Part shown: in pieces, positions 1-64,000 of the stretch | Position numbering within the stretch: position 1 is the first letter of the stretch | Layout: each line of letters starts with the position of its first letter | NCBI RefSeq assembly: GCF_003339525.1 | Contig: NZ_CP031124.1 | Coordinates: 186,001 to 250,000, forward strand | Length of the DNA stretch: 64,000 nt | Source: Ephemeroptericola cinctiostellae | Lineage (GTDB): Bacteria > Pseudomonadota > Gammaproteobacteria > Burkholderiales > Burkholderiaceae | Reading direction: 5' to 3' | Position numbers and translations under genes: made by a program | Notes under the pieces: model-generated | Databases searched by the model: none | The model's input: only the letters and a program-made list of their open reading frames with translations | Told to the model about the DNA's origin: nothing

Positions 1-53
1 CGACTTAACATCCCATTGTCCACCGTTAAACCACAAATCAAGAAAAAATAACC

Positions 54-617
54 ATGCACGCACGCAACATCCTAAACATATTAAGCAGTGCCGCAATGGC
101 CTTGACTTTAGCAGCCTGCGCCAGCGTCGCTCCAAAACGCGATGCCAACAACATCAACGATGTGGTTCAATTCAACATGGATGCACGCTTCGCAGTCAAC
201 TACATTGATCAAGGCGAAGATAAAAGCATGACAGGCAAAATGCAATGGGAAGACACCCGTCGCGCCACGGACATCACGTTGTCAACACCACTCGGCAACG
301 CAATGGCGGCACTGCACGTCACACAAAATGAAGCACGGGTGAAAACATCCGATGGGCACTTGTTTGTCGAAAACACACCAGAGGAACTGACGTATCGCTT
401 GCTTGGTTATGAGTTGCCTTTATCCAATGTGCGTGAATGGATCGGCACAAAAGGCCAATCCTTGCCCAAAGCAGATCAAGGCGATTGGCATGTGGAATAC
501 ACCAAAACATTCAGCGACCCTTCTTTAGCAAAACGCATGGTAGTAACACGCCTTAAACCATCACCTTTGACCTTCACGCTGATGGTGGATGAACGCTCAG
601 ATGCACCGGGCGAATAA
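54..617 (+). CDS. lolB: Outer-membrane lipoprotein insertion factor LolB
   Basis: LolB is the outer-membrane receptor that takes lipoproteins from the periplasmic carrier LolA and inserts them into the outer membrane. The 187-residue product starts with a type II signal peptide whose lipobox is L19-A20-A21-C22. The +2 residue is Ala, so it lacks the inner-membrane retention signal, as LolB requires. Length is close to the family norm of about 200. The following genes are a GST and ispE; lolB next to ispE is a common betaproteobacterial arrangement and supports the call. The sequence itself is weakly conserved, so the name rests on signal peptide, size and neighbourhood together. Confidence 0.8.
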   Translation: MHARNILNILSSAAMALTLAACASVAPKRDANNINDVVQFNMDARFAVNYIDQGEDKSMTGKMQWEDTRRATDITLSTPLGNAMAALHVTQNEARVKTSDGHLFVENTPEELTYRLLGYELPLSNVREWIGTKGQSLPKADQGDWHVEYTKTFSDPSLAKRMVVTRLKPSPLTFTLMVDERSDAPGE

Positions 618-670
618 TCTCCTTCCATGCATTACCCCCAAAAAAACTAAACGAGGCACTGGAATTGACC

Positions 671-1372
671 ATGAAAACACTCTCTGACTTTCCGATCACG
701 CAACGTTGGGCACCTCAATTTCCTGACCGCATTCAATTGTATTCACTGCCCACACCCAACGGGGTCAAAGTGTCAATCGCCCTCGAAGAGATGCAGTTGC
801 CGTATGAGTCACACACGATTTCCTTCGTCACCAATGACCAACTCAGCCCTGAGTTTTTATCCCTGAACCCCAACAACAAAATCCCCGCCATCATTGATCC
901 CAACGGTCCAAACAACACACCTTTGGCCTTATTTGAATCTGGTGCGATTTTATTGTATTTGGCAGAAAAATCAGGACAACTGTTGCCCAAAGACGCGGCC
1001 TTGCGCTATGAAACCATTCAGTGGTTGATGTTTCAAATGGGTGGCATTGGCCCCATATTCGGCCAACTGGGGTTCTTTCATAAATTTGCAGGAAAAGAAT
1101 ATGAAGACAAACGGCCACGTGACCGCTATGTTGCCGAATCCAAACGTTTATTGGGTGTTTTAGACCAACGTTTGGCAGGGCGAAATTGGGTCATGGGCGA
1201 TGAATACACCATCGCCGACATCGCCATTTTGCCATGGGTGAACAACCTCATCCATTTTTATGGTGCAGGGGACTTGGTGGAGATGAGCCGCTTTCCAAAT
1301 GTATTGCGGGTGCTTTCTGTATTTTTAACACGCCCTGCGGTTGCGCGAGGTTTAAGCCCACGTGCCGAATAA
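671..1372 (+). CDS. Glutathione S-transferase, nu-class (YghU/YfcG-like)
   Basis: Cytosolic glutathione S-transferase or disulfide-bond reductase of the YfcG/YghU type. The N-terminal thioredoxin-like domain (about residues 15–105) carries T-P-N-G-V-K near the glutathione site, N-P-N-N-K-I-P-A-I with the cis-proline, and F-E-S-G-A-I-L, the usual glutathione gamma-Glu-binding motif. The all-helical C-terminal domain follows, with W-V-M-G-D-E-Y-T-I-A-D-I typical of the family. I chose ATG at 671 (233 residues), preceded by GGAA at 661–664. A TTG at 665, 8 bases after GAGG, is a possible alternative adding two residues. It lies between lolB and ispE, with gaps of about 50 bases on each side, so it may be co-transcribed with both. 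Confidence 0.85.
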   Translation: MKTLSDFPITQRWAPQFPDRIQLYSLPTPNGVKVSIALEEMQLPYESHTISFVTNDQLSPEFLSLNPNNKIPAIIDPNGPNNTPLALFESGAILLYLAEKSGQLLPKDAALRYETIQWLMFQMGGIGPIFGQLGFFHKFAGKEYEDKRPRDRYVAESKRLLGVLDQRLAGRNWVMGDEYTIADIAILPWVNNLIHFYGAGDLVEMSRFPNVLRVLSVFLTRPAVARGLSPRAE

Positions 1373-1417
1373 ATGAACGGTTCAATGACCGCTCAATGAC
1401 CACTTAATAAATACTTA

Positions 1418-2287
1418 ATGAATCGCACCACTTACCTTTCCCCCGCCAAAATCAACTGGTTTTTACACGTCACGGGGCGGCGTGCCGATGGTTATCACAC
1501 TTTAGAAACCGTTTTTCAATGCATCGACTGGTGTGATGAGTTGCACATCCATGCCGATGCGAATGGGGTGATTCGTTTGTCAGGTAATTTATGCGGCGTT
1601 GCAGACACCGACAATCTGGCTCATCGTGCAGCACGGGCTTTACAACAGCATGCGCATGCACAAGGCATCGCCACCGATCACCTCGGTGCGCACATTCACT
1701 TGGTCAAACACATCCCAACAGGTGCAGGTCTTGGCGGTGGCAGCTCAAATGCAGCCACCGTTCTGCGTGTGCTCAACGAGGTGTGGAATTTGCATTTTGA
1801 CAACCCAACATTACAAACCATTGGCCTCACGCTCGGTGCTGATGTGCCTTTTTTTGTCAGCCAGTATTCAGCCGCTTTTGCCCGAGGGGTTGGCGAAACA
1901 TTGCAAGCATTGAACTTGGTCAGCCGTGAGCTGCTGTTGGTCAATCCGAATGTCCACGTCAACACAAGGGCGGTGTTCACACACCCCAGCTTGCCGCGTC
2001 AGCATGCGCCTTTGAGCGACAGTTTAGATGCATTACAAACCCAATTGAACCACCTGCCTTTTCAAAATTCACACAGCAATGACCTTGAGGTGGTGACTTT
2101 CGCAGTGTCCCCTGAAGTAAAGGCGGTGTATGACGCACTCAAACCGCTCGCCCCCACACGCATGAGTGGTTCAGGGGCAACGGTTATGGCATGCCCAAGC
2201 AATGAGGCGGAGCATCAAGCGTTGAATGAGTGGACACAACGCTGCCCGACCCACTGGCAATTCCGTTGGGTGAAAAACATTGCTTAA
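1418..2287 (+). CDS. ispE: 4-diphosphocytidyl-2-C-methyl-D-erythritol kinase
   Basis: IspE phosphorylates the 2-hydroxyl of CDP-methylerythritol in the non-mevalonate isoprenoid pathway. It is a GHMP kinase. The sequence shows P-A-K-I-N at residues 9–13 with the substrate Lys, R-R-A-D-G-Y-H just after, the glycine-rich ATP loop G-A-G-L-G-G-G-S-S-N-A at about 102–112, the catalytic Asp in G-A-D-V at 140–143, and the C-terminal S-G-S-G-A motif. Length 289 is normal. In many Burkholderiales ispE is followed directly by tRNA-Gln and prs. Here those genes lie 37 kb downstream. Confidence 0.95.
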   Translation: MNRTTYLSPAKINWFLHVTGRRADGYHTLETVFQCIDWCDELHIHADANGVIRLSGNLCGVADTDNLAHRAARALQQHAHAQGIATDHLGAHIHLVKHIPTGAGLGGGSSNAATVLRVLNEVWNLHFDNPTLQTIGLTLGADVPFFVSQYSAAFARGVGETLQALNLVSRELLLVNPNVHVNTRAVFTHPSLPRQHAPLSDSLDALQTQLNHLPFQNSHSNDLEVVTFAVSPEVKAVYDALKPLAPTRMSGSGATVMACPSNEAEHQALNEWTQRCPTHWQFRWVKNIA

Positions 2288-2451
2288 ACAGCCGTTACAA
2301 GCGAAGTGAAAAGCCGCCAACAAGCAAGACGACCTATTGTCACATTCCAACATGGTCTTGTTGCATGCGCCTTGTTGTATTGACATGTCGGATTGTTTCT
2401 GTAACATTTACACATCAAACACAAGCCGCATGAACTCAACAGGAGCTGACA

Positions 2452-2766
2452 ATGAAAATATACTGGTCCCCAAAAAACATTCCCGAACTCGCGGGTCTCG
2501 ATGCCGCCGCTCAAAAAAGCCTCATGCGCCAAGCCGTGCAAGAGGGGCGCAAGCGCTTGGGTACGCAATTCATACTCACCCGCGTCCTGATGATAGGCTT
2601 AGGTGGCATGTTGCTGCTCATGCTGTTGAGCAATGTGCTGCAAGGCTTCATCGGCGGCGCCGTTGCAGGCGGCTTGATTGGTTTGGCCATCGCGCTGTTC
2701 TTGCAAACACCCTGCATTGACGCAGGCCGAGAATGGCTGCGTGAACAAGGTCATCCAAAAGCATAA
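2452..2766 (+). CDS. Small two-helix membrane protein, function unknown
   Basis: I do not recognise this 104-residue protein. It has a soluble N-terminal part of about 40 residues, rich in charged residues, then two hydrophobic stretches at about 44–64 and 66–84 separated by a G-G-A-V-A-G-G turn, and a short polar C-terminus. The first helix starts after a basic patch, so an N-in hairpin topology is likely. AGGAG at 2440–2444 precedes the ATG with good spacing, which supports translation. It is probably an inner-membrane protein; nothing in the neighbours points to a role. Confidence 0.65.
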   Translation: MKIYWSPKNIPELAGLDAAAQKSLMRQAVQEGRKRLGTQFILTRVLMIGLGGMLLLMLLSNVLQGFIGGAVAGGLIGLAIALFLQTPCIDAGREWLREQGHPKA

Positions 2767-3094
2767 GCGAACACACAAGCCCTACCCCAGCGGCTCGTCC
2801 CACTCAGTTCATCACATGCGCTCTGGTGAATCCACCTGCCACGGGATGAATCATCACACGTCCACAACCAAGCCATTCCTAAATCAATCGACAGCAAGAT
2901 CCAGTCATTGATGATTTAAATTTAAGCCAAAGGCTTATGCGCATGACCCAAGGGGGGTACCCGACACAGCCCAAGATCAAATCCATCAATCTGCAACTTA
3001 ATCTGCAATCCAACCTGTCAACCAATGCAACATTGGTTTTTACGGATGGAACAACACACAAGGATGATTCATGGTGGATACGACACTCTTAATA
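2767..3094. other. Non-coding stretch upstream of the arsR-type operator
   Basis: About 330 bases between the small membrane protein and the arsR promoter. No convincing reading frame, terminator or repeat was seen. Confidence 0.4.
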
Positions 3095-3129
3095 AAACAG
3101 TTGAACAATTGTTCAACTGTTTGTATAAT
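3095..3129 (+). promoter_or_regulatory. Promoter with overlapping 28-bp palindromic ArsR operator
   Basis: A perfect 28-bp palindrome occupies 3095–3122, with arms AAACAGTTGAACAA and TTGTTCAACTGTTT. It covers the -35 hexamer TTGAAC (3101–3106) and most of the spacer. The -10 TATAAT lies at 3124–3129, 17 bases after the -35. A repressor bound here would block RNA polymerase. The arrangement fits autorepression by the ArsR-family protein encoded directly downstream; the assignment of the repressor is inference. Confidence 0.85.
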
Positions 3130-3159
3130 TCATGCTCCATCCTAAAAAAGCAAACACTC

Positions 3160-3462
3160 ATGAATGCATCCCATTCCGAACACATTGAACAACTGGCTGA
3201 TTTATTTGGCTTGCTTGGCGATCAAACACGCTTACAAATTGTATTGACGTGCTTAGATGAGCCCATCACGGTGACTGACATTGCCAAAAAGCTCAACCTC
3301 AGCACATCCTTGATCAGCCACCATTTGCGCTTGTTGCGCGCAGCGCGCGTGGTCAGTGGCGAACGACAAGGCAAACAAATTTTTTGCACCGTCAATGACC
3401 ATCACATTCGCACCATGGTCAGCAACCTTTTAGAACACATTGCGGAGCCACACGATGACTGA
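3160..3462 (+). CDS. ArsR/SmtB-family zinc-responsive repressor
   Basis: Winged-helix metal sensor of 100 residues. The helix-turn-helix lies at about residues 38–66, with the recognition helix in S-T-S-L-I-S-H-H-L-R. The last helix holds D80-x-H82-x10-H93-x2-E96, an exact match to the alpha-5 zinc site pattern known from SmtB, CzrA and relatives. No Cys pair of the alpha-3 (ArsR/CadC) type is present, so zinc is the expected inducer. I chose ATG at 3160 because it lies just downstream of the promoter; the upstream in-frame ATG at 3025 would sit before the promoter. The stop overlaps the start of the CDF exporter, so both form one operon. Confidence 0.85.
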   Translation: MNASHSEHIEQLADLFGLLGDQTRLQIVLTCLDEPITVTDIAKKLNLSTSLISHHLRLLRAARVVSGERQGKQIFCTVNDHHIRTMVSNLLEHIAEPHDD

Positions 3463-4420
3463 CACAACAACCCACCAACATAATCAAGGACTCGACGATT
3501 TCGCCGCTCACGGCGATGGCGATGCCCACCACCACCATCAACACAATTACAGCCAATCGCATTACCTCGGCTTTGCGTTGTTGCTGACGGGTGCGTTTTC
3601 ATTGGTTGAGTTTTTGACGGGCTTGCATTCCAATTCTTTGGCTTTGATTTCGGATGCAGGTCACATGTTGACCGACACGGCCGCCTTGGCTTTGGCCTAT
3701 TTTGCACAAAAAATGTCCACGCGCCCCGCATCAGCGCGTTTATCGTTTGGCTACACCCGAGTCGAAATCGTCGCGGCATTCACCAATGGTTTGACCATGG
3801 CGGCGATTGTGCTGTGGATCATGGGGCAAGCCCTGTGGCGATTGTGGCATCCGATTGTGGTGGATGGCTCAACCGTCACATGGGTGGCTACTTTGGGGCT
3901 GATCGTCAACCTGTTGGTGGCCTTCTTACTGCACCGCGATCAATCCAGCATGAACTCACGTGCTGCATTCATTCATGTCTTGGGCGATTTGCTCGGCTCA
4001 GTGGCCGCCATCATTGCAGGTGTGGTCATTTCTGCAACGGGCTGGATGCCCATTGATCCTATTTTATCTATTTTTGTGTCATTGCTCATTGTTCGCTCAA
4101 CATGGGCTTTGCTTAAAGAGTCGTCATGGCATTTAATGAATGGCGTGCCCCACGGCATTGATTACAACGACGTCGGTGCAAGCTTGCGTGGTTTATCGGG
4201 CATTGCATCGGTGCATGATCTACACATTTGGGACATGTCGCCCAACCACCCCACGTTAATGGCACACGTGATTCTAGAGCCCAATAAAGAATGGCCGGTC
4301 TTGCTCAATGATGCCCGTGCCATGTTGAGGGAGAAATTTGGCATCGAGCATGTGACATTGCAACCCGAATGGGCGCTGGATCCCAACTGTCACAACCACG
4401 ATGGCCATGACGACATTTAA
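3455..4420 (+). CDS. Zinc-type cation diffusion facilitator exporter
   Basis: Inner-membrane proton-coupled exporter of the CDF family (ZitB/CzcD-like), 321 residues. It has a His-rich cytoplasmic N-terminus (H25–H30), six transmembrane helices, and the metal-site motifs H70-x3-D74 in helix 2 and H174-x3-D178 in helix 5. The H/D pair in both helices is the zinc signature. A cytoplasmic C-terminal domain follows, with H-D-L-H-I-W-D, and a further His-rich tail. ATG at 3455 overlaps the arsR stop by 8 bases (ATGACTGA), which implies translational coupling. Zinc would relieve the repressor and induce its own exporter. Confidence 0.92.
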   Translation: MTDTTTHQHNQGLDDFAAHGDGDAHHHHQHNYSQSHYLGFALLLTGAFSLVEFLTGLHSNSLALISDAGHMLTDTAALALAYFAQKMSTRPASARLSFGYTRVEIVAAFTNGLTMAAIVLWIMGQALWRLWHPIVVDGSTVTWVATLGLIVNLLVAFLLHRDQSSMNSRAAFIHVLGDLLGSVAAIIAGVVISATGWMPIDPILSIFVSLLIVRSTWALLKESSWHLMNGVPHGIDYNDVGASLRGLSGIASVHDLHIWDMSPNHPTLMAHVILEPNKEWPVLLNDARAMLREKFGIEHVTLQPEWALDPNCHNHDGHDDI

Positions 4421-4450
4421 ACCTTTTTTAATTTTGTATTGAGAACTCAG

Positions 4451-5026
4451 ATGGAAGCTTTTTTAATTTCAACGGGCGTTGTTGCCCTCGCCGAAATCGG
4501 TGACAAAACACAATTGCTCGCATTCATCCTTGCGGCCAAATTTAAAAAACCCGTGCCGATCATTTTGGGCATTCTCGCCGCCACATTGGTCAACCACGGG
4601 TTTGCAGGCGCGCTGGGCGAATGGATCACCTCTCTGGCCAGCCCTCAGGTCATGCGCTGGATTTTGGGCGGCTCATTCATTGCCATGGCGTTATGGATTC
4701 TTGTGCCCGACCAATTCGATGAAGGCGATGCCAAATTGGCAAAATACGGCGTGTTTGTCACCACATTGATTGCTTTTTTTCTTGCAGAAATGGGCGATAA
4801 AACACAAATCGCCACCATCGGCTTGGCCGCAAAATACCACAACCTGATCGCGGTGGTTGCGGGCACGACATTTGGCATGATGATCGCCAATGTCCCCGCC
4901 GTGATATTTGGTGAAAAAATTGCCAACAGCATCCAACCCAAAATCGTGCATCGCATTGCGGCCGTTATTTTCTTCGTGCTTGGTGTGGCCACACTGCTTG
5001 GCGCGGGGGCAGGTTTAGGCGTTTAA
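4451..5026 (+). CDS. TMEM165/GDT1-family manganese exporter
   Basis: UPF0016/Gdt1-type membrane protein of 191 residues, the family that includes bacterial Mn(II) exporters such as MneA. Two inverted halves each hold the defining motif: E15-I-G-D-K-T20 and E113-M-G-D-K-T118. About six transmembrane segments are visible. The ATG at 4451 is preferred over an in-frame TTG at 4439. It lies 30 bases after the zinc exporter in the same direction, so it may belong to the zinc-controlled operon. No manganese riboswitch was seen in that short gap. Substrate is inferred from the family. Confidence 0.85.
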   Translation: MEAFLISTGVVALAEIGDKTQLLAFILAAKFKKPVPIILGILAATLVNHGFAGALGEWITSLASPQVMRWILGGSFIAMALWILVPDQFDEGDAKLAKYGVFVTTLIAFFLAEMGDKTQIATIGLAAKYHNLIAVVAGTTFGMMIANVPAVIFGEKIANSIQPKIVHRIAAVIFFVLGVATLLGAGAGLGV

Positions 5027-5068
5027 CCCCAAACAAGCACCAATAAAATCAAAACATTGGGTGACCGA

Positions 5069-5099
5069 GGTTTGTTTAACGGTGCACATTAAACAAACC
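5069..5099. other. Perfect 11-bp stem hairpin after the Mn exporter
   Basis: Arms at 5069–5079 and 5089–5099 (GGTTTGTTTAA type sequence) are perfectly complementary around a 9-base loop. There is no T-tract on either side, so it is not a classic terminator. It may protect the 3' end of the metal-export mRNA. Confidence 0.4.
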
Positions 5100-5182
5100 G
5101 ATGCCCCTCAGGAGAAGGATCGATGTGGGTCAGCGTCACAGCATTGACCCCATTGAGGGTGGGGCGGTGATGTGAGCCACGC

Positions 5183-5218
5183 ACAAAAAACCGATGGGGA
5201 TGCCATCGGTTTTTTTGT
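5183..5218. terminator. Bidirectional rho-independent terminator
   Basis: ACAAAAAACCGATGG and CCATCGGTTTTTTTGT form a strong stem with a 5-base loop, with A and T runs on both sides. It sits between the metal-export operon (+) and the SDR gene (-), both of which end toward it. Confidence 0.85.
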
Positions 5219-5240
5219 CATGTTTAGGATGCATTTGGGA

Positions 5241-5984
5241 TTAAATCGACAAACCGCCCGACACTTCCAAAGCCACACCGTTGATGTAACTCGCTTCTTC
5301 TGACGCCAAAAAGGCATAAGCATTGGCGATTTCCTCAGGCTGCCCCAATCGACGCTGCCAGCACTGACCCTTCATCGTGTCCAATACTTTTTCTGGAATG
5401 GTTTCCAAAATCGGCGTGTTGATGAAACCTGGGCACACCGCATTGACGCGAATGCCTTTCGGGCCCAATTCACGCGCCCACGTGGTCGTGAAGCCAATCA
5501 CACCATATTTACTTGCAGAATAATTGGTTTGGCCAAAGTTCCCGTACAAGCCCACCACGCTTGAAGCGTTCAAAATCACACCAGAACCTTGTGCCAACAT
5601 CACATGCGCCACCGCCTGCGAACACGCAAACACCGCTTTCAAATTGACACTGATGACCTGATCGAACTGCGCTTCGGTCATATTAATCAAACGGGCATCG
5701 CGCGTGATCCCCGCATTGTTCACCAAAATGTCAATCCGACCATGATCGGCCACCACTTTGCTCACCAACGCATCAACCTGAGCACGCTCTGTGACGTTAA
5801 CCACGGCAATGTCTGCGGCAAAACCATCTGCTTGCAATGTTGCTTGGGCCAACTGCAAGCTGGCCTCATTCATATCCACCAACACCACTTTCGCACCCTC
5901 TGACGCAAATTTACGTGCAGTGGCTAAACCAATGCCTTGGGCAGCACCCGTGATGATGGCAACTTTATTGGACAAACGCGGCAT
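5241..5984 (-). CDS. Short-chain dehydrogenase, FabG/PhaB-like 3-oxoacyl reductase
   Basis: Classical SDR of 247 residues. The NAD(P)-binding loop T-G-A-A-Q-G-I-G is at 12–19, N-N-A-G at 89–92, and the catalytic residues are Ser141 or Ser142, Tyr155 and Lys159 (Y-S-A-S-K). The P-G-F-I-N-T-P stretch and C-terminal S-G-G-L are typical of FabG-like 3-oxoacyl-ACP or acetoacetyl-CoA reductases. The start at 5984 is preceded by AGGAG on the minus strand. No PHA or fatty-acid genes adjoin it, so the acyl carrier (ACP or CoA) cannot be decided. Confidence 0.85.
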
Positions 5985-6173
5985 ATCAACTCCTAAAGAT
6001 ATTGTAATCATAAAAATAAACACCAGCACCTTGCTTGAGCAGTACAAGGCGAAACATTTTGACAGAAATTGAATACAAACAGCGAAAAATACAGCCGAGC
6101 ACCCACAAATACAACAGGCAGATACAAACAAGCCGTTGCATCGCAACGGCTCAACTCAAAACGCAACCCAACA

Positions 6174-6905
6174 TCAATCGTCCACATCCATCACGGCATT
6201 GGTGTAGACCTCTTGCACATCGTCCAAATCTTCCAAACGATCCAAGATTTTTTGCATGCTCACCGCATCATCACCTGTGAGCTCAATGTCATTTTCGGCG
6301 CGCATCGTGATGTCGGCCTCCTCAGCCGTCAAACCCGCCGATTCAAAAGCGGCCTTGACCGCCTCAAAATCAATCGGATCACACAACACCTCAATCACGC
6401 CCTCCGCATCACTCATCACATCTTGAGCACCTGCTTCGAGAGCCACTTCCATGATTTGATCTTCGGTGTATTCGGGTGAAAAAATAAACTGGCCACAATG
6501 TTTGAACATGAACGCCACCGAACCATCTGTACCCAAATTACCACCGTGTTTCGACAACGCATGGCGCACATCGGCCACGGTGCGCGTGCGATTGTCGGTC
6601 ATGCAATCAATGATGATCGCCGCACCACCAATGCCATAACCTTCGTAGCGAATTTCTTCATAGTTTTCGCCCTCACCCGCGCCCGCACCACGCGCCACCG
6701 CACGATTGATGTTGTCATTCGGCATGTTCGCACCTTTGGCCTTGTCAATCGCCAAACGCAAACGCGGATTGGCCGACACATCGCCCCCACCCGATTTCGC
6801 CGCAACTTGTAACTCTTTAATCAAACGCGTCCACACCTTCCCGCGTGTTGCATCGGCGCGCGCTTTTTTGTGCTTAATGTTTGCCCACTTGCTATGACCT
6901 GCCAT
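6174..6905 (-). CDS. yebC: YebC/PmpR (TACO1) family protein
   Basis: Product of 243 residues starting with the hallmark [15 protein letters not shown]. It continues with N-I-N-R-A-V and a [10 protein letters not shown] core as in all YebC proteins. The family was long described as DNA-binding transcriptional regulators (PmpR); mitochondrial TACO1 and bacterial work also link it to translation elongation on difficult motifs. Length and motifs are fully standard. It stands alone, transcribed away from yjgR. Confidence 0.95.
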
Positions 6906-7202
6906 GTTTGTGCTCTCTTAACGATTGAATGGATGTGTGAATCAGAAAGGCACATTTTAACACCGCATGCCACACAAAACCAGTCGTTAAATGTGCGCCA
7001 CTTGCCCCCTTTAATAAGCACAGGCGGAAACCCCAAACATCACGGCATGCTTAATCACCGGCGCCATCGAATGCGAGACGAGCCCGCCGATCAATATCCA
7101 AAGCATCCTGCATGGCTGTGACACTTTGGTTTATAATCGGACGGTTATTTTTTCACACGAGCATGCGGCACGTATTCGCCCATGCCCACTCAAGGAGCTC
7201 CC

Positions 7203-8702
7203 ATGGCAGACCCGATTCTCATCGGCAAATCTTCAGCAATTGAAGTCACTTTTTTACCGCAAATGGGTAATCGTCACGGGCTCATCACGGGCGCGACGGG
7301 TACAGGAAAAACGGTGAGTTTACAGGCATTGGCACAACACTTCGTGGATTTGGGCGTGCCTGTGTTCATGGCGGATGTGAAAGGCGATTTAACGGGCATC
7401 AGCCAAGCAGGCGGCGGCAATGAGAAAGTCATCGCCCGATTGAAGGACTTGGGTTTGCCCGAACCTGATTATCAAGGGGCACCGACGACTTTATGGGATG
7501 TGTTTGGCGAAAAAGGCCATCCCGTGCGTGCAACTATCAGCGACATGGGACCATTGCTGTTATCGCGCATGTTGGATTTGAACGACACGCAAACAGGCGT
7601 ACTGAACATGGTGTTCCGCATCGCGGATGACAATGGTTTATTGCTGCTTGACTTAAAAGACTTACGGGCCATGTTGACCTACGTGGGTGAGAATGCGAAA
7701 ACATTCACAACCACTTACGGCAATGTTTCGGCAGCCTCGATTGGCGCGGTACAACGTGGCTTATTGGCGATCGAAGAGCAAGGCGCGGGGCAGTTTTTCG
7801 GCGAGCCCATGCTCAACATCGCCGACATGATGCAAACAGTGGATGGTAAAGGTGTCGTGAACATCCTGGCCGCAGATAAACTGATGAATTCGCCGCGCGT
7901 GTATGGCGCATTTTTGTTGTGGATGCTGTCGGAGCTGTTCGAAACTTTACCCGAAGTCGGCGACGTGGATCAGCCGAAATTTGCATTTTTCTTTGATGAA
8001 GCCCATTTACTATTCAACGACGCTCCCAAAGTATTGCTCGAAAAAATCGAACAGGTTGTGCGCTTGATTCGCTCAAAAGGCGTCGGCGTGTATTTCGTCA
8101 CGCAAAACCCAATTGACATCCCCGACACCGTGTTAGGTCAGCTGGGCAATCGCATTCAACACGCGCTCCGCGCCTTCACTCCACGCGATCAAAAAGCGGT
8201 GCAAGTTGCGGCGACGACGATGCGCGAAAATCCCGATTTGGACATCACCACCGCCATCACCGAGCTGGGCGTTGGTGAAGCTTTGGTTTCAACCTTGGAT
8301 GAAAAAGGCCGTCCAAATATCACCCAACGTGTGTTCATGCTGCCGCCGCCCTCACACCTCGGCCCCGCAACCGATGCAGAGCGTGCTGCTTTAATCAAAA
8401 ACTCCATTGTTGCTGGCGTGTACGAAGCAACCGTTGACCCTGAATCAGCGTACGAAAAATTGCAAGCACGCACACAAGCGGCACAAGTAGAAGAAGCAGA
8501 AGCCAAAAAAGCCGACGAAGGTGGCGGCCTGTTTGATTCAATTGGCGGCTTGTTTGGCGGCTCAAAAAAATCATCGCGCAGCGACAGCGTGGTCGAAGCC
8601 ATGGCCAAAAGTGCAATGCGCAGTGTGGGCAGCAATTTGGGACGAGAAATTGTGCGTGGCGTGCTGGGCAGTTTATTTGGCAGCAGCACGAAGCGCCGTT
8701 AA
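7203..8702 (+). CDS. yjgR: HerA-like P-loop ATPase of the DUF853 (YjgR) family
   Basis: Cytosolic HerA/FtsK-superfamily ATPase of 499 residues. Walker A is G-A-T-G-T-G-K-T at about residues 30–37; Walker B is F-F-F-D-E-A-H at about 264–270; an arginine-rich sensor region with T-Q-N-P follows. The C-terminus is low-complexity, with G-G-L-F-G-G and a basic end. I chose ATG 7203 because AAGGAG at 7192–7197 sits 5 bases upstream; the in-frame ATG at 7182 has no such site. A possible -10 TATAAT is at 7132–7137. E. coli YjgR is the named homologue; its function is not established. Confidence 0.9.
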
Positions 8703-8845
8703 TCAATCCACTTAAGGACATTAAGGAAAGATAGAAAATAAAAGGAGGGGCAATACAGACGCTACAAACAACCGTAACGCCTTGCCCCACGCACCTTAAG
8801 CCCCATTACGGCCATCACAGCAACAAGTTTTCAAAGAAAGTGACC

Positions 8846-9562
8846 ATGATCAAAACCTTCAATCCACTCCATCCACTCCATCCACTTGATCCACCCAAAA
8901 CAACCCTCAAACATTTAATCGAGAACAACCGCACGTGGTCTGAACGCACGCGTGCCGCCGAACCCCATTTTTTTGAAGCACTGGCTTTACAACAAAACCC
9001 AGAATACATGTGGATTGGCTGTGCAGATTCGCGCGTCCCTGCAAATGAGCTGATTGGCCTGTTGCCAGGCGAAGTGTTTGTGCATCGCAATGTGGCCAAT
9101 TTAATCGTTCACAGCGACCTGAACTGTCTGTCCGCCATGCAATACGCGGTGGACATGTTAAAAGTGAAGCACATGATTGTTTGTGGTCACTATGGCTGTG
9201 GCGGCGTAAAAAGCGTACTCGAAAACAACCGCGTTGGCTTGGCCGACAACTGGTTGCGACACATCCATGACACACGCATCAAATACACCCTGTTGCTCAA
9301 TCAAGTTGAAGATCAAGCCCTTAAGTTTGATCGTTTGTGTGAGCTGAATGTGCTTGAACAAGTCGTCAATGCCTGCCACAGCACTGTCGTGCAAGACGCT
9401 TGGGATCGAGGACAAGCCATCACCGTACACAGCTGGATTTATAATTTACGCGATGGTTTATTGCGCAGTTTGGGGCTGGAAGTCTCGGCAATTGATGAAC
9501 TCGTGTCTCAATATGACGAAGTTTTACTGCGAATGAGTCAAGCGCTCCATCAGGACAGTTAA
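8846..9562 (+). CDS. can: Beta-class carbonic anhydrase
   Basis: Zinc enzyme that interconverts CO2 and bicarbonate, 238 residues. Zinc ligands are C59 (in I-G-C-A-D-S-R), H115 and C118 (in C-G-H-Y-G-C-G-G); D61 and R63 form the usual catalytic dyad. This is the plant/E. coli Can type with an open zinc site. The N-terminus carries a short tandem repeat, H-P-L-H-P-L, encoded by repeated ATCCACTCC units. GTG at 8840 is an alternative start two codons upstream. No conspicuous ribosome-binding site was seen. Confidence 0.93.
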   Translation: MIKTFNPLHPLHPLDPPKTTLKHLIENNRTWSERTRAAEPHFFEALALQQNPEYMWIGCADSRVPANELIGLLPGEVFVHRNVANLIVHSDLNCLSAMQYAVDMLKVKHMIVCGHYGCGGVKSVLENNRVGLADNWLRHIHDTRIKYTLLLNQVEDQALKFDRLCELNVLEQVVNACHSTVVQDAWDRGQAITVHSWIYNLRDGLLRSLGLEVSAIDELVSQYDEVLLRMSQALHQDS

Positions 9563-9599
9563 CCACCCAGCACCCGCTGGACTCAAAGTCCTATGATGC

Positions 9600-10508
9600 T
9601 CACGCCTCTGAGTCCAGCTCAAAAAATATCCATTTCACAGCAGGAAACGCTGATTTAATTCGAACTTCAGCCCCGTTGACCATGGCAATAATTTCGCCCT
9701 GCGTTTGCGCACTGTCAATCAACTGCGCTTTGAGCGCAACCATCACGTCACTGCCGAACTGGATGGTGATGATTTTATGAATCCGTTTGATTTCAGGCTG
9801 TTCGCGGACAAAACGCTCCAAATCATCCAACACCACAGGGTCCATGCTTTTACCCACCAGCAAACGCTTGGTTTGTATGCCCACAAACAACGCCACTAAA
9901 ATCAACAACACACCAATCGCCATGGTACCAATGGCATCATAAATCGGGTTGTGCGTGATGAGCGTGGCCACTATCGCCAGCAAAGCAATGCTCAAACCAA
10001 TCAGTGCCGCACCATTTTCACCAAACAACACGAGCAATTCACTGGTTCGAGATTCCTTTGCCCACTGCAACACACTGCGATGCTCGCGCTCAATATTGAT
10101 TTCTTTCAGACACGCCCACAGAGAAAAGCCTTCTAAAACAAGACTAAACAATAAAATGCCAATCGCCAGTAAGGGGTTCTCAATCGGTTCTTCGCTGTGG
10201 AAACGATGCCACCCCTCATACACAGAAAACACACCGCCCATGCTGAACAACAACAAGGCCACGATGAACGACCAAAAATACATTTCCTTGCCATAACCCA
10301 TTGGATGATCGGCATCGGGGGCACGTGCGGCGCGCTTCATGCCCCACATCAACAACAGCTGATTGGAACAATCGGCAAAGGAATGAATGGCTTCCGCCAG
10401 CATCGCACCCGAATGGGTAAACAAAGCGGCGAAGAGTTTGACACTGGCAATTGCCACATTGGCAATCAATGAGAAAACGATGGATTTTAAAGAGTTGGCT
10501 GTGGACAT
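9600..10508 (-). CDS. Cation diffusion facilitator transporter, ZnT9-like group
   Basis: Second CDF-family transporter in the window, 302 residues with about six transmembrane segments. Helix 2 has H-S-F-A-D, matching the H-x3-D metal motif, but the helix-5 counterpart reads L-F-G-E-N-G-A-A, without the usual His/Asp pair. The Y-G-K-E-M-Y-F-W-S loop and this E-N motif resemble the ZnT9/SLC30A9-like branch. The soluble C-terminal domain is present and has no His-rich tail. Metal specificity cannot be read from the sequence. The gene stands alone between carbonic anhydrase (convergent) and gatC (divergent). Confidence 0.85.
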   Translation of the reverse strand: MSTANSLKSIVFSLIANVAIASVKLFAALFTHSGAMLAEAIHSFADCSNQLLLMWGMKRAARAPDADHPMGYGKEMYFWSFIVALLLFSMGGVFSVYEGWHRFHSEEPIENPLLAIGILLFSLVLEGFSLWACLKEINIEREHRSVLQWAKESRTSELLVLFGENGAALIGLSIALLAIVATLITHNPIYDAIGTMAIGVLLILVALFVGIQTKRLLVGKSMDPVVLDDLERFVREQPEIKRIHKIITIQFGSDVMVALKAQLIDSAQTQGEIIAMVNGAEVRIKSAFPAVKWIFFELDSEA

Positions 10509-10852
10509 AAACGAGACATGTGTAATTGGATGAAAATCAATGAATAAAAATCAAGCGCATGGGTTGAGCATGGCGCACGGCCTGGTCAGTTCACATGCGG
10601 GCTGCGCCTCACACCTTCCCCACCATTGGGCACAACTTTAACACAGACCCAATGCACAATAGGGGTCAAACACCATGCATCTGCGCCGCACTCATCTGAC
10701 GGGGGCATGAATCAAAGTCACCCAGCGCGCCATTGATCGGTGGGATAAGGCATGACCGTGTCTCCTTTCACATACATCTGTCGCCACAGCCCAAGCATTT
10801 ACGGTACAATTTCAGGCAATTCAATTGAATGTTTAATTTACACAGGTACACT
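10509..10852. other. Intergenic region between CDF gene and gatC
   Basis: About 340 bases between divergent genes, so it should contain both promoters. A TACAAT at 10805–10810 could be the -10 element for gatC. Nothing else was recognised. Confidence 0.35.
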
Positions 10853-11152
10853 ATGGCACTCACCCTTGACGACGTACGCAAAGTCGCACGATTGGCGCAG
10901 CTTGAGCTGGACGCCTCAGAAGAAAACCAGACTTTGTCCCACTTGGGCAACATCTTCAACCTCATTGATCAAATGCAAGCCATCGACACCACGGGCGTGG
11001 CTCCACTGATGCATCCCATTGCGATGATGACCGAAGTTTCACAGCGTTTGCGCACCGATGCCGTCACAGAAACCAACAACCGCGAAGCCAATATGGCCAA
11101 CGCGCCACAAGCCGCAGAAGGCTATTTTTTGGTGCCAAAAGTCATTGAGTAA
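10853..11152 (+). CDS. gatC: Asp-tRNA(Asn)/Glu-tRNA(Gln) amidotransferase subunit C
   Basis: Small subunit (99 residues) that stabilises the GatA–GatB complex. The N-terminus M-A-L-T-L-D-D-V-R-K-V-A-R-L-A-Q-L is characteristic, as is the C-terminal F-L-V-P-K-V-I-E. An in-frame ATG at 10829 would add eight unrelated residues, so ATG 10853 is preferred. It heads the gatCAB operon. With GatCAB the cell can make Gln-tRNA or Asn-tRNA by transamidation. Confidence 0.95.
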   Translation: MALTLDDVRKVARLAQLELDASEENQTLSHLGNIFNLIDQMQAIDTTGVAPLMHPIAMMTEVSQRLRTDAVTETNNREANMANAPQAAEGYFLVPKVIE

Positions 11153-11271
11153 ACTAGCGGGCACGGCGGCAGATATTGATGATGACCCAAACCCGCCAAA
11201 CCAAAACACACAACGCATGACCGCACCCCATCATTCCAGTACAAACACAGCATTCTCCTCTTAGGTACACC

Positions 11272-12759
11272 ATGTTGCACACCCTGACCATCGCGCAAAT
11301 GCGCACCGAACTCATCAACAAAAAAGTATCTGCGACCGAAGTCGCTCAACATTTTTTGTCACGCATTGAGACTCACCGAGACCTCAATGCGTTCATCACC
11401 GTTGACCCAAGCGCAACATTGGCGCAAGCCGCCGCCGCAGACAACGCTTTAAGCAATGGTGCTGCGGGTGCACTCACAGGCATACCGCTCGCACACAAAG
11501 ACGTTTTCGTCACGCGAGACTTCGCCACCACAGCAGGGTCAAAGATTTTGGCCAAATACAAAAGCCCATTTGATGCCGCGGCTGTTGCGCGCTTGGCTCA
11601 AGCAGGTGCCGTTTGTGTCGGCAAAGCGAACATGGACGAATTCGCCATGGGCTCATCCAATGAAAATTCATTTTATGGCGCGGTCAAAAACCCGTGGAAT
11701 CCACTCACGGTACCAGGCGGCTCATCGGGCGGCTCAGCCGCAGCCGTCGCCGCAGGTTTGTGCTTGGGCGCAACGGGCACAGACACAGGCGGCTCCATCC
11801 GTCAACCCGCCTCATTCACAGGCATCACAGGCATCAAGCCAACTTACGGGCGCGTATCGCGCTATGGCATGATCGCTTATGCGTCGTCGTTGGATCAAGG
11901 GGGTCCCATGGCGCGCACGGCGGAAGATTGCGCGCTCCTCCTCAATGCCATGGCGGGCTTCGATGAAAAAGACTCAACCTCAATGGAACGTGATGACGAA
12001 GACTTCACCCGCTTATTGGCCCAAAACTTCTCTGCTGATGCCACCGAATCTCAGCCGCTCAAAGGTTTAAAAATTGGTGTGCCTGCAGAATTTTATGGCG
12101 CGGGCTTGAATGAAGAAGTTAAAGCAGCCACTTTGGCGGCCATTGATCAATATGTTCAACTCGGCGCCACCGTGGTGGATGTGCGCCTGCCCAAAACTGA
12201 ACTGTCGATCCCAACCTACTACGTGATTGCCCCCGCAGAAGCCTCAAGCAACCTGTCTCGTTTCGATGGCGTGCGCTATGGCCACCGCGCCGAGAACTAC
12301 ACCGACCTCGAAGACATGTACCGCAAAACCCGTGCCGAAGGCTTTGGCTGGGAAGTGCAACGCCGCATCTTGGTCGGCGCATACGTGCTTTCACACGGCT
12401 ACTACGATGCCTATTATTTGCAAGCGCAACGCCTGCGCCGCATGATTGCCCAAGACTATCAAAATGCCTTGGCGCAATGCGACGTCATCATGGGGCCTGT
12501 CGCACCGACAACTGCATGGGCGCTTGGCGAAAAATCCAGTGATCCCGTGCAAATGTACTTGGCCGACATTTACACGCTGTCCCTCAACTTAGCGGGTTTG
12601 CCCGGCATGAGCGTGCCATGTGGTTTTGATGCCAGTGGCTTGCCCATTGGCCTGCAAATCATTGGCAATTATTTTGATGAGGCGCGCCTATTGCAAGTGG
12701 CTCATGCCTTCCAACAACACACCCATTGGCATCAACGCACACCAGCGCTGGCGCAATAA
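11272..12759 (+). CDS. gatA: Asp-tRNA(Asn)/Glu-tRNA(Gln) amidotransferase subunit A
   Basis: Amidase-signature enzyme (495 residues) that releases ammonia from glutamine or asparagine for the GatB active site. The Ser-cisSer-Lys triad is complete: K76 in L-A-H-K-D-V-F, S151 in G-G-S-S-G-G-S, and S175 in [11 protein letters not shown]. Length is normal. It follows gatC by 119 bases. Unlike the usual operon, gatB does not follow directly; two lipoprotein genes intervene. Confidence 0.97.
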
Positions 12760-12771
12760 AGGTTTATTGTT

Positions 12772-13224
12772 ATGCGCCCATCCATGCACCCACCGCTTCG
12801 TTTACTCACCTTGCTGCTGATCACGGGTGCGTTGTTCGCTTGCAGCACAAGCAATCGTTCAGCCTATCGATACGCCGCCCCAGTCACCCTCAACGGCCAC
12901 TGCGAGCAACGAGAAGTCGATGGCTACAGCGACAACATCAGACTGATTGTAGACAGCAATGCAATCAAAGCATTGGATTGGACGGCAAAACCAGACAATC
13001 GATCATGTCGCTTTGAACTCAAAAATTTCACCCAAGTGCCCAACCGCCAAGTGGCTGATTTGCAATCAAACACCGACAGGAATTGCCACATCTATGTGTG
13101 GCGAGACAACAATCACATCACGGTCGCCACAAACACCTGCGAAAACCTGTGTGCCGCCAATGATAAAATGTTACCTGTGTTGCTTAACCCCCTCACGGGT
13201 GGCTGCATGGGCAAAAGCAACTGA
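12772..13224 (+). CDS. Putative lipoprotein, first of a tandem paralogous pair
   Basis: Unrecognised protein of 150 residues. A type II signal peptide ends at the lipobox L21-F22-A23-C24. The mature domain has six Cys at spacing shared with the next gene, and starts with C-E-Q-R-E-V-D-G-Y. Shared blocks include K-A-L-D-W-T-A, C-R-F-E-L-K-N-F-T-Q, A-D-L-Q-S, and L-P-V-L-L. By hand alignment about 60% of roughly 100 residues are identical to the paralogue. The even number of Cys suggests disulfides in a periplasmic or outer-membrane fold. The start is 12 bases after the gatA stop, so it belongs to the gat transcript. Confidence 0.8.
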   Translation: MRPSMHPPLRLLTLLLITGALFACSTSNRSAYRYAAPVTLNGHCEQREVDGYSDNIRLIVDSNAIKALDWTAKPDNRSCRFELKNFTQVPNRQVADLQSNTDRNCHIYVWRDNNHITVATNTCENLCAANDKMLPVLLNPLTGGCMGKSN

Positions 13225-13256
13225 ACCGTTCAACGCCATGCGTTTATAGGACACAT

Positions 13257-13739
13257 ATGATTTTAAAGCCTTTTCGCCTTGCTGTTTTGGGGCTCAGCAC
13301 GCTGACATTATTGGCCTGCAACACCCACAACTCAGCAACAACCACATTGCCTGAGGCAGTGGTACAACAATTGCCTCAAAAAAACACAGGGCCTGTGAGC
13401 GTAAAAGGCAGTTGCCAACAACGCGAAGTCGATGGTTATGGCGACAAAATCAAACTTGAAGTGGAAAAGAACGATGTTAAAGCACTGGATTGGACCGCTC
13501 AACCACATGGCAGCGCCTGTCGTTTCGAGCTGAAAAATTTCACGCAAACATCCAACCAACCGATTGCCGATTTGCAATCGAAAAAAGATAAAAAGTGCCA
13601 TGTGTACATTTGGCAAGACGATGACCACGTTACCGTCGCCGTGTACGCTTGCAAGAAATTGTGCCGCTCCAACGACAAAATTCTACCTGTTTTACTTGAT
13701 CCAAAAACGGGCAACTGCCAACCAAAAAAGAGTGGATGA
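13257..13739 (+). CDS. Putative lipoprotein, second of a tandem paralogous pair
   Basis: Paralogue of the preceding gene, 160 residues. The lipobox is L18-L19-A20-C21, followed by a Thr/Ala/Pro-rich linker longer than in its sister. The globular part repeats C-Q-Q-R-E-V-D-G-Y, K-A-L-D-W-T-A and C-R-F-E-L-K-N-F-T-Q, with all six Cys conserved. It is more Lys-rich (K-K-D-K-K-C-H) than the first copy, so the two have diverged in surface charge. It sits 32 bases after its sister and 99 before gatB. No function can be named. The short W-containing beta-like pattern loosely recalls small periplasmic inhibitor proteins, but this is not enough to assign one. Confidence 0.8.
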   Translation: MILKPFRLAVLGLSTLTLLACNTHNSATTTLPEAVVQQLPQKNTGPVSVKGSCQQREVDGYGDKIKLEVEKNDVKALDWTAQPHGSACRFELKNFTQTSNQPIADLQSKKDKKCHVYIWQDDDHVTVAVYACKKLCRSNDKILPVLLDPKTGNCQPKKSG

Positions 13740-13838
13740 GTGCACCAATTTGAATCTTATTTGAGTCACATCAAACACATCAACAACACACATCATTGTA
13801 TTTATAACTGTATTTTTATTGCATCAAGAGGTTTTTAA

Positions 13839-15305
13839 ATGAGCTGGGAAGTCATCATCGGGTTAGAAACCCATGCACAATTGTCCACCGCGTCGAAAAT
13901 ATTTTCAGGCGCTTCAACCACTTACGGCGCAGAACCCAACACCCAATCCTGCGCGGTAGATTTGGCTTTGCCAGGTGTTCTGCCTGTGCTCAACAAAGCC
14001 GCCGTTGAAAAAGCGATTGCCTTTGGCTTGGCGATCGATGCAGAAGTTGCGCCCATGTCTGTCTTTGCCCGTAAAAACTACTTTTACCCCGATTTACCAA
14101 AGGGCTATCAAATCAGTCAATTTGAACTGCCCGTGGTCATCGGCGGCACATTAAGCTTCAATGTCGGCGAGAAAGACAAAGCCTACAAAAAAACCGTGCA
14201 ACTGACTCGCGCCCACCTCGAAGAAGACGCGGGCAAATCGACCCACGAATTATTTGACAAAGAAAGCGGCATCGACCTGAACCGCGCAGGCACACCTTTG
14301 CTCGAAATCGTCACCGAGCCTTGCATTTACAGCGCGAAAGAAGCCGTGGCTTACGCCAAAGCGCTGCACAGCTTGGTGGTCTGGTTGGGCATGTGCGATG
14401 GCAACATGCAAGAAGGCTCATTCCGCTGTGACGCCAACGTCTCAGTTCGCCCAGTGGGTCAAAAAGAACTCGGCACACGCCGCGAAATCAAAAACCTGAA
14501 CAGCTTTAAATTCCTCGAAGATGCGATCAACTACGAAATCAATGAGCAAATTCGCATCATTGAAGACGGTGGCCGCATCCAGCAAGCCACGGTACTCTTT
14601 GACCCCAACAGCGGCGTCACCCGCGTCATGCGCACCAAAGAAGACGCGCACGACTACCGTTATTTCCCTGATCCAGACCTTGCACCACTGGTCATTTCCG
14701 ACGCATGGCGTGAACGCGTGCGCGCCACCATGCCGGAGCTGCCCGCCGCATTGCAAGCTCGCTTCGTGAGTGAATACGCCCTGTCCGAATACGACGCTGA
14801 ACAAGTCTCGGCCTCAAAAGCCCACGCCGAATATTTTGAAACCGCCGTCAAAGCCATGACCAAGCCCGATGCCAAAATGGTCGCCAACTGGATGATGAGC
14901 GATTTGGCCGCCACGTTGAACAAAGAAGAAATCGAACTGAGCAACAGCCCGGTTTCTGCGCTGCGTTTGGCACAATTGATCGCAAAAATTCAAGACAGCA
15001 CCTTATCCAATAAACTGGCCAAAGAAGTCTTCGCTGCGGTGTGGGTCGGCGAACAGCAAGCACAGGGCGATGCGCAAATCGATGCCATCATTGAGGCACG
15101 CGGCTTGAAACAAGTGTCGGACGTCGGCGCAATTGAAGCCATCATTCAAGAGATCATGGACAAAAACACCCAGATCGTCGAAGAGTACCGCGCGGGCAAA
15201 GAAAAAGGCTTCGGCTTCCTGGTGGGCCAAGTCATGAAAGCCTCCAAAGGCAAAGCCAATCCAGCCCAAGTGAATGAGTTATTGTTGGCCAAACTGAAAT
15301 CTTAA
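13839..15305 (+). CDS. gatB: Asp-tRNA(Asn)/Glu-tRNA(Gln) amidotransferase subunit B
   Basis: GatB (488 residues) binds the misacylated tRNA, activates the Asp or Glu side chain with ATP and transfers ammonia to it. The N-terminal cradle domain begins [13 protein letters not shown]. The central part carries [18 protein letters not shown], and E-E-D-A-G-K with [16 protein letters not shown]; the C-terminal YqeY-like tail reaches residue 488. GAGG precedes the ATG. It ends the gat operon, followed by a strong terminator. Confidence 0.97.
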
Positions 15306-15661
15306 TGGGATGTCTCACATTGACATTTCAGTTAAATACTTAAATGACGAAGTAAAAACCAAGGCCTTGGCCTTGGTTTTTTGACAACGGAGTGGCTGCG
15401 CTCCGCCCACGCCCTTCTTGATGGCACAATGCAATGTGAGCCTGCACTTCCCCTTCAATGCCTATGCCGCCGCTGAAACTCGGACAACATCACACCACAT
15501 CCGACACACCGTATTGAAAAAAGCAGACCATGTTTTTCCATCGCTCTTTGGTTTGCCTCACACAAACAAAAACAGCCAAAAACTTAAACCCCTTTAAAGC
15601 AGGGTTTACTTTTGGGAATCCCGATATAATTCGAGCTTCTCCAGCATCGCAGCCCAACACC
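15306..15661. other. Intergenic region gatB–miaA
   Basis: Holds the gatB terminator at 15354–15383 and a TATAAT at 15625–15630 that could serve as the miaA -10 element, without a clear -35. Otherwise nothing was recognised. Confidence 0.4.
15354..15383 (+). terminator. Rho-independent terminator of gatCAB
   Basis: Arms AAAAACCAAGGC (15354–15365) and GCCTTGGTTTTT (15370–15381) around the loop CTTG, ending in a T run. It closes the gat operon. Confidence 0.88.
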
Positions 15662-16594
15662 ATGTCCAAACCCAACGCCCTTTTCATCCTTGGCCCCACC
15701 GCTTCTGGTAAAACAGCCGCCGCATTGGCTTTGGCGCACGATTTACCCATTGAAATCATCAGCATTGATTCGGCATTGGTCTTTAAAGGAATGGACATCG
15801 GCACCGCCAAACCATCGGCCGAAGAACTGGCGGTGGCACCGCACCATTTGATTGACATCATCGAGCCGACCGCAGCGTACTCTGCCGCGCAATTCGCCGA
15901 AGACGCCACACGCTTGATTGCGGAGATTGATGCCCGAGGCCGCATTCCGGTTCTGGTAGGCGGTACGATGTTGTATGTCAAATCACTGCTTGAACCTTTG
16001 TCCAAACTGCCTCAAGGCGATGTTGAGTTCAGGGCGCACATCGATCAGCGCGCGTCACAGATCGGCTGGCCTGCATTGCACGAAGAGCTGGCTCGCATCG
16101 ATGCCATCACCGCAGCACGGTTGTACCCAAACGATGCGCAACGCATTTCACGGGCATTGGAAATTTTTCACCTCTCGGGGCGCCCTATGTCGCAATTGAT
16201 TGCAGAGCAAAACGATGCACCGCCTGAGCTGCCCTTTACCCCCCATTTGACCGCCCTCATTCCCGAACCACGCGCCATGTTGCATGAGCGCATCAATGCC
16301 CGTTTCATCAAGATGTTGGCAGACGGTTTTTTAGATGAAATGCACGCATTGCGCGCGCGCGGCGACTTGGATGCCAGCATGACGGCGATGCGATGTGTGG
16401 GTTACCGCCAAGCATGGGCGCATTTGGACGGTCTGTGCAGCTATGCTGAGCTTGTGGAAAAAGGCCAAGCGGCGACACGACAGTTGGCCAAACGGCAATT
16501 GACTTGGTTGCGCTCATCTCCCAATGTGCATGCTTTCGGCGACAGTGCGTCGTTGATTGAATTTTTAAAACATGCAGTGAAACCAACAAATTGA
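15662..16594 (+). CDS. miaA: tRNA dimethylallyltransferase
   Basis: MiaA adds a dimethylallyl group to A37 of tRNAs that read U-starting codons, the first step of ms2i6A formation. The 310-residue product has the P-loop G-P-T-A-S-G-K-T near the N-terminus, [26 protein letters not shown], and M-R-C-V-G-Y-R-Q at the tRNA-binding end. I chose ATG 15662 rather than the in-frame ATG at 15530, because the 44 extra residues are unlike MiaA and would run through the TATAAT at 15625. It stands apart from the usual mutL or hfq neighbours. Confidence 0.93.
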
Positions 16595-16613
16595 AACACA
16601 CCGCACTGCATTT

Positions 16614-17339
16614 TTACTGAGGTGAAAGGCCCTCGATGGGTTCAGCATCGGCCCAAACCGCCCCCGTCTTGCATTTTTTTGCCAGCACTTCAAGCACTTT
16701 AAAATGCTCGGCCTCATCGTCGTCATTGACCACAATCAAAGGCAATTCCAGTTGGCGGACATCGATTTTTTTGCTGTTGCGCCCGTTGCTCGACGAACCG
16801 CTGGCAAATGCCATGCTCAAAGTCTCTTGCCCACGGGTCATCGCCAAATACACTTCAGCCAAAATTTCCGCATCCAACAAAGCGCCATGCAAGACACGGT
16901 GAGAATTGGACACGCCCAATCGGTCGCACAGGGCATCCAAGTTATTGCGCTTACCAGGGAACATTTGCTTGGCCATCGCCAACGTGTCCTCCACCGTGCA
17001 GCAGGTGTCGATTTTGTCCATACCCAACAATGCCAGCTCGGCATTGATGAATTTGGTATCAAATGATGCATTGTGAATCAGCACCGTTGCCCCACGCACA
17101 AACTCAATCAAATCTGCGGCAATCGTTTTAAACAAGGGTTTATCACTCAAAAACTCAGTGGTCAAGCCGTGTACATTCAACGCCCCTTCGTCTGAGTCAC
17201 GCTGTGGATTGACGTAGTGGTGAAAGTGCCGCCCAGTCAATTGGCGATTGATCATTTCGACACAACCGACTTCAACCAATTTATGACCTTGGTTTGGATC
17301 GAGACCTGTGGTTTCGGTATCAAGTATGACGTGGCGCAT
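16614..17339 (-). CDS. dnaQ: DNA polymerase III epsilon subunit (3'-5' exonuclease)
   Basis: Proofreading subunit of the replicative polymerase, 241 residues. Exo I is D7-T-E9-T-T-G, Exo II is H-N-A-S-F-D94, and Exo III epsilon has H151 and D156 in H-G-A-L-L-D-A-E. This is the DnaQ DEDDh arrangement. The C-terminal ~60 residues are the linker and polymerase-binding tail. The start at 17339 gives the normal M-R-H-V-I-L-D-T-E-T-T-G; an upstream in-frame start would add unrelated residues. dnaQ next to rnhA is a common proteobacterial arrangement. Confidence 0.95.
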   Translation of the reverse strand: MRHVILDTETTGLDPNQGHKLVEVGCVEMINRQLTGRHFHHYVNPQRDSDEGALNVHGLTTEFLSDKPLFKTIAADLIEFVRGATVLIHNASFDTKFINAELALLGMDKIDTCCTVEDTLAMAKQMFPGKRNNLDALCDRLGVSNSHRVLHGALLDAEILAEVYLAMTRGQETLSMAFASGSSSNGRNSKKIDVRQLELPLIVVNDDDEAEHFKVLEVLAKKCKTGAVWADAEPIEGLSPQ

Positions 17340-17435
17340 GGCGTTTCTTTCAAAATAAGGCCACACGCAAGTGCGGCCAATGCAAATAAAAAATGTTTGG
17401 TGCGATTGATTCTGTGACAACCAGTCGCTTTAGCT

Positions 17436-17912
17436 TTAGGATTGGGCTCTCATCTTCTCCACCCCGCGGTTTGCCAACTCATCCGCACGCTCATTGTCCA
17501 CATGCCCCGCATGACCTTTGACCCAATGCCAACTGAGCTCATGCGCACCGAGCATGCTGTCCAGCTCTCGCCAAAGGTCATCGTTTTTAACGGGCTTTTT
17601 GTCGGCGGTTTTCCAACCACGCGCCTTCCAATTGACCAACCATTCCGTGACGCCTTTTTGCACGTACACCGAGTCGGTGTAAACCTCAATTTGGCAACGG
17701 GTCTTCACGGACTTCAACCCTTCGATGACGGCGAGCAGCTCCATGCGGTTATTGGTGGTGTGCCCTTCCCCACCAAACAATTCTTTTTCGTGAACCGTAC
17801 CCTGTGCCGTGTGGCGCAACAATGTGCCCCACCCCCCCACACCAGGGTTGCCTTTACAAGCCCCATCGGTGTACATTTCAATTCGTTTGAGTGCGTGAGT
17901 TTTAGTGTTCAT
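17436..17912 (-). CDS. rnhA: Ribonuclease HI
   Basis: RNase HI cleaves the RNA strand of RNA–DNA hybrids, including R-loops and primers. The four catalytic acids are visible: D16 ([10 protein letters not shown]), E58 (N-N-R-M-E-L), D80 (T-D-S-V-Y-V), D144 (E-R-A-D-E-L-A); H134 also fits. Length 158 is normal. The start codon lies in the last of three 10-bp tandem repeats. Its ATG overlaps the stop of a 7-codon reading frame that itself begins on the stop of the upstream methyltransferase, suggesting tight translational coupling. Confidence 0.95.
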
Positions 17913-17932
17913 TCGTGTTCATTCGTGTTCAT
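17902..17932 (-). repeat. Three 10-bp tandem repeats forming an ATGA start/stop relay
   Basis: On the minus strand the unit GAACACGAAT is repeated so that ATGAACAC occurs three times, 10 bases apart. Copy 1 ATG (17932) overlaps the methyltransferase TGA; its 7-codon frame stops at a TGA (17911–17909) that overlaps the rnhA ATG (17912). Copy 2 ATG opens a 6-codon frame ending in TAA. Confidence 0.85.
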
Positions 17933-18750
17933 TCTTGTACGGTCTGTTGGGTTTCTGGCTTGGGGTAAAAAATGGCTTGCTGTATCGCCATCGCATTTAA
18001 ACGCACATTCAAACGATTGCGCAATGCAGGCTGCACCACCCAACGCGCATTGGCTTTTTTCTCATTGATTAAACCCACCAAGGTCGGCGAGTATACACGT
18101 TTAACCGCCATCATGGCATAAACCGCTCCCGCCATGCCCCACCAGCGGTCTCCAGCATCTTCGAGCCAGCGGCTGCGTGCAAGGCGATTTTCAGTGCTGA
18201 CACACGGTGCGTAGCAACCAAATTTACCCTGCATGACATCGCAGTTGAGCAACTGCAACCAGTCCTTTAAACGACGCACATGCAAAGCTTGATGTCGATA
18301 CGCCCACCAAGTCTTGCCACGCCAACGGCACCACATTGCCTCTGCTCCCCATAAACTGAAAGGGTTAAAACCCAGAATGATCATCCGCCCCTCTGGGCGC
18401 AAGACACGATAAGCCTCGCGCAACACAGCATGCGGATCAGGATGGTCGTCCAAGGTATGAGGTAAAACCAACACATCCATGCTGTCTGAAGCAAAGGGCA
18501 ACACGGTGAAATCACCCACTTCAACGGGCTTAATCGCCGCCCCATTGTGATTTTCAAAACGAGATTCACCCACCTCCACCGCCCAACGCTCGGCACAACG
18601 GTTGTGCGTCAAGGCCTGAATGCGTGCCGTGTGCCCCAGTTGAGCCGCATAAAAACCAAAGGCATCGGCCACCCAAGCATTGAGCAATTCGGTTTCCCAT
18701 GCCGTCACATACCCCCCTGCGGCACCTTCCCAGTTCATTTGTGACTTCAT
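17929..18750 (-). CDS. SAM-dependent methyltransferase (DUF/Methyltransf_11 type)
   Basis: Class I methyltransferase-like protein of 273 residues. It shows V-E-V-G-E-S-R in place of the canonical glycine-rich loop, F-A-S-D-S-M-D-V-L-V-L-P-H-T-L-D as motif II/III, and V-L-R-P-E-G-R-M-I-I-L-G-F-N-P as the post-motif strand. The degenerate motif I is notable. A C-terminal extension of ~70 basic residues follows. Proteins of this kind commonly lie between gloB and rnhA in betaproteobacteria. The substrate is unknown. M5 (18738) is an alternative start. Confidence 0.8.
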   Translation of the reverse strand: MKSQMNWEGAAGGYVTAWETELLNAWVADAFGFYAAQLGHTARIQALTHNRCAERWAVEVGESRFENHNGAAIKPVEVGDFTVLPFASDSMDVLVLPHTLDDHPDPHAVLREAYRVLRPEGRMIILGFNPFSLWGAEAMWCRWRGKTWWAYRHQALHVRRLKDWLQLLNCDVMQGKFGCYAPCVSTENRLARSRWLEDAGDRWWGMAGAVYAMMAVKRVYSPTLVGLINEKKANARWVVQPALRNRLNVRLNAMAIQQAIFYPKPETQQTVQE

Positions 18751-19160
18751 TCCTGCCCTCTGTTGTCATGCATCGCAAAAGAAAAAAGTGTTTTCACGAT
18801 GCTTAGTTAGAATTATTGCACGGCATGCCAGACGCACTCGGCATAAGCACTCGCAACAACCCAATACGCCCTGCCGACCAAACCCAAATACGAACCCCGT
18901 ATGAACAGTGCAAACAGTGTAAACCCATCTCAACTCACCGTGATGGGTCTATCATGCAGGGTAATGGCTGAACCGCAGCCACATCATGCCCCGTCATTTA
19001 TTGATGCATGGTTTTGCGGCTTTTTACACTCATTTTTACACCCAATGAGTCAGATGGTTTTCATTTAAGCCCTTTTGAGCCATGAGTACATACGCACTAC
19101 ATATTTTACCCAGAAAAATAGTCCAAACTTTAAAACAGTGTCCAGTTAAAGAGCCAAGCC
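18751..19160. other. Divergent intergenic region methyltransferase–gloB
   Basis: About 410 bases that should hold the promoters for the methyltransferase–rnhA unit and for gloB–mltD. No clear promoter pair, repeat or RNA gene was recognised. Confidence 0.35.
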
Positions 19161-19964
19161 ATGCCTTACACCTTAAACATTTTGCCTTGCAGAACAGACA
19201 ATTACATTTGGCTGTTCCACAACACGCGCCATGCGTGGGTGATTGACCCGTCATTGGCTGCGCCTGTGCTGGATTATATCTCGCAACAGGGTTTGATACT
19301 CGCAGACATCTTGATCACACACCATCACCACGACCATGTGGGTGGGATTGCCGATTTATTGCCCCATTTGACAGGCCGAGTGATTGGCAGTTCGCAAAGA
19401 ATTCCTTCTCTGACTGAAAATCTCACTGCACCGACTGAGCTGACTTTGAGCTTTTCAGACGTGCGCGTACAGATGTTGGCGACACATGGGCACACTTATG
19501 ATCATGTCAGTTATTTTGTACCCAATGCATTCGAGCATCCCATCTTATTTTGTGGCGACACCATTTTTTCTGCGGGCTGTGGCCGGATTTTTGATGGTGA
19601 CAACGCGCAGTATGTCGAGACCTACACACGTTTAATGCAATTGCCCGAAGACACCTTGATTGCTTGCGCGCACGAGTACACCGAAGCGAATTTGGAGTAC
19701 GCATTGGCGATAGATTCCTCGCACGCAGACACGCGGACATACAATAATGAGGTAAAATATGCGCGAGCGCGTGGAGAGCCGAGTTTACCCAGCACCCTTG
19801 CACGCGAGAAACTAATCAACCCATACATGCGCTGCCTCACCATGGAAGCGGCATGGGTTGATGCTTTAACCGAATTTGCCTTGCGTCGCGGCGAAGTGGA
19901 TGTGTGCATCCGCTCGCCGCTTGACGCTTTTACGCTGTGCCGCAAACTGAAAAATCAGTTTTGA
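19161..19964 (+). CDS. gloB: Hydroxyacylglutathione hydrolase (glyoxalase II)
   Basis: Binuclear metallo-beta-lactamase-fold enzyme that hydrolyses S-lactoylglutathione in methylglyoxal detoxification. The metal motif T-H-x-H-x-D-H is present at residues 53–59 (with an extra His). Downstream come G-H-T-Y-D-H, C-G-D-T-I-F-S-A-G-C-G-R, and A-H-E-Y-T-E-A-N with the C-terminal glutathione-binding stretch. Length 267 is normal. mltD follows 53 bases later on the same strand, so the two are probably co-transcribed. Confidence 0.95.
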   Translation: MPYTLNILPCRTDNYIWLFHNTRHAWVIDPSLAAPVLDYISQQGLILADILITHHHHDHVGGIADLLPHLTGRVIGSSQRIPSLTENLTAPTELTLSFSDVRVQMLATHGHTYDHVSYFVPNAFEHPILFCGDTIFSAGCGRIFDGDNAQYVETYTRLMQLPEDTLIACAHEYTEANLEYALAIDSSHADTRTYNNEVKYARARGEPSLPSTLAREKLINPYMRCLTMEAAWVDALTEFALRRGEVDVCIRSPLDAFTLCRKLKNQF

Positions 19965-20017
19965 ATCGGCCTCAGCCCAGCCCGCTGCATCCCCACATGC
20001 AGACACAGGATTTTAAT

Positions 20018-22498
20018 ATGTTCAAAAAGATGTTAAGTGTTTTCAACTTCGCACCGCGTGACCTGCGCACCCTAAGTGTATGCGCAACCGCTTTGCTGAT
20101 GGCCGCGTGTGCCAGCAACAACGACTACAGCAGCGACAATCACAGCCCCAGCAACATGCGCAAAGATTCGTCATACAACAGCTCGCGCAGCCACTCAAAA
20201 GATGTGTGGCAACGGGTGCGCGACAATTTCGGCATGCCCGATTTGATCAACGACGAAGTGTCCAGAAAAGAAGAGTACTACGCCACCCGTGCCGATTATG
20301 TTGGCCGCATGGCATCGCGCTCAGGTGATTTTTTGCCGTTGATCATGAACGAAGTTGAAAAACGCCGCATGCCGAGTGAGATCGCTCTGCTGCCATTTGT
20401 CGAGTCGGCATTTGTGACCACCGCCAGCTCGCCCGTCAAAGCATCGGGTTTGTGGCAATTCATGCCAGCAACTGGGCGTGACTTTTCATTGGAGCAAAAC
20501 CGTTTTGCCGATCAACGCAATGACGTGGTGGCCTCCACCGACGCCGCTTTGACTTTTTTACAACGCTTGCACGATCAATTTGGTGACTGGCACCTTGCAC
20601 TCGCGGCCTACAACTGGGGGCCTGGCAATGTCACCAAAGCCGTCAGTCGTGCCCAAGCCGCAGGCTTGGCGGGCACTTACGAAGACATTCGCATGCCAGC
20701 GGAAACCAAACAATATGTGCCCAAATTACAAGCGATTAAAAACATCGTTTCCAACCCAGAACGCTTTGGCATCAGCTTGCCTGATGTGGCAACGGACTCG
20801 CGCCATGAAGTGGTTTCCATCACTCGCGACATCGATTTGACCAAAGCCGCAGAACTCTCGGGCTTGGATTTGGAAAGTTTTAAACGCATCAACCCCGCAT
20901 TCAAAAAACCCGTCATCGCTGCGGCCTTGGGCAGTCGCATTTTGGTTCCAGCCAACCGCGCAGAAGCCGTGCGCAACGCGCTCAGCGACCGCTCCAGCAC
21001 ATTGGCCACACTGACCACTTACTCAACCTATAACACCGAAGCCTTGGTTGACATCGCTGCGCAATTCAACACCACCGAAGACAACTTGCGTTACCTGAAC
21101 AGCATCCCGTCATACCACTCTTACGTCAAAGCGGGCTCAAGCCTGCTTGTGCCACGCACATCAAACAAAACCAACCAAGACATCCCTTACCAAGCCCTCA
21201 GCGCAGGCCTGACCACAACCACAGGTGGCATCGGCTTCGGGACAGATTACACCGTTGAGCAGCCCATTTTGGCTTTAAACTCGGATGACACCACCCGCCA
21301 AGAACGCAGCGGCATTGCCAGCGCAGCCGCCTTATTTGCCAGCACATCACCTGTCAACACAGGGCCTGGCTTATCGTTCTCAAACAGCAGCGACGATTTG
21401 GCGCAGCTGATTAAAAACAACCCCAACAGTTTACGCGATCCCGTCGCGGCATCGGGTGCACTGATTGTCAATGCGACCCCACGCAAAGTGGTCGCGCCTG
21501 CCAACCTTGCTCAAGCCATCGATTCAAACAACACCCCATCAACAGATTCAAATTTATTCAACGCATTGGCCGCCAGCGCAAACGCACCTGAGGCGCGTCC
21601 AACAACGCCCGCAGCCCCTTTAATCTTTGAACCACAACCAACGGCCATCGCCGCCCAAGTCAACACCCCAGACATCGTCAGCACACCCAAAGCCGTAAAT
21701 GTACCGCTGAGCAGCCTCAATGCGTCCGCCCCAACCACCGCGCCCATTGCCATTGCCCCCATTCTGGTGAACACACCCCCTGCGATCACAGCCGCAGCCC
21801 CCCCTGTCAATGACAGCCTCACCCCGTTCAGTCCCGATGCATTTAAAGCCATTGAGAACGAAAATACCCTTGCAGAAAACAACATTGAGCCAGAAAAGCC
21901 AGCGGTTAAGGTTGCAGCTGCACCCGTCATTCGAAAAGTCAACATCGCCGACATCAAACCCATGGCCAAACCATTGGTCGCTGCACACACCAATCAAACA
22001 ATGGGCAAAATAGTTAAAGTCAACTACACGCCACCCGCAGCCCCCAAAGTTATCGACATCCCCGTAAAACCAGCAACCAAACCGACACCCGTAACCAAAC
22101 AAATTGCCCCTACGACCAAAGCAAACCCTGCATCAAAAGAAAAAGGCAACGCAACGGTCAGCAAGGCAGCGGTTAAAGTGACTGCTAAAGCCCCCCAAAC
22201 AACCGCAAAAGAAACCATCAAGGCCAGCCCAGTCAACACCCCTCCAAGCAAAGGCAAGGGTAAAATCACAACCCTGGTTGTGGCCAACAAACCCGTTGAA
22301 AAACCAAGCAAACAAGCAAGCAACACCGCTCAAAAAGCAAGTGTAAAAAACGACAGAACGCCACCCGCCCCTAAACCACAAGCAAACAACCTGAAATCCG
22401 CAATCATCGAAAAGAAAGTGGTGGACAAATCAAAAACTGCGACTAAAACCATCGCAACTGTCGTGGATAAAAAAGCAAAAACCATCAAGAAAAACTAA
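20018..22498 (+). CDS. mltD: Membrane-bound lytic murein transglycosylase D with long basic tail
   Basis: Lipoprotein lytic transglycosylase that cleaves peptidoglycan glycan strands to 1,6-anhydro-MurNAc ends. The lipobox ends at C31 (M-A-A-C). The SLT domain (about 115–215) carries the catalytic E129 in F-V-E-S-A-F, then K-A-S-G-L-W-Q-F-M-P-A-T-G and A-Y-N-W-G-P-G-N. A LysM-like module lies at about 331–380. E. coli MltD is 452 residues; this one is 826, because residues ~390–826 form a low-complexity Ala/Pro/Thr tail ending in a strongly Lys-rich region. ATG 20018 follows AGGA by 7 bases; an earlier in-frame ATG (19937) overlaps gloB and is less likely. Confidence 0.9.
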   Translation: MFKKMLSVFNFAPRDLRTLSVCATALLMAACASNNDYSSDNHSPSNMRKDSSYNSSRSHSKDVWQRVRDNFGMPDLINDEVSRKEEYYATRADYVGRMASRSGDFLPLIMNEVEKRRMPSEIALLPFVESAFVTTASSPVKASGLWQFMPATGRDFSLEQNRFADQRNDVVASTDAALTFLQRLHDQFGDWHLALAAYNWGPGNVTKAVSRAQAAGLAGTYEDIRMPAETKQYVPKLQAIKNIVSNPERFGISLPDVATDSRHEVVSITRDIDLTKAAELSGLDLESFKRINPAFKKPVIAAALGSRILVPANRAEAVRNALSDRSSTLATLTTYSTYNTEALVDIAAQFNTTEDNLRYLNSIPSYHSYVKAGSSLLVPRTSNKTNQDIPYQALSAGLTTTTGGIGFGTDYTVEQPILALNSDDTTRQERSGIASAAALFASTSPVNTGPGLSFSNSSDDLAQLIKNNPNSLRDPVAASGALIVNATPRKVVAPANLAQAIDSNNTPSTDSNLFNALAASANAPEARPTTPAAPLIFEPQPTAIAAQVNTPDIVSTPKAVNVPLSSLNASAPTTAPIAIAPILVNTPPAITAAAPPVNDSLTPFSPDAFKAIENENTLAENNIEPEKPAVKVAAAPVIRKVNIADIKPMAKPLVAAHTNQTMGKIVKVNYTPPAAPKVIDIPVKPATKPTPVTKQIAPTTKANPASKEKGNATVSKAAVKVTAKAPQTTAKETIKASPVNTPPSKGKGKITTLVVANKPVEKPSKQASNTAQKASVKNDRTPPAPKPQANNLKSAIIEKKVVDKSKTATKTIATVVDKKAKTIKKN

Positions 22499-22830
22499 AC
22501 GACCTCAACAAGCCCCCCCACAGGTGGTGCCAAACAGAAGGCAACAAAAAATGGAACAACACCAAAACCGAACGACCATCCACTAAAAAAAACGGCTGAA
22601 ACATCGTGCCTCACGTACAATAACACCCACAGCGCAAAGGATTTGCTGCCTCAAGCCAACCCTTTGTACTATCAATCGCAGAGTAAACCCTATTTTTTTG
22701 ATGTTTGAGTTTAAAGATTCGGAGCGAAAACCCGCACCAAAACGATGAAGCCCCAAAAGCACGGCAAACAAAAGCATCGAACGACTTACGAGTTTCACCC
22801 TAAACAACACGCACCATTCGGAGACCTCAC
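22499..22830. other. Intergenic region mltD–fabI
   Basis: About 330 A-rich bases. GGAG just before the fabI ATG is the ribosome-binding site. No terminator, promoter or RNA structure was convincing by eye. Confidence 0.35.
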
Positions 22831-23625
22831 ATGGCATTTTTAGCAGGCAAACGCATCCTCATCACGGGTTTATTATCAAACCGCTCAATTGCTTACGGCA
22901 TCGCGCAAGCCTGCCACCGCGAAGGCGCAGAGCTCGCCTTCACCTATGTCGGTGAACGTTTCAAAGACCGCATCACCCAATTCGCCAAAGAATTCAATTC
23001 CGAACTCGTATTCGATTGCGACGTCGGCAGCGACGAACAAATCAATGCGGTATTCGCTGATTTGAGCCAATCATGGGACAAACTCGACGGACTCGTGCAC
23101 GCGATTGGCTTTGCCCCACGCGAAGCGATTGCAGGCGACTTCTTAGATGGCCTCTCACGCGAAGGCTTCAAAATCGCCCACGACATTTCAGCCTACAGCT
23201 TCCCAGCATTGGCCAAAGCCTCATTGCCCATGCTGTCCGACCGCGCCGCAATGATCACATTGACCTACCTCGGCTCAGACAAAGTTGTGCCCAACTACAA
23301 CACCATGGGTTTGGCCAAGGCCTCGCTTGAAGCCTCTGTACGCTACCTCGCCGACAGCCTCGGCCCTCGTGGCGTGCGCGTCAATGGCGTGTCGGCAGGT
23401 CCAATCAAAACATTGGCCGCATCGGGCATCAAAGGCTTTGGTAAAATTTTGAACTTCGTGGAGCAAAATGCCCCGCTGCGCCGCAACGTCACCATCGAAG
23501 ACGTGGGCAACGCCTCCGCATTCCTGTTGTCTGATTTGGCAGGCGGCATCACGGGTGAAATCACTTATGTGGATTGCGGCTTCCGTCAAGTCATCGGCGG
23601 CATGGGATTTAATGAAGCTGAGTGA
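22831..23625 (+). CDS. fabI: Enoyl-[acyl-carrier-protein] reductase (NADH)
   Basis: FabI reduces the trans-2 double bond in the last step of each fatty-acid elongation cycle. The 264-residue SDR has the FabI-specific N-terminus [18 protein letters not shown]. The catalytic Y146, Y156 and K163 (Y-x6-K) fall at exactly the positions of E. coli FabI. [12 protein letters not shown] and [11 protein letters not shown] follow. A clear terminator ends the gene. Confidence 0.96.
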
Positions 23626-23650
23626 TCTGCTTTGATCGGCTGTAGCCTCA

Positions 23651-23686
23651 AAAAAAGCGCAATGATTTTCATCATTGCGCTTTTTT
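23651..23686. terminator. Bidirectional terminator between fabI and a small minus-strand ORF
   Basis: AAAAAAGCGCAATGAT (23651–23666) pairs with ATCATTGCGCTTTTTT (23671–23686) around TTTC. A and T runs on both sides let it end fabI on the plus strand and the 43-residue ORF on the minus strand. Confidence 0.88.
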
Positions 23687-23695
23687 ATGTCTGAC

Positions 23696-23827
23696 TTAAG
23701 GGGCTTGCGTTGAAAAATCGCCAGAGGGCGATTCTTTCATTAGCAGTACATGTACAGCTCTTGTTGCGACACCAAGAAATACAATAAAAACAAATAGGGC
23801 TACAGCTCTAACTGCGGTTGATTTCAT
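23696..23827 (-). CDS. Small single-helix membrane protein, 43 residues
   Basis: Short reading frame starting M-K-S-T-A-V-R and followed by one hydrophobic stretch (about residues 8–22), then a short polar tail ending Q-A-P. The basic N-terminus followed by a helix fits an N-in membrane peptide. GAGG lies about 10 bases before the ATG. Its stop is 10 bases from the bidirectional terminator that ends fabI on the other strand, which suggests a real transcription unit. Function unknown; conservation would decide whether it is real. Confidence 0.5.
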   Translation of the reverse strand: MKSTAVRAVALFVFIVFLGVATRAVHVLLMKESPSGDFSTQAP

Positions 23828-23908
23828 TTTTAATACGCCTCACATCACCCTTCATTTTCCTCCAGCTACATCGTTTTTAAACAGTGCTCGGCTGAGAAAG
23901 CACAACCG

Positions 23909-25825
23909 TTACCCCAGCATGTCCAGCTCTTCCTGCAAACCCAACCATTCTTCCTCAATCGGCGCCATCTGCTCAGTCAGCTCTGCACTGCGTGCAATCG
24001 CAGCGGCTAAATCATCCTGCTTATCGCCCACATACGCCTCATCTGAAGCCAGCCAACCTTGCAGTTGATCAAGCTCACTTTGCATGGCCGCCAATTGCTT
24101 TTCCAACTTACTGATCGACTGTTTAAGCTTTTTCTGCTCAAATTCAATCGTCGCTTTGCTTTTGCCTGCGTGTTTATCTGCGACAACGGGTGCGACTTCC
24201 ACGTGTTTTTTTGCTGTTTCAGTCTTGGGCGCGTGATTGGCTTGCTTGTGCAATTGCCAACTTTTTGCGCACCAGTTGCGATAATCATCCAAATCACCGT
24301 CAAACTCACTCACCGTGCGGTCGGCCACCAGCCAAAATTGATCAACGCAATTCGCCAACAAACTGCGGTCATGCGACACCACAATCAATGCGCCGTCAAA
24401 CTGCTGCAACGCCATCACCAACGCGTGGCGCATGTCCAAATCCAAGTGATTGGTCGGCTCATCGAGCAACAATAAATGTGGCTTTTGCCAAATCAGCAAC
24501 GCCAATGCCAAGCGTGCTTTTTCACCACCTGAGAAATTGATGATGGACTCGTTCACACGATCGCCCGCGAAATTAAAACCACCGAGGTAATTGCGTAGCT
24601 TTTGATAATTTTCATTTGGCGCAAGGCGAATCATATGCCACAGCGGTGATTCATTTTCACGCAAGGTATCCAAATGCTGCTGCGAAAAATAACCGATGCG
24701 CAAATTCGGCGCATTAACGATTTCGCCACGCAAAGGAATCAATTCGCCCGCCAAGGCTTTAATCAACGTTGATTTACCCGCACCATTCATGCCCAATAAA
24801 CCGATGCGGTCTTGGCTCTGAATCGTGAACGCAATGTTTTCCAACAAGGCCGTATCGCCGTAACCCAAATCCAACTTGTCCGCCTGAATCTGTGGATTCG
24901 GCAAATCGGCCAATGGTGCAAATTCAAAACTAAACGGCGAATCCAAATGTGCGGGCGCAACCAACTCCAAACGATCCAAGGCCTTGATGCGGCTCTGCGC
25001 CTGACGTGCTTTGGTCGCTTGCGCACGGAAACGGTCGATGTATTTGTGCAAATGCGCCACATGCCGTTGTTGCTGTTCATACAACGCATTTTGTTGCATC
25101 AAACGCTCCGCGCGCGTGCGTTCATACGTTGAATAATTGCCCTTGTACGCCGTCAGCGTCTGCTGCGCTGCCTCAATGATGTGTGAGCACAACGCGTCCA
25201 AGAAATCACGGTCATGCGAAATGATGATTTTTGTCGCAGGATGCGTTTTTAAATAATTCTCCAACCACAGCACCGTGTCCAAATCCAAATGATTGGTCGG
25301 CTCATCGAGCAATAACAAATCCGAGCGACACATCAAAGCGCGCGCCAAATTCAAACGCATCCGCCAACCGCCTGAAAACGAGGTCACTGCATTGCCCTGC
25401 ACATTCTGTGCAAAACCCAAGCCATTGAGCAATTGCGCTGCACGCGACGGCGCGGTGTACGCATCGATCACCGCCATGTCCGAATACACGGTGCCCATCA
25501 ATTCGCCATCATCATCGGCGATGGCCTGCTCCAACTGCGCATTCAGTGCCGCCAAAGCCTCATCGCCCGCCAACACGTAATCCAGCGCCGACTCTTCCGT
25601 ATCAGGCATTTCCTGTGCCACATGCGCAATCGTCCAATTGTTCGGTATGTACACATCCCCTTCATCCGCCAACAATTCGCCGCGCAACAGTGCAAACAGG
25701 CTCGATTTCCCCGTCCCATTGCGCCCCACCAAGCCCACGGACTGCCCCGTATCGATGCGCGCATTGGCTTTTTGAAGTAACACATTATTGCCACGTTGGA
25801 GGCGAAGGTTGGTGAGGGTGATCAT
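23909..25825 (-). CDS. yheS: ABC-F ATPase YheS
   Basis: Soluble ABC-F protein of 638 residues (E. coli YheS is 637). ABC-F proteins bind the ribosomal E site and relieve stalled or inhibited translation. Two ATPase cassettes: Walker A G-R-N-G-T-G-K-S with signature S-F-S-G-G-W-R-M-R-L, and Walker A G-M-N-G-A-G-K-S with signature N-F-S-G-G-E-K-A-R-L. Both have L-L-L-L-D-E-P-T-N-H-L-D. The linker between them is Arg/Gln-rich, and a Lys/Glu-rich coiled coil lies near the C-terminus. ATG at 25825 starts with M-I-T-L-T-N-L. The leader contains a terminator-like hairpin just 15 bases upstream. Confidence 0.93.
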   Translation of the reverse strand: MITLTNLRLQRGNNVLLQKANARIDTGQSVGLVGRNGTGKSSLFALLRGELLADEGDVYIPNNWTIAHVAQEMPDTEESALDYVLAGDEALAALNAQLEQAIADDDGELMGTVYSDMAVIDAYTAPSRAAQLLNGLGFAQNVQGNAVTSFSGGWRMRLNLARALMCRSDLLLLDEPTNHLDLDTVLWLENYLKTHPATKIIISHDRDFLDALCSHIIEAAQQTLTAYKGNYSTYERTRAERLMQQNALYEQQQRHVAHLHKYIDRFRAQATKARQAQSRIKALDRLELVAPAHLDSPFSFEFAPLADLPNPQIQADKLDLGYGDTALLENIAFTIQSQDRIGLLGMNGAGKSTLIKALAGELIPLRGEIVNAPNLRIGYFSQQHLDTLRENESPLWHMIRLAPNENYQKLRNYLGGFNFAGDRVNESIINFSGGEKARLALALLIWQKPHLLLLDEPTNHLDLDMRHALVMALQQFDGALIVVSHDRSLLANCVDQFWLVADRTVSEFDGDLDDYRNWCAKSWQLHKQANHAPKTETAKKHVEVAPVVADKHAGKSKATIEFEQKKLKQSISKLEKQLAAMQSELDQLQGWLASDEAYVGDKQDDLAAAIARSAELTEQMAPIEEEWLGLQEELDMLG

Positions 25826-25840
25826 GTTTAGAATGCAGTA

Positions 25841-25870
25841 AAAAATAAAGCCCGGCAAAAGCGGGGCTTT
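25841..25870 (-). terminator. Terminator-like hairpin in the yheS leader
   Basis: On the minus strand AAAGCCC (25870–25864) pairs with GGGCTTT (25853–25847), with a G·G mismatch and two further pairs inside and a TTTT loop, followed by ATTTTTT. The yheS ATG is only 15 bases further on, so this is not the end of an upstream gene alone; it sits inside the yheS leader. It may attenuate yheS or insulate it from cassette transcripts. Confidence 0.75.
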
Positions 25871-25888
25871 GGGTCAAATTGAAACAGA

Positions 25889-25917
25889 ATTATAGCAAGA
25901 ACAGCGCCAAATAACTA
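25889..25917 (-). promoter_or_regulatory. Probable yheS promoter with extended -10
   Basis: Minus-strand TGCTATAAT (25897–25889) is an extended -10 element; TAGTTA (25917–25912), 17 bases upstream, is a weak -35. Transcription from here would pass through the hairpin at 25870–25841 before reaching the yheS ATG. Confidence 0.6.
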
Positions 25918-25927
25918 AGGGAAAGCG

Positions 25928-25984
25928 GATTAACGTTTGAGGTAAGCGGCGCCGTCAGGCGTCCGCTTGACCGAAGGGTTAGGC
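25928..25984 (-). other. Integron attC recombination site
   Basis: Read on the minus strand, the site starts with R'' GCCTAAC (25984–25978) and ends with R' GTTAATC (25934–25928). Between them, AGCGGACGCC and GGCGCCGCT form a perfect 9-bp stem around the loop TGAC with one unpaired A, the extrahelical base that directs strand choice by integron integrase. Flanking TC and TCA/CTC elements also match classic short attC sites. It lies directly 3' of the cassette gene and 10 bases upstream of the yheS -35. Confidence 0.85.
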
Positions 25985-26000
25985 AGCGCCGTGGCCACGC

Positions 26001-26615
26001 TCATGATGACTTTGACAGTGGAAGCACTTTGGTCTTGCCGTCTGTGCTGTCTCGGAGCGTGCAGAAGAACCCTTGACCAGAAATTGATATGAAGTGTCTT
26101 TCGATGAATAGCTCTATCGCTGCGAGGTCTGCCCACAGCGACTGACCGTGACTCGCGTAGAAGCTCGATCGGTCTTTTGCTACGTAGGGATTCAACTCGT
26201 GCAGCCAGCGATGCATCCGCTGGTACATCGCAATGAACTCTGAGGTTGATATCCGTCTCGCTGGTATGCCTTGAACGGTGATGCTGACGTTGTGCTCAGT
26301 CTGCTCTTCAGCGGTTGCCTTTCGTATGACGCTCGGGCTTGGAAATGCTCGGAGCCCCTTCTTCTGAAGACTATTGAGGATGGTCTCGGCATTCCATTGG
26401 CCCTTGGCATCTCTTGGGATGGATTTCAGCCCCTTCTCCGTTGCAACCAAGCATCCGAATGCAATACCTTCCACGATCTTTCTGCCGTGAAAGGCCGCGC
26501 TCTCCGCGCGACTGAAGTCGCCACCCATCGCCTTCGCGAGGTTGGCTACTACGTCGAATCGATCTCGAACTGACGACATTAAATCGAGGTAGAGCTGCTC
26601 AGGAGGACTTTGCAT
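26001..26615 (-). CDS. Integron cassette-encoded protein of unknown function
   Basis: Unrecognised soluble protein of 204 residues, largely predicted helical, with W-L-H-E-L-N and Q-S-L-W-A-D-L-A-A-I-E-L-F-I-E in its second half. No signal peptide, membrane segment or known catalytic motif was seen. Codon use is foreign to the window: Lys is mostly AAG rather than AAA, Ile uses ATA repeatedly, and Arg uses AGA and CGA. The ATG lies 10 bases inside a GTTAGGC box and has no Shine–Dalgarno site, and the stop is 16 bases before the attC; both are usual for integron cassettes. Transcription probably depends on a promoter outside the cassette. Confidence 0.8.
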   Translation of the reverse strand: MQSPPEQLYLDLMSSVRDRFDVVANLAKAMGGDFSRAESAAFHGRKIVEGIAFGCLVATEKGLKSIPRDAKGQWNAETILNSLQKKGLRAFPSPSVIRKATAEEQTEHNVSITVQGIPARRISTSEFIAMYQRMHRWLHELNPYVAKDRSSFYASHGQSLWADLAAIELFIERHFISISGQGFFCTLRDSTDGKTKVLPLSKSS

Positions 26616-26624
26616 GTCTGCGCT

Positions 26625-26642
26625 GCCTAACGTAGGTTATGC
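26625..26642 (-). other. Cassette 5' junction (R'-type GTTAGGC box)
   Basis: Minus strand GCATAACCTACGTTAGGC. The GTTAGGC (26631–26625) fits the GTTRRRY core where integron integrase cuts, and marks the 5' edge of the cassette. The preceding bases resemble the 3' half of an attC or an attI-like site, but no matching R'' partner was found upstream. Confidence 0.65.
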
Positions 26643-26936
26643 GTCAAAAAGCACTGATATTCTGTTTTCATTTCGCCGTATATCCTGTTTATATTTTTTC
26701 TTAAACCCACTACCATCTAGGCATTGGCTTTATTTGATCTTTAAACCAGCAGAATATCATTCCCATTTAAATCCAACATGCGGCGCGATATTCCTTTGAT
26801 TTAATGCTTGACCATAACAATACATGATTGGAGTTGTTTCATCAACACTGATTAAAACCTTCATCCCATCATTGTGTCTGACACAAGTATGATTTAATAA
26901 TGACTTTGCTCACCATCATTTTATCTTCCATCATTC
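26632..26936. other. AT-rich stretch between cassette junction and azlC, possible gene remnant
   Basis: About 300 AT-rich bases. A minus-strand frame of 35 codons (26864–26757) and its continuation past one TGA to a TAA at 26730 read like a protein C-terminus (ending G-L-K-I-K), so a decayed gene or cassette is possible. The palindrome TTGTGTCTGACACAA (26872–26886) may be an azlC operator. Both are weak calls. Confidence 0.3.
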
Positions 26937-27623
26937 ATGTACCGTCACCCTCACCATTCCCTTTATGCCCTGACCCTTCCCGTCCTTCTCGGCTACATTC
27001 CTCTGGGTTTGACTTTTGGCTTTCTCATGGTCTCACAAGGCATTGCGTGGTACATTCCGATTCTATTCAGTGTGTTTGTTTATGCGGGAGCGGCGCAGTT
27101 TTTGGCAGTGGGTTTGATTGTCAATCGCGTGCCGTTGGCGGATGTGGCCTTGTTGACATTTTTGTTGAATTTACGGCATATTTTTTACGGTTTGTCGCTG
27201 TTTGATTTTTTACCGCACGGGTTGTTGAAGCGGGTGTATTTCATCTTTGGGATCACGGATGAAACGTACTCTTTGATGACCAGCACACCTGAGGTGAATA
27301 AGGACAATGCGTTGTCGGTGGTGGCGATCAATCACCTGTATTGGGTGGTTGGGACGATCATCGGGGCGTTGTTGGCGAGTTCATTGCCGCCCATCAAGGG
27401 GGTTGAGTTTTCGTTGTCGGCGTTGTTTGTGATTTTGCTGGTGGAGCAGATTCGGATGAATCCATCCATGAAGTTGTTGGCGATGGGGATTTTGGCTTGT
27501 GTCTTGGCGACGTTGATTGCGCCGAGTTATTTTTTGGTGTTGTCCAGCGCGATTGCTCTGGCGCTGTTGATCGGTGATTATGTTTTACAGGCAGGCCGTT
27601 CGACGAATGGAGGTGCTGCATGA
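26937..27623 (+). CDS. azlC: Branched-chain amino acid exporter large subunit AzlC
   Basis: Integral membrane subunit of the AzlCD (LIV-E family) exporter for branched-chain amino acids, 228 residues with about 6–8 hydrophobic segments. The N-terminal P-V-L-L-G-Y-I-P-L-G-L-T-F-G and F-V-Y-A-G-A-A-Q-F motifs and L-N-L-R-H-I-F-Y-G define the family. The ATG lies downstream of a short palindrome that could be an operator. No ribosome-binding site is obvious. The stop overlaps the azlD start. Confidence 0.9.
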   Translation: MYRHPHHSLYALTLPVLLGYIPLGLTFGFLMVSQGIAWYIPILFSVFVYAGAAQFLAVGLIVNRVPLADVALLTFLLNLRHIFYGLSLFDFLPHGLLKRVYFIFGITDETYSLMTSTPEVNKDNALSVVAINHLYWVVGTIIGALLASSLPPIKGVEFSLSALFVILLVEQIRMNPSMKLLAMGILACVLATLIAPSYFLVLSSAIALALLIGDYVLQAGRSTNGGAA

Positions 27624-27940
27624 TGCCGCTCAGTCAAATGTTGGTCATGATTGCATTGATGGGCGCAATCACTTGGGGGTTACGCGCGTTGCCCTTTTTC
27701 TTTAAGGACTGGTTGAATGCGCATCCGCTGGTGGATTATATTAAGACGCGCTTCCCTTTGTTGATGATGTTGATTTTGGTGGTGTATGCGTCAGAGGCGT
27801 ATAAAACGCAACATTGGGCGGACATACAGACGGCGGTGTTGTGCATGGGTCTGACTGCGGTGTTGCAATTTTTCTTCCGCAATGCATTACTGAGTTTGTT
27901 CGCGGGCGTGGCGTTGTATGTGGTGATGGTGAATGGTTAG
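27620..27940 (+). CDS. azlD: Branched-chain amino acid exporter small subunit AzlD
   Basis: Partner of AzlC, 106 residues with about four hydrophobic segments. The W-G-L-R-A-L-P-F-F motif near the N-terminus is characteristic of AzlD. Start and azlC stop overlap (ATGATG/TGA), so the two subunits are translationally coupled. A hairpin with a T-rich tail follows. Confidence 0.88.
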   Translation: MMPLSQMLVMIALMGAITWGLRALPFFFKDWLNAHPLVDYIKTRFPLLMMLILVVYASEAYKTQHWADIQTAVLCMGLTAVLQFFFRNALLSLFAGVALYVVMVNG

Positions 27941-27978
27941 GCGCAACCGCTCAAATGATTCACCTGTTGATACGTTAA

Positions 27979-28022
27979 AAACCCTGATGACCTATTTTGT
28001 AGGGAATCAGGGTTTAATTTTT
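27979..28022 (+). terminator. Terminator of azlCD
   Basis: AAACCCTGA (27979–27987) pairs with TCAGGGTTT (28007–28015); an inner CCTA/TAGG stem is also possible. TAATTTTT follows. Confidence 0.75.
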
Positions 28023-28227
28023 GAATTGAAAGCAGACAAAAGTCCCTCTCAATACCCACTGTCATCCAATGATTAAATGCGTCAAACACCACTGTTGTGT
28101 TTTATGCTTTTTTGACAAGCCCATGGGTGTTGCATAGAATCCCCCACTCCGAACACCACACTCAAACAGTCGCACAGCAGGGTTTCACTTTGCAATGCCC
28201 GACATTCGCATGGGATAGAAGGCTGGC

Positions 28228-28701
28228 TCAATCCGTCCGATGCACCACCCCAACCCAAATTTCAACCTCTCCCATGCCTGTTTGTGGGTCAAAGCGCTCA
28301 TCGTATCGTTCAAAATCAGGGGTGTGGGCGGATTCATAACTGCTGTGCAACAGCCAATCATAAATTTTTTGCCACGTTTCTCGAATGCCGACAATCGCAC
28401 CCGAATGGACAAACACCGCGTAACGCACAGGCCCAATGCGCACACGGCCAGTCTCTGCGGACAAGCCATCGAACGATGAGACTTCGACGCTTGTCATGTA
28501 TTCGAAACTGCTGGCATCATGTCCACACATCACCCCATAGGTGGTGTCTTGCGTTTGCGATGGCAAGGGGAGTTGTTGAACAAAAGTTCGCCACTGCATG
28601 GGAATATTGGCAGCAGCTTCGTTGTAATTGTGATGGTGACGCAATCCAGCAAGCAACATGGAATGGCCATGTTCGTAGCGGTTGGGTTGGAAGGTGTTCA
28701 T
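28228..28701 (-). CDS. GyrI-like small-molecule-binding domain protein
   Basis: Stand-alone effector-binding domain of the GyrI/AraC-E-bind type, 157 residues. The M-N-T-F-Q-P start, Y-G-V-M-C-G-H-D, F-E-Y-M-T-S-V-E-V, P-V-R-Y-A-V-F-V-H-S-G and I-Y-D-W-L-L-H-S-S-Y-E motifs follow the fold of SbmC/GyrI proteins. No DNA-binding domain is present. Such proteins inhibit gyrase or bind hydrophobic toxic compounds in E. coli; the ligand here is unknown. AAGGAAA lies just upstream of the ATG on the minus strand. An in-frame upstream extension (to 28776) is considered unlikely. Confidence 0.82.
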   Translation of the reverse strand: MNTFQPNRYEHGHSMLLAGLRHHHNYNEAAANIPMQWRTFVQQLPLPSQTQDTTYGVMCGHDASSFEYMTSVEVSSFDGLSAETGRVRIGPVRYAVFVHSGAIVGIRETWQKIYDWLLHSSYESAHTPDFERYDERFDPQTGMGEVEIWVGVVHRTD

Positions 28702-28860
28702 GGCTTTTCCTTTTGATGACAGTTGAAAGGCGATGGATGGCAGCTCAAGGGGGCTCGGCACAGCCACACAGCCCATGGTGCGAGACCGCGTGATGCCGCC
28801 CTTGCTGCTATATTACTACGACTTTTTGCGCTCATTTGGATGAATCGCATTGAAAAGTGC

Positions 28861-29370
28861 TCAAGGCAGCCTCCGTCGTTCGATCTCGATGTGATGCAAA
28901 TACCCCGTGAACACATCGCGTGGCGGCTTCAGTTTGAGCTCAGACAACATGCGCCCAATCATGCCTCGGTGATAGCCACCGTGGGTGATGAGATGAGCAA
29001 GGATTTCTTCGCGGCTCATGCGCCCCTGTTGACCATCTGTAAAAGTGAATGCAATCGATTCCGCCAGCTGCGGCGCAGTGAGCGAAGCAATATAATCGAT
29101 GTACCACGCATCGCTTGCCCTCACCCGTTCAGCCAATTCACCCAACGTTGGCGTGTCGGGGGTGTTACTGGCGGTGTAATCGTGTGCCTCACCGATGAGG
29201 TGAGCGGCAAATATGCGGTCTACGACGTGTGTGTGGTTGAGCAGGCGAATGGCGAGCTTGTGCATTTTTGGATGCGCTTCAGCATCAATGTCTCGCACAC
29301 CAACAAGCAACTCTTGGTTCGCCCAAGCTTTGTATTCAAACAAGGAGGTCAGTAAGGAGGAGGTGCTCAT
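28861..29370 (-). CDS. DinB-family metal-binding protein
   Basis: DinB/YfiT-like four-helix protein of 169 residues. The three-His metal site is visible: H in N-H-T-H-V-V-D-R-I-F and the pair in L-I-T-H-G-G-Y-H-R-G-M. N-terminal F-E-Y-K-A-W-A-N is the family start motif. Members act on low-molecular-weight thiols (bacillithiol or mycothiol transferases) or are uncharacterised; no thiol cofactor gene is nearby. It lies 160 bases upstream of, and in the same direction as, the GyrI-like gene, so both may be one operon. Confidence 0.88.
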   Translation of the reverse strand: MSTSSLLTSLFEYKAWANQELLVGVRDIDAEAHPKMHKLAIRLLNHTHVVDRIFAAHLIGEAHDYTASNTPDTPTLGELAERVRASDAWYIDYIASLTAPQLAESIAFTFTDGQQGRMSREEILAHLITHGGYHRGMIGRMLSELKLKPPRDVFTGYLHHIEIERRRLP

Positions 29371-29801
29371 GGTGATGGTCTCTTGATGCTTAATTGATGC
29401 TTAATATTTAAAACAAAGTCCCTCGCATGCCCCGAGGTGGCGCCTCACGGAGGGCGTGCGACCCGTGTGTGCATGCACGGTTCATTTTGGCACAGTTGCC
29501 CACCGTGCAAATGGATTTTAAGTGCCCTCGATGAAAAAACAGGCCTTCAGATGTGATTGCCAATGAGAATGTCATGCTCTTTTCTTCCAAGCACCGCAGC
29601 TGAACCCGCATCAGATCAAACGTCAAACAATCGTTTACTTATATAACTTATTGATAAACATACATTTAAAAAATATTTCCATGTTTAAGTGAAGTCCACG
29701 ATTATTCTTTATAATGCAAAATCAATATGCTGACATATAACTTACATTCTGTTCACATTTGAACCAACCAGCGCATGACACCACTCTTTTGGAGAACACA
29801 C
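29371..29801. other. Intergenic region with GC-rich hairpin, upstream of the cystine-type importer
   Basis: About 430 bases between divergent genes. Bases 29423–29461 form a strong hairpin (TCGCATGCCC against GGGCGTGCGA, one T·G pair) with further self-complementary bases to 29481, on an otherwise AT-rich background. A TATAAT at 29710–29715 may be the -10 of the importer operon. No known riboswitch was recognised. Confidence 0.4.
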
Positions 29802-30647
29802 ATGAAATTCTTTGCACAACTCGCATTGCCTTTATCCCTTTTAGCGGCGCTCACAGCATGTGGTGAAAAAAAGCCTGAAACAGCAGCCAAACCTGCTGAT
29901 CAGGCGGCAGCTCCTGCAGCGGCCAGCAGTACCGCCAATCTTTTGGATGCATTGAAAGCCAAAAAAGTCATCCGCATTGGCACCGAAGGGACCTATGCGC
30001 CATTCACTTTTCATGATCAAAAAAATGGCAATGCATTGACAGGCTTTGACGTTGAAATTGCTAAAGAAGTGTTCAAACGTGTGGGCATCGAAAAAGTCGA
30101 ATTCGTTGAAGGCCCTTGGGACAGCTTGATTGCAGGCGTCGATGCCGATCGCTATGATGCGGTGGTCAATGAAGTGGGCATCAATCCTGAGCGCCAAGCG
30201 AAGTATGATTTTTCTAAACCATACATCGACTCGCCAATGGTCGCCATCACAAAAGATGACAACACCAGCATCAAATCTCTGGAAGACTTGAAAGGCAAAA
30301 AGGCCGCACAAACCTTGACCAGCAACTTTGGCAAAACCGCTGCAAAAATGGGTGCTGAAATCGTATCGGCAGATGGCTTTGCGCAAACAGTCGACTTGTT
30401 GCTTTCAGGTCGAGCAGATGTGACATTGAATGACCGTTTGTCGTTCCTTGATTTCAAAAAACAAAAACCCGATGCAAAAATCAAAATCGCGGCCACGGAC
30501 AAAGAAACCGCCAGTTCAGGCATTTTGGTGAAAAAAGGCTCACCTGAGCTGCTCGCGGCGATCAACAAAGCGATTGATGAAATCAAAGCCGATGGCACGT
30601 ACGGTAAAATTTCAACTCAATTCTTTGGCATTGATGTTTCCAAATAA
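29802..30647 (+). CDS. Amino acid (probably cystine) ABC importer, substrate-binding lipoprotein
   Basis: Periplasmic solute-binding protein family 3, 281 residues. The lipobox L17-T18-A19-C20 anchors it, followed by an Ala/Pro/Lys linker to about residue 45. The binding domain shows R-I-G-T-E-G-T-Y-A-P-F-T-F, G-F-D-V-E-I-A-K-E-V-F, W-D-S-L-I-A-G and Y-D-F-S-K-P-Y, all typical of FliY/TcyJ-type cystine binders. GGAGA lies 6 bases before the ATG. It opens an operon with a permease, an ATPase and a cystathionine lyase, and this context supports cystine over other amino acids. Confidence 0.85.
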   Translation: MKFFAQLALPLSLLAALTACGEKKPETAAKPADQAAAPAAASSTANLLDALKAKKVIRIGTEGTYAPFTFHDQKNGNALTGFDVEIAKEVFKRVGIEKVEFVEGPWDSLIAGVDADRYDAVVNEVGINPERQAKYDFSKPYIDSPMVAITKDDNTSIKSLEDLKGKKAAQTLTSNFGKTAAKMGAEIVSADGFAQTVDLLLSGRADVTLNDRLSFLDFKKQKPDAKIKIAATDKETASSGILVKKGSPELLAAINKAIDEIKADGTYGKISTQFFGIDVSK

Positions 30648-30655
30648 GTCTTTTC

Positions 30656-30695
30656 TGTACAACAAGCAGACCTTGTGCGGTCTGCTTGTTGTACA
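30656..30695 (+). other. Long perfect hairpin after the binding-protein gene
   Basis: A 17-bp perfect stem (30656–30672 with 30679–30695) around the loop TTGTGC, with no T-tract following. Because binding proteins are needed in excess over their permeases, an mRNA-stabilising or partial-attenuation role is likely; this is inference. Confidence 0.7.
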
Positions 30696-30941
30696 AGTTG
30701 AGCGTTTCAAAACCCAAATGATGCAAGCCCCTTGGTGTGTGCACATAAGGCGCTTCATCCACCTTGCGCTCTTTTAGAACCGCATACCGTTATTTCAAAA
30801 AACCCTTTGCTTTTCGGGCATTTAAAGTTGAGGTTGTGCATGACGTCGTTGTGCGCAATATAAAAAACAAAAACATTCAAGCACACCAAGCCACTGATTC
30901 ATTCGGTGTAACAGCGACAACTCAAACACAATAAGGTTTCT

Positions 30942-31607
30942 ATGGATGCTCGTCTCCTCGACATTTTGACCAGTTCGTTTATACCATTTGCCATCGCGGC
31001 ATTGAAAGTCACGATTCCCTTGGCTTTGGTGTCATTCATCTTGGGTTTGATTTTGGCATTTTTTACAGCTTTGGCGCGGCTGTCGTCCAACAAGCTGTTG
31101 CAAAGCATCGCCCAATTTTATGTGTGGATCATCCGAGGCACACCCTTGCTGGTGCAGCTGTTCATTATTTTTTATGGCCTGCCGTCACTCGGCATCACGC
31201 TCAATGCGTATGTCGCAGCAACCATTGCGTTCTCGATGAGTGTTGGCGCCTACGGTTCAGAAACCATCCGTGCGGCGATTGAATCCATCCCCAAAGAGCA
31301 ATGGGAAGCGGGACAAACGTTGGGCATGACCTACTCACAAATCCTCAAACGCATCATCCTGCCACAAGCGGCGCGGGTGTCCACACCCCCATTGTTCAAT
31401 GCATTCATCGGCTTGGTCAAAGACACCTCGTTGGCTGCCAGCGTCACCGTGGTGGAGCTGTTTCGAAAGGCTCAAGAAGTGGCAGGTGTGACCTTTGAGC
31501 CACTGTGGCTGTATACCGAAGCCGCACTGATTTACCTGATCATTTGCACCGTGTTGTCGTACTACCAGCGCAAAACCGAAATGTATTTCAACCGCTTTCA
31601 CGCATAA
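30942..31607 (+). CDS. Amino acid (probably cystine) ABC importer, permease
   Basis: Inner-membrane permease of the HisM/TcyL family, 221 residues with about five transmembrane segments. The I-R-G-T-P-L-L-V-Q-L-F-I motif and the EAA loop (E-S-I-P-K-E-Q-W-E-A-G-Q-T-L-G-M) for ATPase contact are intact. Since only one permease gene is present, it probably acts as a homodimer. It is separated from the binding-protein gene by ~290 bases that include the long hairpin, and is 11 bases upstream of the ATPase gene. Confidence 0.9.
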   Translation: MDARLLDILTSSFIPFAIAALKVTIPLALVSFILGLILAFFTALARLSSNKLLQSIAQFYVWIIRGTPLLVQLFIIFYGLPSLGITLNAYVAATIAFSMSVGAYGSETIRAAIESIPKEQWEAGQTLGMTYSQILKRIILPQAARVSTPPLFNAFIGLVKDTSLAASVTVVELFRKAQEVAGVTFEPLWLYTEAALIYLIICTVLSYYQRKTEMYFNRFHA

Positions 31608-31618
31608 AGGGCTGACCC

Positions 31619-32371
31619 ATGATTCGCGTCACCAATTTAGTCAAAGCCTTTGATGGCAAAGAGATTCTGAAAAACATCAATGTGACCTTTCCACAAGGCA
31701 GCACAACCGTCATCGTCGGCCCATCGGGCTCGGGCAAAACCACCTTGCTGCGCTGCCTGAACTTGCTCGAAACGCCCACATCGGGCAGCATTGCTTTTGA
31801 TGACACCATTTACACATTTACACCAAATGAACCATTATCCACAGCACAGGTGCTGAACTTGCGGCGAAAATCGGGCATGGTCTTTCAAAGTTTTAATTTG
31901 TTTCCACATAAAACCGTCGAACAAAACATCATCGAAGGCCCCATCATCGTTAAAAAGCAAAGCAAAGCCAGTGCCCTTGTGCAAGCCCATGCCCTGCTCG
32001 AAAAAGTGGGCTTATCGGATCGCGCCCAACACTACCCGCATCAATTGTCAGGCGGGCAAAAACAACGGGTGGCCATCGCGCGTGCATTGGCGATGGAACC
32101 TGAAGTGATTTTGTTTGACGAGCCCACATCGGCACTGGATCCTGAACTGGAACAAGAAGTGCTCAAAGTCATCCAGTCCTTGGCCAGCGAGCACAGCACC
32201 ATGATCATTGTCACGCACAACCTCGAGTTCGCACGCAACATCGCGGACTTCGTGATTTTTATTGAAGCGGGGCACATTGTCGAGACTGGGAATGTTGCAC
32301 AAGTGTTTGAGCAACCACAGCACAAACGAACGCAAGAGTTTTTAAACTTATTTGGTCGCACAACTTATTAA
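31619..32371 (+). CDS. Amino acid (probably cystine) ABC importer, ATPase
   Basis: ATP-binding subunit of a polar amino acid importer (HisP/TcyN type), 250 residues. Walker A G-P-S-G-S-G-K-T at 34–41, signature L-S-G-G-Q-K-Q-R at about 142–149, Walker B V-I-L-F-D-E-P-T-S-A-L-D and the switch His in V-T-H-N are intact. Together with the preceding permease and binding lipoprotein it makes a complete importer. The next gene encodes a cystathionine lyase, 45 bases downstream. Confidence 0.93.
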   Translation: MIRVTNLVKAFDGKEILKNINVTFPQGSTTVIVGPSGSGKTTLLRCLNLLETPTSGSIAFDDTIYTFTPNEPLSTAQVLNLRRKSGMVFQSFNLFPHKTVEQNIIEGPIIVKKQSKASALVQAHALLEKVGLSDRAQHYPHQLSGGQKQRVAIARALAMEPEVILFDEPTSALDPELEQEVLKVIQSLASEHSTMIIVTHNLEFARNIADFVIFIEAGHIVETGNVAQVFEQPQHKRTQEFLNLFGRTTY

Positions 32372-32416
32372 ACTTAACGGCTCTAATCAATTGGCCGCAG
32401 CACACAAGGACACAGC

Positions 32417-33571
32417 ATGTCGCACACACATTACAAACTCAACACCAAATTAATTCACGCAGGCGTCGAACCCGATCCCAGCACAGGTGCAATCATGACA
32501 CCAATCTACCAGACCTCTACATTCGTGCAAAGCGCACCGGGTGAGCACTTGGGTTACGAATACGCACGCTCACAAAACCCCACTCGGACGGCGTTGCAAA
32601 ATGCATTGGCCGCAGCAGAAAATGCCCAATTCGGTTTGAGCTTTAGCAGTGGCATGGCGGCCACAGACACCGTTCTGCGCCTGCTCAATCCAGGTGATGA
32701 AATCATCGTCAGTGACGATTTGTACGGTGGCACATACCGCATTTTGACCAAGGTGTATGCCCGCTTCGGCATCAAGGTCAATTTTGTCTCGATGGCACAA
32801 GCAGGTAATATCGAATCCACCATCAATGCCAATACAAAAATGGTGTGGGTTGAAACCCCAACCAATCCCTTGATGAACATCGTTGACATCGAAGCCATCA
32901 GCAACATCGCGAAAAAACACGGCTTACTGACCGTCGTTGACAACACATTTGCATCCCCTTATTTACAAAACCCATTGGACTGGGGGGCAGACATCGTCGT
33001 ACACTCAGCGACCAAATACCTTGGCGGCCACAGTGATGCAGTCAATGGCGCGATTGTGCTTAACGATGCCGCCCTTGAAGAGCAGCTGCGTTTCATTCAA
33101 AACGGTTGCGGTGCTGTACCGGGCCCACACGATTGCTGGCTGATTTTGCGCGGTTTAAAAACCCTTCATCTGCGCATGCAACGCCATTGCGAAAACGGCG
33201 AAAAAGTCGCTCATTTTTTACGCAACCACCCCAAGGTCGAAAAGGTTTTCTGGTGTGGTTTTGAAGACCACCCCAACCACGACATCGCCAAAAAACAAAT
33301 GCGTGGCTTCGGCGGCATGATGTCCTTCATGCTCAAAGAAGACAGCATTGAGGCTGCGCACAACGTCCTGAAAAACACCAAACTATTTGCCCTCGCCGAA
33401 TCCCTCGGCGGGGTCGAATCACTGATTGGCCACCCCGCCAGTATGACCCACGCCGCCATCCCACGCGAACAGCGCATGGCGAACGGCTTGAGTGATTCAT
33501 TGATTCGTTTGAGTGTTGGCGTGGAAGATGTGGAAGATTTGATTGCCGACTTAACGCAAGCCATTGGCTGA
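32417..33571 (+). CDS. Cystathionine gamma-lyase / gamma-synthase family enzyme
   Basis: PLP-dependent Cys/Met metabolism enzyme of 384 residues. The PLP lysine is K200 in S-A-T-K-Y-L-G-G-H; Y-E-Y-A-R-S-Q-N-P-T and S-F-S-S-G-M-A-A are family landmarks; E-S-L-G-G-V-E-S-L is near the C-terminus. Family members with this signature act as cystathionine gamma-lyase, gamma-synthase or homocysteine-using enzymes, and sequence alone does not separate them. Placement in an operon with a cystine-type importer favours a role in degrading or recycling cyst(e)ine or cystathionine. Confidence 0.88.
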   Translation: MSHTHYKLNTKLIHAGVEPDPSTGAIMTPIYQTSTFVQSAPGEHLGYEYARSQNPTRTALQNALAAAENAQFGLSFSSGMAATDTVLRLLNPGDEIIVSDDLYGGTYRILTKVYARFGIKVNFVSMAQAGNIESTINANTKMVWVETPTNPLMNIVDIEAISNIAKKHGLLTVVDNTFASPYLQNPLDWGADIVVHSATKYLGGHSDAVNGAIVLNDAALEEQLRFIQNGCGAVPGPHDCWLILRGLKTLHLRMQRHCENGEKVAHFLRNHPKVEKVFWCGFEDHPNHDIAKKQMRGFGGMMSFMLKEDSIEAAHNVLKNTKLFALAESLGGVESLIGHPASMTHAAIPREQRMANGLSDSLIRLSVGVEDVEDLIADLTQAIG

Positions 33572-33875
33572 GCATGATGCGGCGATGAGTCTGGATTGAT
33601 AATGTGGATTGCGCTCAATATAAATTTGCAACTTGGTTGACTTGATTTTTTGGGGCTGACATTGCGTGTAAGCTCCACACGCACCAGCCACATTTAAACA
33701 TTCAGAAAATTTAAACACCTGCAAAATCGTTTTTTCAAAGTGACATGCAACAGAGCCCACAGACAAGAGTCGTGGGCTCTGTTGCATTCCATTTGGCTTC
33801 AAATGACACTCAAAATGATGGCTGTTTTACGGTTCAAAACGCCTACCATTTATCGCGATTAAGGTCATTTCAGGG
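33572..33875. other. Convergent intergenic region with long hairpin
   Basis: About 300 bases between the converging lyase and TauE/SafE genes. Apart from the long hairpin at 33745–33787 nothing was recognised. Confidence 0.4.
33745..33787. terminator. Perfect 16-bp stem hairpin between converging genes
   Basis: ATGCAACAGAGCCCAC (33745–33760) pairs perfectly with GTGGGCTCTGTTGCAT (33772–33787), loop of 11 bases. The T-tract is poor on both sides, so termination, if any, may be partial. Position between converging genes favours a terminator role. Confidence 0.55.
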
Positions 33876-34853
33876 TCATTTGAGCAAGCTGTACAAATTG
33901 TATGTGCTGACCAAAGTAATCAATGTCCCCACCAAAACCAGTAACGTTTTGGTTTGAAAATGGCGCGTCGCATAGGCCGCAAATGGTGCAGCAAACAAAC
34001 CACCAATGACCAACCCCGCGACAATCGACCACACACTCGCATCAAGTAAAGTGAAAAAAGCAGCCGCCACCGAAACAGTCAAGAAAAACTCTGCAAAATT
34101 AACCGAACCAATCGTCGTGCGTGGGTTGTGACCAGCCCCGACCAACGATGTTGTGACCACAGGCCCCCAACCGCCACCACCCGTGGTGTCCACAAAGCCA
34201 CCCAAAACGGCCAACGGAATGATTTTTCTCAAATGAATTTCATGCTGTACCGTGAAACGACGAAAAGCTTTGCTTAAAATATACAAACCCATGACCAACA
34301 AGTAAGCGCTGATGTATGGCTTCAGCACTTTGCCGTCCACATTGGTCAGAACATACGTGCCGACCAACGCCCCGATGACCCCAGGAATGACAAGGCTCAA
34401 AAACAATTTTTTATTCACATTGCCCAATTTCAAATGCGACACACCTGAAACACCAGTGGTGAAAACCTCAGCCAAATGTGTCGCCCCACTTGCCAATGCA
34501 GGCGGCGCACCCAGTGCGAGTAAAAACGTGCTTGAGGTGATGCCGTAGGCCATGCCCAAGGCACCATCAATCACTTGCGCAATCAAACCCACCAAAAGCG
34601 CACTCCAAAACAAGGGATTGTGCAGTGCACCGTTAATCAACTCAACCCCACTTTGGCTGTGCTGTCCAAAAAATAAGCTGTAAAGCAAATACGCGGCTAA
34701 GGCCACCAAAGTGGCAACCACCACGTATGCCGCAATCTTCAAGATGGGATGCTCTTGGGCATGGGTAACTTCATATTCAACAGGCGGGATGCCCAATGCG
34801 GCATGTGCGGGGTTGAGCGTGGTGTCCTCAAGGTCAAGGTGACGGATTTTCAT
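33876..34853 (-). CDS. TauE/SafE-family anion (sulfite/sulfur) exporter
   Basis: TSUP-family membrane protein, 325 residues. After a ~45-residue cytoplasmic N-terminus there are about eight hydrophobic segments, with G-L-I-A-Q-V-I-D-G-A-L-G-M-A-Y-G, S-G-A-T-H-L-A-E-V-F-T-T-G and G-F-V-D-T-T-G-G-G-G-W-G-P as family motifs. Members export sulfite, sulfoacetate or related anions. Its position next to cysB and the cysteine operon favours sulfite or another sulfur compound. AGGAAATC precedes the start. Confidence 0.85.
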   Translation of the reverse strand: MKIRHLDLEDTTLNPAHAALGIPPVEYEVTHAQEHPILKIAAYVVVATLVALAAYLLYSLFFGQHSQSGVELINGALHNPLFWSALLVGLIAQVIDGALGMAYGITSSTFLLALGAPPALASGATHLAEVFTTGVSGVSHLKLGNVNKKLFLSLVIPGVIGALVGTYVLTNVDGKVLKPYISAYLLVMGLYILSKAFRRFTVQHEIHLRKIIPLAVLGGFVDTTGGGGWGPVVTTSLVGAGHNPRTTIGSVNFAEFFLTVSVAAAFFTLLDASVWSIVAGLVIGGLFAAPFAAYATRHFQTKTLLVLVGTLITLVSTYNLYSLLK

Positions 34854-34927
34854 GATGATTTCCTGTTTGTGGTTTTGTAGGTTTTAATTGGTGAATGCAT
34901 GCATTTAAAGTCGACATCTGGCTGATG

Positions 34928-35863
34928 CTATTCACTGAACACCGTTTGTGTCTTAATTGATTTGATCATCTCTTCATTCAACTCTGGGTTACACAACTGC
35001 ATGAAATGATAAGCAAAACCCCGTAAAAAATGACCTTGACGCACAGCGATGCGGGTCATGTTTTGTGGGAATAAATGACTGGCATCCAGCAAAGTCAAAC
35101 CGCTGTCTTTATTGGCATCGAACGCGACACTGGCAATGATGCCCACCCCCAATCCCAGTTCAACATAGGTTTTGATGACGTCCGAATCCAGTGCCGACAA
35201 AATGACGTTGGGCTTGCAACGAGCCGCCCTGAAACGCTCATCGATCACGCTGCGCCCTGTAAATCCCTCGTGGTAGGTCATGATCGGGTGTTGCGCAATG
35301 GCTTCAAAGCTCAATGAGGGCTCACCCACCAAGGGATGATCGTGTGGCACAACCACCGCATGCCGCCATGCATAAAATTTAAACGACAGCAGCTCATTCA
35401 CGTGCGCCAATGCTTCGGTGGCCACGCCAATGTCGGCCTCACCATCTTGCAACATTTGAGCGATTTCATGCGGACTGCCTTGATGCAGTTTGAGGCGTAC
35501 ATTCGGGTAAGTTTTTTTGAATTCACGCACCACACGCGGCAAAGCATACCGCGATTGCGTGTGCGTCGCAGCAATCACCAGCTCGCCTTCATCGCGGTCA
35601 ACGTAGTGGCTGGCAAGGTTTTTGGCATTATGCGCATCTAACAAAATCCGCTCAGCAATCACCACGAGCTCACGCCCCGGCTCGGTCAAATCCACCAGCC
35701 GTTTACCTTTACGCACAAACAACGTCAGCCCCAGCTCATCCTCCAAATCTTTGATGTGCTTGGATACGCCGGATTGCGACGTGTACAGTGCACTGGCCAC
35801 ATCCGTCAAATTAAATTGATGACGCACTGTTTCACGCAAAATACGCAATTGTTGGAAATTCAT
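34928..35863 (-). CDS. cysB: LysR-family sulfur regulator CysB
   Basis: Transcriptional regulator of sulfate assimilation and cysteine biosynthesis, 311 residues. The N-terminal HTH starts M-N-F-Q-Q-L-R-I-L-R-E-T-V, exactly as in CysB/Cbl proteins, and continues N-L-T-D-V-A-S-A-L-Y-T-S-Q-S-G-V-S-K-H-I. The effector domain retains T-H-T-Q-S-R-Y-A-L-P and G-S-P-H-E-I. In enterobacteria its inducer is N-acetylserine or O-acetylserine. It lies 75 bases upstream of the TauE/SafE gene and in the same direction, so it probably regulates and is co-transcribed with it. Confidence 0.92.
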   Translation of the reverse strand: MNFQQLRILRETVRHQFNLTDVASALYTSQSGVSKHIKDLEDELGLTLFVRKGKRLVDLTEPGRELVVIAERILLDAHNAKNLASHYVDRDEGELVIAATHTQSRYALPRVVREFKKTYPNVRLKLHQGSPHEIAQMLQDGEADIGVATEALAHVNELLSFKFYAWRHAVVVPHDHPLVGEPSLSFEAIAQHPIMTYHEGFTGRSVIDERFRAARCKPNVILSALDSDVIKTYVELGLGVGIIASVAFDANKDSGLTLLDASHLFPQNMTRIAVRQGHFLRGFAYHFMQLCNPELNEEMIKSIKTQTVFSE

Positions 35864-36115
35864 TGTGTCCTCTCTGTTCTATTCATGCCATGTGATTGAG
35901 TGCATTGTAGAGAGGATTTAATATAAACAAAACCAATATAAAATGATTTAATTATTCAAATTACTGCTAAAGAAAGCTTTTATAGGCTCAGATGGGCTTG
36001 AACTTCATGCTTTTGCCCGTGCACTTTAGCAAGATTCAGGTGTGCAAACAGCCAAATTCGTTCTAGAATAACCACAACGAATAGGCAAAAAACAGGCAAA
36101 ACGGGGGAGAATTTT

Positions 36116-36973
36116 ATGGATCAGCACAACAATCAGTTCACTCATTTTGACCGAGTGGCCGATGCCATTGCCTTCATTCAAGCCAAGCTCCACGATCAAC
36201 CCAGCCTGGATGCCATTGCTGAACATGTGGGCTTGAGCCCCTACCATTTTCAACGCATATTCAGCGAATGGGCTGGCACCAGCCCGAAGAAGTTTCTGCA
36301 ATTTTTAAGTATTTCTTACGCAAAAAAACTGCTCAAACAACCCCACACCTCAATACAAGATGCCGCTTTTGAAACAGGTTTATCGGGAGCCAGTCGCCTG
36401 CATGACCTGTTCATCCACATCGAAGGCATGACACCTGGTGAATATAGAAATGGTGGCGAAGGCCTAACCATCCATTACAGCTTTGCTCGCACGCTGTTTG
36501 GCCCCCTCTTGGTCGCCTCGACAGCCAAAGGCATTTGCCACATGGCCTTTTGTACGAATGAAAAAGCCGCGCTCACAGGGCTTAAGCATGAATTCCCCAA
36601 TGCACATTACCTTCTGATGCTTGATGAGTTTCAACAAAACGCCTTATTGATTTTCAATTACACATGGCATGAACTGCACCCCATCAAATTGCATCTCAAA
36701 GGCACGAGCTTTCAGCTCAAAGTCTGGGCCAGTCTGCTCAACATCCCTTTGGGCGAACTCGCATCCTATGGCGAGCTCGCCGCCCGCATCGGTCAACCCA
36801 AAGCCGCACGCGCTGTGGGCTCGGCCATCGCCCACAACCCCATCGCTTACCTGATCCCCTGCCATCGGGTCATTCAAGCCACGGGCACCCTGGGCAATTA
36901 CCGCTGGGAGGCCTCACGCAAAGCCGCCATGATTGGCTGGGAATTGGCGCATGTGCAACATGCCGACGAGTGA
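36116..36973 (+). CDS. Ada-like AraC regulator fused to O6-alkylguanine-DNA methyltransferase
   Basis: Two-domain alkylation response protein of 285 residues. Residues ~10–110 are an AraC-type double HTH; residues ~120–285 are an MGMT domain with the acceptor C249 in I-P-C-H-R-V and the Y-G-E-L-A-A-R-I-G motif. The N-terminal zinc methyl-phosphotriester domain of E. coli Ada is absent, so it is the shortened Ada form. GGGGGAGA precedes the ATG. alkB follows 3 bases after the stop, giving an ada–alkB pair. Confidence 0.92.
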   Translation: MDQHNNQFTHFDRVADAIAFIQAKLHDQPSLDAIAEHVGLSPYHFQRIFSEWAGTSPKKFLQFLSISYAKKLLKQPHTSIQDAAFETGLSGASRLHDLFIHIEGMTPGEYRNGGEGLTIHYSFARTLFGPLLVASTAKGICHMAFCTNEKAALTGLKHEFPNAHYLLMLDEFQQNALLIFNYTWHELHPIKLHLKGTSFQLKVWASLLNIPLGELASYGELAARIGQPKAARAVGSAIAHNPIAYLIPCHRVIQATGTLGNYRWEASRKAAMIGWELAHVQHADE

Positions 36974-36976
36974 CCT

Positions 36977-37597
36977 ATGGATTTATTCAACGACGCCTTT
37001 GATCCATCCTTCAACCTGCTGCCCTACGATGGCAGGGTGAGCTATTTTGGCCACATCATGTCCGACGCACATGCCGACCATTATTTTGATCAATTACATC
37101 GCAGCACCGCATGGCAGCACGATCAAGCCCACATCGCTGGCAAACTCATCACCACCGAGCGAAAAGTGGCTTGGCATGGCGACGCTGCGTTTGCTTACAC
37201 CTACTCGGGCACAACCAAGCATGCACAGCCTTGGACCGACACATTGTTTGAACTCAAGCAAAAAATAGAAAGCATCACCAAAACAAGCTTCAATTCATGT
37301 TTGCTCAACCTCTATGCCAATGGACAACAGGGCATGGCGTGGCACAGCGACGATGAGGCCTCGCTCGGCCACAACACCTGCATTGCCTCACTCAGCCTCG
37401 GTGCGCAACGCACATTTGCATTCAAACACAAAACCACCGCCCAAACCATCACTTTAGAACTCGCGCACGGCAGCCTGTTGCTGATGCAAGGTGAGACGCA
37501 GCACCATTGGCTGCATCGACTACCGCCTCGCGCCAACATGCATCAGGCACGGATCAACCTGACCTTTCGAACAATTGTGAATCATCCCTTCCCGTGA
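36977..37597 (+). CDS. alkB: AlkB-like Fe(II)/2-oxoglutarate DNA repair dioxygenase
   Basis: Oxidative dealkylase for N1-methyladenine and N3-methylcytosine, 206 residues. Iron ligands are H123, D125 (W-H-S-D-D-E) and H180; R192 and R198 in R-I-N-L-T-F-R bind 2-oxoglutarate and substrate. The N-L-Y-A-N-G-Q-Q-G-M-A-W-H block resembles the shorter AlkB homologues of the ALKBH2/3 type more than E. coli AlkB. The gene starts 3 bases after the Ada-like gene, so both are translated from one message for alkylation repair. Confidence 0.9.
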   Translation: MDLFNDAFDPSFNLLPYDGRVSYFGHIMSDAHADHYFDQLHRSTAWQHDQAHIAGKLITTERKVAWHGDAAFAYTYSGTTKHAQPWTDTLFELKQKIESITKTSFNSCLLNLYANGQQGMAWHSDDEASLGHNTCIASLSLGAQRTFAFKHKTTAQTITLELAHGSLLLMQGETQHHWLHRLPPRANMHQARINLTFRTIVNHPFP

Positions 37598-37617
37598 GGC
37601 CCATCAAAAAATCACAA

Positions 37618-38175
37618 TCAGCGTTTCACTTTGACCTTCAAAGTGGCTCTGCCCACTTGATGCATGTGCGCCATGAAGCCAATCATCGCAGGCGAAGCAT
37701 TTTCAGGAACCCCCAGCTGATCCACGTCCAATGCATGCAAGGTTAAAATATAACGGTGAGCGGGTGCACCTTGAGGTGGGCATGGGCCACCATAATGTGC
37801 TTCACTGCCATCGTTGTGAGCCTCAATCGCTCCTGCGGGCAATACCGAATCCTGTCCAATTCCAGCAGGCAAACCTGTTACCTGAGCTTGAATGTTATAC
37901 ACCACCCAATGCCACCAACCACTGCCCGTGGGCGCATCGGGGTCATACATCGTGAGCACAAAACTTTTTGTGCCTTTAGGGGCACCACGCCATGACAACT
38001 GCGGTGACTGATTCCCTCCTGTACATCCAAAACCGTTGAGCATGTGTTTTTGCGCCACGGCTTGACCGGGCACAAAATCAGCGCTGGTCAATGTGAATGG
38101 CGTTTTGGCATGCGCCGCCATGGACACAAGCGACGCGCACGCCATCAAAATGGCAAAGCTTTGTTTTCTCATCAT
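37618..38175 (-). CDS. Secreted PEBP (YbhB/YbcL, Raf kinase inhibitor-like) protein
   Basis: Phosphatidylethanolamine-binding protein family member, 185 residues. A signal peptide ends near A-H-A-K. The PEBP core shows P-Q-L-S-W, Y-D-P-D-A-P-T-G-S-G-W-W-H-W-V, and Y-G-G-P-C-P-P-Q-G-A-P-A-H-R-Y, the ligand-pocket motifs. AGGAG precedes M-M-R-K-Q. Bacterial functions are mostly unknown. A LysR regulator is divergently transcribed and probably controls it. Confidence 0.88.
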   Translation of the reverse strand: MMRKQSFAILMACASLVSMAAHAKTPFTLTSADFVPGQAVAQKHMLNGFGCTGGNQSPQLSWRGAPKGTKSFVLTMYDPDAPTGSGWWHWVVYNIQAQVTGLPAGIGQDSVLPAGAIEAHNDGSEAHYGGPCPPQGAPAHRYILTLHALDVDQLGVPENASPAMIGFMAHMHQVGRATLKVKVKR

Positions 38176-38255
38176 TTTTTCTCCTGTAAACACCTTTAGA
38201 TCAAAAGTGTGCCCCCATTGTAGCCAGATAAAAAACACATTGAAATGATGCCAAT

Positions 38256-38272
38256 TGCAATATATGATTGCA
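38256..38272. promoter_or_regulatory. LysR-type operator between PEBP gene and regulator
   Basis: TGCAATATATGATTGCA is a perfect inverted repeat (6-base arms, 5-base centre) ending two bases before the regulator ATG. Position and shape fit a T-N11-A LysR box in the divergent intergenic region; binding is inferred. Confidence 0.55.
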
Positions 38273-38274
38273 CC

Positions 38275-39195
38275 ATGCGCAAAAATGACGACCTCGCCGC
38301 ATGGCGAATTTTCTTTCGAGTGATCGAGCTGGGCTCCATCAGCAAAGCAGCGAATGAAGCCAATGTAGAACCCTCGTCCATCAGCCGCCGTTTGAGCGCC
38401 TTAGAACAGCGCGTCGGCACGCAACTGCTTAACCGCTCCTCCCGCTCCGTTACACTCACAGAGGCCGGTGCACACGCATATGAAAAAATCCGTCTACTGG
38501 TTGATGAAATCGATCACGCCACCGATGCGCTCGTGCTTGAGCCTTCCACCCTGTCAGGGTTGATTCGACTGGCAGCGCCTATCTCACTGGGCGATCATGA
38601 TGTTTTATTACAATGGCTCACCGATTTTCAAATCCGACACCCAGCCATTCAAATCGAATTGAAATTATCCAATTCATTTGTTGATCTTTTAGAGGAAAAC
38701 ATTGATCTCGCCATTCGTGTCGGCGCCCTAAAAGACGAACGCTTGATTGCCCGCCCATTGGGTGAGATGCACGCCATCATGTGCGCCAGCCCACACTACT
38801 TAGAACAGCACGGCACCCCTCAACATCCATCGGAGCTACTGAACCACCGCCAAGTCATTTACACGGGCATGATGGCACGCGGCAAAGTCACGCTCACACG
38901 TGGTGAAGAACAATTCAGCCTGATGCCACAAGGGCACATGCGCATCAATCACTTAAACGCCATTCACCGTGCCGTACTGGCGGGCGCGGGCATTCATTTG
39001 ATTGCCCCTTTGTGGCATTGTGTGGATGATTTACAAACAGGTCGCTTGATTCAAATTTTACCTGAATGGCAATTACCCAGCTCTCCAGTCCACTTGATGC
39101 GCCAACCCCATCGCCACACGCCCCAACGGGTTCAGGCACTCAGTGATTGGCTGCACTCACATTGGACCCGCTGGATGGACCACACCACCGCATGA
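38275..39195 (+). CDS. LysR-family transcriptional regulator
   Basis: LTTR of 306 residues from ATG 38275. The HTH (S-I-S-K-A-A-N-E-A-N-V-E-P-S-S-I-S-R-R-L) lies close to the N-terminus and the effector-binding domain follows (residues ~90–290). The ATG at 38245 would give 10 more residues but would put the palindromic operator inside the gene, so 38275 is preferred, although no clear ribosome-binding site precedes it. It is divergent from the PEBP gene, its likely target. Ligand unknown. Confidence 0.85.
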   Translation: MRKNDDLAAWRIFFRVIELGSISKAANEANVEPSSISRRLSALEQRVGTQLLNRSSRSVTLTEAGAHAYEKIRLLVDEIDHATDALVLEPSTLSGLIRLAAPISLGDHDVLLQWLTDFQIRHPAIQIELKLSNSFVDLLEENIDLAIRVGALKDERLIARPLGEMHAIMCASPHYLEQHGTPQHPSELLNHRQVIYTGMMARGKVTLTRGEEQFSLMPQGHMRINHLNAIHRAVLAGAGIHLIAPLWHCVDDLQTGRLIQILPEWQLPSSPVHLMRQPHRHTPQRVQALSDWLHSHWTRWMDHTTA

Positions 39196-39287
39196 CAAAA
39201 AATGATGCAAATCGCCCTTGACGCCATGTGTCCTTGCATTTTTTTGCATCACAACAACATATTTTGATTTTTTCTCATTAAAAAGAC

Positions 39288-39316
39288 TTGCGCACCGTAC
39301 AAACCTTGGCTATAAT
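39288..39316 (+). promoter_or_regulatory. tRNA-Gln promoter
   Basis: -35 TTGCGC (39288–39293) and -10 TATAAT (39311–39316), spacer 17. It lies 15 bases before the tRNA 5' end. Confidence 0.85.
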
Positions 39317-39331
39317 TTCGTTCTCACATAT

Positions 39332-39408
39332 AGAGGCGTCGCCAAGCTGGTTAAGGCACTGGATTTTGATTCCAGCATGCGAAGGTTCGAATCCTTCCGC
39401 CTCTGCCA
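39332..39408 (+). tRNA. tRNA-Gln (anticodon TTG)
   Basis: A 77-nt cloverleaf. The acceptor stem AGAGGCG pairs with CGCCTCT, followed by discriminator G and an encoded CCA (39406–39408). The anticodon stem is CTGGA/TCCAG with loop TTTTGAT, anticodon TTG at 39366–39368. The T-arm GGTTCGAATCC is canonical. In many Burkholderiales this tRNA sits between ispE and prs; here prs still follows, but ispE is 37 kb away. Confidence 0.96.
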
Positions 39409-39416
39409 AATAAAAT

Positions 39417-39462
39417 AAAAAAGTGTTTGTTAAGGGGCTTACCTGACAAACGCTTTTTTTTT
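39417..39462 (+). terminator. Terminator after tRNA-Gln
   Basis: AAAAAGTGTTTGT pairs with ACAAACGCTTTTT (one G·T) around a ~15-base loop, followed by a long T run. Confidence 0.8.
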
Positions 39463-39617
39463 ATTCATGTGATGTGTCGCTGCAGCTTATTGGACCACCT
39501 TCGGACGGTCTTACCTCAGCCCACACGAGCCCAGCGCTCAGATTTTCCAGTCCATTTGCACCCATCGTGCAATGAACTAAACCCATCCTCTTTCATGCTC
39601 ACCACTGGACGACACTC

Positions 39618-40568
39618 ATGGCCACCAACGATTTAATGATTTTTACTGGCAACGCGAACCCAAAACTCGCTAAAGACGTTGCAGACTATTTGCGCTTACC
39701 TTTGGGTCAAGCCGACGTCGGCCGTTTCTCTGACGGTGAAATCGCGGTAGAAATCAATGAAAATGTTCGCGGCAAAGACGTGTTCATCTTGCAATCCACA
39801 TGCGCACCGACCAACGACTCATTGATGGAAGTGCTGACCATGGTGGATGCACTCAAACGTGCATCAGCTGGCCGCATCACCGCAGCCATTCCTTACTTTG
39901 GTTACGCCCGCCAAGATCGCCGCACCCGTTCTGCCCGTGTGGCCATCACTGCTAAATTGGTTGCCAACATGCTGGTTGCAGCAGGTGTTGACCGTGTGAT
40001 GACAATGGATCTGCACGCAGATCAAATCCAAGGCTTCTTTGACGTGCCTGTCGACAACATCTACGCCTCACCATTGCTGCTGGATGACCTGTTCGCCAAA
40101 AAATTCGACGACATGGTGGTGGTTTCCCCCGACGTGGGTGGTGTCGCACGTGCACGCGCATTTGCTAAAAAATTGGAATGCGATTTGGCCATCATCGACA
40201 AACGCCGCCCCAAAGCGAATGTGTCTGAAGTCATGAATATCATTGGCGACATCGAAGGCCGCACATGCGTCTTGATGGATGACATGGTGGACACCGCAGG
40301 AACATTGTGCAAAGCAGCCGACGTCCTCAAAGCACGTGGCGCAAAGCAAGTGCTCGCTTACTGCACACACCCTGTATTGAGTGGCCCAGCCATCGAACGC
40401 TTGACCGACTCCGTGCTGGATGAATTGGTCGTGACCGATACCATTCCATTGTCCGCCGCAGCCATTGCCAGCGGCAAAATCCGCCAGCTCAGCTGTGCTA
40501 AATTATTGGGCGAAACGATCATTCGCATCGCCAAAGAAGAATCTGTCAGCTCATTGTTCTCAGAATAA
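39618..40568 (+). CDS. prs: Ribose-phosphate pyrophosphokinase
   Basis: PRPP synthase, which feeds purine, pyrimidine, NAD, His and Trp synthesis. The 316-residue class I enzyme has [15 protein letters not shown] near the N-terminus, the [11 protein letters not shown] motif, the flexible K-R-R-P-K-A-N-V loop and the PRPP loop [12 protein letters not shown]. Length is standard. rplY follows about 100 bases later in the conserved order tRNA-Gln–prs–rplY–pth. Confidence 0.97.
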
Positions 40569-40674
40569 GAGTGACACACACCTTTATGTGTAAAGTTGGT
40601 GGAACACCACCAATGCTGCACATGAAATGCTCACTTGGTCGCGAGTGAACATCCATTAACCTTTGGAGTTTTTT

Positions 40675-41229
40675 ATGAAAATTATTGCCACTAGCCGTTC
40701 TTTGCATGGCACGGGTGCGAGCCGCCGTATGCGTAACAGCGGCGTGACGCCTGCAGTCGTCTACGGTGCAGCAGATGCTGCAACATCAATCGAAATCGAT
40801 CACAACAGCCTGTTTCACGCTTTGCGTAAAGAAGGCGTGCGTTACTCAGTTTTGGATTTGGAAATCGACGGTACTGTTGAACAAGTATTGGTACGCGATG
40901 TTCAAGTTCACCCATTCAAACCAATGATTTTGCACGTTGACTTTCAACGCGTGAAAGCAGATGAGGCGATCACATTCAAAGTGCCTTTGAAATTCGTTGG
41001 CGGCGAAACATCACCTGCAGTTAAAATCGGTGGCCAACGCATCAAAGCCGCTGTATTCAATGTAAAAATCACTTGCCTGCCAAAAGACTTACCAAACGCA
41101 GTCGAAGTTGACGTGTCTAAACTCGAACCAAGCCAAGCCTTCAAGGCCAGTCAATTGGCATTGCCAGCAGGCGTAACTTTGGTTTTGGGCAAACAAAAAG
41201 ACATCACTTTGGCAGCTGCGGGTAAATAA
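40675..41229 (+). CDS. rplY: 50S ribosomal protein L25 (long CTC-type)
   Basis: Ribosomal protein L25/Ctc with the TL5-type C-terminal domain, 184 residues. It binds 5S rRNA. The N-terminal domain has R-R-M-R-N-S-G-V-T-P-A-V-V-Y-G; the C-terminal domain begins near V-H-V-D-F-Q-R-V-K-A-D-E-A. TTTGGAG precedes the ATG at 40675; the in-frame TTG at 40663 is not needed. A strong terminator follows. Confidence 0.96.
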   Translation: MKIIATSRSLHGTGASRRMRNSGVTPAVVYGAADAATSIEIDHNSLFHALRKEGVRYSVLDLEIDGTVEQVLVRDVQVHPFKPMILHVDFQRVKADEAITFKVPLKFVGGETSPAVKIGGQRIKAAVFNVKITCLPKDLPNAVEVDVSKLEPSQAFKASQLALPAGVTLVLGKQKDITLAAAGK

Positions 41230-41253
41230 TTCCCAGCCACTCAAGTGTACAAT

Positions 41254-41287
41254 GAAGCCCGCAGACATTTTGTTTGCGGGCTTTTTT
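41254..41287 (+). terminator. Terminator after rplY
   Basis: AAGCCCGCAGACA (41254–41266) pairs with TGTTTGCGGGCTT (41270–41282, one G·T), followed by TTTTT. Confidence 0.88.
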
Positions 41288-41353
41288 ATATTCAACACTT
41301 AAAAAATCACAGGCAATGAATCACCCCATATGGGTGAACAAACTGAATTCACT

Positions 41354-41944
41354 ATGAGCACTCAAACCAAACTGATCGTCGGCCTCGGCAACCCTGGCTC
41401 AGAATATGACAACACCCGGCACAACGCAGGCTGGTGGCTATTGGACCGACTGTCCCAACAATTTAACGTGACGCTGTCCCCCGAGTCAAAATTTCACGGC
41501 CTCACCGCGCGAGCACGCATTCACGGGGGTGACGTGTGGCTGCTGCAACCAATGCAATACATGAATCGCTCTGGCGCAGCGATCGCAGCCTTGGCCCATT
41601 TTTATAAAATCCCCCCCGAAAACATCATCGTGCTGCACGACGAACTCGACTTACCGATTGGCTCTGCAAAAATGAAACTTGGCGGCTCCAGCGGCGGCCA
41701 CAATGGGTTAAAAGACACCCAAGCCAAACTCGGTACCGATAAATTTTGGCGCCTGCGGATTGGCATCGATCACCCACGCAACAGCGCCATTCCCCTCCAG
41801 CCCGTGGCCGACTACGTGCTCAAACCACCCAAACAAGCCGAGCGTTCTGAAATCAATCAATCCATAGACAAAGCGCAGGATGCGATCAACGAGTGGCTGA
41901 CTGGCAACACTCAAAAAGCGATACAAAACCTGCATTCAAAATAG
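41354..41944 (+). CDS. pth: Peptidyl-tRNA hydrolase
   Basis: Pth cleaves peptidyl-tRNAs released by drop-off so the tRNA can be reused. The 196-residue protein has V-G-L-G-N-P-G-S-E-Y-x-x-T-R-H-N-A-G at the N-terminus with the catalytic His and Asn, and L-H-D-E-L-D-L and G-G-S-S-G-G-H-N-G-L-K. The start at 41354 gives the standard N-terminus; the ATG at 41330 would add eight residues. It ends the tRNA-Gln–prs–rplY–pth cluster. Confidence 0.95.
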   Translation: MSTQTKLIVGLGNPGSEYDNTRHNAGWWLLDRLSQQFNVTLSPESKFHGLTARARIHGGDVWLLQPMQYMNRSGAAIAALAHFYKIPPENIIVLHDELDLPIGSAKMKLGGSSGGHNGLKDTQAKLGTDKFWRLRIGIDHPRNSAIPLQPVADYVLKPPKQAERSEINQSIDKAQDAINEWLTGNTQKAIQNLHSK

Positions 41945-42325
41945 GGACAGACTTTTCAAGAAACCCACAAAAAATGGCCTTTTTTTAAAAACCAGTCAAA
42001 AACAAGGTCATAATTGTGATTTTTGTTTGAAAAAGACCATCTAAAACATATTTTGCACTAAAAACAAAAACAAGCCCTTTTAAATTTAGCTATAATGTCA
42101 CCACTTCGAGAAACAAACAATCGAAAAAAGAGGCTGCCCGAAGGCAGCCCGAATCACACAAAGTAAACTTTCAAAATGGCAAAAAGAGAAATCTTTTTGC
42201 CATTTTTTGTTATGAAACCACAGCACACACGATGCCATTTCATAACATGGAAGAGAAAAATGAATTCTTATTATCAATGACAAGATTTACGCCAACATTA
42301 CAAATTCATTTTTCCTCGCTATAAA
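41945..42325. other. Structured non-coding region between pth and gltD
   Basis: About 380 bases with many self-complementary stretches: the possible small-RNA unit at 42091–42208, then TGTTATGAAA (42208–42217) facing TTTCATAACA (42238–42247), and GAAAAATGAATT (42255–42266) facing AATTCATTTTTC (42303–42314). The last may end gltBD on the minus strand. No coding frame was convincing. Confidence 0.45.
42091..42208 (+). ncRNA. Candidate small RNA with intrinsic terminator
   Basis: A TATAAT (42091–42096) without a recognisable -35 precedes three stem-loops: TTCGA/TCGAA, then GGCTGCC-CGAA-GGCAGCC (42132–42149), then a terminator stem AAAATGGCAAAAAG (42173–42186) with CTTTTTGCCATTTT and a T run to about 42207. 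This is the layout of a ~105-nt regulatory RNA. The terminator could instead simply serve pth. Confidence 0.35.
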
Positions 42326-43795
42326 TCACAGTGGCAAATCACTGTCGCCCATCAAATGAGCATCCACATGGTGTGCCGCTTGGCGCCCTTCACGAATTGC
42401 CCAAACGACCAACGATTGACCACGACGAACGTCACCAGCCACAAACACTTTATCGACATTGGTGGCATATGCGCCAGCACCGTCAACGCTTGCTTGGGCA
42501 TTGTGACGCGCATCCTTGTTCACGCCAAATGCATCCAAAATGGCTTGTGCGGGATGAACAAAGCCCATCGCCAACAACACCAAGTCAGCCTTCACTTCAA
42601 ACTCGCTGCCTTCAACCTCAAGCATTTTGCCGTCTTTGAATTCAACCCGCGCACACACAAGTTTTTCAACTTTACCATTTTTACCAATAAAGGCCTTGGT
42701 GGTCACAGACCAATCGCGCTCACACCCTTCATCGTGCGATGACGAGGTGCGCATTTTCATGGGCCAGTAGGGCCACACACTGGTGGTTGATTTGTCCTCA
42801 AGCTCACGTGGACGTGGCATCACTTCAAACTGAGTCACACTTTTTGCACCATGGCGATTGGATGTGCCCACACAATCAGAACCTGTGTCGCCACCACCAA
42901 TCACAACCACATGCTTGCCTTTGGCATTGATTGGATTTTCACCATCGCCCGCGACCATTTGGTTTTGCGGAATCAACCATTCCAAAGCATAATGAACGCC
43001 GCTCAAGTCACGCCCAGGCGCTGGCAAATCACGTGGCGTTTCCGAGCCAATCGCCAAGACCACGGCATCATATTGCTTGGTCAACTCTTCAGCGCTGATG
43101 AACAAGCTTGCACCGTTCGCAGCGCCCGCGGGGAAGGCATCGCAACCCACCGCAACACCCGTTTTAAAAGTGACACCCTCTTCTTGCATTTGCCCCATGC
43201 GACGGTCAATCAACCATTTTTCAAGTTTGAAATCAGGGATGCCATAACGCAACAAACCGCCAATGCGCGAATTTTTCTCATACACGGTCACATCATGACC
43301 CACACGCGCCAACTGCTGAGCACACGCCAAGCCCGCTGGCCCAGAGCCCACAATTGCCACGCGCTTGCCTGTTTTCACTTTGGCTTTTTGTGGTTTGATC
43401 CAATTGTTGGCCCATGCTTTGTCAATGATGGCATGCTCAATTGACTTGATGCCGACCGCGTCGTTGTTGATGTTCAATGTGCACGCCGCTTCACATGGCG
43501 CTGGGCAGATGCGCCCTGTGAACTCAGGGAAGTTATTGGTCAAAGACAGGGTGTCAATCGCACCTTGCCAGTCTTGCTGATAGACCAGATCGTTAAAATC
43601 AGGGATGATGTTATTGATTGGGCAGCCGTTGTGACAAAACGGTGTGCCACAGTCCATACAACGTGAACCTTGCTTGCTTGCATCGGCATCAGACAATGCG
43701 TGAACAAATTCTTTGTAATGCTTGATGCGATTATCTGGTGCTTCATACTGCGGATAAAGGCGCACTTGTTCCAAAAATCCAGTTATTTTACCCAT
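42326..43795 (-). CDS. gltD: Glutamate synthase (NADPH) small subunit
   Basis: Beta subunit of GOGAT, 489 residues; it carries FAD and passes electrons from NADPH to the large subunit. The N-terminal cluster-binding segment has C-M-D-C-G-T-P-F-C and C-P-x-x-N-x-I-P-D, and C-P-A-P-C-E-A-A-C. The FAD motif [13 protein letters not shown] and NADPH motif [12 protein letters not shown] are intact. The start at 43795 gives M-G-K-I-T-G-F; GAAGGAA lies upstream. gltB is 115 bases upstream, so they form the gltBD operon. Confidence 0.96.
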
Positions 43796-43909
43796 TTTAG
43801 TTCCTTCAAAAAAAGTCAAAATGTACTTTTTTCGCTTCAATTGATGTGTGATGCGGGGCATGCTCCACCCCACCATCCGTGTTATAAATCAACAATGCCC
43901 CGTGATTTC

Positions 43910-46900
43910 TTATGCCGCTTCGCTTTCTTGAGTCTGTTTTTCAAGCACCTTGCGGTAATCAATCGGCATCACTTTGACAAATTTACCCAAAGCCGTTGCC
44001 CAATTATCCAAGATCTCACGTGCACGTTCAGAACCCGTGTATTTGAAATGGTTTTCAATTAAAGTTCGCAAGTTGACTTCATCAGACGCAGGATCCGATT
44101 CTGAAGTCAAGCGGTGCCACACCGCGTCTTTTTGCTTCTGCTCAGATTCATCCAGCACTGAGCTTAAAGCCACCATTGAGGTGTTGCATTTCACTGCAAA
44201 TTCTTGACGGGGGTCGTAAATATAAGCCACACCACCGCTCATGCCCGCAGCAAAATTACGACCCGTTTCACCCAAGACCACCACGGTACCGCCCGTCATG
44301 TATTCGCAGCCATGATCGCCTGTGCCTTCCACGACTGCGGCTGCACCTGAATTACGCACGGCAAAACGTTCGCCAGCAACACCTGACAAATAGGCTTGAC
44401 CTGCAATCGCCCCGTACAACACGGTGTTACCAACAATGATGTTTTCATGCGATGCGCCACGGAAGCTGTTGTTTGGGCGCACGATGATGCGACCACCTGA
44501 CAAACCTTTGCCCACGTAATCATTGCCTTCACCCACGAGGTCAAATGTCACGCCATGCGCAAGGAAAGCTGCAAAACTTTGACCCGCCGTACCATTCATC
44601 TGAATGTGAATCGTGTCATCGGGCAAACCAGCGTGGCCATAGCGACGGGCAACGCGACCTGACAACATGGCCCCCACCGAACGGTTCAAATTGCGCACAG
44701 ACTGAATGAACGACACGGGCTTGCCTTCGGTCAATGCAGATTCACTTTGAGCAATCAATTGCTGATCAAGCGCATTGTCCAAACCATGGTCTTGCGTCAG
44801 CGACTGGAAGCTTGTGTCACCGATGGCATTGGGCACTTGATGGAAGATGCGAGAGAAATCCAAGCCTTTGGCTTTCCAATGGGTCACACCTTGGCGCATG
44901 TCGAGCAAATCACTGCGGCCGACCAATTCTTCCAGCGTGCGCGCACCAAGCTGCGCCATCAACTCACGCACTTCCTCTGCAATGAAGAAGAAATAGTTGA
45001 CCACATGCTCAGGCTGACCCGTGAATTTCGCACGCAAAACAGGGTCTTGCGTCGCCACACCAACAGGGCACGTGTTCAAATGGCATTTACGCATCATGAT
45101 GCAACCTTGAACGACCAATGGTGCGGTGGCAAAACCAAATTCCTCTGCACCCAACAGCGCACCAATCACCACATCACGGCCTGTTTTGATTTGACCGTCG
45201 ACCTGCACCACCACGCGTGAGCGCAAGCGGTTCAAGACCAAAGTTTGTTGCGTTTCCGCCAAACCCAATTCCCATGGTGCGCCTGCGTATTTAACCGACG
45301 ACAAAGGTGATGCGCCTGTGCCGCCGTCATGGCCTGCAATCACGATGTGATCGGCTTTGGCTTTGGCAACGCCCGCCGCAACGGTACCCACGCCGTTTTC
45401 AGCCACCAATTTGACCGAAATCGAAGACGATGGGTTGACGTTTTTCAAGTCATGAATCAACTGCGCCAAATCTTCAATCGAGTAAATGTCATGGTGTGGT
45501 GGCGGTGAAATCAAACCCACGCCAGGAGTGGAATGGCGTAAGGCACCAATGTACTCCGACACTTTACCGCCAGGCAATTGACCACCTTCACCGGGTTTCG
45601 CGCCTTGTGCCATTTTGATCTGAATTTGATCGGCTGAAGACAAGTATTCCGCGGTCACACCAAAGCGACCCGAGGCCACCTGCTTGATGCGCGAGCGCAA
45701 AGAATCGCCTTTTTTCATCGGAATGTTGGCCAAAATACGATCCGCACCAATGATGTCTGCAATCGTTGTGCCGTCGATGATGCCGGATTCGCCCGTTTGC
45801 ATTTCAGCACGGTAACGTTTAGGATCTTCACCACCCTCGCCCGTGTTTGATTTGCCACCAATGCGATTCATCGCCACCGCCAAAGTCGAGTGCGCTTCAG
45901 ATGAAATCGAACCCAAGCTCATCGCGCCTGTGGCGAAACGCTTGACAATTTCTGTCGCGGGCTCAACTTCGTCAATCGAAATCGCGCGGGCGGGATTGAC
46001 TTTAAATTCAAACAACCCACGGAAAGTCATGTGGCGTTTGGATTGGTCATTGATGATTTGCGCGTATTCTTTATAACTTTGGTAGTTGTTATTGCGGGTC
46101 GAGTGTTGCAATTTTGCAATCGCATCAGGCGTCCACATGTGCTCTTCGCCACGCGCGCGCCATGCGTACTCGCCACCTGTCATGAGTTTATTTTGCAACG
46201 CATGTTTCTCGCCAAAAGCATGCTGATGCAAGACCACTGCTTCTTGCGCCACTTCAAATAAACCCATGCCTTCAATCGTGCTGGCCGTGCCTTTGAAATA
46301 CTTGTCCACCAAATCACGTTTTAAGCCCACCGCTTCAAAAATTTGCGAACCGGTGTACGACATGTAGGTCGAAATGCCCATTTTTGACATGACTTTTTGC
46401 ATGCCTTTGCCCACACCTTTGATGAAGTAGGCGATGGCTTCCGATGGTTTTTTGCCCGTGATCAGACCATGTTGAACCATGTCTGTCAGCGTGGCAAAGG
46501 CCAAGTACGGGTGAACCGCCTCTGCACCATAGCCTCCAAGTAAGGCAAAATGATGGACTTCGCGTGCGCTGCCTGTTTCAACCACGAGACCTGTTGAGGT
46601 GCGCAAACCCGACTCCACCAAATGCTGGTGAATCGCTGAAGTTGCCAACAAGGCAGGAATTGGCAAATGATCCGCATCCACCCCACGGTCCGACAAGACC
46701 AGCACATTGTGACCCGCTTTCACGGCATCAACGGCTTGTGCGCACAGCGAAGCCAATTGCGCCTCGATGCCATCGGCACCCCATTTCGAAGGGTATTTCA
46801 TGTCCAACGTGTAGCTTTTGAATTTGCCATTGGTGTATTTTTCGATGTGGCGGATTTTCGCCATTTCATCGTAATTCAATACAGGTTGTGACACCTCCAA

Positions 46901-48658
46901 ACGCATCGGCGGGTTGGTGTTGTTGATGTCGAGCAAATTCGGCTTGGGGCCGATGAACGAGACCAAAGACATGACCATTTGCTCACGAATCGGATCGATC
47001 GGCGGGTTGGTCACTTGCGCAAACAGCTGTCGGAAGTATTGATAAAATGATTTGTGTTTTTTTGACAACACGGCCATGGGCGTGTCATTGCCCATCGAGC
47101 CTGTGGCTTCTTCGCCATTTTGACCCATTGATTGCAAAATCAACTTCACGTCTTCTTGCGTGTAACCGAAAGCTTGCTGACGATCAAGCAACTCTGATTT
47201 GGGCACAGGACGCTCTTCAACAGGCGTCAAAACGTGTTCAAGCTTCAGTGACAGCTTGGCATTCCACTCTTTGTACGGACGCGCGGTTGACAGGTTTTTC
47301 TTGATTTCTTCATCGGCAATGATGCGGCCTTGCTCTGTGTCAATGAGCAACATTTTACCGGGCTGCAAACGCCATTTTTGTTTGATTTTCGCATCAGGAA
47401 TCGGCAACACGCCTGACTCTGAAGCCAAGATCACCAAATCATCATCGGTCACGACATAACGCGCAGGACGCAAACCATTGCGATCAAGGGTCGCGCCAAT
47501 TTGGCGACCGTCGGTGAAGCACAATGCGGCAGGGCCATCCCATGGCTCCATCAATGCAGCGTGGTATTCATAAAACGCGCGGCGTGATTGATCCATTTGC
47601 TCGTGCTGTTCCCATGCTTCGGGCACCATCATCATCATGGCGTGGGCGAGCGGATAGCCCGACATCACCAACAACTCCAAACAGTTATCGAATGAGGCCG
47701 TATCGGATTGACCAGGATAAATTAAAGGCCATAATTTTTCTAAATCGTCACCCAACACTGCCGATGAAATGGCTTTTTGACGCGCTTTGATCCAATTCAC
47801 ATTGCCTTTAACCGTGTTGATCTCGCCATTGTGCGCAATGAAGCGATACGGGTGAGCCAATTCCCATGCAGGAAACGTGTTGGTCGAGAAACGTTGATGC
47901 ACCAATGCAATGGCAGAAATCGTGCGATGATCGGACAAATCCTTGAAATAACGACCGACTTGATCGCACAGCAACAACCCTTTATACACCACGGTGCGCG
48001 CGCTCATCGAAGGCACGAAATACTCTTTACCGTGTTGCAACTGGAGCGATTGGATGCGATGTGATGCGGTTTTACGGATCACGTACAATTTGCGCTCGAG
48101 GGCATCGGTGACCATGACGTCAGGGCCGCGACCGATGAAAATCTGACGAATCACGGGCTCAGTGGCTTTTACCGTTGGCGACATGGCCATTTCTGCATCC
48201 ACAGGCACATCACGCCAGCCCAGAACCACCTGACCTTCAGCTTTAACGGTACGCTCAAGCTCTTGCTCACATGCCAAACGAGAGGCTTCTTCTTTTGGCA
48301 GGAAAATCATGCCCACACCATACTCACCCGCTGGAGGCAACATCACACCTTGGCGTGCCATTTCCTCGCGGTACAGCGCGTCTGGAATTTGCAACAAAAT
48401 GCCTGCACCGTCGCCCATCAGTGCATCTGCGCCCACCGCACCACGGTGATCCAAGTTATGCAAAATCAACAGACCTTGTTGAACAATCGCATGGCTGCGT
48501 TGCCCTTTGATGTGGGTGACAAAACCCACACCACATGCATCATGTTCTTGCGTTGCATCATACAAACCGAGCGCCGTTGCCCGTTCACGCTCACGCTTGA
48601 CAGTCAACACATCGAGTTCCGCTGCGCTTGGCGCAACCGTTTGGGTAAGCTCATTCAT
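43910..48658 (-). CDS. gltB: Glutamate synthase (NADPH) large subunit
   Basis: Alpha subunit of GOGAT, which makes two glutamates from glutamine and 2-oxoglutarate. With the start at 48658 (GGAGA upstream) it has 1582 residues. The N-terminal glutaminase nucleophile is C42 in H-D-A-C-G-V-G-F, so about 41 residues are removed as a propeptide. The FMN domain carries G-E-G-G-E-D-P and the [3Fe-4S] motif C-x5-C-x4-C in [14 protein letters not shown]. The C-terminal GXGXG domain has G-G-R-I-I-V and [17 protein letters not shown]. An alternative start is at 48694. A promoter lies upstream. Confidence 0.97.
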
Positions 48659-49087
48659 GGCATTTCTCCAGCCGAAGCAGTTATTTTCATTCATTGGGCA
48701 GGCGCTATGCCACCCAATAAGTACGTTTGAGTCAGACTATAACGCGGTTTTTGACGCAATACAACATTATTTAATTGGGGTCGTTATTTATTTATCGACA
48801 TGCTCGTTTTGTTGAATCATTAAAATAGGGACTGAATCAATTGTTTTTAAGAAACAACCCATTAAAACAAGCATAAAATCCTCAACACCATTTTCCTAAA
48901 TCACACCAAACACACCAAACACCCCAACCACAACCAATCTCCAACAAATCAGCTTAATCTCACCCCCAAGCAAACATACAGCCAGCACATCCCATCACAA
49001 TGAACAGCACGCCCAAAAATACCTTTTCCCGTATAATGTCGACATGCTTTTAACATCAACGCAACCAACCACACTCAGGAGCACGCC
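48659..49087. other. Divergent intergenic region gltB–grxD
   Basis: About 430 AT-rich bases. Besides the gltB promoter, TATAAT at 49032–49037 may be the grxD -10. No other structure was seen. Confidence 0.45.
48736..48764 (-). promoter_or_regulatory. gltBD promoter
   Basis: On the minus strand TTGTAT (48764–48759) and TATAGT (48741–48736) are separated by 17 bases, upstream of gltB. Confidence 0.65.
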
Positions 49088-49423
49088 ATGAGCAACCCAA
49101 CACAAGAATTCATCCAACAAACCATCCAGGATCACGCCATCGTTTTATTCATGAAAGGCACAGGCCAATTCCCCCAGTGCGGCTTTTCGGGTAAAGCCAT
49201 CCAATTACTGAAAAGCTGCGGCGCAAGCAAAGTGGCAACCGTCAATGTTTTGGATGACGCAGAAATTCGCCAAGGCATCAAAGACTTTTCACAATGGCCA
49301 ACCATCCCTCAGCTGTACATTCAAGGGGAGTTCATCGGCGGCTCGGACATCATGAATGAAATGTTTGAATCAGGCGAACTTCAAACATTGGTTGCCGAGG
49401 CCATCAAGACGCAAGAAGCTTAA
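49088..49423 (+). CDS. grxD: Monothiol glutaredoxin (CGFS type)
   Basis: GrxD/Grx4-type protein of 111 residues that binds and transfers [2Fe-2S] clusters. The active site is C31-G-F-S, with K-G-T at 24–26, the T-I-P-Q-L-Y-I cis-proline motif and the C-terminal F-I-G-G-S-D-I motif. The single Cys is the family hallmark. AGGAGCACGCC precedes the ATG. Confidence 0.95.
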   Translation: MSNPTQEFIQQTIQDHAIVLFMKGTGQFPQCGFSGKAIQLLKSCGASKVATVNVLDDAEIRQGIKDFSQWPTIPQLYIQGEFIGGSDIMNEMFESGELQTLVAEAIKTQEA

Positions 49424-49598
49424 GTTCATAAATACCAAGCAATGATGTAAGGGTGTGGTTTATGATTCGCTTGCCTCGTTTGAATGCGAAAGCAAGCCCA
49501 TCTCGAAGCAGCTCACAAAAAAACATCCTTCAAGCAATCGTGTGGTGAAACCGTTCATGCGATTCCACAACCCATGACAACCACCCCAAAAGGAATTT

Positions 49599-50495
49599 AT
49601 GAGCCGCTCCGCCTTAGTTAAATTCATGTCTCTTGCTGCCATTTGGGGCTGCTCATTTTTATTCATGCGCATCATTGCCCCAGTGGTGGGTGGCTTCTGG
49701 ACAGCAGAAATGCGTTTGGCGATTGGCGCCCTCACCTTACTGACGTTGATGCAAGTGCGTCACTTGCCCCTTAACACGCACCATTGGCGACACTATATGG
49801 TGACGGGATTTCTAAATTGTGCGCTGCCTTTCACTTTATTCGGCTTGGCTGGTCGGGTTTTGCCCGCAGGTTATTCCGCAGTTTTGAATTCAACCGTGCC
49901 CTTGTGGGTGTCTGTGTTTGGCATTTGGCTGTTGAAAGACCCCATCACACCACAAGGCTTTATTGCATTATTGCTGGGCATCACAGGTGTTGCATTGGTT
50001 GCCCAACCTTCGGGGGACATCGTTTGGAGCCACGCTTTTGTCAGTGGCGTTTTAGCCTGCACTGTGGCATCGATGGTGTATGCGCTGTCCGCAATTTACA
50101 CCAAAACCCGCGCCGTCGGCGTATCACCGCAAGCCATGGCCACCATGTCGCAACTGTTTGGAGCGGCCATGCTATTACCCGTCGCATGCTTTGCGAGTCC
50201 AGAAATTGGCGACATCACCATGCCCGTGGTCATCAGTACATTGCTGCTTGGCATCATGTGTTCAGGCATTGCATTTTGGCTTTTTTATCAGCTCATTAAT
50301 GAGATCGGCCCATTGATGGTCAGTGGTGTGACATTTTTTGTGCCATTATTTGGCATGCTTTGGGGCTGGTTGATTTTGAACGAACACTTGGGCTGGAATG
50401 TGTTTGGCGGTTGCGCCCTGATCATCGCGGGGGCATTTTTGCTGTATCTTAACAATTTAAAAGCCCAAAAGGTCAAACATGAACAACTGCTGTAG
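49599..50495 (+). CDS. DMT/EamA-family transporter
   Basis: Inner-membrane drug/metabolite transporter with ten predicted transmembrane segments in two EamA repeats, 298 residues. The first EamA repeat begins I-W-G-C-S-F-L-F-M-R and the second near V-A-S-M-V-Y-A-L-S-A-I-Y, with P-L-F-G-M-L-W-G-W-L-I-L-N-E as the usual end-motif. The substrate is unknown; relatives export amino acids or metabolites. ubiX starts within its last codons, so the two are translationally coupled. Confidence 0.88.
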   Translation: MSRSALVKFMSLAAIWGCSFLFMRIIAPVVGGFWTAEMRLAIGALTLLTLMQVRHLPLNTHHWRHYMVTGFLNCALPFTLFGLAGRVLPAGYSAVLNSTVPLWVSVFGIWLLKDPITPQGFIALLLGITGVALVAQPSGDIVWSHAFVSGVLACTVASMVYALSAIYTKTRAVGVSPQAMATMSQLFGAAMLLPVACFASPEIGDITMPVVISTLLLGIMCSGIAFWLFYQLINEIGPLMVSGVTFFVPLFGMLWGWLILNEHLGWNVFGGCALIIAGAFLLYLNNLKAQKVKHEQLL

Positions 50496-51093
50496 CCCAC
50501 AAAAACGCCTTATTGTCGCCATCACGGGCGCCACAGGTGCGGTGCTTGGCGTACGGCTATTGGATGTATTGAAAGATTTAGGTCACATCGAAACACATTT
50601 AATCGTCTCCGATGCTGGGTGGCTGACCATAGAGCATGAAATGGGTTTATCAAAAGACGATGTGCGCAGCCGTGCCAACATCGTCCACTCATCAAAAAAC
50701 ATTGGCGCCTCCATCGCCAGCGGCTCCTACCCATGCGATGGCATGATCGTCGCGCCATGCTCCATGAAAACACTGGCAGAAATTGCGCATGGCCTGTCGG
50801 GCAACCTCATTAGCCGTGCCGCCGATGTCACCCTAAAAGAACGCCGTCGGCTGACCCTGCTTGTCCGTGAAACCCCCTTGTCATTGATTCACTTACGCAA
50901 CATGACCGCCATCACGGAAGCTGGCGGTATCATTTTCCCCCCAGTTCCCGCGTTTTATCACCAACCCGCCACACTGGACGACGTCATCAACCACACTGTT
51001 GCGCGCGTGCTCGACACCCATGGCATTGACGCCAAACTGGCCCCCCGTTGGAGCAGCATTAATGCCACCCCCGAATGGCCCACCACAGATTAA
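50479..51093 (+). CDS. ubiX: Flavin prenyltransferase UbiX
   Basis: Makes prenylated FMN, the cofactor of UbiD in ubiquinone biosynthesis. 204 residues. The N-terminal I-V-A-I-T-G-A-T-G-A motif binds FMN; P-C-S-M-K-T-L-A-E-I-A-H-G, N-L-I-S-R-A-A-D-V-T-L-K-E-R and L-V-R-E-T-P-L-S are signature blocks. It overlaps the upstream DMT gene by 17 bases, and an O-methyltransferase-like gene starts 8 bases downstream, so the three form one operon. Confidence 0.95.
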   Translation: MNNCCSPQKRLIVAITGATGAVLGVRLLDVLKDLGHIETHLIVSDAGWLTIEHEMGLSKDDVRSRANIVHSSKNIGASIASGSYPCDGMIVAPCSMKTLAEIAHGLSGNLISRAADVTLKERRRLTLLVRETPLSLIHLRNMTAITEAGGIIFPPVPAFYHQPATLDDVINHTVARVLDTHGIDAKLAPRWSSINATPEWPTTD

Positions 51094-51101
51094 ACGCCCC
51101 C

Positions 51102-51773
51102 ATGATTGACCTCTCTTTACTTGCCTTGGGCACAGCCCCCATTGACCCCAAACGCACACTCACCCTATCCGAAGCGATCAATGAGCTGCCCAACCTCACA
51201 CCACACAACATCAGCGATGCAACACTTTCTGCTTACTTAAATGCTTTGTATGCGCAAGGCCGAGAGCGACACACGCCCAACATCAGTCCCATCAACACCA
51301 TTTTTTTACAACGGCTGCTGGTACAACGCCACCCCAAGCGCATCCTTGAAGTCGGCTGCGCCAACGGCTACTCGACCTTGCGGTTTTGGCAAACCACCCG
51401 CCCATGGCAAGCACAGATCACCACGCTGGAGGTGTCCGCCCCCAACATCACCGAAGCACAGCATCATTTTTCGGCCACAGGCGCACATAACGACATCACC
51501 CTGCATGAAGGCAATGCACTTGAACTCATGCCCCAATTGCCCCTCCACTCTTTTGACTTTATTTTTATAGATGCACGCAAAATCTACACCTTGGATTTTT
51601 TCATTCGCGCGCGCCAACTGGCCACTCCCAATGCATTGATTGTGATCGACGATGTCATTAAATTCAAAGACAAGATGCTCAATTTTTATGACTATTTAAA
51701 AGCCGAATCCATCGATCACACGATTGAGCGCATCGACGATGACGAGGATGGTGTGATGTTGATTTACACCTAA
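51102..51773 (+). CDS. SAM-dependent methyltransferase (O-methyltransferase type)
   Basis: Class I methyltransferase related to the catechol/caffeoyl-CoA O-methyltransferase group, 223 residues. Motif I reads I-L-E-V-G-C-A-N-G-Y-S-T-L; F-D-F-I-F-I-D-A-R-K and L-I-V-I-D-D-V-I are the metal-associated positions in that group, with D-D retained. It lies 8 bases after ubiX, in the same direction. Role in ubiquinone synthesis is possible but not shown; the known ubiquinone methyltransferases are UbiE and UbiG. Substrate not assigned. Confidence 0.8.
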   Translation: MIDLSLLALGTAPIDPKRTLTLSEAINELPNLTPHNISDATLSAYLNALYAQGRERHTPNISPINTIFLQRLLVQRHPKRILEVGCANGYSTLRFWQTTRPWQAQITTLEVSAPNITEAQHHFSATGAHNDITLHEGNALELMPQLPLHSFDFIFIDARKIYTLDFFIRARQLATPNALIVIDDVIKFKDKMLNFYDYLKAESIDHTIERIDDDEDGVMLIYT

Positions 51774-51816
51774 ACCAAACAACACACAAAACACAGCAAT
51801 AAAAATACCAGACAAT

Positions 51817-51854
51817 AAAAAAAGCGGCACATCATGAGATGTACCGCTTTTTTG
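51817..51854. terminator. Bidirectional terminator
   Basis: AAAAAAAGCGGCACATC pairs with GATGTACCGCTTTTTT (one C·A mismatch), loop ATGA. It separates the ubiX–methyltransferase unit (+) from ihfB (-). Confidence 0.85.
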
Positions 51855-51869
51855 TGCAACTTTTTAAAT

Positions 51870-52166
51870 CTACTCTGAAGCCGAGCCCGCTTGATCAACG
51901 CGCTCACGCATGTCCTTACCCGCCTTAAAATGAGGTACCTTTTTTGTGGGTACAATCACTTGCTCACCGGTTTTTGGATTGCGCCCCACACGTGATGAAC
52001 GGGCGCTCACAGAAAAACTGCCGAACCCACGAATCTCGACGCGCTGCTCCATCGCGAGCGTATGTGAGATGGCGTCCAAAATCGCATGGGTCGCCATTTC
52101 GGCATCGCGCGCGAGCAACTGCGGAAAGCGTGCGGCTAAGTTGGCGATCAATTCAGATTTGGTCAT
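51870..52166 (-). CDS. ihfB: Integration host factor subunit beta
   Basis: DNA-bending heterodimer subunit of the IHF/HU family, 98 residues. [10 protein letters not shown] at the start, [11 protein letters not shown] and the DNA-arm motif [10 protein letters not shown] are diagnostic. The start at 52166 gives the usual IhfB N-terminus. Gene order cmk–rpsA–ihfB is conserved in proteobacteria. Confidence 0.96.
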
Positions 52167-52273
52167 ATCGTGTTTCCAAAACAAAGGTTCAGCTTATTGA
52201 GACGCCTGAAACAGATCCTGCTTCAGGCGCCGCAAAGAACAGCCATTAAAACAATTTCAAGCAATACAGCGGA

Positions 52274-53971
52274 TTATTGCTGTTCCAATTTGGCTTTCAA
52301 CAACGCGCCCAAATTGGTTGTACCTGAAGATGCAGCACCTGATTGCTCAGAGATTTTATCCATTGCCGCTTTGGTTTCAACTTGATCCTTGGCTTTGATT
52401 GACAATTGGATTGAACGGCTCTTACGATCAACACTAACGATCACGGCCTCAACAGCATCGCCTTCTTTGAAATGTGTGCCCGCATCTTCAACACGGTCAT
52501 TAGAGATTTCAGAAGCGCGCAAGTAAGCTTCAACTTCTTCACCCAAAGTCACAACCACGCCTTTGGCTTCAACAGATTTAACTGTGCCATTGACCAAATT
52601 GCCTTTGTCATGAATCGCGACGAAGTTCATGAACGGATCGCCTTCGAGTTGTTTGATGCCCAAAGAGATGCGTTCTTTGTCCACATCAATCGACAAGATG
52701 ATCGCTTCAACTTCTTGACCTTTTTTGTAGTTGCGAATCGCAGCTTCAGGGGCTTCGTTCCAAGATAAATCAGACATGTGAACCAAGCCGTCGATTGAAC
52801 CATCTAAGCCGACAAATACGCCGAAGTCAGTGATTGAACGGATGGTGCCTTTAACGTGATCGCCTTTTTTGAAGCGTGTTTCAAAGTCATCCCATGGGTT
52901 GGCTTTGCATTGTTTCATGCCCAAAGAAATGCGACGTTTAGATTCGTCAATTTCGATGACCATGACTTCAACTTCGTCGCCCAAAGTAACGATTTTCTTC
53001 GGATCAACGTTTTTGTTTGTCCAGTCCATTTCAGACACGTGAACCAAGCCTTCGATGCCCTGTTCGATTTCAACGAACGCGCCGTAGTCAGTGATGTTGG
53101 TGACTTTACCGAACAAACGCGTGTTGGCTGGGTAGCGGTGCGCCAAACCAGACCATGGATCGTCGCCCAATTGTTTGATGCCCAAAGACACGCGGTGTTT
53201 TTCTTGATCGAATTTCAAGATTTTCGCTTCGACTTCTTGACCGACCGTCAACACCTCTGAAGGGTGACGGACACGACGCCATGCCAAATCGGTGATGTGC
53301 AACAAGCCATCGATGCCACCCAAGTCCACGAACGCGCCGTAGTCAGTGATGTTTTTAACGATGCCTTTAACCACTTGGCCTTCTTTCAATGTTTCAGCCA
53401 ATTTAGCACGTTCTTCGCCCATGGTCACTTCGAGCACTGCACGGCGGCTCAACACGACGTTGTTGCGTTTACGATCGAGTTTAATGACTTTAAACTCCAT
53501 TGTTTTGCCTTCATAAGGCGTCAAATCTTTGATGGGGCGCAAGTCGATCAACGAGCCTGGCAAGAACGCACGAATGCTGTTCGCCATAACAGTCAAACCA
53601 CCTTTGACTTTACCTGTGATCAAACCAGAAACCAATTCGCCAGATTCCAAAGCTTTTTCCAAGCCCAACCATGCTGACAAACGTTTTGCGCGATCGCGCG
53701 ACAAAACTGTGTCACCAAAGCCGTTTTCGAGCGCATCGATCGCAACCGACACAAAGCCACCCACTTCTGCTTCTAATTCACCTTGATCGTTCATGAATTC
53801 TGCAACAGGAATAAATGCTTCTGATTTCAAACCTGCGTTCACGACGACAAAATTATGGTCAATGCGCATGATCTCTGCGGTGATGACCTCGCCTGTACGC
53901 ATCTCTTGACGCGCCAACGACTCTTCAAACATTGCTGCAAAACTGTCCATAGCTGGAATGGTGTTAGACAT
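52274..53971 (-). CDS. rpsA: 30S ribosomal protein S1
   Basis: RNA-binding protein that brings mRNA to the 30S subunit, 565 residues. Six S1 (OB-fold) domains are visible as repeated G-x-V-x-G-x-V with F-V-x-x-x and H-x-S-E/D-M/L motifs; repeats in the middle have [10 protein letters not shown] twice. Length is as in E. coli (557). It lies between cmk and ihfB. Confidence 0.97.
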
Positions 53972-54092
53972 TATATAAATTCACTTAAAAAACACATGAA
54001 AGATGGGGCGGGCGCAGGATGCGCGTCGCAAAAAACCCACAAATCACGGAGTTGATAAAAGAAAATGCTGCTTTTTAACCGACACTCGTCCA

Positions 54093-54812
54093 TTAAACAG
54101 CGGGCACATTCACTTGCTCTGCGCACAACTTGAGCACCACATCGACCGTTTGCTCCAAGGTCAAATCTGATGAATCCAGTACATACGCGCCTTGCGCAGG
54201 TTTTAATGGCGCATGCTCACGCGCCATATCGCGCGCATCACGGTCATTCAAATCCTTCACAAGGTTGTCCATATTAGCAGAAAAACCTTTTGCTATCAAT
54301 TGTTTATAGCGTCTTTCCGCCCTCACCTCAGCACTCGCAGTCAAAAACACCTTGAGTGGGGCATCTGGAAAGACAACACTGCCCATGTCTCGTCCATCGG
54401 CCACCAATCCTGTGCCTTGTGCAAAAGCACGTTGCCGATCAAGCAATGCCGCGCGCAACCAGGCACACACGGCAATTTTAGAGGCCATATTGCCGACCTC
54501 TTCATCACGAATGTCTTGGGCCACGTTTTCCTCGCCTAAAAAAATGTCTTCACCCACAAACGACACGTCGAGATTCGAAGCCCAAATGACCAAATGCGCC
54601 TCGTCCGCTGTACTCAGCTCGCGATTCACCTTCCAACCCGAACGCAACGCGATCAATGCAATCAAGCGATATAAGGCGCCGCTGTCTAAATACGCAAAGC
54701 CCAAATGAGCTGCAAGCACCTGTGCAACAGCACCTTTTCCTGAAGCCGTTGGCCCATCCAAGGTGATGACAAAAGGTGTCGAATGTGATGGGGGGCGATG
54801 TGTTTGAAGCAT
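54093..54812 (-). CDS. cmk: Cytidylate kinase
   Basis: CMP/dCMP kinase, 239 residues. Walker A G-P-T-A-S-G-K-G at 20–27, L-D-S-G-A-L-Y-R substrate motif, and [11 protein letters not shown] lid region are present. I chose the start at 54812, with AGGAA about 7 bases upstream, over the in-frame ATG at 54830, which lacks such a site. Neighbour to rpsA, as is usual. Confidence 0.95.
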
Positions 54813-54880
54813 ATGGAATTTCCTAGACATGAATGGCTCGCATTATATAACGGCATCAAGGACTTATGTGATTTTCAAGC

Positions 54881-54914
54881 AAAAAAAAGACTGCATATCC
54901 ATGAGTTGCAGTCT
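54881..54914 (-). terminator. Terminator of the slmA–cupredoxin unit
   Basis: On the minus strand AGACTGCA pairs with TGCAGTCT, followed by eight T (54888–54881). It lies downstream of the cupredoxin gene. Confidence 0.85.
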
Positions 54915-54979
54915 CCGCTTCACCACCATTTGCTTCTCTTTCTTATGGCATCAGTAGGCCATTTTTTATCATTGACGCT

Positions 54980-55318
54980 TCACTCGGCAATGATTGTGCC
55001 CTGCGCGGTGTCTCGGCTGAATTGGCCAAAAAAATTATAAGAGCCCACTTGAAGCGGATCAATCTGAATGACCTGACGCGAACCGCCAGCCACTGTTTTT
55101 TCAAAACACATGGACTCACTGGCGGGATCTTCAGAGGTCTTATCGGTATTGATGAAAACGATCTTAAACGCGACCCCCGCAGGCACCTTGCTGACACTTG
55201 GATAAAAGCGATGGTCCTTGATGGTGATGTTGATTGACAAATCCTCTGCATGAACCTCTGAAGCAAACAAAAACATGCCCGACCACAAAGTGATCGCGAC
55301 CATTTTCATTTTATTCAT
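54980..55318 (-). CDS. Periplasmic cupredoxin-like protein
   Basis: Secreted protein of 112 residues with a signal peptide ending in V-H-A. The domain resembles the EfeO-type cupredoxin: I-K-D-H-R-F-Y-P-S, K-V-P-A-G, an F-E-K-T-V stretch, and G-S-Y-N-F-F-G-Q-F with D-T-A-Q-G-T-I-I at the end. Such domains go with iron or copper transport (P19, FTR1). The family stretch that usually reads S-H-E-L is changed here to S-M-C-F-E-K. The start is uncertain: an in-frame ATG at 55342 lies 10 bases from the slmA stop. It follows slmA on the same strand. Confidence 0.65.
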   Translation of the reverse strand: MNKMKMVAITLWSGMFLFASEVHAEDLSINITIKDHRFYPSVSKVPAGVAFKIVFINTDKTSEDPASESMCFEKTVAGGSRQVIQIDPLQVGSYNFFGQFSRDTAQGTIIAE

Positions 55319-55351
55319 GTGGAAATTTTTAGAGTCTGTCATATCAACACA

Positions 55352-55969
55352 TCAATGCATTGGATTCAAAGTAAACCAAGCCGCATCATAAGCGTCATCG
55401 GGCATGCGTTTAAAACCGCTGCGCACAAAACCATGCCAGCGCCCCACCACCCAAGACATCAACACATCGCTGTACACGCCGACATCAACAGCAGGCATCC
55501 AAAGGCCTTCTGCCGCAGCATTACGCAATGTTTGCTTCAACGTCGCAGACAGCCGTTCAATCAACTGAGTGATCCGCTGCTGCAATCGTTCATGCTCATT
55601 GACCAAAGCATCACCAATCATGACGCGCGCCATGCCTGGGTTTTTTTGAGCAAAAACCAACAGCACCAACACCATTTTTTTCAATTGTTCATTGGCGGGC
55701 ACATCACTGGCGGCAATTTGATTGAGCAAGCCAAACAAACTGGACTCAATGAACTCAATCAAACCTTCAAACATCTGGGCTTTACTCGCAAAATGACGAT
55801 ACAGCGCCGCCTCAGAAACGCCCAAAGACTTTGCCAAACCTGCTGTTGTGATTTTATCACCCGCTGGATTTTCCAGCATGTGTGCTAAAGTTTGTAGGAT
55901 TTGTATGCGCCGTTCCCCCTTGGCTGGCCGCGTTTTTTTTGCAGTGTCTTGTTCGGGCAATTCATCCAT
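55352..55969 (-). CDS. slmA: Nucleoid occlusion factor SlmA
   Basis: TetR-fold protein that blocks FtsZ ring assembly over the nucleoid, 205 residues. The HTH I-T-T-A-G-L-A-K-S-L-G-V-S-E-A-A-L-Y-R-H-F is followed by A-Q-M-F-E-G-L-I-E-F-I-E, both diagnostic for SlmA, with Q-R-I-T-Q-L-I-E-R-L in the dimer region. No slmA/dut/coaBC cluster is present, but the sequence match is clear. Cupredoxin gene follows closely. Confidence 0.85.
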   Translation of the reverse strand: MDELPEQDTAKKTRPAKGERRIQILQTLAHMLENPAGDKITTAGLAKSLGVSEAALYRHFASKAQMFEGLIEFIESSLFGLLNQIAASDVPANEQLKKMVLVLLVFAQKNPGMARVMIGDALVNEHERLQQRITQLIERLSATLKQTLRNAAAEGLWMPAVDVGVYSDVLMSWVVGRWHGFVRSGFKRMPDDAYDAAWFTLNPMH

Positions 55970-56102
55970 GTGGCATCCAAAATTAGTAAAGTGCGAAATT
56001 GTAACCGATTCTAAAGGTCAAAATTAAGTAAAAACCTTTATTTGCACCAATCACTGTATAAATTTTATGAATAAATGACAACCAACACGATATTAGAAAG
56101 TA

Positions 56103-57815
56103 TCACGAAAGGGATGACAAAGAAAGCATTTCGCGCGCATGGTTGCGAGTGGTGACACTGATGTCCACTCCGCCCAACATGCGGGCAATTTCTTCGATGC
56201 GCTCTTCAGTGTTTAGAGGATGAATCTGTGACGTGGTGACATTGTTTCGAGTTGATTTGGAGACCTGCCAATGGTGCTCACCTTGAGCGGCCACTTGGGG
56301 CAAGTGGGTGACGCACAACACCTGCCGCTCTTGTCCCAACTGCGCCAACAATTTACCCACCACCTCGGCCACTGCCCCTCCAATGCCAGAGTCCACTTCA
56401 TCAAAAATCAAGGTGGGCACTGGGTTTGCAGCACTGGTGATGACCGATAAAGCCAAACTGATGCGTGCCAGCTCACCGCCCGAAGCCACTTTATTGAGTG
56501 CTTGCAAAGCCACGCCTGCATGACCCGCCACTTTGAACTCAATGGCATCCATACCATGCGCAGCGGGAGTCGCCTCAGTCAGCTCAATGCCAAATTGCCC
56601 ACCGGTCATGTTGAGGGTTTGCATGCTGGCCGTGACAGCGGTCGATAGTTTTTGTGCGGCGGCGGTGCGTGATGTGCGCAAAGCCAAAGCCTTTGTTTGA
56701 TAAGCAGCCGCCATGGCCTGTTCTTGCGCAATCAGTTGCTCAAGGTCAAGCCCCTGTTGTAGATCATGCAGCTGAGTTTGTAAATGCAGCCAATGCGCAT
56801 GCAACCCTTCAGGAGCAATGCGAAACTTACGCGCCTGCTCATGCCAATCACCCAAACGTGCATCAAGCGTCAACCAAGTGCCTTCATCCAAATCGGCGCG
56901 CTGGGCATAACTGTTCAACAGCTGGCCCGCCTCTTGCACATTGATCACAGCCACATCCAGCATTTCAACCGCTTCATTTAAACGCTCATCCAAGCGCGCC
57001 AAAGGCATCAGCGCTTGCAACTGCTCGCTCAGTTGATCAACCACTGAGGCCTCAACCTCTGTCAATTGGTGAGCGGCACTGGCCGTACCTTGAATCAAGG
57101 TGCTGGCATGCGCAAGACGCGTGTGTTCCATCAACAAATGATCCCATTCATCGGCTTGTGGTGCCAAGGCGTTCAAACCATCCAACTGCCATGTGAGCGT
57201 TTCGAGCTTACCCATCAGTTCAGCCGCATCGGTTTCAGCGGTATCGCGTAATTTTTTAGCCGTTTGCCATGCGCTGAACGCAGCATGCACCGCACTGCGC
57301 AACTCAAACAGTTCAGCATGCTCATCCAGCAACTCACGTTGCGCAGAAACCTTCAACTGCTGCTGACGCGCATGTTCATCGAGCAACTCTCGCTGAGCCG
57401 ATGACTTCAACAATTGTTGATGGGCATGCTGTCCATGAATGTGCACCAGCTGTTCGCCCAATTCACGCAGCTGTCCAAGCGTTGCACTGATGCCATTGAT
57501 GAACGCACGGCTTTTACCCTGAGCATCAATCGTTCGGCGGATTAAAATCACATCATCGTCGCCCGCCAATCCAGCTTCTTCAAGCCATGCCATCAAAACA
57601 GGATTGCTGTTGAATTCAGCGCTGACCTCAGCCCTTTCGGCCCCCTGAGCCACCATATTGACATCCGCACGATCACCCAACAACAAGCCAATGGCATCGA
57701 GCACAATGGATTTACCCGCCCCTGTTTCGCCTGTCAGCACAGTAAAGCCAGACTCGATGTCCAAGTCCAAGGCTTTAACAATCACAAAGTGACGAAGGGA
57801 AAGGCGGGTCAACAT
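56103..57815 (-). CDS. recN: DNA repair protein RecN
   Basis: SMC-like ATPase that holds DNA ends together for recombination repair, 570 residues. Walker A is G-E-T-G-A-G-K-S at 29–36; the C-terminal ABC part has A-S-G-G-E-L-A-R-I-S-L-A and F-D-E-V-D-S-G-I-G-G. Between them lies the coiled-coil arm. Residues 132–167 are a tandem duplication of 18 residues just after H-I-H-G-Q-H-A, which makes the protein slightly long. recN followed by nadK and divergent hrcA is conserved in betaproteobacteria. Confidence 0.95.
   Translation of the reverse strand: MLTRLSLRHFVIVKALDLDIESGFTVLTGETGAGKSIVLDAIGLLLGDRADVNMVAQGAERAEVSAEFNSNPVLMAWLEEAGLAGDDDVILIRRTIDAQGKSRAFINGISATLGQLRELGEQLVHIHGQHAHQQLLKSSAQRELLDEHARQQQLKVSAQRELLDEHAELFELRSAVHAAFSAWQTAKKLRDTAETDAAELMGKLETLTWQLDGLNALAPQADEWDHLLMEHTRLAHASTLIQGTASAAHQLTEVEASVVDQLSEQLQALMPLARLDERLNEAVEMLDVAVINVQEAGQLLNSYAQRADLDEGTWLTLDARLGDWHEQARKFRIAPEGLHAHWLHLQTQLHDLQQGLDLEQLIAQEQAMAAAYQTKALALRTSRTAAAQKLSTAVTASMQTLNMTGGQFGIELTEATPAAHGMDAIEFKVAGHAGVALQALNKVASGGELARISLALSVITSAANPVPTLIFDEVDSGIGGAVAEVVGKLLAQLGQERQVLCVTHLPQVAAQGEHHWQVSKSTRNNVTTSQIHPLNTEERIEEIARMLGGVDISVTTRNHAREMLSLSSLS
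57315..57422 (-). repeat. 54-bp in-frame tandem duplication inside recN
   Basis: Two 18-residue copies: HQQLLKSSAQRELLDEHA (57422–57369) and RQQQLKVSAQRELLDEHA (57368–57315). The DNA copies have diverged at many silent sites, so the duplication is not recent. Confidence 0.9.
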
Positions 57816-57827
57816 AGACGTATTCGC

Positions 57828-58757
57828 TTAAGCTGGGCGTGCAGGATTGAGCTGCCAATTGAGTTTTTGACGCAAGGTGGCAAAATAATTGTATGACTTT
57901 GGATGCCAAAAAATACATTTATATGGCGCTTGCACCACACGGACAATGTCGCCACTACGTGCCTCTGCGTAACCGTGCACATCAAAATGCACCACGGCCT
58001 CTTTGAATGACACAATTTCAATGTCAACCACACTGTCATTGGGCAGCACAATCGGACGATTTGACAACGACTGCGGTGCAACTGAGGCGATGGTGATGCC
58101 CGCCAATTTGGGATGCAAAATGGGACCATTGGCAGCCAAGGAGTACGCGGTAGAACCTGTTGGCGTGGCAATGATTAAGGAGTCCGCACGCTCGGTGTAC
58201 ATGAACTGACCATTTACCGCGACATTTAAATCCAGCATCCCACCCAAACCTGTGCGCCCGACCACCACGTCGTTCAACGCGGTGCCTTCGTAAATCACTT
58301 CACCATCGCGTATGATTTGCGCATGCAATAAATCACGTGCCTCAGCGTCATACGACTGATCATATAAGATTTCGCGCAGCACCGACGGCGCATCAGCCAA
58401 AGAAATGTCCGTGATGAAGCCAAGATGACCTTGGTTAATGCCCACCAAAGGGATGTTGTATGGGGCGACACGGCGCGCAACGCCCAGCATCGTGCCATCA
58501 CCACCAACCGCAATCATAACGTCGGCGCAGTTGCCAATGTCGTGTAAATTCACACTTGGAAATTGCTTTAGATTAAAGTGCTGCGAGGTTTTTTCCTCGA
58601 TGATGACCGCTTTGCCCAAGCCTAAAACGGTTTGAATCACTTGCAGCAAGGGCTCAACGGAGGTGTCTGACTGCAGGCGTCCAGCAAGTGCGACCGTTCG
58701 AATGTCAGAGGCTTGCAAACGCAAATCGGCAGTGGATGTGATGAGAAAATCGTTCAT
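57828..58757 (-). CDS. nadK: NAD kinase
   Basis: ATP-dependent NAD kinase, 309 residues, makes NADP. G-G-D-G-T-M-L at 85–91 with catalytic D87, N-Q-G-H-L-G-F-I-T-D, A-L-N-D-V-V-V and T-P-T-G-S-T-A-Y-S are all conserved. The gene lies 12 bases upstream of recN on the same strand, so both may share a transcript, and is divergent from hrcA. Confidence 0.96.
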   Translation of the reverse strand: MNDFLITSTADLRLQASDIRTVALAGRLQSDTSVEPLLQVIQTVLGLGKAVIIEEKTSQHFNLKQFPSVNLHDIGNCADVMIAVGGDGTMLGVARRVAPYNIPLVGINQGHLGFITDISLADAPSVLREILYDQSYDAEARDLLHAQIIRDGEVIYEGTALNDVVVGRTGLGGMLDLNVAVNGQFMYTERADSLIIATPTGSTAYSLAANGPILHPKLAGITIASVAPQSLSNRPIVLPNDSVVDIEIVSFKEAVVHFDVHGYAEARSGDIVRVVQAPYKCIFWHPKSYNYFATLRQKLNWQLNPARPA

Positions 58758-58878
58758 GGCGTGATTGTAATGGAATGCAGTGGTTTGTGCCAGCGGCGGG
58801 ACAAATCATTTCTCGAAAATTAACGCAGATTCTAAACAGCCACGTTACAATGAACATCATCATTTTTGATCGACCACC

Positions 58879-59913
58879 ATGCTCCTCGACGACCGCGCCC
58901 ACACCTTGCTCAATACATTGATCACCCAATACATTGCCCAAGGTCAGCCCATCGGCTCAAGCACCCTTGCACAACAAGCGGGGCTTAAGCTGTCGTCAGC
59001 CACTGTGCGCAACGTTTTGGTTGATTTGGAACATTTGGGCTTGGTCAGCAGCCCACACACGTCTGCTGGACGCATTCCAACACCGCAAGGCTATCGGTTT
59101 TTTGTGGACGCCATGATGACCGCAAGCACTTTTGAAACCGTCGAAAATGAATCATGGAGCAGCCAATTTCAACCCGACAGCGCACATCGAATGGCCAGCA
59201 GTGCCGCACAACTGTTGTCACAGATTTCTCAATTTGCAGGCATCATTTCAACCCCCAAACGCTCTCACATGTTTCGACACATCGAATTCTTGCTGCTTGC
59301 ACCGCAGCGGGTTTTGGTGATTTTAATCACCCCAGAAGGGGATGTGCAAAATCGCCTGCTTGAAGTTGATCGCCCTTACCAAACCCACGAGTTGATTGAA
59401 GCAGCCAATTATTTGAATGCACATTGTGCGGGTCTGGACTTTACGCAAATCAAGCAACAACTGTCACAAGAGCTGAGCCAATTGCAACAACACGTGACCC
59501 TTTTGATGCAAAGGGCCGTATTACACAGTCACGACAACCACACACCTCAAGATGACACACTGATTGTCAAAGGTGAGCGGCATTTGCTCGATGTCACTGA
59601 ATTTGCCAACAACATGGATCGACTGCGACACACCTTCGATCTGTTTGACGAAAAAACCCGCTTGCTGCAACTGCTCGAACGCACCAATCAGGCAGGCGGC
59701 GTACAAGTATTCATCGGCGGCGAATCTGACATGCTGCCCTATGATGGCGTCTCATTGATCACCGCCCCGTACACCGCAAACAATGTGGTCATCGGCACAC
59801 TCGGCGTCATCGGCCCTTCGCGCATGGCTTATGAGCGGGTGATTCCACTGGTCGATGTCACGGCAAAGCTGCTGTCACGGGCAATGGGGCAAGGGCTGTT
59901 GCCATCCCTCTGA
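58879..59913 (+). CDS. hrcA: Heat-inducible transcription repressor HrcA
   Basis: Repressor of heat-shock operons (groESL, dnaK) that binds CIRCE, 344 residues. The N-terminal winged helix M-L-L-D-D-R-A-H-T-L-L-N-T-L-I and S-S-A-T-V-R-N-V-L-V-D-L-E are diagnostic, with T-S-A-G-R-I-P-T-P-Q-G-Y-R. A CIRCE element (TTAGCACTC-N9-GAGTGCTAA) was not seen in the 121 bases upstream, so it is probably not autoregulated that way. Divergent from nadK. Confidence 0.95.
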   Translation: MLLDDRAHTLLNTLITQYIAQGQPIGSSTLAQQAGLKLSSATVRNVLVDLEHLGLVSSPHTSAGRIPTPQGYRFFVDAMMTASTFETVENESWSSQFQPDSAHRMASSAAQLLSQISQFAGIISTPKRSHMFRHIEFLLLAPQRVLVILITPEGDVQNRLLEVDRPYQTHELIEAANYLNAHCAGLDFTQIKQQLSQELSQLQQHVTLLMQRAVLHSHDNHTPQDDTLIVKGERHLLDVTEFANNMDRLRHTFDLFDEKTRLLQLLERTNQAGGVQVFIGGESDMLPYDGVSLITAPYTANNVVIGTLGVIGPSRMAYERVIPLVDVTAKLLSRAMGQGLLPSL

Positions 59914-60062
59914 CCCTCGACCGCCTCAACAGGTGACCCTGCGCCCCACCCATCACAAGACAGAACACAAATCATCCCGCTTGCTGAATGCATTGATTCG
60001 CTTTTTTTCGACACATGGATACGGCCCTCAAATGCTCAAGTGAGAACACCGACCTCGTCACA

Positions 60063-61850
60063 TCATGGTTTTGACTCGGTAGCGGCATCCAAGCTGCGCA
60101 TAAATACATCCGCCCCCTCAAACCCAATCACGCGCCCTTTCTCTTTACCCGTGATCGGTTCAAGCACGATCATTGCAGGCGGTCCATATAATTTAAAATG
60201 AGCAAGCAAGGCCGCGTCATCATCGGTATAAGCCGTCATGTCGACACGCACCAACGTCATTCGAGCCATGCGCTCTTTGATCCGAGGATCAGGAAAAGTG
60301 TTCTTCTCCATTTCAATGCAGCTGCGACACCAATCGGCATAAAGATCAAGCAACACGGGCTTGTCGCTGTTGGCAACCACTTCATTGAGCTCAACAATGG
60401 ATTTGACGGGTTGAAACGTCACCACAACAGCTTGATCACCCCAAGCCTTTTGCCAATAGTGCCCCCAAAGAGGCTGTGCAATCCACAACGCCGCCGCGAC
60501 CATAATCAAACCAATGACCTGTTTGATGCGCACCATCCATGCACCACCCTTGGGTAAAAACTGTCCCAACCCAGCACCCAGCAACAGCAATGGCATGCCC
60601 ATGCCGTACGCCAACACAAACAACGCCAAACCACCGAGCGCCATATTACCCGTTTGTGCAATATAAGTGATCACCCCCACCAATGGTGCGGTCACGCATG
60701 GCGAAGCAATCAATGCAGAAATCGCCCCCATCAGCGCCACACCCCAATAACCATTTTTGCCCTGAGTTTTAGCACTCAACCATGCCTGCCAACTCACGGG
60801 GAGCTGCAGTTGAAACACATCAAACAAGCTCAGCGCCAACAGCAACAGCATGGCAGACAGCGCAGCCAACACCCATGGACTTTGCAGATAACGGTGCAAA
60901 CTGGCACCTGTTTTTGCAGCCATCAAGCCAATCAGCGCATACACCAACGCCATACCTGTCACATAAGCAAAAGCAAGGGCAAGGCCTCGTCTTTTTGACA
61001 CGACCTGCTGTCCAGCCAAAATACCAGATAAAATCGGCACCATGGGCAACATACATGGCGTGAGTGAAAGCAACACACCCAAACCAAACATAAACAACAA
61101 CGCAACAGGAACATTATGGGCATCAAACAATTGACGCGCATATGCTGAATTATCTGGTGCGCTGGCTGCTGACCCCTCAATATTTTTTGAAGCACCGACA
61201 AGGGGCGGTGCATTGACCCCCGCCTGAGTCGCCAATCCCTCTCGAGCTGCAAGATCACTTATCGGCTTTGGGCTGAGTGGAATTGTAACCGTAGGCGCTT
61301 GTGCCACCAATGGGTCACGAGACGGAGAAAGGGCTGTTTTTTTATCCGCCAATTGTGCATTCACAGCGGGCTTGATCCCCCCTGCCACCGAGTTGTTTTC
61401 GGCATGGGCCGTCAAAACCTCTTGTGTTTTACGAGGTGGATAGCACAACCCCCCATCGGCACAACCTCGCGACGTGACCACCAATTTAAACAAACCATCG
61501 CCTTTGACTGGCACATCAAAGCTGACGCGATCATGATAAATCGCCATGTTTTTATTAAAATTTTCATCAAATTTGATCAGCGCCGCTGGTAGCTTGAACT
61601 CACCATTTTGCACCACCGCTCCATCTGGACTGACCACAGCGACAGCAAAATCATCACGATACATGTAGTAGTTGGGGGCAATAGCGAACGATACGCGCAC
61701 ATGCATCCCATCTCGCATGGCAGCAGAAAAGGCAAACGCTTGGTCTGGGGGTAAAAAAGACTCCGCTGCCGATAAACGACCAAAGGCCATCAACATGATG
61801 GTCAACGCGATGCTGACAAAGGCTCGACAAAATTTGAATATGGGTGACAT
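60063..61850 (-). CDS. dsbD: Thiol:disulfide interchange protein DsbD
   Basis: Transmembrane electron carrier that keeps periplasmic isomerases reduced. 595 residues. A signal sequence is followed by the immunoglobulin-like alpha domain with C130 and C136, the beta domain of about eight helices with C266 (T-P-C-M-L-P) and C385 (S-P-C-V-T), and a C-terminal thioredoxin domain with C508-x-x-C511 (W-C-R-S-C). All three Cys pairs are present. It is in the same direction as rplQ, whose terminator lies between the two genes, so dsbD probably has its own promoter. Confidence 0.95.
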   Translation of the reverse strand: MSPIFKFCRAFVSIALTIMLMAFGRLSAAESFLPPDQAFAFSAAMRDGMHVRVSFAIAPNYYMYRDDFAVAVVSPDGAVVQNGEFKLPAALIKFDENFNKNMAIYHDRVSFDVPVKGDGLFKLVVTSRGCADGGLCYPPRKTQEVLTAHAENNSVAGGIKPAVNAQLADKKTALSPSRDPLVAQAPTVTIPLSPKPISDLAAREGLATQAGVNAPPLVGASKNIEGSAASAPDNSAYARQLFDAHNVPVALLFMFGLGVLLSLTPCMLPMVPILSGILAGQQVVSKRRGLALAFAYVTGMALVYALIGLMAAKTGASLHRYLQSPWVLAALSAMLLLLALSLFDVFQLQLPVSWQAWLSAKTQGKNGYWGVALMGAISALIASPCVTAPLVGVITYIAQTGNMALGGLALFVLAYGMGMPLLLLGAGLGQFLPKGGAWMVRIKQVIGLIMVAAALWIAQPLWGHYWQKAWGDQAVVVTFQPVKSIVELNEVVANSDKPVLLDLYADWCRSCIEMEKNTFPDPRIKERMARMTLVRVDMTAYTDDDAALLAHFKLYGPPAMIVLEPITGKEKGRVIGFEGADVFMRSLDAATESKP

Positions 61851-61866
61851 CTCATTAACAATAAAA

Positions 61867-61902
61867 ACAAAAAAACGGATTGAACAATCAATCCGTTATT
61901 TT
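61867..61902 (-). terminator. Terminator of the alpha operon (after rplQ)
   Basis: AACGGATTGA (61874–61883) pairs with TCAATCCGTT (61888–61897), loop ACAA; the minus-strand side is followed by a T-rich tract. It ends the rpsD–rpoA–rplQ unit. Confidence 0.85.
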
Positions 61903-61941
61903 ACTTCATGCCACAATTTACTGCTGCGACAATCAATTTGA

Positions 61942-62322
61942 TTACTCAGCCGCTTCTTCAGCCACTGGGCGATCGACCAACTCAACAAAAGCCATCGGTG
62001 CATTGTCGCCAACGCGGAAACCGCATTTCAGAACGCGCAAGTAACCGCCTGGACGGGTTGCATAACGTGGACCGATTTCATCAAACAACTTCTTAACGAT
62101 GTCACGATCGCGCAAGCGATCAAATGCCAAACGTTGGTTTGACAATGTGTTAGTTTTACCCAAAGTGATTAAAGGCTCAATCACTTTACGCAACTCTTTT
62201 GCCTTAGGCAAAGTTGTTTTGATGACTTCGTGTTGCAACAAAGAAACAGACATGTTGCGGAACATAGCCAAACGGTGGCTGCTGGTGCGATTGAGTTTAC
62301 GTAAACCTGAACGATGACGCAT
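61942..62322 (-). CDS. rplQ: 50S ribosomal protein L17
   Basis: Ribosomal protein L17, 126 residues. [17 protein letters not shown] at the start, [13 protein letters not shown] and the [10 protein letters not shown] core are diagnostic. It follows rpoA at the 3' end of the alpha operon. Confidence 0.97.
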
Positions 62323-62516
62323 GATAATTTCCTTAAATAATAGATCTAAACTTCAGCTCTTCTATCCCAAATGGGCGGGCTCGTGATGTTAAATGAATAC
62401 AAAAAATCGGCAATCCATCTGCCTTTTATTTGATTTTATCAAAGGTTTTGCTCAAACATCTCAAGCAAAACCTTTAATTTTAAAGCCAAAAAAGTAAGTT
62501 TTTACTTTTTTCGTAC

Positions 62517-63503
62517 TTACACTTCCAAACCAGCTGGCGGCCAGTTCTCAAGTTTCATGCCCAAAGTCAAGCCGCGAGCAGCCAAAACTTCTTTGATTTC
62601 AGACAATGACTTACGACCCAAGTTTGGCGTTTTGAGCAAATCTTGCTCAGAACGACGAACCAAGTCACCAATGTATTGAATCGCTTCAGCTTTCAAGCAG
62701 TTCGCAGAACGAACCGTCAGCTCAAGCTCATCCACTGGGCGCAACAAGATTGGATCAAACTGTGGTGCATTCACACGTTGCGTTTGCGCATCAGCTGGAT
62801 CTTCAGTGTTTTGCAAAGCGGCGAAGACAGACAATTGCTCAATCAAAATCGCTGCCGATTGGCGAACCGCTTCTTCTGGGCTGATGACACCATTGGTGTC
62901 AATGTGCATCACCACTTTGTCTAAATCCGTGCGCTGTTCAACACGCGCAGATTCAACAGCATAGCTCACACGACGAATCGGCGAGAAAGAAGCATCCAAC
63001 ATGATGTGACCGATTTTCTTGCTGTGATCGTCTGCAAATGCACGAACGTTACCTGGCACATAACCTCGGCCTTTTTCAATCTTGATTTGCATGTCCAGCT
63101 CGCCACCAGCCAAGTGAGCAATCACGTGATTGGGGTTAACGATTTCAACTTCGTGTGAACCTTCAATATCCGCTGCAGTCACCACACCTTCGCCTGATTT
63201 TTTCAGGGTCAGTGTAATTTCATCGCGGCTGTGTAACTTAAACACGATGCCTTTGACATTTAACAAAATATCAACGACGTCTTCTTGAACACCATCCAAT
63301 GTAGAGTATTCATGCAATGCACCAGCGATTTGTACTTCGGTCGCGGCATAACCCGTCATAGAAGACAACAAAACACGACGCAACGCATTACCCAACGTGT
63401 GGCCATAACCGCGTTCGAAAGGTTCTAAGACGACTTTCGCGCTGTACTCACCCGTGGCTTCCACTTGAATGTTGCGAGGCTTTAAGAATGCGTTTTTAGA
63501 CAT
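62517..63503 (-). CDS. rpoA: RNA polymerase alpha subunit
   Basis: Alpha subunit of RNA polymerase, 328 residues. The N-terminal assembly domain has [18 protein letters not shown]; the C-terminal domain, which binds UP elements and activators, has [15 protein letters not shown] and [11 protein letters not shown]. Length matches the family. It sits between rpsD and rplQ. Confidence 0.98.
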
Positions 63504-63600
63504 GGAATTCCTTTCAACTAAGCCATGCGCGAGTCAAAAGCACATGACTTGGGGTGATGTGAAAAACCTCACCTGTGATCAGCAGGCAAGGGGTGCCGCA

Positions 63601-64000
63601 TTAACGTGAGTACAACTCGACGATCAAGCTTTCATTCACATCTTGTGCAACATCAGAACGGTCTGGCGCCGCTTTGAACGTGCCTTCCATTTTTTTCGCA
63701 TCAACAGAAACCCATGATGGCATGCCAACTTGTTCAGCCAATTGCAAAGCTTCAGCAATACGAACTTGTTTCTTTGCTTTTTCAGTCACAGTGATGACAT
63801 CACCCGCTTTGATTTGAATCGAAGGGATATTGGCCACTGCACCATTCAAAACGATTGACTTGTGGCTAACCAATTGACGTGCTTCGGCGCGTGTTGAGCC
63901 AAAACCCATGCGGTAAACCACGTTATCCATACGTTGCTCGAGCAAGCGCACCAAGTTTTCACCTGTGTTACCACGCAAACGATCGGCTTCAGCAAAATAG
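63601..64000 (-). CDS. rpsD: 30S ribosomal protein S4 (partial, 5' end outside the window)
   Basis: C-terminal ~133 residues of S4; the frame is open to the window edge (reading [11 protein letters not shown]). R-Q-L-V-S-H-K in the S4 RNA-binding domain and the C-terminal L-I-V-E-L-Y-S-R are diagnostic. S4 nucleates 30S assembly and represses the alpha operon in E. coli. rpoA follows 97 bases later. Confidence 0.95.

Follow-up and report, generated by a model that had tools for sequence, protein, structure and literature searches.

Architecture and foreign codon use of the window cassette

A total of 64,000 nucleotides of the Ephemeroptericola cinctiostellae genome, referred to here as the window, was examined in the present study. 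Within it, a single gene cassette of 697 bp, measured from crossover to crossover (25934..26630, minus strand), lies between two host genes: a yheS-like gene for an ABC-F type ATPase on its downstream side (23909..25858, minus strand; ABC_tran and ABC_tran_Xtn) and azlC beyond its upstream side (26937..27623, plus strand). The right junction of the cassette is common to a sister locus (L107). As proposed in the preliminary description, one gene of 204 residues (26001..26615, minus strand) is enclosed at 26631-25928 between a 5' core GTTAGGC box (26631-26625, minus strand) and an attC site of 57 bp (25984-25928, minus strand), and no Shine-Dalgarno sequence is visible by eye before its ATG. The attC comprises an R'' box, GCCTAAC, complementary to the 5' core at 7/7 positions, and an R' box, GTTAATC, the final TTAATC of which belongs to the host side. 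The cassette is directly preceded by an element of 64 bp (26624..26687, minus strand) that ends in a G/TTAGGC crossover (the slash marking the exchange point), and this in turn by a block (26688..26827, minus strand) that could contain a cassette promoter. The cassette had been placed next to the yheS promoter, which is accurate as to position only; a sigma-70 scan of 25750-27000 found nothing. A search against Rfam at gathering thresholds returned one tRNA and nothing else.

The attC was evaluated with a covariance model trained on ten attC sequences, excluding the window site; three of these were from the genome holding the window (G000) and the remainder from G001, G002, G061 and the loci of two relatives (G000 to G005 being the six genomes of the genus). 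The model recovered the window site with a score of 51.8 bits (E 1.2e-10), the next-best matches in the window being 14 bits (opposite strand, same place) and 13 bits. Folded as DNA, the bottom strand of the attC (-15.0 kcal/mol, z -3.8) was more stable than all 200 shuffles, and the top strand (-12.7 kcal/mol, z -3.6) likewise exceeded 200/200. A hand-made attC scanner also ranked the site first, with scores of 29 (plus-strand reading) and 28 (minus-strand reading); a different place, 18580, likewise scored 28, and no match was returned from three letter-shuffled windows. Judged by these sequence features, the gene together with its attC, in which both the R''/R' and the L''/L' boxes are complementary, is a genuine integron gene cassette. 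Its designation as a minimal CALIN had to be abandoned: in the relevant passages of the source, a CALIN requires a minimum of two attC sites with no integrase close by (PMC12444791), and the window misses this definition because it holds a single attC, only one match exceeding 14 bits.

The codon usage of the gene is foreign, as first described, with AAG used for 9 of its 12 lysines and ATA for 5 of its 13 isoleucines; across 13 host genes from the window, the corresponding shares are 19% and 2%. An ordinary inherited gene is ruled out, since the gene is missing from all 40 relatives searched. Among the relatives of the cassette protein that were listed, 96 of 120 sit on contigs shorter than 10 kb. 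Of nine relatives of the protein, four (L027-L030) are accompanied by a cassette core or an attC, recognised by eye or with the scanner, and none was seen adjoining the gene in the other five. No match to the cassette or to the 64-bp element was found in plasmids. The cassette protein bears a weak likeness to HEPN domain proteins and may have a HEPN-like fold. HEPN domain proteins carry an R-x4-6-H catalytic motif, and a candidate counterpart, R133-x5-H139, is present within a conserved stretch of the cassette protein, H139 being invariant and R133 nearly so among 13 aligned sequences. A sequence search against the PDB gave a single match with an E value of 2.1, and matches to HemN_C and TIM23 were below cut-off and treated as noise. 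A PADLOC search for defence systems found none.

A distant integrase and dispersed attI copies

The genome is a single contig of 2.72 Mb with ten tyrosine-recombinase matches, none of which falls in the window, in agreement with the initial statement that no integrase is present there. The cassette can be called orphan only in this local sense, however, as a full integron integrase gene (intI) lies 2 Mb away at C1 2246799-2247773, an intact ORF scoring 451 bits against TIGR02249 (cut-off 265); the other nine matches are below the integron-integrase cut-off. On one side of intI are an attI site, a cassette gene of the 3-dmu-9_3-mt family and aspS, and on the other a NUDIX-type gene, the aspS and NUDIX labels being our reading of the sequence. 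Among the six genus genomes, only G000 has an intI over the cut-off. In G002 a contig opens inside the final nine bases of intI, and the gene may therefore be unassembled in that genome; several of the G002 attI copies described below lie close to contig ends. In G004, an attI and a 3-dmu-9_3-mt family gene (45% identical) are kept beside aspS, and no intI was found beside this attI. Several small minus-strand ORFs occupy the place of intI between the attI and the NUDIX-type gene (G004:C254:6231-8878, L141), and these may be further cassettes. Outside the genus, G061 encodes an IntI that is 73% identical to that of G000.

A search of the cassette flank against the genus returned matches of about 68 bp, one of which lies exactly between intI and the first cassette. 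The 64 bp just before the window cassette are thus a near-copy of the intI-proximal attI (93% identical over 68 bp). A model (R1) was built from 17 aligned attI copies and searched against the genus at E ≤ 1.1e-4, scoring the best 150 candidates per genome. From 28 matches, five on the opposite strand over the same palindromic elements and one weak match were removed, leaving 22 copies, of which eight are in G000, four in G001, seven in G002 and three in G004; G003 and G005 had none among their best 150 candidates. Five of the 22 were outside the training set (two of them known earlier as partial matches), as were both copies in G061. The eight copies in G000 map to 138103(+), 182212(-), 212624(-, the window), 1273007(+), 1284139(+), 1995883(-), 2246653(-, beside intI) and 2477786(-), and the labels 138, 182, 1272, 1284, 1995 and 2477 are used below for the sites of the matching copies. 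The window copy scored 90.4 bits (E 9e-19), and we regard it as an attI copy that is predicted from its sequence to be used by IntI. A further, weak match was noted at G000:C1:2215322-2215384 (20.7 bits, E 0.24). Inside the 182 locus (G000:C1:180443-181012, L112) is an extra attI copy with its upstream block, truncated mid-element and without a model match.

Beyond the genus, a sample of 200 genomes of the family (26 candidates per genome) added attI copies from G061 only (n = 2), and a sample of 399 genomes of the order (13 candidates per genome) gave R1 matches in G000 only. Absence elsewhere is therefore weakly tested, given the even draw of the order sample, which evidently missed the other copy-bearing genomes, the few candidates and the strict filters in both searches; weak attI copies or attC sites may also have been missed because only the best first-look candidates were scored. 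No exact match to the attI element pattern was found in viral contigs. One G061 copy (a) adjoins its intI and the other (b), on another contig, is followed by a cassette with an HNH_5 gene and an attC whose ACCTAAC matches the GTTAGGT core of the copy. In G000 and, as an independent case, in G061, the element separates intI from the first cassette, which is oriented away from intI. The attI copies end at a GTT core, which is GTTAGGC in the window copy, and several others keep GTT and depart from RRRY. The core of the intI-proximal copy (L015:6654-6661) is GTGATGC rather than GTTATGC, and differs at a single base from the sequence complementary to the R'' of its attC.

The attC sites of G000 are coupled to these elements. 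When the best 150 of 573 candidates were scored genome-wide, all six forward attC matches lay 468-1282 bp downstream of an attI copy on the same strand. Three of the six had been training sequences of the attC model; for the three that had not (the window, 1285484 and 1995358), the probability of 3/3 coupling by chance is about 9e-8. The attC searches gave 14 matches, one being the opposite strand of 1274088. In total, five of the eight G000 attI copies (the window and four others) are followed by an attC match, and at sites 2477, 182 and 138, which have none, broken or degenerate attC remains were seen by eye. Thirteen R'' boxes, picked by hand from 24 elements, could be assigned to a 5' core, and ten of these pairs are complementary at 7/7 positions and three at 6/7. 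G003 has one attC match behind a short remnant, TTTTGACGCATAAATCTAGTTAGC (by eye), though without an attI model match. An unusually long, near-perfect hairpin of the approximate form GGACARTTTTTAAGT...ACTTAAAAACTG is shared by the 138 and 1272 loci (L039, L106) and a G002 locus (L046), in or near the attC-like end and with different genes before it.

Different cassettes at orthologous loci

The attI copies at five G000 sites have orthologous counterparts that are followed by other genes, namely 182 (G002d), 138 (G002a), 1272 (G002b), 1284 (G001a and G002f) and 1995 (G002c). The 182 locus has an alpha/beta hydrolase gene in G000 and a TIR_2 gene in G002 (Pfam), and the 1272 locus a gene without a Pfam match in G000 versus DJ-1_PfpI in G002. 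The gene at 1284 has no Pfam match in G000, is HNH_5-like (below cut-off) in G001 and is PIN7 in G002, while at 1995 a G000 gene without a Pfam match is replaced by a different gene in G002, and the 138 locus likewise differs between these two genomes. At 182 the match covers both flanks; at the other sites a contig end or a difference in content limits the comparison to one long flanking match, downstream at 1272 and 138 and upstream at 1284 and 1995. In five pairs (1284 with G001; 182, 138, 1272 and 1995 with G002), the homologous stretch extends across the attI and breaks off 3-10 bases beyond the G of G/TT; for 1284 with G002, the alignment ends about 80 bases before the element. The 2477 site is empty in G005, with 137 bp between the aligned flanks compared with 1466 bp in G000. 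The aspS locus says little about exchange, because the G004 gene there belongs to the same 3-dmu-9_3-mt family. Four unnamed cassette proteins, at 1995 and 138 in G000 and at G001b and G001c, have R-N-x-x-x-H stretches (by eye) resembling those of HEPN proteins; together with the TIR_2 and PIN7 genes, these hint at defence cargo.

In G002, both flanks of the window (yheS) locus match and enclose two other cassettes, with Glyoxalase and DUF6151 genes, which end at the same GTTAATCCGC junction as the window cassette; similarity picks up again within the right-hand part (half) of their last attC, immediately ahead of R' GTTAATCCGC. One attC of these cassettes is a model match (a training sequence), the other was identified by eye, and despite the cassettes no attI copy was recognised there by the model. 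In G005, which has no attC match, yheS is followed by another gene without a cassette. At this locus the cassette is thus replaced in one relative and missing in the other, and the mobile, non-vertical character first ascribed to the gene agrees with both genomes as well as with its absence from the 40 relatives.

A proposed distributed integron and its alternatives

We consider it likely that the chromosome constitutes a distributed integron, in which a single IntI serves dispersed attI sites in trans. Such a system would comprise one intI beside its own attI and seven further attI copies of about 64 bp at other chromosomal positions, with at least one cassette or cassette remnant after each copy; the window shows one docking site. 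IntI, acting in trans, would recombine a circular cassette, by way of its folded attC, with an attI copy at the G/TT, so that the newest cassette would take the first position at that attI locus, and excision followed by replacement at that attI would leave different cassettes in sister species. IntI would presumably bind the distant copies and use them at the present day, and each copy may drive expression of its cassettes. On balance, we also lean towards a broader reading, that in this Burkholderiaceae-like lineage attI itself is the dispersing unit, multiplied into chromosomal docking slots that have persisted as species diverged and that a single integrase refills in trans.

The main alternative is that cassettes entered only at the intI-proximal attI, and that blocks of attI plus cassette were then copied and exchanged by homologous recombination, leaving the distant copies as relics or passive carriers. 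Upstream DNA is indeed shared by copies 182, 2477 and 138 (about 155-325 bp) and by the window and 1272 copies (about 140 bp; the window block is common to the copy at G000:1273007, with 68% identity including the element), and as to how the copies arose we infer from these blocks that some probably did so by block duplication. The three sites with attC remains that look decayed by eye also fit passive copies, and the end of homology at the attI end is expected under either model. Against this, the upstream flanks of most attI copies are unrelated, the intI-proximal copy has at most about 85 bp in common with the remaining copies in the genus, and orthologous sites hold different genes next to a persisting attI and flank. 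We consider this alternative unlikely. Homologous recombination between copies may also have moved some cassettes, an effect that sequence comparison does not separate from the action of IntI. As a separate observation, a repeat, GCGGGAATGA, occurs 243-255 bp before copies 182, 2477, G002a and G002d, and a longer string, GCGGGAATGACG, is absent from the window.

The preliminary description had instead proposed a lone cassette at a secondary (attG-type) site, unrelated to its flank. The mobile single cassette with a good attC stands, and its solitary state and the lack of any of the ten recombinase genes in the window would suit that proposal; the cassette is, however, docked in an attI copy. 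The preceding 64 bp match the attI of the genome at E 9e-19 and the element recurs at seven further positions, with an attC match following at four of these, which makes a secondary site highly improbable and, with an attI copy at the junction, rules out insertion into random sequence. Equally little credence can be given to the view that the 64-bp repeat is no recombination site but serves in regulation or as a promoter and precedes cassettes by coincidence, as suggested by its inverted arms and by letters conserved well beyond the core, because it separates intI from the first cassette in two genera, terminates at a GTT core and marks the point where the content of orthologous loci changes. 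An RNA-like hairpin was rejected: the inverted repeat of the element shows no covariation and the window copy folds like its shuffles (the intI-proximal and one G004 copy folded better than theirs).

A sedentary chromosomal integron has an intI, a divergent attI and attC-bearing cassettes mostly of unknown function. The G000 system shares these parts and departs from that plan in having eight dispersed attI copies rather than one beside intI, each copy bearing a short array, from a single cassette to a few. More generally, an integron is regarded as one platform with one integrase, one attI and one array, of which mainly the cassettes nearest the platform promoter are expressed. The parts of an integron are also set out in passages of PMC12444791, where CALINs of Xanthomonas are described as cassette clusters that lie at a distance from intI, occupy positions shared between species and can be mobilised in trans. 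The conserved positions are interpreted there as a sign of ancestral integron activity, and what fixed them is left unnamed in those passages (PMC12444791). The G000 cassettes resemble these CALINs in lying far from intI at loci conserved between species; unlike them, each group hangs on an attI copy, an element not named in the Xanthomonas passages, and the window site has one attC (PMC12444791). The window cassette is off the integron platform, as in insertions at attG or secondary sites (PMC12901181, PMC12444791), except that its site is a near-identical attI copy and not degenerate genomic sequence. As reported in PMC12901181, IntI1 acts on attI-type sites that class 1 integrons carry within unusual cassettes. 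These Delta-attI-type cassettes likewise have an attI sequence in an odd place, where IntI1 recombines it, but as described there the site follows the ORF and is part of the cassette, whereas the window copy is a docking site ahead of the cassette (PMC12901181). No account of multiple or dispersed attI sites was found in searches of open-licence PMC papers, and novelty is claimed only to that extent.

Single-cassette sites such as that of the window would fall under a two-attC threshold, and asking whether the intI-proximal attI repeats elsewhere is a search that can be run on any integron-bearing genome. Dispersed attI copies would give a concrete reason for integrase-less cassette groups at conserved loci. 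They would also lift the one-platform limit, allowing many cassettes to be first at once in different neighbourhoods. If this is true, the integron would be a genome-wide network with many first-position slots, rather than a means of gene capture confined to one place.
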